From Desulfobacteraceae bacterium (GTDB lineage: Bacteria > Desulfobacterota > Desulfobacteria > Desulfobacterales > UBA11574): a stretch of 35,182 nt of DNA. Positions 1-35,182 of the stretch are shown here, piece by piece; within the stretch, counting starts at the first letter, position 1; each line of letters opens with the position of its first letter. Below the pieces are notes generated by a model. That model was given only the letters and a program-made list of their open reading frames with translations, was not told the DNA's origin and made no database searches. A program made the translations under genes and the position numbers. The DNA lies in the NCBI GenBank assembly GCA_030613575.1, contig JAUWLP010000007.1, positions 1 to 35,182 of the forward strand. The letters run 5' to 3'.

Positions 1-23
1 GTCGCTGCTAACTCTTCTCCCAT
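1..23 (-). CDS. Possible 5' end of a minus-strand CDS running off the left edge (MGEELAA...)
   Basis: Reverse complement of the left edge reads ...gaaggggtgaaaag ATG GGA GAA GAG TTA GCA GCG ac, with a purine-rich SD-like stretch. Only 7 codons are visible. Confidence 0.2.
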
Positions 24-100
24 CTTTTCACCCCTTCCACGTTACCCGAGTGCTTCCATTATTGAACTCAGCATGGATTCCGATCCTTCGGCACAACTTT

Positions 101-348
101 GATGATCTCGTAAAAAGTCAAAATTCGATGGCAAAGTAAAAAGCTCCAAATTCAAGGCGCGCAAATCCTGAGGAATGAGGCGTACTTACAGTACGCTGCA
201 GTGATTTACCCTGTTAAATATTTTCTTTGTTTGATGTTACTGTTTTCAAGCAGCTCCTATATCCCATATCTCTTGATATGGCTGCCTTCAATTTAACAGG
301 GCAGGGGATGCAGTGCAACGCAGAAGTTGGACTTTTTACGAAGCCGTC
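101..348. repeat. Full-length copy of a dispersed inverted-repeat element (gatgatctcgtaaaaagtca ... gactttttacgaagccgtc)
   Basis: Left terminus 101-120 and right terminus 330-348 are near inverse complements; the left 20-mer recurs exactly at 19821-19840. Confidence 0.7.
209..301. repeat. 93-bp nested element with perfect 11-bp terminal inverted repeats inside the 101-348 repeat
   Basis: ccctgttaaat at 209-219 and its exact reverse complement atttaacaggg at 291-301; internal hairpin ccatatc-tctt-gatatgg. Confidence 0.6.
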
Positions 349-375
349 TTTCTTAATCAGAAGAAAGATCTATCC

Positions 376-1242
376 ATGTCCCCGAACCTTGAAAGCATAG
401 CTTCCAAAGTAAAAGTAATTGGAAAGCGTAACCCGGTCTATGCCGAGATCGCTCAGTGGGTAGGAGACCTTTTGTCCGAGACTGTACAGGCTGCTGGAAA
501 GTTTCGCCTGCCCGAGTTGAACCTTGACCAGGCTCCTTCACTGGAGGCCAGGTCCCAGGGGCGGTCTTTCCTGGACCCGGAAAAATTGTCCTTGGACTGG
601 GAACAGGCCGGGGCTTTATATAAACATCTAGTGGATCTGTTAAAGACAAGGGAAAACGGAATAAAGCAGGTGGAAGGATTGCTTCAAGCCCTTGCCAAGG
701 ATCAAAACGGTATTCCCAAACTGATGAAGGCAGTACTGGCATCAGACTTTGAAGCCATTGAGACAGCGGCCCGGGAATTTAAGATCGATCCACCGGTACT
801 GACACTTCTCCTCCGCTTGGCACTGAGACCGGCTCTGTTGAACGTAGCACAAGCCGTTTTGGAGCGGTTGGACCTAAATCAATGGACCTACGGTCACTGT
901 CCGGTGTGCGGATCAGCGCCAAAACTGGCCGATTTTTCCGGAGAGGGGGGCATGAGGACGCTGCACTGTTCTTTATGCGAAACTGCCTGGCCCTATCCTC
1001 GCCTTCGCTGCCCTTTTTGTGAAAATGATAACAGAGAGGACTTGAGCTATCTGAGGGCAGAGAGTGAAGAGGGCCTGCGTGTGGATCTTTGCAGCCGCTG
1101 CGGCCATTACCTCAAGACCATTGACCTGCGTGAACTGCCGGGACCAATAATTGTACCTTTAGATGATGTAGCCACCTGGCATTTGGATATAATAGCCCAA
1201 GAAAATCTTGAAAATCGGGAGTTCGATAGTGGACAAGGATAA
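376..1242 (+). CDS. fdhE: FdhE-like formate dehydrogenase accessory protein
   Basis: Cys-pair motifs CPVCGSAPK, LHCSLCETAWPYPRLRCPFCEND and DLCSRCGHYLKTID typical of FdhE. Start moved from 313 to 376 (MSPNLESIASK) because codons before it fall in or next to the intergenic repeat. Confidence 0.85.
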   Translation: MSPNLESIASKVKVIGKRNPVYAEIAQWVGDLLSETVQAAGKFRLPELNLDQAPSLEARSQGRSFLDPEKLSLDWEQAGALYKHLVDLLKTRENGIKQVEGLLQALAKDQNGIPKLMKAVLASDFEAIETAAREFKIDPPVLTLLLRLALRPALLNVAQAVLERLDLNQWTYGHCPVCGSAPKLADFSGEGGMRTLHCSLCETAWPYPRLRCPFCENDNREDLSYLRAESEEGLRVDLCSRCGHYLKTIDLRELPGPIIVPLDDVATWHLDIIAQENLENREFDSGQG

Positions 1243-1247
1243 AAACT

Positions 1248-2858
1248 ATGATGAAGGGAAGATCGTTACTAATAGGGGCCGGCATCTCAGTTGCGATTGT
1301 TATCTTGTTAATTTGCGGTATGGGCGCTTTTGATGTTAAAGCGTTGTCAAAAACCCCTGACCAAACCCCGCCTTACATGTTTAGACCGGACATCATCACC
1401 TTTGATACTATGAAGGTGTTTGGAAAACTTGAAAAGCCCACAGCAGTATTTCTACACGACCAACACACCGATGCCCTGGAAAAGAAAAATAAAGATTGCA
1501 TGACCTGCCATAAGGCCGAAGACGGACGTATGTCACCCAAATTCATGCGGCTTAAAGATATCAGTCGAGAAGAACTGACAAAAATTTATTGTGACAATTG
1601 TAAGAAATGCCATACTGAAATACTTGCTGCCGGAGAAAAGGCAGGACCTGTTAAATGCGGAGAATGTCACAAGGAAAGACCTCTAATCAAATCTTCCCGG
1701 GTGCCTAGTGGTTTTGACAAATCTCTTCATTATCGTCATTATAAAGCCCAGAAGAACAAGTGTGAACGTTGTCACCACGAATATGACCAAAAGAACAAAA
1801 AGCTGTTTTACGCCAAAGATAAAGAGGGTACCTGCCGATATTGCCACAAGAAAGAGACTCAAGAGCTGGATTCAGAAAAGCGGATTTCCATGCGACTTGC
1901 TTCTCATTTTGCCTGCATCGATTGTCACATGAAAAACATAGCAAAGAACATTGATGCAGGTCCGGTCACATGCGGAGGCTGCCATGATATAGAGCAGCAG
2001 AAAAAGATCGAAAAGGTTGATAAGATTCCCAGATTGAAGCGGAAACAGCCTGATATTGTTTTGATCAAGACAGGCGACAAGAAGGGTCTTAAAACTCCGA
2101 TGTATCGTGTTCCATTTGGTCACAAGGCCCACGAAAGTTATAATGATACCTGCCGTGTATGCCATCATGCCGATTTAAAATCATGTGTTAGCTGTCATAC
2201 CCTTACAGGTTCTACAGAAGGACAATATGTTAAACTCAAAGATGCCATGCATCAGCTGAATACTAAACAGAGCTGTATGGGATGCCATGAGCTTAACCAG
2301 CACAACCAGGAGTGTGTAGGTTGCCATGCGTTCCTCGGAAAAGATCGTAAGCAGGATTCGGCTTCTTGTATGAAGTGCCATATGGCACCGCCCAAGGGAA
2401 GCACTGGGGTATTGTATCAGGTCGGAGAGAGAAAGCTGGCTCGCATGATGCCTGAAATATGGAAGGCCATATTCGGCACAAAAAACGATTTTGATATACC
2501 GAAAAATGTCGTTATCAAGGGGCTGGTTGATCAGTACGAACCGGTTGAATTTCCGCACCGGAAAATTTTCCAGGCTTTGAAAAAGAAAATAAATAGCAAC
2601 AAGATGGCTACATATTTTCACCCTGTAGAGGCTACGCTATGCCAGGGGTGTCACCATAACAGCCCTGCAGCCGGGAAGCCGCCTAAGTGCGGAAGCTGCC
2701 ATGGCAAGCCTTTTGATGAGAAGAATCTGTTAAAACCCGGAATAATGGGTTCATATCACAGGCAGTGTATCGGGTGTCACCAAAAAATGGGTATAGAAAA
2801 GTTTTTAAGCTGCACAGCTTGCCATAAAGAAAGAAAAAAATCAGTTAAAGCCCAATAG
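1248..2858 (+). CDS. hmcA: Periplasmic 16-haem cytochrome c, HmcA-like high-molecular-mass cytochrome
   Basis: N-terminal signal/anchor ([20 protein letters not shown]); 16 CxxCH motifs counted by eye (CMTCH through CTACH). Confidence 0.8.
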
Positions 2859-2880
2859 AAAACTTGTTGAGGTATTTCAT

Positions 2881-3834
2881 ATGTCCATATCCAGAAGAAA
2901 ATTTTTAGGGTGGGTCGGTGCAGCAGGCTTGAGTACAGCCCTGGGCAAATCAGCTGCTGCTGCTACCCATAAACATTTTTCAGGTTATCCTGGAAGTTTT
3001 GCGGTTCTGCATGATACGACATTTTGTGTGGGCTGCAGGAACTGTGAAGCAGCTTGTAATAAGGTAAATGATTTGCCGCAACCTGATCGACCTTTTACAG
3101 ATCTTTCCGTCCTGGAAAAAAAGCGAAGAACTACCACAAAAGTATTTACCGTGGTAAACAAACGCAACGACCTCCAAAGGGCTGAAAGCCCGGTATTTTT
3201 CAAAAATCAATGCAATCACTGCCTGGAACCTGCTTGTGCGTCCGTATGTTTTGTACGAGCCTTTACAAAGACAAAAACAGGAGCGGTTATATATGATTCT
3301 TCTGTTTGTGTGGGCTGTCGGTATTGTATGGTTGCCTGTCCCTTTGAAATACCTACATATGAATACGACCAGGTCCTTACTCCCCGGATAAGGAAATGTA
3401 CCATGTGCTATCCGCGGGTCAGCAAAGGCCAACTCCCCGGATGTGTTGAGGCCTGCCCCATGGAAGCCCTTACATTTGGAAAACGGCAGGATCTTATCAA
3501 TTTCGCCAAGCAACGTATCCAGAAGTATCCGGATCGATATGTGGACCATGTATATGGCGAGCAGGAAATGGGCGGAACCAGCTGGTTATATCTATCCGGC
3601 GTGCCCTTTAAAGAGATAGGTATGCGTGAAGATCTGGGCGTAACACCGGCACCTGAACTGACTGCCGGTGCTCTGGCTGTCGTCCCGATGATAGTCGGTC
3701 TGTGGCCCGTTTTTCTTACCGGAATCTATGCCATGACAAAACGTAGTGATAAAATTGCGGAGCGTGAGAAAGAGCAAGCCATTGATAAAGCTGTAAAGGC
3801 GGCGCGTAAAGAAGATGCCGAGTTGAAAACCTAG
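2881..3834 (+). CDS. hmcB: HmcB-like Tat-exported 4Fe-4S ferredoxin-type subunit
   Basis: Twin-arginine start [16 protein letters not shown]; clusters [45 protein letters not shown]...CVEACP; C-terminal hydrophobic segment. Confidence 0.8.
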
Positions 3835-3845
3835 GAGGATTCCTG

Positions 3846-5018
3846 ATGTCCGAAGAAACTATTCCAGGCAGAAAATCATTTTTCAGTCTGTTTAATATCT
3901 GTGCCGGGATAATAGTAGTTATAGGTCTTTACATTACCTATTTGCGATTTACAGGAGGATTAGGCGCTGTTACCAATCTTTCTGACTATAATCCTTGGGG
4001 GATATGGATCGGTTTTGACCTGCTTGTAGGTGTTGCTTTGGCTGCAGGGGGTTTCGTAACATCTGCGGCAGTCTATATTTTTGGGATGAAGCGATACCAC
4101 TCCGCCGTTAGGCCTGCGATTCTCACAGGGTTTCTAGGGTACGCCATTGTAGTTCTTGCACTTAATTACGATGTCGGACGGCCGTGGCGACTGCCGTATC
4201 CTTTTATCATACAACAGGGCACAACATCTGTTCTATTTGAAGTGGCTGCATGCGTCGCACTATACCTTACCGTTCTTTTTATTGAATTTTCTTCGGCACC
4301 ACTGGAATGGCTCGGTTTAAAAAGGGCTCGCGACATTGTTATTAAATTGACTATGGTTTTAACCATACTGGGTGTGATACTTTCCACAATGCACCAATCG
4401 TCTCTGGGCGCACTTTTTCTGATTGCCCCTTCCAAGCTGCATCCATTGTGGTATTCACCTTTTTTACCGGTATATTTCTTTATCACAAGTATCATTGCCG
4501 GGCTCTCAATGGTCATCTTCGAAAGCACCCTTTCTTACCGCTTTTTTAAGCACAAGATGGATGAAATTCACATGCAGGAGAAAAATGATATAACATTGGG
4601 TTTTGGAAAAGCAGCTTCATTTGTTCTGGCGGGCTATTTCATCATTAAAATTTTTGGGTTATCTTCTTCAAACAACTGGCATTATCTTAAGACCGATTAT
4701 GGAATCTGGTATCTTGTAGAGCTTTTAGGTTTTGTAGCCTTGCCAAGTTTTCTTTATGCAATAGGTGTTAGGGTGAAAAGCCTGAACCTGATAAAATGGA
4801 CATCAGTCTTGGCCATACTGGGTATTATTCTCAATAGATTTAATGTTTGTCTTATTGCTTTTAACTGGCATCTGCCGTCGAGCGAGCGGTATTTTCCCCA
4901 CTGGATGGAAATCGGTATTTCAGTTTTTATTGTTACCGTGGGCCTTATCGCTTTCAGGTTTATCGTAACCCGGATGCCCATTTTGTATGAACATCCTGAT
5001 TACAAGGATGCACATTAA
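3846..5018 (+). CDS. hmcC: HmcC-like NrfD-family integral membrane protein
   Basis: About 10 hydrophobic segments; NPWGIWIGFDLLVGVALAAGGF typical of NrfD/HmcC/HybB quinone-interacting subunits; follows hmcB. Confidence 0.8.
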   Translation: MSEETIPGRKSFFSLFNICAGIIVVIGLYITYLRFTGGLGAVTNLSDYNPWGIWIGFDLLVGVALAAGGFVTSAAVYIFGMKRYHSAVRPAILTGFLGYAIVVLALNYDVGRPWRLPYPFIIQQGTTSVLFEVAACVALYLTVLFIEFSSAPLEWLGLKRARDIVIKLTMVLTILGVILSTMHQSSLGALFLIAPSKLHPLWYSPFLPVYFFITSIIAGLSMVIFESTLSYRFFKHKMDEIHMQEKNDITLGFGKAASFVLAGYFIIKIFGLSSSNNWHYLKTDYGIWYLVELLGFVALPSFLYAIGVRVKSLNLIKWTSVLAILGIILNRFNVCLIAFNWHLPSSERYFPHWMEIGISVFIVTVGLIAFRFIVTRMPILYEHPDYKDAH

Positions 5019-5038
5019 GAAAAAGGAATCAATAGCGT

Positions 5039-5170
5039 ATGGACGGAGTATTTTATACACTTCATGATTTTATGATTCACACCGAAAGTATCACTTACCT
5101 GTTAATAATACCGGCCTTGCTTGGGATCACCGTATTCTGGAGACTTATTGCTGGAAAAGACGATAACTAG
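5039..5170 (+). CDS. hmcD: Small HmcD-like membrane protein (43 aa, single TM)
   Basis: ATG at 5039, TAG ending at 5170: MDGVFYTLHDFMIHTESITYLLIIPALLGITVFWRLIAGKDDN. 20 nt after hmcC stop with aaaaagga upstream. Too short for the ORF track. Confidence 0.65.
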   Translation: MDGVFYTLHDFMIHTESITYLLIIPALLGITVFWRLIAGKDDN

Positions 5171-5319
5171 CTTTACTTAACTATCGTATCAGGCAACCAA
5201 AAAAAGTACCTCTTTATGGTGTTTAATCAATGCATTAGCCCCATTATTCTTCAACTCTTTGTAAGTTCTAAAAAGCCGAATAAATTTTTCATACAAAATT
5301 AGACTTAAAGGTTAGAAAT

Positions 5320-6216
5320 ATGCGGATTGTTACCAGACCGGATTTTGACGGCGTTGTATGCGCTGCTCTTCTTTATGAAGCAGAAAATGTAAAAGTACCT
5401 GTGAAATGGGTCGAACCTAATGAAATGCAAAAAGGGCTTGTCGATATTCAAGAGGGTGATATCCTTGCAAACCTGCCTTATGATGCAAGATGCACCTTAT
5501 GGTTTGACCATCACCATACCAACAGAATCGACAAGCCGTTTAAAGGCTCTTTTAAGATTGCCCCTTCAGCGGCAGGTATTATCTTTGAATATTATAAAGA
5601 TAGGTTTAAAAGTGATTACAGCGAATTAATCAAAGCAACAGACAAAATCGACTCGGCAGATCTATCTCTGGATGAGGTGCTGTATCCTGAAAAATACGGT
5701 TATGTTTTACTTTCCATGACGGTTTTGGGCCATGATGAATATGACGAACTTTATTGGAACAGACTTGTTGATCTGCTCAGAGAATTTGAAATTGATAAGG
5801 TTCTTGAAGATCCGGAAGTAAAAGCACGATGTCATGCGGTTGTTGAGAACAATAAGAAATATAAAGCAATTTTAAAAGAAAATACCAAACTAAAAGGACA
5901 CATGTCGATTACGGATTTTCGCTCATTCGATAAGACACCCACCGGCAATCGTTTCCTGGTCTATTCGATGTTTCCCGAGGCGGTTGTAAACGTTAAAATT
6001 CGTTATGCTAATAACGATAAAGAAAAGGTCGCCGTAAGTGCAGGTCATAGTATTTTTAATCGAAATTGTAATGTGAATGTCGGACTGATGCTTTCAAAGT
6101 TTGAAGGCGGTGGGCACCGTGGGGCGGGTTCCTGTCGATTTCATGTAAGCAAAGCTGAAGATTATATCCCCAAAATACTCGATATTTTGTTAAAGAATGA
6201 AGACAATGAGGACTGA
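5320..6216 (+). CDS. DHH-family phosphoesterase (exopolyphosphatase/nanoRNase-like)
   Basis: TRPDFDGVVCA, FDHHHTNR and C-terminal FEGGGHRGAGSCRF (DHHA1-like) motifs. Confidence 0.85.
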   Translation: MRIVTRPDFDGVVCAALLYEAENVKVPVKWVEPNEMQKGLVDIQEGDILANLPYDARCTLWFDHHHTNRIDKPFKGSFKIAPSAAGIIFEYYKDRFKSDYSELIKATDKIDSADLSLDEVLYPEKYGYVLLSMTVLGHDEYDELYWNRLVDLLREFEIDKVLEDPEVKARCHAVVENNKKYKAILKENTKLKGHMSITDFRSFDKTPTGNRFLVYSMFPEAVVNVKIRYANNDKEKVAVSAGHSIFNRNCNVNVGLMLSKFEGGGHRGAGSCRFHVSKAEDYIPKILDILLKNEDNED

Positions 6217-6227
6217 CGGTTGAATGT

Positions 6228-7568
6228 TTATTTTGCAGCCAGTTTTTTAAGGTGAGAAATTGTTTGCCATGAAAATGGTTCGTTCTGGCAAGGTAATATG
6301 GCGTTATTTGTAAATAGAGGGTCTGATTCAAGATCGTAGCGTGAAGAAGCAACAGCGCTGCTCCACAGTGCCGTATGGGGAATCGGAGAATAATAAGCCA
6401 GTATTGGGGTTGCTCCGTTCTGCCTGACTGTTTTGATTGAATTCTCAATGGACTCCGTCTTTTGTCCCGGCAGACCTACAAGCAGGTATACTCCAATCAT
6501 GTTCTTATCAAAGCCCGCCTCCCTCAGGCAGGTCACAGCGCTTGCAAATTCTGAAACCGTTACCTTTCTGTCTAATTCATTCCTGAGATCAAAAGCTGCT
6601 GTTTCAAGCCCAAGGCGGAGTGCTTTGAAACCAGCTTGAAACATCAGCCGGGCTGTCTGTCTTGAAATTTCACGGATATGGACCGCATTAGGTGTATGAA
6701 AACGAACCTTAAGACCTGCTTTTATTATCCCTTCGAGCATGGGAACCGCATGTTTTTCTGCATTCACAAGCAATGCATCGTCGTAGAATGCAAAATCTTC
6801 TACTTTATATTTTTCATGCCAGCGTTTTATTTCTTGGACAACAGATTCGGGATTTCGCACCATTCTTTTTGGATTTAAAAAATGTGAGGCACAGTATTTA
6901 CAGGCAAAAGGACATCCCTTGGAAGTTAGCAGAGGAATATAGGCAATTTTTCTTTGAAGCTCAAATGCCGGATAAGGGTAGGTGTCAAGGTCATCAGGAT
7001 CAAACTTTGCGTTCACGGAAAACCCGGTATAATCACCGACCATTTTAAGGATGTGTTCTTCGCCGGGTCCTGTTTCTATCCGGTGTGCGCCGGAATAGTT
7101 TTGCGCATGCTCATGACAGAGACTGGCATATATTCCCCCAAGAACAATTGTCATATCAGGGAAAATATCTTTTATAACACCTATGGTTTCTTGAACTCCC
7201 GTATACCAGTATGTCATCATGGAGGTCATTAACACCAGGTCAGGCCTTTTAATGCAAAGAAGATCTTCCCTGAACCATTTTTTCTCGATTCCGTATCTGG
7301 AAAAGTTCCGGGGGATGTCTTCCAATCCACCTGGTTTTGGAATTTTGGTTTTTAAATAAGGACCCCGGCCGTGTCTGGCATAAGGATTGGTTTGAGGCGC
7401 TTTTGGATGGAAACGATCCAGACAGTCTAAATAGGTAATGTTAAATCCATGATACCGGAGTATGGATGCAAGGGTGAGAAGCCCCAGAGGCTTGGCCCAG
7501 ACGTCATAAGCAGCAAAATCATGTATCCAGGGATTTACCAGAAGGATATGTGGTGTGTCACGTTTCAC
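6228..7568 (-). CDS. B12-binding domain radical SAM protein
   Basis: N-terminal ILLVNPW...PLGLLTLASILRYHG (B12-binding-like), then GCPFACKYCASHFL (CxxxCxxC). Confidence 0.85.
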   Translation of the reverse strand: MKRDTPHILLVNPWIHDFAAYDVWAKPLGLLTLASILRYHGFNITYLDCLDRFHPKAPQTNPYARHGRGPYLKTKIPKPGGLEDIPRNFSRYGIEKKWFREDLLCIKRPDLVLMTSMMTYWYTGVQETIGVIKDIFPDMTIVLGGIYASLCHEHAQNYSGAHRIETGPGEEHILKMVGDYTGFSVNAKFDPDDLDTYPYPAFELQRKIAYIPLLTSKGCPFACKYCASHFLNPKRMVRNPESVVQEIKRWHEKYKVEDFAFYDDALLVNAEKHAVPMLEGIIKAGLKVRFHTPNAVHIREISRQTARLMFQAGFKALRLGLETAAFDLRNELDRKVTVSEFASAVTCLREAGFDKNMIGVYLLVGLPGQKTESIENSIKTVRQNGATPILAYYSPIPHTALWSSAVASSRYDLESDPLFTNNAILPCQNEPFSWQTISHLKKLAAK

Positions 7569-7576
7569 AAAGAGGG

Positions 7577-8056
7577 TTAGTCGTCGTCAGTTGGAAAATA
7601 TTTCATGGAAGTCTTTTTCAATTCCCTGCGACTGAACAGAAGGGTGTAATTGTTGGTTGAAGTTTTTATGGAAATATTGCGGGCAATTTCCCGGCATAAT
7701 TCTTCATCTTTTGCATGGATCATTGTATAAAGATTATAAGGCCAATCGTCAGTCGGGTTGCGCCTGTAACAGTGAGAAACTTCTTTAAAGGATGCCATCT
7801 TTTCTCCGGCCTCATCAATGCAACCTTCATCCACTTTCCACGCCACCATGGCATTTGCCTCAAACCCTGATTTTTGATGATATATTGTTGCACCAAATCG
7901 CCGTATAATCCCTCTGTCACAAAGATCTTTCAGCTTTTCAAGAAGAGTCTCTTCGGGAATCCCCAGCTTTTCTGCGATTTCGAAATACGGGCGCTGAGTG
8001 ACGGCGACATCACCCTGGATTGAAGCGATGATTCTCTTTTCAAGTTCTGTTAGCAT
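7577..8056 (-). CDS. ahbB: Lrp/AsnC-type siroheme decarboxylase subunit, AhbB-like
   Basis: HTH region (EIAEKLGIPEETLLEKLKDLCDRGIIRRFGATIYHQKSGFEANAMVAWKV) and VSHCYRRNPTDDWPYNLYTMIHA, typical of AhbA/AhbB/NirDLGH proteins. Confidence 0.8.
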   Translation of the reverse strand: MLTELEKRIIASIQGDVAVTQRPYFEIAEKLGIPEETLLEKLKDLCDRGIIRRFGATIYHQKSGFEANAMVAWKVDEGCIDEAGEKMASFKEVSHCYRRNPTDDWPYNLYTMIHAKDEELCREIARNISIKTSTNNYTLLFSRRELKKTSMKYFPTDDD

Positions 8057-8179
8057 ATGGCGATATAAGAGTCTGAATAAAAAAAAGTCAAGGCTTTTTC
8101 TTTAACACAAAACATACTATTGGCAAGTTGTGATAATTTTGCTAACTGTATAATAAAAAATTTACCGGAGGATCTATCA

Positions 8180-8797
8180 ATGAAAAAAACAATTCATAAT
8201 TTTTTGCTGTTTTCCCTATTTATGTTTATTGGAGTTTTGGTTGTTGCTTGTGCCACAAAATCTTACATTAATGTAAATTACCGGCCCCCGTTATCATCGT
8301 ATGACTTCAAAGGTAAGAAAATCTTTCTTGAATTAAAGGATATTCGATCCGTTAAAACTATTTTTGGTGAAAAAGCTAAAACTAAATTTAAAAACTTTAC
8401 CGGGCTCTTTTTGTTTTCTTTACCCAAAGGGGGAAAGAAGAACTTTGTGGTGGGAGCCTTTGATCTTCCTTCACTTTTCAAGACGGCGTTTTCGAGAAGA
8501 CTTGAAAATATGGGAATAAAAGTTTTAACCGAGCCCGAAAAAACAGAACCGGTCATTGAAATTGATCTGAAAAAATTTTTTCTGGATCTGGTTGATCGAA
8601 AATGGGTTGCCGAAATCAGTTATGAGGCTCGCCTGATCAAAAACAACAAGCTTCTCGCCACAGAGACAATCAGCGGCAATGCAGAACGTTTCAAAATGTT
8701 TTCTCAGAGTGATGCTGAAAAAGTTCTTGGAGAAATTTTTACAGACGTAGTCAATAAACTCGATTTTGGAAAACTGTTTCAACAGGCAGAACTATAG
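8180..8797 (+). CDS. Predicted lipoprotein of unknown function
   Basis: MKKTIHNFLLFSLFMFIGVLVVACATKS lipobox (VVAC); SD ggagg before ATG 8180; preferred over the upstream in-frame start 8120. Confidence 0.7.
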   Translation: MKKTIHNFLLFSLFMFIGVLVVACATKSYINVNYRPPLSSYDFKGKKIFLELKDIRSVKTIFGEKAKTKFKNFTGLFLFSLPKGGKKNFVVGAFDLPSLFKTAFSRRLENMGIKVLTEPEKTEPVIEIDLKKFFLDLVDRKWVAEISYEARLIKNNKLLATETISGNAERFKMFSQSDAEKVLGEIFTDVVNKLDFGKLFQQAEL

Positions 8798-8894
8798 CAA
8801 AGCAATTCTTGACTTTGGCCTGATAACCGCTTAGTTTGTTTATTAATATTGAAAAATTCCAAAACAGTGATAAATTTTTTTATGAGGTTTTTTT

Positions 8895-9749
8895 ATGGCA
8901 AGTAACATTTTAAACAAAAAATTTACGGATGCCACCCGGTACGTTCTGGATGATGAGCTGGCCAGCATCGTTAATGTCACCATGGCTCTTGAAATGCCAC
9001 TTCTTCTTAAAGGTGAACCGGGTACAGGCAAAACCATGCTGGCCCATGCCATTGCCGAGAGTCTGGCCATGCCTCTTATTGTACTTAATGTGAAATCGAG
9101 CATGAAGCTTGTGGATGCCTTGTACCAGTATGACACACTTACACGCCTTAACGACAGTCGCTTTGGCGATTCCCACAGGAATGTCAGCAATATTGAAGAT
9201 TATATAAAGATGGGCAAGATCGGTCAGGCTTTTGCCTCCAAATCAAGGACTGTGCTTTTGATTGATGAAATCGACAAGGCTGATACCGATTTTCAAGATG
9301 ATATGCTGGATGTGCTCGATCAAATGGAGTTTGATATTATCGAAATTGATAAAACCATGAAGGCTGAGCATCGTCCGGTAATCATTATTACTTCAAACGC
9401 CACAAAAGACCTGTCGGACCCCTTTTTAGGAAGATGCAATTTTCATCACATCGCTTTTCCTGATCCCAAGATGATGCGCAAGATCATAGCGGTTCATTTC
9501 CCGGAGATCGATTCGAAACTGATGGAAAATGTCGTGATAACCTTCTATAGAGTGCGAAGAATTGATGCCATTGAAAAGAAACCGGCAACCCGGGAACTGA
9601 TCAACTGGATACGAGCCTTGAAATCCGATCCCGACTTCAAGCCCAAGGCTCTGGCCAAAGGTAACATCCCCTATCTGGGTGTTCTGTTTAAGAAAAGCCA
9701 GGATTGCGAACGAGCCGTGAAGGCAACAAATCGTGGCCGCGTGTTTTAG
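8895..9749 (+). CDS. MoxR/CbbQ-type AAA+ ATPase
   Basis: Walker A LLLKGEPGTGKTMLA, Walker B TVLLIDEIDKAD, sensor ITSNATKDL. Confidence 0.9.
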   Translation: MASNILNKKFTDATRYVLDDELASIVNVTMALEMPLLLKGEPGTGKTMLAHAIAESLAMPLIVLNVKSSMKLVDALYQYDTLTRLNDSRFGDSHRNVSNIEDYIKMGKIGQAFASKSRTVLLIDEIDKADTDFQDDMLDVLDQMEFDIIEIDKTMKAEHRPVIIITSNATKDLSDPFLGRCNFHHIAFPDPKMMRKIIAVHFPEIDSKLMENVVITFYRVRRIDAIEKKPATRELINWIRALKSDPDFKPKALAKGNIPYLGVLFKKSQDCERAVKATNRGRVF

Positions 9750-9759
9750 AAATGAGCCA

Positions 9760-10950
9760 ATGTTTATCGATTTTTTCTATAGCCTAAAAAATGCCGGAAT
9801 TCAGGTCAGCCCGACTTCGTTTCTGACCCTCCAAAAGGCGCTCGATATGGGATTGATCAATTCCCTGGATGAGTTCTACACATCTGCCCGGGCCATTCTT
9901 GTGAAAAGCGAACGGTATTTTGATGTTTATGACCAGATTTTTGCCCACCGCTTTGAAGGGGCCGAGCTGCCCGAGTATCAAGGAATTGAAATCGATGATA
10001 TTTCCAGGGCCATGCTGGAAGAATGGTTAAAAACCCCCCGGGACCTTGCCCATGCTCTGGATATGGATGAAGCGGAGTTACTCCAACTGACCCCTGATGA
10101 ACTGATCGAATACTTCAAAGCGCGCCTTGAAGATCAGAAAGGGCGTCATTACGGGGGAGCAACCTGGATCGGTACCGGCGGAACGTCGCCGGTGGGCCAT
10201 TTCGGGCATCACCCGGGAGGAATGCGTGTTGGCGGCGTTTCCCGCGACACATCGGCTGTGAAACTTGCTCTGGAAAGAAGATACAAAGATTATACACGCA
10301 GCGGCCTTCTTACACAGAACATGGTTGGAGAAGCCTTAAAACGGCTTCGCAACATGATACCGGTGGGTCCCGAAGATAAAATCGACATCGATAAAACCAT
10401 TTACCAGACCATGAAAAACTGCGGAGAAATCGAAATCGTTTTTTCAAGGAGTTTAAAAGACCGCCTCAAGGTAATTCTTGCCATTGACAATGGTGGATGG
10501 TCTATGGATCCATACATTCCGGTTATTCAGACCCTTTTTGATTATGCGCGAAGCCAATTCAAGGATCTTAAAACCTGCTTTTTCCACAATACGGTATATG
10601 ACGTGCTCTGGGAAGACCCTGCCAGAGTGAACAGGCCCCTGAAAGTTGAAAATTTTAGCACCTTTGACCCGCAGACCCGTCTTGTCATAGTGGGCGATGC
10701 AAGCATGGCACCATATGAACTCATGGCCGCAGACGGATCCATACATGTAAAAGAGCGGAGCGGAAAGCCGAGCATCGAGCAGCTTAAATTTCTGGCTCAA
10801 ACCTTTCCTCATTGTGTGTGGCTGAATCCGGCATCTTCGCAAATGTGGGACTACACCCCCACCATTAATACCATCCGTCAGATTTTTCCCATGTTTGAGC
10901 TTTCGCTGGATGGTCTGGAGGAAGCGGTAAGGCATCTGATGGCCAAATAA
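9760..10950 (+). CDS. CoxE-like VWA domain-containing protein
   Basis: MFIDFFYSLKNAGIQVSPTSFLTLQKAL start; FSRSLKDRLKVILAIDNGGWSMDPYIPVIQTLF (degenerate VWA/MIDAS-like); immediately follows MoxR ATPase. Confidence 0.8.
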   Translation: MFIDFFYSLKNAGIQVSPTSFLTLQKALDMGLINSLDEFYTSARAILVKSERYFDVYDQIFAHRFEGAELPEYQGIEIDDISRAMLEEWLKTPRDLAHALDMDEAELLQLTPDELIEYFKARLEDQKGRHYGGATWIGTGGTSPVGHFGHHPGGMRVGGVSRDTSAVKLALERRYKDYTRSGLLTQNMVGEALKRLRNMIPVGPEDKIDIDKTIYQTMKNCGEIEIVFSRSLKDRLKVILAIDNGGWSMDPYIPVIQTLFDYARSQFKDLKTCFFHNTVYDVLWEDPARVNRPLKVENFSTFDPQTRLVIVGDASMAPYELMAADGSIHVKERSGKPSIEQLKFLAQTFPHCVWLNPASSQMWDYTPTINTIRQIFPMFELSLDGLEEAVRHLMAK

Positions 10951-10990
10951 AACCAATTTCATGGAGCGCTGTTACTATTAAATGTCCTAA

Positions 10991-11377
10991 TCACGCTCTG
11001 GCCTCATTTTTCCCAGATGCTAATAAGTATTTTTCTGAATCAGCATCCCTGGCGGTAATGCAGGTGACCTGTGCATTCAAGATTCCACCGGCTTCTACCA
11101 CAAAATCCTTGCAGACAATTTTCCCTTTGCAGCTTCCGGTTGAAAGTATAATCAACTCCTTTGAAGCCCTGATTTCTCCCTCAAAAATTCCTCCGATTGT
11201 AATACTGGCGACTTTCGCATCAGCGTAAACAGCGCCTTCTTCGGCAATAACCACATTTTCTCCGACAAGAGTTCCTTTTACTACCCCCTTAACGATCAGC
11301 CTCCCATTTGTAGAAACCGTACCATCCACAGTCAATTCCCTGTCTATGATAGAAAAGTCTTTTGATTCATTCTTCAC
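10991..11377 (-). CDS. Bactofilin family protein
   Basis: Repetitive hydrophobic beta-helix pattern GTVSTNGRLIVKGVVKGTLVGENVVIAEEGAVYADAKVASITIGGIFEGEIRASKELIILSTGSCKGKI. Confidence 0.85.
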   Translation of the reverse strand: MKNESKDFSIIDRELTVDGTVSTNGRLIVKGVVKGTLVGENVVIAEEGAVYADAKVASITIGGIFEGEIRASKELIILSTGSCKGKIVCKDFVVEAGGILNAQVTCITARDADSEKYLLASGKNEARA

Positions 11378-11442
11378 AATGTGTCTCCTGCATATATTTT
11401 AACCTAACCTGAACAAGCCGGAACTAAATACTGCAATATTAC

Positions 11443-12252
11443 TTATATGGGTTTTAGGTTCAAAGTGATGGTATCCCCTTTTTCAACTCCAAAATAGAGT
11501 TTTGCATTCCCTTTATTCAGAGCAATCTCAAGATATCCGAAACTGCCGATGATTGCAAGGGGACCCCGTGGTTTTGTGTCAGCATAGCTGAGTGATAAAC
11601 TTTTAATTGTATTTTTACCTATTTTGATCTCAAGCATTCTTTCAGAGCCGCCATCATCAAATTTTTTAAGGTCATTCACATCAATATTTGAAATACAGTT
11701 TCCAAAGCGATCAAAGAATATAATATTCCCGACAAGTTCACCTTTATCGGAAATATATGGTTTCCGTATCCGCAGATGAACCAGGTTTTGTTGATCAACG
11801 GGCGAACCTAATTTTTTTATATCCATGCCCCTGGATAGATGAGCACCGACAGGAGCAAAAATATCCCGGCCATGGAAGGTCTGGCTCACAGATTCTAAAA
11901 AATAGCGCGCATTCTCGACTCTGACGATTGAATTAATCTTCCCTTCATCCATTAAAATCGTTAAAACTCCATTATCAGGCGCAAGGAAAATATGGCCCAC
12001 CATTTCAAGGGCAACTATCGCACGGTCGCTGCCGACTCCCGGATCGACAACCGTAACATGTACCGTACCCTCAGGAAAATATCTGTAGGAAGATTTGATT
12101 ATGTATGCGGCTTCGATTAAATCATGGGGATCGATATGATGGGTAATATCGATAATCATAGCAGAAGGGTTAACAGACAGGATAACGCCCTTCATAATAC
12201 CTACATAGGCATCTTCAGTGCCAAAATCCGTCAGGAGTGTAATTGTCGACAT
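11443..12252 (-). CDS. SAM hydroxide adenosyltransferase (DUF62 family)
   Basis: ITLLTDFGTEDAYVGIMKGVILSVNPSAMIIDITH and VVDPGVGS...APDNGVLT motifs. Confidence 0.9.
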   Translation of the reverse strand: MSTITLLTDFGTEDAYVGIMKGVILSVNPSAMIIDITHHIDPHDLIEAAYIIKSSYRYFPEGTVHVTVVDPGVGSDRAIVALEMVGHIFLAPDNGVLTILMDEGKINSIVRVENARYFLESVSQTFHGRDIFAPVGAHLSRGMDIKKLGSPVDQQNLVHLRIRKPYISDKGELVGNIIFFDRFGNCISNIDVNDLKKFDDGGSERMLEIKIGKNTIKSLSLSYADTKPRGPLAIIGSFGYLEIALNKGNAKLYFGVEKGDTITLNLKPI

Positions 12253-12301
12253 AGTTGAGAGATGAATTGGTCATTTTGTGGACTTTTTACGAAACTGTCA
12301 A

Positions 12302-13342
12302 TCATTGGAACATTCTTTTCTGAAAGCTGAATCCAAGATGCTTGTATGCTGTCTGTGAAGCCTTTCTTCCTGAAGATGTCCTCGTAACCATTCCGATTTT
12401 TAAAAGATAGGGTTCAATGACATCCACAAGTGTATCTGTTTCTTCCTGAAGGGTTGCGGCAATGGCCTCAATGCCCACCGGACCACCTTTATAAAACTCA
12501 ATAATTGTTTCCAGGTACCGGCGGTCAAGATTAGTTAGCCCCTTTTCATCAACCCCTTCCAGGGAAAGGGCTTTTTCAACGATCTTCTTTGTAATTATTC
12601 CATCCGCCCGTACCTGGGTATAATCCCTCACACGTTTAAGAAGTCTGTTTACAATTCTTGGTGTTCCTCTGGATCGTTTGGCAAGCTCAATCGCACCTTT
12701 GTCGTCAATTGTTACTTTAAGTAAAGCAGCAGACCGCCCAATGATTTTAACCAGATCTTCTGCACTATAGAAATCGAGGCTCCTGAAAATACCGAACCTA
12801 TCCCGCAAAGGTGCGGATAAAAGTCCAACCCGGGTGGTGGCGCCAACGAGTGTAAAACGATTCAAACGGTATCTGTGGCTGCGGGCGTGTACACCTTTGT
12901 CAAATATAAAATCGATGGCAAAATCTTCCATGGCAGGATACATAAATTCCTCTACAATCTTAGGTGTACGGTGTATCTCATCTACGAACAGGGTGTCTCC
13001 ATCTTCAAGATGCGTAAGAATACCGATCAGATCACCGCCCTTTTCAAGGGAAGGGCCGGAAGTAGTAATGAGATTGCCCCCCATTTCATTGGCGATAATA
13101 TTCGCCAGAGTTGTTTTCCCGAGGCCCGGAGGTCCATGAAAAAGAATGTGATCAACCGGTTCCTCTCGTTTTATGGCTGCTTCAATTGCAATTTTAAGTG
13201 CTTCCACAACTTCTGTCTGACCGACATAGTCTGAAAAATGTTCAGGCCTCAAAGAGAGTATTTCCGGTTCCCTGTCCACAGGGAGGCATGATCCTTCAAG
13301 AACTCCCTGGTCGTCGGAAGAATGTTTTAGCATGTTATCCAT
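12302..13342 (-). CDS. ruvB: Holliday junction branch migration helicase RuvB
   Basis: [72 protein letters not shown]. Confidence 0.97.
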
Positions 13343-13358
13343 GGTTTTTTACTCTTTA

Positions 13359-13979
13359 TCAGCTCAGAGAATTTTCTCCACGATATACTTCTTCAAAAAG
13401 TTCTTCAGGGGTTGCTATAGCGCTGTTACGTTTCATGGCTTCGGCAATCATCTTTTTTGCGTCAGTTGTCCTGTGTCCCAACTGAATAATAAGTACATCC
13501 AAAACCTGCTTTGAAAAGTCTTCGACCACAGGCACTTTTGCTTTTTCTAATTCACGGATCAATGCGAATTTATTCATCCTGCCTTCAAGTGTGGCAATAA
13601 TTTTACGGGCCGTCCGGTCGCCGATTCCTTTTAATTGTTTAAGCTTATGGATATCTTTTGATTCTATGGCCCGCGCGATGTCACGGACCGGTACGTTCAG
13701 GGCCTTAACCGCCTTGAGGGGACCGATATCTTCTACAGAAATAAAATATTGAAAAAATTCTTTTTCGACCTCGAGGTTAAAACCGATCAGCACCGACTTT
13801 GGCTGCCGTTCGGTCTGTTGATGATAAATATAGAGGGAAACTTCGTCACCGACTTTCTTTGCCCTAAAGGTTTCCATTACAACTGCAGGAAGCAGAACTT
13901 CATATCCGACTTGATTTGCAAGAAGCAGTATCCTGTCACCCTCTTTTTTTAAAAGTTTGCCTTCGAGATAACCGATCAT
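13359..13979 (-). CDS. ruvA: Holliday junction DNA helicase RuvA
   Basis: MIGYLEGKLLKKEGDRILLLANQVGYEV..., LKGIGDRTARKIIATLEGRM; start placed at 13979 (MIGYLEG). Confidence 0.95.
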   Translation of the reverse strand: MIGYLEGKLLKKEGDRILLLANQVGYEVLLPAVVMETFRAKKVGDEVSLYIYHQQTERQPKSVLIGFNLEVEKEFFQYFISVEDIGPLKAVKALNVPVRDIARAIESKDIHKLKQLKGIGDRTARKIIATLEGRMNKFALIRELEKAKVPVVEDFSKQVLDVLIIQLGHRTTDAKKMIAEAMKRNSAIATPEELFEEVYRGENSLS

Positions 13980-14502
13980 GCGATACCGTTGTATACGCTT
14001 TGTGCTGCGGGTTTTGCGACAGACCGTTGTTATGGCGAAACAGGCCAAGAAGCGCTAAGCCCATTGCATCAGAAGCGTGATAAGGTTTAATGGGATCCGT
14101 CAGGTTTAACAAACGCCGAACCGCTTTTTCAAGCTGCATTTTGCTTGCATTTCCGTTTCCGGTCAGCACCTGTTTGGCTTCGCGAACCGGGACCTCTGTC
14201 ACCGGCACGTCGACCTGGTATCCTGCAAGTAGAACAACACCGGTAACCTTTCCCAATGTTATGCCGGATTTTGGAAACTTTACCATGGAAAAGATGTCTT
14301 CTACTACCATAAGGTCGGGTCTTTCATCCTTTAATACCATGAGAAGATTTGAAAAGATTTTATCGAGACGGCCTGGCAAAGGAAGGTTTTTTGAAGTATT
14401 GATACTGCCAAAGGAAAAGTCTTTAACCTTAAGATCCGTTCCCTTGACAATTCCAATACCGGTAGCAGAGAGACCTGGATCTATACCGATAACCTTGATC
14501 AT
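13936..14502 (-). CDS. ruvC: Crossover junction endodeoxyribonuclease RuvC
   Basis: IGIDPGLSATGIGIV, VVEDIFSMVKFPKSGITLGKVTGVVLL, YHASDAMGLALLGLF. Confidence 0.95.
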   Translation of the reverse strand: MIKVIGIDPGLSATGIGIVKGTDLKVKDFSFGSINTSKNLPLPGRLDKIFSNLLMVLKDERPDLMVVEDIFSMVKFPKSGITLGKVTGVVLLAGYQVDVPVTEVPVREAKQVLTGNGNASKMQLEKAVRRLLNLTDPIKPYHASDAMGLALLGLFRHNNGLSQNPQHKAYTTVSHDRLSRRQTFKKRG

Positions 14503-14575
14503 TCAACGCTCTTTTCCTGATTTTTGATAATGATTATGTGTAACACTTTAGCTTGTTGGAAATACTACGATTGAC

Positions 14576-14613
14576 GTTCTCGCAAAAAGTCAGACTTTTT
14601 ACGAAGCCATCAC
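14576..14613. repeat. Compact copy of the dispersed inverted repeat
   Basis: gttctcgcaaaaagtc-a-gactttttacgaagccatcac: near-perfect back-to-back arms. Confidence 0.6.
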
Positions 14614-14652
14614 GATTATGTTTTTTTTATATCGAGTATCCAGCAACCAGCA

Positions 14653-15522
14653 CTAATGAGAGACCTCCTTCAACTTTTTTTTAGCGATCTTCGCTTCATT
14701 CGATTTTGGATGTTTTCTAATCAGTTCTGTAAAGATAAGACGGGCATTTGCTTTGTCTCCCAGGTTAAAAAAGGAAAAGCCCTGCTTTAAAAGCGAGGCC
14801 TGCACCTTATTCCCTTTGGGATATTTTTCGATGACCTTCTGGTATTCTAAAATGGCTTTTTCATACCATTTTTCATGATAGTAGATTTCACCAATCCAGA
14901 ATTGTGCATTGTCGGCATTTTTCGACTTCGGATATTTTTTTATTAATTTTTGAAATTTTTCCCGGGCCGACTCATAGTCACCCTGATCAAATGCTTGTTT
15001 TGCCGAATGATAAATCGCATCTTCTGAAAACTTTTTTTCAGCCCGCCTATGGGTTTTTATGCCCGAAGCCTGTTTCGCTTTTACATCGGGTTCCGCGGGC
15101 TCAAAATTCAGGTACTGCTCAAGACGTGCGATACGGCTTTTATTTTCACTTGAAGTCCGATCTATTCTGTCCAACCGGATTTCTTTTTTTTCATATGAGT
15201 CTTCAGAAGTCTTTATTTTCTGTTTTATTACATATTCCGTCTCTTCGAGCCTCCCACTTAAAATTTGGATTTCTTGTCTCAGGCTTTCGATCATGGCACG
15301 CTGCTCGGCAAAGTTACTTCTCAGATTTTGATTGCTTTGTTTCTGGGTATTTAATTGGGATGCCAGTTCTTTGTTCTTTTGCTGAGATTCAAAATAACGC
15401 TTTTCCATCAAAGCCTGGCGATTGTCGAGGGTAATCACATCCCGCTGCAACGCACAACCGCACAAAATCATCATGCACGATAAAACAACTATCGTTGTAT
15501 TTTTCATGGCAAAATTAAACAC
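14653..15522 (-). CDS. cpoB: Tol-Pal system periplasmic protein CpoB/YbgF (coiled coil + TPR)
   Basis: Lipobox-like CMMILCGCALQ, coiled coil, TPR repeats (AKQAFDQGDYESAREKFQKLIKKYPKSKNADNAQFWIGEIYY); located after pal. Confidence 0.85.
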   Translation of the reverse strand: MFNFAMKNTTIVVLSCMMILCGCALQRDVITLDNRQALMEKRYFESQQKNKELASQLNTQKQSNQNLRSNFAEQRAMIESLRQEIQILSGRLEETEYVIKQKIKTSEDSYEKKEIRLDRIDRTSSENKSRIARLEQYLNFEPAEPDVKAKQASGIKTHRRAEKKFSEDAIYHSAKQAFDQGDYESAREKFQKLIKKYPKSKNADNAQFWIGEIYYHEKWYEKAILEYQKVIEKYPKGNKVQASLLKQGFSFFNLGDKANARLIFTELIRKHPKSNEAKIAKKKLKEVSH

Positions 15523-15581
15523 AAGGGGCTCTGCCCCATTTGGTTTTATAAGTGGTTACGATTCGAAATCAATTTGTTGTT

Positions 15582-15596
15582 CCCGCTTAAAGCGGG
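15582..15596 (-). terminator. GC hairpin downstream of pal (terminator or RNA stability element)
   Basis: cccgct-taa-agcggg; second hairpin ggggc-tct-gcccc at 15525-15537. Confidence 0.4.
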
Positions 15597-15614
15597 ATAA
15601 ATTTTTCGAGACCT

Positions 15615-16154
15615 TTAGTTTATAGTCAAATGACCTCTCCGGTTCTTTGCCCAGGCTTCTTCATTATGGCCGGGGTCCACAGGGCGTTCTTCGCCATAGC
15701 TTATATAGGTTAATCGTGATCCTGAAATACCAAGATCCATCAGGAAGGTCTTGGCACTTGCAGCACGCCGGTCACCCAGAGCAAGGTTGTACTCATTTGT
15801 ACCCCGCTCATCGCAGTGTCCTTCAACGGTTGCCGTAACATCGGGATTGTTTATAAGCCATTCCGCTTTTTTCTTCAGGATTGCCTGTGCCTCGGCAAGC
15901 AGAACGGCACTGTCAAATTCAAAAAATATATCTTCATTTAAGAACATGTTTCGGGCAGTGGCTTTACGTTCTGTTTCTTCCTGAAGGCGTTGCTCCTCAA
16001 TCGCCTGTTTTGCTTTTTCAGCCGCCGCCTCATCTTCGGCTTGTTGAGTTAAAGAAGTATCAGCCCTGATTGTCTTTTTTGCACATGAAACGGTGAACAG
16101 AAATCCGGGAATTACAAGTACCATGGCCAAATTTATTAATAACTTTTTTCGCAT
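15615..16154 (-). CDS. pal: Peptidoglycan-associated lipoprotein Pal (OmpA family)
   Basis: Lipobox [38 protein letters not shown]. Confidence 0.93.
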
Positions 16155-16212
16155 TTTTTCCTCCTTTTAATTTAATGTGTAATTTTTGTGCTTTTTATCA
16201 AAATTTTTTATA

Positions 16213-17535
16213 TTAATTATTAACCATTCCTGGTGACCAATCCGGTTCTGTTTGCTCGCCCTCCAAGGCAAGTAATCGTCTCTGGTCGGTTCCATAAGCA
16301 GTCATAACATAGATTCTGGAAGGCCCTTCCCGTGTAGAACTGAACACAATAAGGCTTCCGTCCGGTGACCATGAAGGCGCCTCGTTGTCGCCCTGATCAT
16401 GTGTCAGTTGAATCGGGCCCTGACCGTCAATACCGATAACGAAGATATTATTTCGGCCGTTTCCCATCCCTGCATAGGCCACTTTGTCCCCTTTGGGCGA
16501 CCAGCTTGGCTGTGTATTATATCGTCCCTGAAACGTCAGTCTTCTTACCGCTCCTGAAGATATATTTTTAATATAAACCTGGGGTGTTCCGGGTCTTTTT
16601 GAAACAAAAGCCATATGCTTTCCATCCGGCGACCATGAAGGCGACAGATCAATACCCCTTTTCTTTGTTAATCTATTAATAACTTTCCCGGTTCCGGTCA
16701 ATAGATAAATTTCCGGATCACCTGAAAATGAAAGGGTCGCTGCCAGAGCAAATTTGTTGGGAACCCAGGCAGGTGTGATATTTATTCCTTTTTTTGAAAT
16801 CACAGCCCCTCGCTTTTGTCTTAAATGCTTTATATAAAGATCGGGGTTGCCCTTTGCATATGAGGTATAAGCCAGCCATTTCCCGTCAGATGACCATGCC
16901 GGAGAAAGGGTAATACTTTTTAAATGCGTTATCTGCCTGGGATTGTATCCGTCAAATTCACATATGTATATTTCCTTGTTTCCCGAACTTTTGGAAACAA
17001 ATGCAATCTCACTATTAAAAAATCCTTTGTCCCCGGTCAGAATAAAAACAATCTCGCTGCAAAAACGGCGGACTATTTTTCGCTGATTCTTGATCAATCC
17101 CTTGTATCTTTTACCGACCAGCAATTTTTCTTTAAAAGTGTCATAAAGTCGAAGCTCCATTTCCACCTGGTTGCCCTCAATCAAAACACCTCCTGTTACC
17201 AGGAGCTCTGCTCCGATACTGGTCCAGTTATGAAAATTTACATTTGCCAAAGAGGTCACGGTCTGCATGTCAACAAGGAAGGCTTCACGGTCAAGAATCT
17301 TGAAATAGCCCGTAAATTCCAATGATTCGGAAAGCAAATCAGATGCTGTTTTTGATAGGCGCTCTGCGGCGTCGCCGGAATAAATCTTCTTGAACACAGG
17401 GATTGCAATTGGAATTTTTCGCAAAAAAGGATGGGTTATATCAATATAATCGTATCCGCCCCGACATATGCCAGTTCCAACCACAAAAGATAATATGATA
17501 ATCAAGCATATTGTTTTAATATAGCATTTTTTCAT
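16213..17535 (-). CDS. tolB: Tol-Pal system beta-propeller protein TolB
   Basis: Repeated (P/A)(S/A)WSPDGK(x)AF/Y blades; DITHPFLRKIPIAIPVF N-terminus. Confidence 0.93.
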   Translation of the reverse strand: MKKCYIKTICLIIILSFVVGTGICRGGYDYIDITHPFLRKIPIAIPVFKKIYSGDAAERLSKTASDLLSESLEFTGYFKILDREAFLVDMQTVTSLANVNFHNWTSIGAELLVTGGVLIEGNQVEMELRLYDTFKEKLLVGKRYKGLIKNQRKIVRRFCSEIVFILTGDKGFFNSEIAFVSKSSGNKEIYICEFDGYNPRQITHLKSITLSPAWSSDGKWLAYTSYAKGNPDLYIKHLRQKRGAVISKKGINITPAWVPNKFALAATLSFSGDPEIYLLTGTGKVINRLTKKRGIDLSPSWSPDGKHMAFVSKRPGTPQVYIKNISSGAVRRLTFQGRYNTQPSWSPKGDKVAYAGMGNGRNNIFVIGIDGQGPIQLTHDQGDNEAPSWSPDGSLIVFSSTREGPSRIYVMTAYGTDQRRLLALEGEQTEPDWSPGMVNN

Positions 17536-17566
17536 TCTATCCTTGTAAAATATTGTAAGCTCAACC

Positions 17567-18451
17567 CTATTTTATCCCTTCGGGTGTAAACCTCAGGCCG
17601 ACAGTTACAAAGGGCTTTTTTACCCCCGGTGGATGAGGGCGAACAGGATTTGATTTCATAATAGCTTTTTTGGCTGATTCATCGAAATAGCTGTTTCCGG
17701 ACCTTTTATCAAACCATATATCTTTTATCTCGCCGTTTGGCATAACTTTAAGTGCCAGATAAGCCTCAAGATTTTTTTGCCCCCTGGCCAGTTGCTCGGA
17801 AAATGCCCACTGTTTCTGAATTTGATACGCAATTTCGATGCAATATATATCAATTAATTCCAAAACTTTTTTACTGCCGGCCCCGGACTCGCCGGGTATC
17901 CCTGAACCTTTTACATCTTGATACTTTTTACGGTTATTTGGTCCGGTCTTTTTTGCCTGATCCTTCAGACGATCAATAGCCTGTCTGATCTGATCGGGTC
18001 TTGATTTTTCAACTTTCTTTTCAAGTTGGGCTATTGCGCTTTTAACCACTCTGGCGGACTTGAACGTCTTTTTTTTAAGTGATTTTTTTATCTTCTTCTT
18101 TTTGGGCGCAATAGAAATCGCTTTTAAGGGCTTCTGAACTGTTGCAGGAACAGTTTTTGATACAGCTTTAGGTGCCGTAGTCTTTTTTTTTACTGTTGCC
18201 GGTCTTTTAAGTTCTGCAGGCCGCTGATTGTCCGGACCCAATGCTTTGATTGGGGCAGGCAATGTAACCATGCTGACATTTATAACTGAAAGAGAAGGTC
18301 TTCTATTTGTTGCATAACCCGGAGCAAATATCAAAATTACAAAAAGGATCAGATGGCATATGAAGGAAACACTAAAGGTTAAAAAAAATGTCCTGCGTTC
18401 GTATTCCTTATCCTGGGACAAATAAGAATTTGAATGCATACGTTTATTCAT
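17567..18451 (-). CDS. tolA: TolA/TonB-like C-terminal domain protein
   Basis: N-terminal TM, Lys/Ala/Pro-rich linker, C-terminal YLALKVMPNGEIKDIWFDKRSGNSYFDESAKKAIMKSNP; tol operon context. Confidence 0.85.
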   Translation of the reverse strand: MNKRMHSNSYLSQDKEYERRTFFLTFSVSFICHLILFVILIFAPGYATNRRPSLSVINVSMVTLPAPIKALGPDNQRPAELKRPATVKKKTTAPKAVSKTVPATVQKPLKAISIAPKKKKIKKSLKKKTFKSARVVKSAIAQLEKKVEKSRPDQIRQAIDRLKDQAKKTGPNNRKKYQDVKGSGIPGESGAGSKKVLELIDIYCIEIAYQIQKQWAFSEQLARGQKNLEAYLALKVMPNGEIKDIWFDKRSGNSYFDESAKKAIMKSNPVRPHPPGVKKPFVTVGLRFTPEGIK

Positions 18452-18891
18452 CAGCTTTTTGCTTTTCGTTTCCTTCCTTCCTTTTTTTGATGAATCGGCT
18501 CAGTCACCATACCCAGCTTCTCAACCCCGGCCTCTTTTATTTCGGACATTACTTGAACTACAAACCCATAAGGTATTTCCTTGTCAGCCCGAAGGTAAAC
18601 TCCCCGATCCTCCCGACTTCCAAGAATTTTTTTTAGTTTTTCCTGAAGAAAATCGAATGCAACCTGATAGTCGTTAATAAACACCTGATTCTTATTGTTG
18701 ATAGTAATTATAAGATGCTCTTTTTCTGCAATAAGCGGCTGTGATGTGGTCTCGGGAAGGGCAACATCTACACCCTGCATCATCATGGGTGCAGTTACCA
18801 TAAAAATAACCAGAAGAACCAGCATAACATCAACAAACGGTGTTACATTAATATCAGACATAAGGCGGTCACTGTTACCCTCGAGTGCCAT
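18451..18891 (-). CDS. tolR: ExbD/TolR family protein
   Basis: SDINVTPFVDVMLVLLVIFMVTAPMMMQGVDVALP. Confidence 0.95.
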   Translation of the reverse strand: MALEGNSDRLMSDINVTPFVDVMLVLLVIFMVTAPMMMQGVDVALPETTSQPLIAEKEHLIITINNKNQVFINDYQVAFDFLQEKLKKILGSREDRGVYLRADKEIPYGFVVQVMSEIKEAGVEKLGMVTEPIHQKKEGRKRKAKS

Positions 18892-18904
18892 TAATGTTTC
18901 TCCT

Positions 18905-18938
18905 TATAGTATTATATCCCGTATAGTATTATATCCCG
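18905..18938. repeat. Perfect 2 x 17-bp tandem duplication at the tolQ 3' end
   Basis: tatagtattatatcccg at 18905-18921 and 18922-18938. Confidence 0.9.
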
Positions 18939-19643
18939 TTCAATAATATTTAAAAAATCTGCGGAAAAATTTTGCAGTTCGGATTCAACAATTCTTATCT
19001 TTTGCGTAAAATGATTAAAAGCAATAACCGCCGGTATGGCAGCTGCTAGTCCGGCGGCCGTTGCAATAAGGGCTTCGGAAATCCCGGGAGCGACTACAGC
19101 AAGGCTAGCCGAACCCCTAAGCCCGATACCATGAAAAGAATTCATGATACCCCACACTGTCCCGAACAAACCGATAAAAGGGGTTGTGTTCCCGGTGGTG
19201 GCAAGAAAAGGGACCATTCGAGTCATGCGGGTGGTCTCGGTGTTAATTGCCCGCCGCAAGGCCCGTTTAACATTGCCGATTCCGGTGAATCTGGAACCCA
19301 AAGATGCGCCTTCTGCTCCTGACGAATGTGTTGATCTTGATTCTGTTGGATCCTTGAATCGGCTCGATTTTTTAAGTTCCACATATCCCACACGAAAAAT
19401 CCTGGCAACGGGACTGCCACTGAGCTGCTTTGCCTTGGAAAAAGCATTGGACAGGTTCTTGCTTTTCCAGAAAAAATCAATAAATTCTGCCGACTCGGAG
19501 AATGCCTTTTTGATATACCTATATTTTATTATCATGATTGCCCATGATGTTACCGAAAAAAAGAGCAGCAACAACAGCACAAACTGAACCATAAGACCGG
19601 CGTTAATTATCATGTGTAATACATCTATCTTTGCAAGATTCAT
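18912..19643 (-). CDS. tolQ: MotA/TolQ/ExbB proton channel family protein
   Basis: LATTGNTTPFIGLFGTVWGIMNSFHGIG...APGISEALIATAAGLAAAIPAVIAFN. Confidence 0.93.
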   Translation of the reverse strand: MNLAKIDVLHMIINAGLMVQFVLLLLLFFSVTSWAIMIIKYRYIKKAFSESAEFIDFFWKSKNLSNAFSKAKQLSGSPVARIFRVGYVELKKSSRFKDPTESRSTHSSGAEGASLGSRFTGIGNVKRALRRAINTETTRMTRMVPFLATTGNTTPFIGLFGTVWGIMNSFHGIGLRGSASLAVVAPGISEALIATAAGLAAAIPAVIAFNHFTQKIRIVESELQNFSADFLNIIERDIILYGI

Positions 19644-19820
19644 TAAACAACTCCGTGTTTCATATAATTATACCTGAAACGATAATATTTTCAAAAAGCT
19701 ACAATGTCACCCAATTTCTAATTTTTTCAACTATTTTTTAACTATATGAACCTGATTATGGTGTCAAGAAATTTGGTTTGTTCACAAAATTGTCATTAAT
19801 TTTTGTATTGCTTTATAAAT

Positions 19821-19840
19821 GATGATCTCGTAAAAAGTCA
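19821..19840. repeat. Half copy of the dispersed repeat
   Basis: gatgatctcgtaaaaagtca, identical to 101-120. Confidence 0.6.
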
Positions 19841-19885
19841 AAAAAAATGGTCAATTTTCAATTAAATTTAGTATGGGGAGATCTT

Positions 19886-20455
19886 ATGAAAAACATTGCA
19901 AATCTTTTGTTCAAAGCAAATATTTTAAAAAATATTCCCAGATCCGGTTACCATTTTCTCGGGGCTGGAAAGGAGTCTGTGGCCGAGCATTCATTCAGCG
20001 TTTCATTCATTGCTTTTGTCATGTCTCAAATGGAACCGGATGTTGACGCTCTCAGACTGATAGCCATGTCCCTGGTGCATGACCTCCCGGAGGCAAAAAC
20101 CGGTGACCTTAACTACGTCCAAAAAAAATATGTAACCGCAGATGAAAATAAGGCTGTTAGAGATATTACAAGAGACTTGCCCTTTGGTACAAAACTTGCC
20201 GATCTAATAGAGGAATTTAATGCATGCCGGTCCACAGAGTCCAAACTTGCAAATGATGCGGACCAGCTTGCACTTATCCTTGACTTAAAATCGCTTTCGG
20301 ACATCGGCTATGAACCTCCCAAAAAGTGGCTGCCCTACGCGTTGAAGCGTCTGAAAACCAAAACCGGTCGAACCCTTGCAGAAAGTATTATGCAAACAGA
20401 ATGGGATGCATGGTGGCTTGAAAATTATGTTGACAGTCCAAATAAAAAGGAATAA
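19886..20455 (+). CDS. HD domain-containing hydrolase (YfbR-like)
   Basis: SVAEHSFSVSFIAFVM...LVHDLPEAKTGD (H...HD); start MKNIANLLFKANILK after ggggag SD. Confidence 0.85.
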   Translation: MKNIANLLFKANILKNIPRSGYHFLGAGKESVAEHSFSVSFIAFVMSQMEPDVDALRLIAMSLVHDLPEAKTGDLNYVQKKYVTADENKAVRDITRDLPFGTKLADLIEEFNACRSTESKLANDADQLALILDLKSLSDIGYEPPKKWLPYALKRLKTKTGRTLAESIMQTEWDAWWLENYVDSPNKKE

Positions 20456-20532
20456 ATTTTTTCTTTTGTTTGATGAATTCGATTTAAAATTCATCATTAA
20501 TTGATAACAAGTTCAACGTATTGGAGGAAGAG

Positions 20533-21174
20533 ATGAATTGGCTTACAAACACCATCGGGGCTTCTGTTGGGAAAAAGCTGATGATGGCCATTACCGGCCT
20601 CGGCTTCTGCTGTTTCCTGACAATACATCTTGCCGGCAACCTGACGATATACGGCGGTAAAGATTTTTTTAACTCGTATGTGGATCATCTCCATTCATTA
20701 GGGCCTCTTGTAACCCTGGCAGAATTAGGGCTTTTATTTTTTGCCACCCTACATATTTTAACAGGCACACTCCTTTTTTATCAAAACTTTAAAGCCAGGC
20801 CGATCAGATATTCGGTCAACAAACGTGCCGGCGGACGTACTCTTGGGTCGGCAACCATGCCGTACACCGGTTTTATTCTGCTGCTTTTTGTTATATTTCA
20901 CTTGTTAAATCTTCATTTTGTGGACAAAACCAATACGACCACTTTTCAACTACTGTCGAGTTCGTTTGCAAACCCCGTATATATATTCATTTATACTTTT
21001 GCAGTGATCATTGCAGCGATTCATGTAAGCCACGGACTCTGGAGTGCCTTCCAGACTCTTGGAGTCGATCACCCGAAATATACACCCTTTATCAGGGGCT
21101 TGAGTATTGTATTCAGCGTAGCTATCGGGATCGGTTTTGGTTTTATCCCGATCTATATATCGCTATTAATATAA
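20533..21174 (+). CDS. Type-B succinate dehydrogenase/fumarate reductase cytochrome b subunit
   Basis: Five TM segments; [29 protein letters not shown] ggagg before ATG 20533; precedes FrdA. Confidence 0.9.
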
Positions 21175-21185
21175 GGAGTTTAAAT

Positions 21186-23099
21186 ATGCAACTTGATGCA
21201 AAAATACCTTCAGGTCCCCTTGCAGAAAAATGGGATAAGCACCGTTTTGAGCTTAAGCTTGTCAATCCTGCCAACAAAAGAAAATATAATATCATTGTGG
21301 TGGGAACAGGTCTTGCCGGCGGTTCTGCCGCGGCATCGCTGGCCGAACTGGGTTATTATGTAAAAAACTTCTGTATCCAGGACAGTCCCCGGCGTGCTCA
21401 CAGCATTGCAGCCCAGGGCGGGATCAATGCCGCCAAAAACTACCAGAATGATGGTGACAGTATCTGGCGTCTTTTTTACGACACCATCAAAGGCGGCGAT
21501 TTCAGAGCCAGAGAAGCCAATGTCTATCGTCTTGCGCAGGTAAGTAATAATATTATCGACCATTGTGTTGCCCAGGGCATACCGTTTGCCCGTGAATACG
21601 GAGGCCTTCTGGCCAACCGCAGCTTTGGCGGCGCCCAGGTGTCCAGGACATTTTACGCTCGCGGCCAGACCGGTCAGCAGCTTCTTTTAGGAGCTTACAG
21701 CTCATTGATGCGCCAGGTAGCGGCCGGCCAGGTCACCATGTTCCCGCGCCGGGAAATGCTGGACATCGTGGTTATCAACGGACAGGCGCGAGGTATTGTT
21801 GTCAGAAATCTCATCACCGGAGAAATTGAAAGTCATGCAGCCGATGCCGTGGTACTTTGTACCGGCGGGTATGCCAATGTTTTTTACCTTTCCACCAATG
21901 CCATGGCATCTAATGTCAGCGCAACCTTCAGAGCATATAAAAAAGGGGCGTTTTTTGCTAATCCCTGTTATACCCAGATTCATCCCACATGTATCCCGGT
22001 TCACGGAACCTATCAGTCCAAACTGACATTAATGAGTGAAAGCTTGCGAAACGACGGGCGGGTTTGGGTGCCGAAAATCCCCGGAGATAAGCGGCCGCCC
22101 AACCAGATCCCTGAATCTGAGAGAGATTATTACCTTGAAGAAAAATATCCGAGCTTCGGTAACCTGGTTCCCCGGGATGTAGCGTCGCGCAATGCCAAGG
22201 CCCAGTGTGATATGGGCAAAGGCGTGGAGGAAACCGGTTTTGCGGTATACCTTGATTTTGCCGATGCCATTAAACGGGACGGCAAAGAGGTTATCGAACA
22301 AAAATACGGCAATCTTTTCCAAATGTATGAAAAAATAACCGCGTCCAATCCTTATGAAGAACCCATGGTGATTTTCCCAGCGTCTCATTATGTCATGGGA
22401 GGCCTGTGGGTCGATTACAACCTGATGAGCAATCTTGACGGACTGTTTGTCATGGGCGAAGCCAATTTTTCGGATCACGGGGCAAACCGTCTGGGCGCAA
22501 GTGCACTGATGCAAGGTCTGGCGGACGGTTATTTTGTTATTCCATACACCATCGGCGGGTATCTTGCGGGGACGGACCGGCCGGAAATCACAACCGATCA
22601 CCCGGCTTTCAAAGAAGCGACCCATTATGTGACCGAACGTACCCGAAAGCTTCTTTCCATCAACGGAAAACGGACTGTGGATGATATTCACCGTCAGCTG
22701 GGTCAAATTCTCTGGGAATACTGCGGCATGTCACGGAACGATGAGGGACTTTTAAAAGCCAGAAAACTTATTCAGGAACTGCGAGAAGAGTTCTGGAAAA
22801 ATGCCATGGTTCCCGGTTCGTCGGAAGACTTTAACCAGAGCCTGGAGCGGGCCGGCCGGGTGGCCGATTTTCTCGAGTTTGCAGAACTGCTGGTTATCGA
22901 TGCCTTTGAACGCAAGGAATCCTGCGGCGGTCATTTCAACGAAGCATACCAGACCGAAGAGCATGAAGCCAGACGTGACGATGAAAATTTCTGTCACGTG
23001 GCCGCATGGGAATATAAAGGGGATGACAAAGATCCCGAACTCTATAAGGAATCGCTTGTTTTTGAAAACGTCACATTAACACAAAGGAGTTACAAGTGA
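21186..23099 (+). CDS. Succinate dehydrogenase/fumarate reductase flavoprotein subunit
   Basis: [60 protein letters not shown]. Confidence 0.95.
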
Positions 23100-23860
23100 C
23101 GAAAAACATTAATATAACGTTAAAAGTCTGGCGACAGAAAGGACCCAATGTAAAAGGCGGTTTTGAAACATATCATGCTACAAACATTTCCACCGATATG
23201 TCCTTTTTGGAGATGGTCGATGTGGTCAACGAGCAGCTTACCTTGGACGGCAAAGATCCCATTGCATTCGATCATGACTGCCGGGAAGGGATCTGCGGAA
23301 TGTGCGGCGCCGTGATCAACGGCCGTTCCCACGGCCCGGAAAAAGGGACAACCCTTTGCCAGCTTCATATGAGGCATTTTTCAAACGGGGATACCATTGT
23401 GATAGAGCCGTGGCGTGCTAAGGCGTTTCCCATCGTAAAGGATCTTGTGGTGGATCGCAGTGCCTTTGATCAAATCATTCTTGCCGGGGGGTATATTTCG
23501 GTAAATACCGGAGGTGCCCCGGATGCCAACAGCATACCCATCGCGCAGGAAATAGCTGAACTGGCCATGGATGCGGCTGCCTGTATCGGATGCGGCGCGT
23601 GTGTTGCCGCCTGTCCCAATGCGTCTGCCATGCTTTTTACAGGTGCCAAGATTTCTCAGCTGGCGCTTTTGCCCCAGGGAAAACCTGAGGCGGCCAATCG
23701 TGCTCTGGCAATGGTCAATAAAATGGACGAGCTTTGTTTCGGCAACTGCAGCAATGAACGAGAATGTGAAGCAGAATGCCCCAAGGAAATTTCCATATCC
23801 AACATTGCCCGATTGAACCGTGAATTTGTAAAAGCAGGTTTGGTCTCCGTCGTAAAATAA
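23096..23860 (+). CDS. Succinate dehydrogenase/fumarate reductase iron-sulfur subunit (GTG start)
   Basis: [63 protein letters not shown] overlap with flavoprotein stop. Confidence 0.95.
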
Positions 23861-23873
23861 AACCCATCTCTAA

Positions 23874-23901
23874 CGGCAGGCGGTACGTACCCGGCCTGCC
23901 G
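23874..23901 (+). terminator. Hairpin after the frd/sdh operon (no clear U-tract)
   Basis: cggcaggc (23874-23881) and gcctgccg (23894-23901), 12-nt loop. Confidence 0.4.
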
Positions 23902-24082
23902 CCTCGAGACCTTTCCAAAACGCCACCTTATCCTTCCGTGCGTTGAACTTTTCTTTTATTCCTGACTCTTCAGCAGTTCTTGAAAAAGGACTCTTGACTG
24001 TTAAACAAAAAGTGTAATATTGAATGAATTCGTGAAAAGGCGTTTTCTTGACTTTTTACAATACCACTAATATAAGGTGTTT

Positions 24083-25201
24083 ATGAAAAATCTGTTTTCT
24101 TTTCTTGATAATTTATCGGCAAAACTCGGTATTCATGCGACGTATTTTCATATCCTGTTTAAGGCCCTGGCTGCAGTCGCCGGCGCATACCTTATTTGGT
24201 TTGTTCTAAAACGCGTTCTGGCCTATTTTGAGAAAAAAACGAAAAAGACCGAATTTATGAAAACCAATATTCAAATTTTCAGTGTTATCCGTAAGGCCCT
24301 TCTTTATGGTATGGTGCTTGCAGCCGGTACTTATCTCATCAGACTTTTTAATATCATTCTTTTGGAAAAAATCTTTCAAGCATTCATGATTATACTCCTG
24401 GCAACTCCTGCAAAAGACAGTCTGTTAATCGTACTGGTCTACCTTGAAAAAAATTTAGCAGACAAAACAGAAACCAAAGTCGATGATATTATTTTCGATC
24501 TTCTCAATAAATTTTCAGGTGCTATTATCTATGCGACCGCTGCTATTCTTGCGTTAGACTTTCTGGGAGTCAATGTCATGCCTTTTATTGCCGGCGCCGG
24601 CGTGGCCGGTATTGCCATCGGCTTTGCGGCCAAGGATACATTGTCCAACCTTATCGCCGGGGTGTTGCTCATTATCGATCGGCCATTTGAAATCGGTGAC
24701 CGTATCGAAGTGTGGAGTGCTCCTGCCGGAAGTGCGACCTGGGGAGATGTTGTCGATATCGGCCTGCGCGCTACCAAGATCAAGACGACCGACAATATTG
24801 TGATCATCATTCCCAACAATGAAATCATGAAACGGGATATCGTCAACTACACGATTATTTCGACAAAGATCAGAGTCCGGGTTAATATCGGGGTTTCATA
24901 TGATTCGGATACTGAAAAAGCAAAGGAATTAATCAACCGTGTTGCAAGATCACTGGCCTGGGTTTCAAAAGAACCCCCGCCCAAAGTTGTTGTGAGAAAT
25001 TTCGGAGAATCTTCGGTAGATCTTCAGCTAAGGGTATGGATTGATGATGCACGGAAGCGTATGGATACGATTTCCTGTATAACCGACAAAGTCAAGGAGG
25101 TTTTTGATAAAAACGGGGTTGAAATACCCTACCCGAAAAGGGACATTACCATAGTAAATAAATCCCGAATAGAATCGGGGGAAATCCAAAAAACACCCTA
25201 A
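24083..25201 (+). CDS. MscS-family mechanosensitive ion channel
   Basis: AAILALDFLGVNVMPFIAGAGVAGIAIGFAAKDTLSNLIAGVLLIIDRPFEIGDRIEV. Confidence 0.92.
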   Translation: MKNLFSFLDNLSAKLGIHATYFHILFKALAAVAGAYLIWFVLKRVLAYFEKKTKKTEFMKTNIQIFSVIRKALLYGMVLAAGTYLIRLFNIILLEKIFQAFMIILLATPAKDSLLIVLVYLEKNLADKTETKVDDIIFDLLNKFSGAIIYATAAILALDFLGVNVMPFIAGAGVAGIAIGFAAKDTLSNLIAGVLLIIDRPFEIGDRIEVWSAPAGSATWGDVVDIGLRATKIKTTDNIVIIIPNNEIMKRDIVNYTIISTKIRVRVNIGVSYDSDTEKAKELINRVARSLAWVSKEPPPKVVVRNFGESSVDLQLRVWIDDARKRMDTISCITDKVKEVFDKNGVEIPYPKRDITIVNKSRIESGEIQKTP

Positions 25202-25235
25202 TAAAACTTCTTGATTTGAAAACATATTATAGTTA

Positions 25236-25253
25236 TTACCAAAAATTTGGTAA
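25236..25253. promoter_or_regulatory. Palindromic candidate operator upstream of the HTH-EIIA gene
   Basis: ttaccaaa-aa-tttggtaa, 8-bp perfect arms. Confidence 0.4.
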
Positions 25254-25298
25254 AAGCAAGGGATGTAAATTTAAATCTTTTTGTCGCATGATACCTGT

Positions 25299-25985
25299 AT
25301 GAAAATGACAATACATGAGGTTGCCCGGTGCCTTAATCTTCATGTAAGTACCATAGAACGCTGGATACGCCAGGGAAAAATACCCATACAAAAAACCGGC
25401 AACGGCTATCTATTTGGCGAATCTGCTCTGAAAAAATGGGCTGCAATGTATAGACTGCCGTTTTTAATACCCGAAAAAGTAAAATCTCTGGGGTATGAAG
25501 AGAAACCCGAAAACCTCCTGTCCGCCATGAAGCGTGGCGGTGTGTTGCATGATCTTAAAGGGGATGACGTGGAAACGGCTTTGAAATTTGCCGTTGAAAA
25601 TATGCCTGTTTTATCCAAAACCTCAAAAAAAGAACTTTATCAACTCCTGCTTGAAAGAGAACGCCTCACATCAACCGGCATTGGCAAAGGGGTTGCCATT
25701 CCTCATCCCCGCGACCCGCTGTCGGATGCTTTGAAAAGCCCGGTAATAAGCACATGCTTTCTTGAAAAACCCATAGACTTTGGGGCAGTGGATGACCGGC
25801 CGGTGTTTGTTATGTTTATTCTTTTAAGCCAGTCTATTAAAATTCATCTCCATCTTCTTTCGAGGTTTTCTTTTTGTGTTCGCGACAATTCATTTGTGGA
25901 ATTTTTAAAAACATCCCCTGATGAAGCAGCGTTTTTTGCAAAAATAGCTGATTTCGAAAAACAACTCGATAGAGCAGACACTTAG
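25299..25985 (+). CDS. Excisionase/MerR-type HTH fused to PTS EIIA (Fru/Ntr) domain
   Basis: MTIHEVARCLNLHVSTIERWIRQGKIPIQKTGNGYLF (HTH_17-like) then STGIGKGVAIPHPRD (EIIA active-site His context). Confidence 0.85.
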   Translation: MKMTIHEVARCLNLHVSTIERWIRQGKIPIQKTGNGYLFGESALKKWAAMYRLPFLIPEKVKSLGYEEKPENLLSAMKRGGVLHDLKGDDVETALKFAVENMPVLSKTSKKELYQLLLERERLTSTGIGKGVAIPHPRDPLSDALKSPVISTCFLEKPIDFGAVDDRPVFVMFILLSQSIKIHLHLLSRFSFCVRDNSFVEFLKTSPDEAAFFAKIADFEKQLDRADT

Positions 25986-25996
25986 GTATTGGCAAT

Positions 25997-27727
25997 ATGC
26001 GCATTTTTCAATCATGGCGCTACCCTGCAAACTGGACCATTTTTCGTTTAGACGATCGTCTGCTGCTCATTTTGGTGGCCATTATTGTCGGCAGTTGCAG
26101 CGGTCTGGCATCGGTGGTTCTTAACCGCTTACTAATGGTCATGTTCAATTGGTTTCATGATTTACGCCATTACTGGTGGATTTTTGTGTTGCCGGCTATC
26201 GGCGCTGCGCTCTCTTCCCTGTTTCTGGAAAAAGTTGTTAAAGAAGGGGCCGGGCACGGTGTGCCGGAAGTCATTTACAGTGTATCGCGTTACGGCGGCC
26301 TGCTCAGGTTCCGCTCAAGCTTTTCCAGGCTTATATCCAGCGCTCTTACCATCGGCAGCGGAGGTTCGGCAGGTCCCGAAGCCCCGGTTGTTATCAGTGG
26401 TGCGGCGATCGGGTCCAATATCGCAAAATATTTTTCCTTAAATGACCGCCAGCGAATAACACTTGTCGGTTGTGGAGCGGCCGGCGCAATATCTTCTATC
26501 TTCAATGCACCCATTGCCGGAATGGTATTCGCCATTGAAGTGATCATCGGAGAATGGAAATCCGTAAATATCGTTCCCATTGCCATTGCGTCGGTAGCGG
26601 GTACTGAAATCAGCCGCATCCTTCAGGGAAACCAGATTCCTTTCAGCCACCGCCTGTTCAATATCAGCCATATGGATATTCTTGCCTGCGTTGGATTGGC
26701 TGTATTGACTGCTGCTGCTTCAATTCTGTTAACCCGCCTGCTCAGATTTATGGATAAAATATCAAAGAAATTGCCGGCCCCTTTATGGATACGGGCAGCC
26801 ATAGGCGGTTGCGCGGTTGGCCTGATCGGCCTGTTCCTTCCGGAGGTTCTGGGTAAAGGGTACCATGAGGTTCAAACCATGATCGAAGGTGCTTTTTCAC
26901 AGGGACTTGCAATTGTGGGGCTTGTTACGATCGCAAAGATTGTTGCCACCGCTTTGACCCTGGGTTGGGGGGGGTCCGGCGGAATATTTGCTCCCTGCCT
27001 GGTAATTGGATGTCTTGCAGGATTGACTTATCACCATTGTCTTGCTTTACTATGGCCTTCCGTATCATGGGTAAATGAAGGATGCTTTGCTTTGCTGGGA
27101 ATGGCGGGTCTTATCAGCGGTATGCTACAGGCTCCTCTTACCGGAATCTTTCTTATTGTAGAGATTACCGGAGGATATGAAGTCATTCTGCCGCTTATCA
27201 TCGTATCGGCCATCTCTACGACCCTCTGCCATTACATTGAACCGGCGGCTTATTATATGAAAGAACTCGTAGAGTATGGACATCTTCTAAGACCCGGCAC
27301 CGATGCACGGGTTTTGTCCGATCTTAATGTTTCAGAACTTATAGAAAAGGACTGCATTGCCGTGACACAAAACATGCTGCTGCGCGATTTTATCAGCATC
27401 GTCAAAAAATCTCATCGCAACTATTTTCCGGTGGAAGATGAAGAGACCGGTCATTTTATGGGAATAATTCATTTGGACGATATCCGGCAGTATCTCTTTA
27501 ATCCGGTTATGTATGATACGGTATTTTTAGGCCAGATCATGAACACCCGGGTTGAAGTGGTTGATCCTGACGACGATTTGGCCGATGTTATTCGCAAAAT
27601 GGATGCAAATCGTCTTTTTTCCATGCCGGTTGTTATAAACAACAGGTTCATCGGTTTGATTTCAAAAGGGAATCTTCTGGATCAATATCGCAGAGAGCTT
27701 ATGGTTCAGACGAGCCAGTCGGTATAA
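25997..27727 (+). CDS. ClC-family chloride channel/antiporter with C-terminal CBS pair
   Basis: GSGGSAGPEAPVV, GWGGSGGIFAPCLVIG, C-terminal CBS-like VNPxDDLADVIRKMDANRLFSMPVV-type sequence. Confidence 0.93.
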   Translation: MRIFQSWRYPANWTIFRLDDRLLLILVAIIVGSCSGLASVVLNRLLMVMFNWFHDLRHYWWIFVLPAIGAALSSLFLEKVVKEGAGHGVPEVIYSVSRYGGLLRFRSSFSRLISSALTIGSGGSAGPEAPVVISGAAIGSNIAKYFSLNDRQRITLVGCGAAGAISSIFNAPIAGMVFAIEVIIGEWKSVNIVPIAIASVAGTEISRILQGNQIPFSHRLFNISHMDILACVGLAVLTAAASILLTRLLRFMDKISKKLPAPLWIRAAIGGCAVGLIGLFLPEVLGKGYHEVQTMIEGAFSQGLAIVGLVTIAKIVATALTLGWGGSGGIFAPCLVIGCLAGLTYHHCLALLWPSVSWVNEGCFALLGMAGLISGMLQAPLTGIFLIVEITGGYEVILPLIIVSAISTTLCHYIEPAAYYMKELVEYGHLLRPGTDARVLSDLNVSELIEKDCIAVTQNMLLRDFISIVKKSHRNYFPVEDEETGHFMGIIHLDDIRQYLFNPVMYDTVFLGQIMNTRVEVVDPDDDLADVIRKMDANRLFSMPVVINNRFIGLISKGNLLDQYRRELMVQTSQSV

Positions 27728-27752
27728 TGAAGATTACAGAAAGGAGAATCAA

Positions 27753-28580
27753 ATGAATCACCAACTCCTCCATATTTTCCGAAACAGTCCTCTGGGGAGG
27801 GAAACGCTGCTCCAATCGATCTATTTTTCCAAGCAGGTAAAAGTCACTCCGGTTGTTTACATTCCCAAGTTTACTAAATTTTTAATGTATTTTGAAAACG
27901 ATGTGGTTCAGATTGACCTTGACGATTCGTATCTTATGTCTCAGGACACCGCCTTAGAACACGCGACCGAACTCTTGGAACAAGCAGGCGTGGAACCCAG
28001 GTTTTTTGATCCAAAGCATTATACTGCCTCAACCCTGCCGGATATCCATACGAATTTTGACTACATGAGCTGCCCTCGCAGCATCAGCGACCTGTCTTCA
28101 AAAATCGGCCTGGGCTACATAGGGCCACGGGTCAGACGCATCGTTAAGTCCGCACAATTTCCGGTTCTTATCACCAGCCCGGTTTATAAAAAGTGGGAAA
28201 GTATTGCCGTGTTTTTCGGCGGTTCGGTCAATGCGTTCAATGCCCTAAAACTGGGATTTCGTATATGCAGAATTTCCGGCATGCTTCTTGACGTTTTTAC
28301 CCTGGTAGAAAACAAGTCACAGGAATCATATGAAAAGCTTATCACGGATGAAGATCTTGAAAAGGAAATGAGCCGTTATGTTAATAAATGGCATTTTTTA
28401 AAAAACAGGACGCTTGGAGAAAACCTCTATGATGTACCTCATAACGCCCTCGTTGTCCTGGGTGCATATGGTCACCATCTTTTAAAAACTTTTGTTTTTG
28501 GGAGCAAAATGGAAAAAATTCAGTCTACCATATCCAACAACCTTTTAATCGTAGGTCCGAATTACACCGCAGTCATATAG
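27753..28580 (+). CDS. Universal stress protein-like (UspA) protein
   Basis: Two Usp-like halves; SAQFPVLITSPVYKKWESIAVFFGGSVNAFNALKLGFRIC; follows the ClC gene by 25 nt. Confidence 0.7.
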   Translation: MNHQLLHIFRNSPLGRETLLQSIYFSKQVKVTPVVYIPKFTKFLMYFENDVVQIDLDDSYLMSQDTALEHATELLEQAGVEPRFFDPKHYTASTLPDIHTNFDYMSCPRSISDLSSKIGLGYIGPRVRRIVKSAQFPVLITSPVYKKWESIAVFFGGSVNAFNALKLGFRICRISGMLLDVFTLVENKSQESYEKLITDEDLEKEMSRYVNKWHFLKNRTLGENLYDVPHNALVVLGAYGHHLLKTFVFGSKMEKIQSTISNNLLIVGPNYTAVI

Positions 28581-28605
28581 GCGGCCATCATTTTTTACAA
28601 AACCG

Positions 28606-29256
28606 TCACTCTTTTTGAGCAAGAGAGATATTTTTCAAATAACCGTCAATAATTCTCTGTGGATCTATTTGAAGAGTTTCCGCATATAACTTTAAAAAAT
28701 TTTTTAAATAAAGGTCGGGAGGAAGATTCTCGATCCGATTTTCTTCCATCGATTTGATAACAGAAACACTGATTCTAGTTATAGCATTAATTTCAGATAT
28801 CTCAACCTCGAAAGCCTCTCTCAACTTTCTTAAAGCATCACCTGAAATCGAATCTTTAGAAAGGGTTTCATTCAAAAGCTTTTCTACTTCTTTTTCTCTC
28901 GGTTTTTTTCTAACCCTTTCAGCAAAATTGTCAATGTTTGTCATATTACCCGTATAAAAGGGCACCGGTTTTTTTTGATTTATCATAGATGTAATTGAAA
29001 GGTCAACTTGTCCGGAATCAGTAAGAATAGTGTCGTATGCGGCCCTTTTGTGTTCATCTATCAGCGTTAAAAAAGCCTCTTTTATTGTTTTAAGAATGTT
29101 ATCTCTCTCCTCATTTGAAAACAAAGAATAGGTAACCGGAGAATCGTCATCATAAATTGACAGAGCGTCCCTGTAAGCACGCTTGATCTCAAAAGAGAGC
29201 GAATTTGTTGGAATTTTTAAAATTTCGTAATAATTCAGTCCGTCAAATTTTTTCAT
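28606..29256 (-). CDS. Degenerate DnaJ-like domain fused to RodZ-type HTH_25 domain
   Basis: N-term NYYEILKIPTNSLSFEIKRAYRDALSIYDDD...IKEAFLTLIDEHKRAAYD; C-term LRKLREAFEVEISEINAITRISVSVIKSMEENRIENLPPDLYLKNFLKLYAETLQID. Confidence 0.8.
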   Translation of the reverse strand: MKKFDGLNYYEILKIPTNSLSFEIKRAYRDALSIYDDDSPVTYSLFSNEERDNILKTIKEAFLTLIDEHKRAAYDTILTDSGQVDLSITSMINQKKPVPFYTGNMTNIDNFAERVRKKPREKEVEKLLNETLSKDSISGDALRKLREAFEVEISEINAITRISVSVIKSMEENRIENLPPDLYLKNFLKLYAETLQIDPQRIIDGYLKNISLAQKE

Positions 29257-30173
29257 GAAATTTCCCCTGACAGTGATACCGATGGCCTGTTGTTGATTAT
29301 CTTTTCCGCAATTTTTTCCATATCGATTGCCGGTGGTGTATAAGGGTATCTATGGACAAAGATTTTTTTTGAAAGAACTGAATCATGAATCCGCACATCA
29401 TAACCGACATTTCCAAGAAACTGAAAATTTGAATAAAAATGCCTGTTGCATAAGTCTTCAATTTTATATCCAATGGTTGCATCTAAATTTTTACGAAACT
29501 GATTTAAAATAAACTTGAATTTAAATTCGCTTAATCTGTTTCTCAAAAAACTTTCACTATCGGGATCATATTTTAGCACAATTTCTATGATATCAGGCGA
29601 TTTTATTGCTATATTATTTGGGCTGACAGTAGCTTTCTTTACCGCAGAAATAAAGGAGTGCTGTTTAACGATCTGCTTTAATTTCCTCAAATAGACAACC
29701 TTAATAAAACGAAAGGAATTTTCGATTGCTGTGGGTTCGGGTGTACATATAAAAATCCCCTGCTTGGAGGTTAGGAAAAAATCGAGAGTGTTAAAATTTG
29801 TTCCGGTCCCAAGGTCGAGCAGAATGTAATCAAAAGAAAGTTTTCGTATGGCATTTATTATTTTTAGTTTATGTGCGTGTGTCAGATTCGCAACTTCCAT
29901 GGAGCAAAGCGAAGAACTTATAAAAAATAGATTCTGTATATTTGTGGAAACAGCCGTATTTTCAAGATTATTTACTGTTTTATCTAAAAATCTGTTTATC
30001 CCTCCTTGCTGGTCATTAATCCCCAGCAAGGTGTGAAGGTTTGAACCGCCAAGGTCCAAGTCAATCAGTACGACTTTTTTGCCCCACTTGGCCAGCAGTG
30101 CGCCAAGACTGGCCGTGATAAAGCTTTTTCCGACACCTCCCTTTCCACCGCCGATTGGATATATTTGGCTCAT
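29253..30173 (-). CDS. MinD/ParA-family P-loop ATPase (FlhG-like)
   Basis: PIGGGKGGVGKSFITASLGALLAKWGKKVVLIDLDLGGSNLHTLLG; FDYILLDLGTG; 4-nt overlap with downstream J/HTH_25 gene. Confidence 0.88.
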   Translation of the reverse strand: MSQIYPIGGGKGGVGKSFITASLGALLAKWGKKVVLIDLDLGGSNLHTLLGINDQQGGINRFLDKTVNNLENTAVSTNIQNLFFISSSLCSMEVANLTHAHKLKIINAIRKLSFDYILLDLGTGTNFNTLDFFLTSKQGIFICTPEPTAIENSFRFIKVVYLRKLKQIVKQHSFISAVKKATVSPNNIAIKSPDIIEIVLKYDPDSESFLRNRLSEFKFKFILNQFRKNLDATIGYKIEDLCNRHFYSNFQFLGNVGYDVRIHDSVLSKKIFVHRYPYTPPAIDMEKIAEKIINNRPSVSLSGEIS

Positions 30174-30273
30174 TTGAGAATGAATTCCTGATCGTTAGCC
30201 GGCAATTCTCATTACCAATAATAATTCAGATCTTGTTTAATAGTTCAGGGATCAAAGAGTTTTCTTAAAGCAC

Positions 30274-30287
30274 ACTTTCATGAAAGT
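30274..30287. promoter_or_regulatory. 14-bp perfect palindrome upstream of the MinD-like gene
   Basis: actttcatgaaagt. Confidence 0.3.
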
Positions 30288-30397
30288 TTCAGATATTTTA
30301 CATTTTAATCAGTGGGCGGGTCAATATCGTCATTTAATACACCAGATTTTTTTGAGATGTTACTCCAAAGGGCTGCTATGAAATTTTACGCAAAAAA

Positions 30398-31696
30398 CTA
30401 TTTTTTCATATTTTTCGGGTTGCAGGTAAGGTGGTCATATATGAGATTCTTGAGCTTTTGCTGCAGAACCGAGTAAGAATAAAAACGTGTTGCAATTTCG
30501 TAGTTTGTCTCGACCATTTTTTGACGAAGTTCCTGGTTTTCAAGAACATCTCTTGCCTTGCTGACTGCATCCTCTGTAACATACCCGTCTATTTCTACGG
30601 TAAGAAACCCTTTGGGCTCGATGTCAAATGTATAAATTGAATATTTGTTTACAACTATCGGTTTACGAAAGTATACGGCTTCGAGAAAGGCATTTCCAAA
30701 TCCTTCAAAATTGGATGGATACGTTACAAGATCAGCGTGTGGATAGATATCATCAAGAGTGTAAATTTTCTTTCCGGTTTTAGTCAGCCCCCTGCGTTCA
30801 TTAATAATATCTGATACAAAAACAGTATCAACACTCATAAGCTTTGAATATTCCATGATTCTTTGTTCATAATCGTAGCCCTCATCACCGGAAGCATGCG
30901 AAATTATAAGCCTGGCTTTTTTCCCCAGCCTGTGGACTATTTCTATTGCATGTTCGATCCCCTTACGCTTTACAACACGAGTCGGCTGAAGGATAAAAAG
31001 CTCATCATCTGCGATTCCAAGGGATTGCCGCACATCTTTTGCATAATCATCAACCGGAAGCGGTGGGTTTTCAAAGTCCATGACATTTGGAATAATGGTT
31101 GCCGAGATACCTGTTCTAAGGCTTAGCTGGTTGTCGCCGGAAGAATTGATGGTCACGTGTTGTATCGACGGGAGGTGGGGAGGAAATGCCATGTTTAGAT
31201 ATTCCCAAACACTATTTGTCAAAAACTGCTGGCGTTCCCAGAAAAAATCGTGATGGTGGGCTATTGCAGAGATTCCGGTTTCTGATATCACCTCGGTAAC
31301 GGCAAGGCCTAATGGGATATTTAAAGGAATTGTCAGTGCATTTTCCGGAACTAAAAGTTCAATCGCGAATTTTTCGATGAATTTGTATAAATCATCCTTT
31401 AATTTTCTTTTAATTCCCATAATTGTTTGTGTAACATGCCGTTCACGTTTATGGACCCCAAAGCAGTGATTGTAAATATCTTTAATCTCAGGATGTGTAA
31501 AATGAGCTTCTTCTGCCAGATAGGAACAATCCGGCGGACGGTCAAGCTTACCTGCAAAATAGAAGCAGGAAAATCCTTCCCTTTGAAAAACAGTAGCCCA
31601 TTTTGCTGTTTCCAGGGAAACACCATCTGTTCCTGCAAAACGGGTTGAAATAAATCCGACATTGTGCACGGAACCGCAGAATTGACATTTTTCCAT
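30398..31696 (-). CDS. GT4-like glycosyltransferase
   Basis: IPNVMDF...LFILQPTRVVKRKGIEHAIEIVHRLG, ADLVTYPSNFEGFGNAFLEAVYFRKPIVVN. Confidence 0.85.
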   Translation of the reverse strand: MEKCQFCGSVHNVGFISTRFAGTDGVSLETAKWATVFQREGFSCFYFAGKLDRPPDCSYLAEEAHFTHPEIKDIYNHCFGVHKRERHVTQTIMGIKRKLKDDLYKFIEKFAIELLVPENALTIPLNIPLGLAVTEVISETGISAIAHHHDFFWERQQFLTNSVWEYLNMAFPPHLPSIQHVTINSSGDNQLSLRTGISATIIPNVMDFENPPLPVDDYAKDVRQSLGIADDELFILQPTRVVKRKGIEHAIEIVHRLGKKARLIISHASGDEGYDYEQRIMEYSKLMSVDTVFVSDIINERRGLTKTGKKIYTLDDIYPHADLVTYPSNFEGFGNAFLEAVYFRKPIVVNKYSIYTFDIEPKGFLTVEIDGYVTEDAVSKARDVLENQELRQKMVETNYEIATRFYSYSVLQQKLKNLIYDHLTCNPKNMKK

Positions 31697-31718
31697 TAAT
31701 TGCTCCCTTTGAAATTCG

Positions 31719-31746
31719 TTGCTGGTTGCTCGTTACTGGTTACTGT
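31719..31746. repeat. Degenerate heptanucleotide tandem repeat
   Basis: ttgctgg-ttgctcg-ttactgg-ttactgt, four 7-mers in register. Confidence 0.6.
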
Positions 31747-32091
31747 TTAATTCGGTATGCTATCAGTTTTTAGCATTTCTCGGAAATAAATTACGAGGTT
31801 TGAATATTCAATTCACGAGAATTCTGAATACTTTTAATGCATTTTTTAAAAAATGACATCAAGCAAAATTTAAGCCAATTTTTCAGTCCGGATTTTCTTT
31901 TTAATCATGGTTATTTATTCTATGATTTTGCTATATATTGTGCCATTTTTTTCTTGACGTACAATATATATTATACTATGAAGTAAATCAACGCAATACG
32001 TTAAATTTTTTAAAAACTAACGTTAAAAATCATTTTTAGATTGCAAAATATCGAACAAAAAATTAAAGGTGCTAAAAATAAAGAATATACC

Positions 32092-32475
32092 ATGATAAAC
32101 ACGGAAAAGATAGTTGAGCGAAGGGAACATAAACGGTTCCCGGTTCGGGAGGGGGTATATGCTTTGATCAAGGATAATTCCTCCAAACTGGGTCAAATCA
32201 AAAATGTCAGCAGGGGAGGGCTTGCCTTCAGTTATATCGTTAATGAAGAGCAAATGCACGAATCGTTTAAGGTTGATATATTTATAAGCGGTCAAGGCTT
32301 TTGTTTAAAAAATATACCTTCTAAAAAGATATCGGATTTCCATATAGATAATAAATTCCCCTTCAGCACTTTTGCAGTAAGGCAAGTTGGTATTCAATTT
32401 AATGAACTGAATCACAGCCAGTTATCCCGGTTGGATAATTTCATCCGGGATCACACCACCGGTGAACAAAATTAA
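32092..32475 (+). CDS. PilZ domain protein
   Basis: ERREHKRFPVREGVYALI...IKNVSRGGLAFSYI; start MINTEKIVERREHKRF preferred over TTG at 32041. Confidence 0.8.
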   Translation: MINTEKIVERREHKRFPVREGVYALIKDNSSKLGQIKNVSRGGLAFSYIVNEEQMHESFKVDIFISGQGFCLKNIPSKKISDFHIDNKFPFSTFAVRQVGIQFNELNHSQLSRLDNFIRDHTTGEQN

Positions 32476-32497
32476 AAGTTGGTAGCATTTTTCCGAA

Positions 32498-32519
32498 CTC
32501 GTAAAACACTTTTTACGAG
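32498..32519. terminator. Perfect 9-bp hairpin copy of the dispersed repeat after the PilZ gene
   Basis: ctcgtaaaa-cact-ttttacgag. Confidence 0.5.
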
Positions 32520-32706
32520 ACCATCACATTTTTCCCCTTTCAACCCAAATCCGTTCCTCGCTTAACCTTGGTGCTCACTCAAAAATAACTTCACATTTTG
32601 GCTGCTGGTGCATCCCGCCTGCCTGCGTTACAAAAACTCGAAATATGCTTGATAATCACAAACAAATAAGTTATTAAAAATTGGTTGAGTGGTTGACCAA
32701 TGACAA

Positions 32707-34593
32707 ATGAGGGGCCAGATGGCCATATCAATTTATTGGGCAGATAATTATGTTGAAAAGAAGCGCTCCGGGGAAAAAGCGATAAACCTGATAAAACCGG
32801 GACAAAGGGTTTTTATCGGTTCTTCCTGCGGTGAACCCCAGCATCTTGTAAAGGAACTTGCCGCAGCATCGCAAAGATTTACGGATATCGAGATTGTTCG
32901 TCTCCTCAGCCTTGAAAGTACCCCCTTGACGCTGATAGCAAATAAAACAAAAGACCAAAGCTTTAATATCAGGTCTTTTTACTTAGGATCCGCCAAGCCA
33001 AAAAGCCTCGCAAAAAACAAGCGCTTTATTACACCCATGAACCTTTCGGAAATACCCCGTCTTTTTGAAACCAGACGCCTCCCCATAAATGTAGCTCTTG
33101 TTCAGGTGTCTCCGCCGGATGACTTCGGCTGGATGAGTCTGGGCATTTCGGTGGATATAACTATGAGTGCGGCCATGTCAGCCGACCTTGTCATTGCCCA
33201 AGTAAATTCCAGCATGCCCCGTGTACTGGGCAGAAGCTTTATACATGTAAACGATGTTGATGTGATTGTTGAACACGAAGAGGAGCTTCTTACCGTTGGT
33301 GAACTTCCTGAATTAGAGTCGGCCAATCTTATCGGCAGGCTTATTGCCCGGCTTATTGACGATGGTTCAACCATCCAGATCAGTCCGGGTACAACCCCAC
33401 AGGCCATCCTTTTGGCATTTTCCGATAAAAATGATCTCGGGGTTCACACCCAATATCTTACCACCGATATCATGCGCCTTGTTTCAATGGGGGTGATTAC
33501 AAACCGGGAAAAAGGATTTAACGAAGGCAAAATCGTTGCAAGCAGTGCTATCGGCAACAAAAATCTTTATGAATATCTTGATGATAATCCGGCCATTGAG
33601 TTTCATCCTTCAGATTATGTAAATGATCCCGGTATTATTTCCCGTCACAATAAAATGGTCTGTATGAACGTGCCCATGGCCATGGATCTTACCGGTCAGG
33701 TAGCCGCAGATGCACTTTCCTACAACCATTTTTCCGGCGTAACCGGTATGCTCGATTTTATCAGAGGAGCGTCCCGATCTGAAGGGGGAAAATCTATACT
33801 CATGTTTACCTCAACAACCATGGATGCTAAAAAAAGCAGGATTGTCCCCATGTTAAGTGATACCGCAATCGTGGTTCCAAGGGGTGATGTTCAATATGTA
33901 GTTACCGAATATGGTGCGGTAAACCTGTTCGGAAAAAGCCTCCAGGAACGGGCCATGGCCATGATCAGCATTGCCCATCCTGATTTTCGTGATGAGCTCT
34001 TGTTTGAGGCCAAAAAAATGGAACTGCTCGGCGCCGAACGGACCCTGTCGGAATCGGCTTATGGCATATATCCGATCAAACTGGAAGAGACACGGGAGAT
34101 TAGTGGTGATTTGATCACCATAAGGCCGGCAAAACCGGTGGATGAGAGAAGAATCCAGGAACACTTTTACAATCAGGATAAAGGTGACATATATTCCAGA
34201 TTTTTTCAGGCCAGGGCCCGGTTTATTCGCGATGATATGGAGAGAATGTTCCAGATCGACTATATTAAAAATTTAACACTTCTCGCTGTTGTCGGAGAAT
34301 TTGGTTTTGGAAAGGTCGTAGCTGTTGGGGAATATCTGCTGGACCCGGCCAAGAACATAGCGGAGATTGCCTTTTCTGTGAGTAGAGATTGGCAGGGAAA
34401 AGGATTGGGAAAGATCTTGATGCTAAAACTGTGTGCAGCTGCCCGTGAAAATGATATTTCAGGTCTTACTGCTTACACGATGCCAGGAAACAAGGGCATG
34501 ATAAAGCTTTTTAAAAGCCTGCCCTATAACGTCAGTACGGTTTATGATGGCGAAGTGGTTGAATTGACCTGCATGTTTAATGAAGTTAAATGA
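32707..34593 (+). CDS. Acetyl-CoA hydrolase/transferase family protein fused to a C-terminal GNAT acetyltransferase domain
   Basis: GQRVFIGSSCGEPQHLVKEL, VTEYGAVNLFGKSLQERAMAMISIAHPDFRDEL; C-term IAEIAFSVSRDWQGKGLGKILMLKLCAAARENDISGLTAYTMPGNKGMIKLFKSLPY. Alternative start ATG at 32719. Confidence 0.88.
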   Translation: MRGQMAISIYWADNYVEKKRSGEKAINLIKPGQRVFIGSSCGEPQHLVKELAAASQRFTDIEIVRLLSLESTPLTLIANKTKDQSFNIRSFYLGSAKPKSLAKNKRFITPMNLSEIPRLFETRRLPINVALVQVSPPDDFGWMSLGISVDITMSAAMSADLVIAQVNSSMPRVLGRSFIHVNDVDVIVEHEEELLTVGELPELESANLIGRLIARLIDDGSTIQISPGTTPQAILLAFSDKNDLGVHTQYLTTDIMRLVSMGVITNREKGFNEGKIVASSAIGNKNLYEYLDDNPAIEFHPSDYVNDPGIISRHNKMVCMNVPMAMDLTGQVAADALSYNHFSGVTGMLDFIRGASRSEGGKSILMFTSTTMDAKKSRIVPMLSDTAIVVPRGDVQYVVTEYGAVNLFGKSLQERAMAMISIAHPDFRDELLFEAKKMELLGAERTLSESAYGIYPIKLEETREISGDLITIRPAKPVDERRIQEHFYNQDKGDIYSRFFQARARFIRDDMERMFQIDYIKNLTLLAVVGEFGFGKVVAVGEYLLDPAKNIAEIAFSVSRDWQGKGLGKILMLKLCAAARENDISGLTAYTMPGNKGMIKLFKSLPYNVSTVYDGEVVELTCMFNEVK

Positions 34594-34645
34594 TATAAAT
34601 TCACCTTGGTTTTGGCTGTAAGTGCATTTAATTTTAACTCATCTA

Positions 34646-34674
34646 TTGACAAACAAACAATCTCAATATAAATA
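34646..34674 (+). promoter_or_regulatory. Candidate sigma70-type promoter upstream of the CODH/ACS gene
   Basis: TTGACA - 17 nt - TAAATA. Confidence 0.35.
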
Positions 34675-34975
34675 ACATTATTTGGCAAATTTTAATGTCA
34701 ATTCTTTTTCATATGAAACATCATAAGCTTATAATTTTACTAAATAAACATAGTTTTTGTTTGTGTATAATTCTATTTATGACACCTTTTAATCCATGGC
34801 CATAAATCTACCGACGTAGATACTTTTATAATCAAATCTATTTTAAGAAAGGAGGGGTGATTTTTTTATCTATGTTCCAAGGGTGTTGATGATACGGATC
34901 CTTTAGGACCAATTAATTAGAGTGAGACGTAATGCTCATTAATCATTAACTTTTTATCGTATAAAGGAGGTAAAA

Positions 34976-35182
34976 TTGGGCTTTGAAATATACAAAGAAT
35001 CTTATACCGGCGCCATAAAGGAGATTACCCTTGGTAAAGGAGACAAAGCCGTTACCGTGGGTGGCGAGACGTGCTATCCTTTCTATACTTTTGAAGGAGA
35101 CATGCCCCACAAGCCGGTAATCGCTATGGAAGTGTGGGACATGGAGCCGGAAGAATGGCCGGAAGCCGCGCTCAGCCATTTC
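34976..35182 (+). CDS. CODH/acetyl-CoA synthase complex delta subunit, 5' fragment (TTG start)
   Basis: aaaggagg, 5-6 nt spacer, TTG GGC TTT GAA...: (M)GFEIYKESYTGAIKEITLGKGDKAVTVGGETCYPFYTFEGDMPHKPVIAMEVWDMEPEEWPEAALSHF. Open to the window end; absent from ORF track as a plus-strand ORF. Confidence 0.75.
   Translation, partial: MGFEIYKESYTGAIKEITLGKGDKAVTVGGETCYPFYTFEGDMPHKPVIAMEVWDMEPEEWPEAALSHF

Follow-up and report, generated by a model that had tools for sequence, protein, structure and literature searches.

Probable reuse of an HPD-less J-like domain as the docking part of a MinD/FlhG-like ATPase system in Desulfobacterota

The locus described here has the two-gene layout, ATPase plus partner, that is found in ParAB, McdAB, PomXYZ and similar systems, and we know of no ParA/MinD positioning partner with a J-type domain. 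ParA/MinD ATPases have an extremely wide range of partners, and as a result many of the ATPases have been given the name of orphans (PMC10241942). MinC and MinE share a site on helix 7 of E. coli MinD (S148, D154, I159), and D152 of this MinD is in contact with the signature lysine (PMC6803595). SflA is a J-domain protein that has been linked to FlhF/FlhG and thus to an ATPase of the MinD type, but it is a membrane protein with a TPR/SLR domain, restricted to Vibrio (PMC7226244). The open-licence literature searched held no description of a MinD and J-HTH_25 pair, nor of the fusion of a J-like domain to a BY-kinase reported below.

The pair lies on the minus strand of the window, by which we mean the whole stretch of 35,182 nucleotides analysed, from a Desulfobacterales MAG (82% complete). 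Its features are the following.

29253 to 30173, minus strand: gene of a MinD/FlhG-like P-loop ATPase, 306 aa (Pfam ParA, CbiA and AAA_31)
28606 to 29256, minus strand: gene of the J-like plus HTH_25 partner, 216 aa (Pfam DnaJ and HTH_25)
29253 to 29256, minus strand: ATGA overlap of the ATPase stop and the partner start, 4 nt
29119 to 29148, minus strand: conserved segment DDSPVTYSLF, partner residues 37-46, standing in for the HPD loop of the J-like domain (homologue alignment)
28690 to 28710, minus strand: YLKNFLK within HTH_25, partner residues 183-189, containing the aromatic pair Y183/F187 (alignment with RodZ and CT009)
29718 to 29741, minus strand: PEPTAIEN, residues 145-152 of the ATPase, where the counterpart of MinD helix 7 starts; contains the J-specific E146 and E151

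Coordinates, strands and the 4-nt overlap, as given for the two genes in a first-pass annotation of this DNA, proved exact, and a spacing of -4 was found in 18 paired loci, as the genes were called. The same annotation had placed a glycosyltransferase and a PilZ protein just upstream. This needs small corrections: the glycosyltransferase (30398-31696) is on the same strand as the ATPase gene and 224 nt upstream of it, and the PilZ gene (32041-32475) lies beyond the glycosyltransferase on the opposite strand. One relative (L036) has an extra gene between ATPase and glycosyltransferase. The glycosyltransferase resembles mannosylglucosylglycerate synthase, with 241.8 bits, below the 640-bit cut-off. 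The PilZ protein has intact RxxxR and NxSxxG motifs, and its synteny extends to close relatives only. No flagellar gene neighbours the pair, as had been remarked earlier. Elsewhere in the window, an acetyl-CoA hydrolase/CoA-transferase is fused to a GNAT acetyltransferase domain (32707-34593, 628 aa), and a MerR-type HTH to PTS EIIA (25281-27727), the latter adjoining a CLC chloride channel with CBS domains. Rfam and tRNA scans gave no matches, and promoter and terminator matches were no better than those of shuffled sequences.

As far as its motifs tell, the first protein retains the residue set of ParA/MinD ATPases that dimerise: the deviant Walker A motif GGGKGGVGKS, a DLDLG-NLHT switch region and the Walker B aspartate D120, with K11, K16, D38, D40 and D120 at 98-100% among 64 J-paired homologues. 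Its best fold matches are FleN/FlhG structures (E 2e-11), FleQ-FleN complexes among them, and it shares with these proteins the fold, the deviant Walker A and the DxDLG and PEPTS segments. It differs from them by its J-HTH_25 partner, by the lack of flagellar neighbours and by its N-terminus, which starts MSQIYPIGGGKGG and where DQAxxLR was not found. At the C-terminus no conserved FlhG-like KFFW/F tail motif was detected, and amphipathicity scores did not distinguish the groups. Its clade is marked by NLHT behind DxDLG, a place taken by N-x-D in MinD and FlhG, and is separate from the FlhG and MinD references (100/99, in a tree with long branches). Compared to MinD of the MinCDE system, the ATPase core is similar and the numbering matches that of the E. 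coli protein around residues 146-152, but the NCBIfam MinD model scored 75.5 bits vs a cut-off of 212.9, with no equivalog assigned, there are no MinC or MinE neighbours, and position 152 is N instead of D. Six residues (G139, E146, E151, Q225, R227 and G235) are conserved in J-paired ATPases and not in the PilZ-paired or other ATPases; a single origin of the J partnership was not rejected (AU p 0.31). The earlier label of FlhG/MinD-like ATPase is thus upheld for the fold and abandoned for FlhG or MinD identity, given the separate clade, the lack of DQAxxLR and the occurrence of the gene in genomes without flagella (see below).

The partner comprises a J-like domain (residues ~1-82), a linker of low confidence (87-108) and an HTH_25 domain (~138-206). 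Pfam DnaJ is matched over residues 8-75 with 33.6 bits, compared to a cut-off of 27.8 (4.2e-8). The helices and most core residues of DnaJ/Hsp40 are present, including the KRAAYD segment of helix IV, but the domain differs from Hsp40 proteins in three respects, the lack of HPD, a conserved extra loop and a genetic tie to an ATPase other than Hsp70. At the HPD position the window protein reads DDD, and the suspicion of a degenerate J domain was confirmed on a larger scale: none of the 65 J domains paired with an ATPase carries HPD, and the canonical motif was not recovered in any orthologue. The only HPD seen belongs to L135, an ordinary J protein without ATPase pairing. In paired domains the third HPD residue (D) is often retained, with S and an additional segment behind it; the resulting replacement motif, (D)S-x3-Y-S-[L/F]-[F/Y]-x2-E, is conserved in both HTH and BY-kinase types. 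Loss of HPD throughout, together with a conserved replacement, indicates a distinct domain rather than local decay. The predicted model of the partner (pLDDT 74) has the J helices, an extra short helix at the former HPD loop (40-45; confidence is low at residues 39-43), a disordered linker and the HTH. Foldseek returned J domains and the RodZ of 2wus with a probability of 1.00 and E values of only ~0.01-0.2; for both assignments the sequence search is the stronger evidence.

The C-terminal domain matches Pfam HTH_25 over residues 142-202 (58.5 bits, cut-off 24.6, 5.7e-16), and the structure that it matches is RodZ from the MreB complex 2wus. Y183 and F187, invariant in 18 orthologues, align with the MreB-contact pair of RodZ and CT009. 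HTH_25 domains commonly share this aromatic pair, and support for an MreB contact is therefore modest; since MreB is common, its presence in 36/36 pair genomes is uninformative. In RodZ (F60/Y64) and in chlamydial CT009 (Y66/F70) the pair is required for MreB binding (PMC4047632). Unlike RodZ, the window partner has a J-like N-terminus and neither a transmembrane nor a periplasmic part: no transmembrane segment was found in 80 J-HTH ORFs from partly redundant loci, the highest 19-aa mean hydropathy being 1.48, and the J-HTH protein is predicted to be soluble.

Whole J-HTH relatives share 41-80% identity over nearly their full length. We searched the phylum with the J-HTH alignment, blind to the ATPase, counting full-length hits with flanks, and the ATPase was directly upstream in 27/27. 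When ATPase-led searches were added, 65 of 65 J proteins were paired with the ATPase (adjacency for L042 and L057 comes from the J-HTH phylum search, for L125 from the phylum and ATPase-led searches, the gene caller having missed the ATPases of these three in the combined set). At least 18 family-level groups of the phylum have J-HTH pairs, which are retained while their surroundings differ between families, flanking genes being conserved among close kin only. The co-occurrence, for which a search was suggested at first pass, is therefore strong and conserved, and it bears out the idea of an ATPase and adaptor unit. One genome (G248) holds two pairs whose ATPases fall in different clades, and in each pair the J type agrees with the ATPase clade. 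In the blind search, L062 and L066 were recognised by the HTH part alone and had no adjoining ATPase; they are possibly decayed pairs. Plasmids and viral contigs gave no full-length relatives, and a plasmid or phage origin was rejected on this basis. Depending on lineage, the neighbours are comF, comEC, an AmmeMemoRadiSam enzyme, SpoIID, RecN or sensor kinases; they vary and point to no common function, and the attempt to deduce a cargo from them was given up. As a separate observation, two families have comF beside the pair and another has comEC there (L075, L077, L080, L082). PilT was found in 35/36 pair genomes and 11/16 genomes without the pair, a small sample confounded by phylogeny in which a link to type IV pili is suggestive only.

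Sister systems were found in two other families, f98 and f126, where the gene after a related ATPase encodes a fusion of the same J-like domain with a BY-kinase, a protein ~330-390 aa long that ends in a tyrosine run (loci recorded at L119:3721-5775, L121:4706-6729, L123:3770-5829 and L127:3445-5462). Three fusions were scanned, and matched TIGR01007 above cut-off and TIGR03018, the XrtA-associated tyrosine autokinase, with E ~1e-40; the window protein bears HTH_25 in place of this kinase. These pairs lie in XrtA-like exopolysaccharide clusters, among genes of the XrtA/PEP-CTERM type for a chain-length determinant, for an export and for an outer-membrane protein, together with a sugar-phosphate transferase or an RfaH-like regulator. 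Present in both HTH and BY-kinase proteins, the J-like domain is the constant part and the C-terminal module the variable one. On sequence grounds, ATPase and J domain are inherited together, with HTH_25 or BY-kinase behind the J domain according to group. Related ATPases without a J partner adjoin PilZ proteins, the common alternative partner in the phylum, and 9/15 of these PilZ neighbours have both c-di-GMP motifs by a simple pattern. In the host genome itself, another ATPase belonging to this family adjoins a protein that combines PilZ with cyclic-nucleotide binding (L118:4345-6452, G000 contig C28). Exopolysaccharide export and c-di-GMP control are the functions indicated by the sister systems; such a link, first suggested from the window, is not supported by the neighbours of the pair there but is supported independently by the J-BY-kinase clusters and the PilZ-paired ATPases.

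That the two genes stay together across the phylum suggests that the J-like domain has probably been reused for docking. We regard as about evenly balanced the proposal of a two-gene ATPase/adaptor module, in which the J-like domain, released from DnaK work, would dock on the ATP-bound ATPase dimer near the face of MinD helix 7 and would modulate the ATPase cycle, the C-terminal module being, by a weaker argument, the output end. By the numbering match, E146 and E151, two of the six J-specific residues, fall at the known partner face of MinD, and we infer that J docking would take place near them. The soluble RodZ-type HTH keeps its aromatic pair and may thereby connect the ATPase with MreB or with sites of envelope assembly. 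Mirror-tree correlation was dropped as a pointer to the J domain, which it did not single out: distance correlation with the ATPase, confounded by species history, was 0.88 for J and 0.87 for HTH. With values so close, docking may therefore go through the HTH in the J-HTH group. A more general view, which we hold tentatively and with some doubt, is that the J domain changed its target from Hsp70 to an ATPase of the MinD type, becoming a reusable docking module, similar to MinE or MinC, through which either a RodZ-type HTH or a tyrosine kinase is plugged into a single family of ATPases; PilZ proteins would be the alternative partner.

Solubility of the J-HTH protein, which sets it apart from RodZ, makes DNA binding in a FleN-FleQ-like scheme a real rival. 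The ATPase would be an anti-activator binding J-HTH, and its state would set the occupancy of promoters by HTH_25. Such a scheme agrees with FleN/FlhG structures, FleQ-FleN complexes included, being the best fold matches, and with FleN acting on FleQ, a regulator, at genes for flagella and exopolysaccharide (PMC10723142). We nevertheless find it rather unlikely, as the HTH_25 is of the RodZ type whose solved relatives hold MreB, J-HTH has no sigma-54 AAA+ or REC domain, and the BY-kinase sister version does without any HTH. It is improbable that the two genes are merely co-transcribed, with the J-like domain serving another, unlinked partner and no contact between the proteins. The many kinds of neighbouring genes would fit this, but adjacency is kept in changing surroundings across all those family-level groups, with or without HTH_25.

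That the ATPase is a variant of flagellar FlhG and the J-HTH protein its accessory is very improbable, and a flagellar role is largely refuted by clade, motif and FlhA evidence. FlhG/FleN is indeed the nearest known fold, and Vibrio SflA, a DnaJ-domain protein, affects flagellar placement in flhFG mutants (PMC7226244). However, besides the separate clade and the missing DQAxxLR, FlhA is absent in 22/36 pair genomes, including 7/7 of the f73 genomes tested (95-100% complete), and flagellated pair genomes have separate FlhG-type proteins near FlhA. Such proteins were seen in eight flagellated genomes, mostly pair carriers, and several of them have DQA-x-x-LR (e.g. L184 and L188). In the host, FlhA was not found in the 82%-complete MAG. 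No more credible is a chaperone pair, in which the J domain would still bring in DnaK for remodelling, either of the ATPase or of its cargo: the fold is recognised by both sequence and model, and KRAAYD is kept, but a working DnaK co-chaperone was rejected on the general absence of HPD and the presence of another conserved motif in its place.

Coming back to the adaptor module, a family of ATPases with HPD-less J adaptors and exchangeable outputs describes the finding better than the polarity system envisaged at first. A domain of chaperone type has probably found a new use, as the docking part of a cell-organising or regulatory ATPase system. If true, a J fold that docks on Hsp70 would have switched to a different ATPase, and throughout the phylum there would be a link between ParA/MinD-type switching, the export of envelope polysaccharides and c-di-GMP signalling. 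A recognisable partner domain, occurring in fusions with HTH and tyrosine kinase, would make ATPase systems of this kind findable by sequence.
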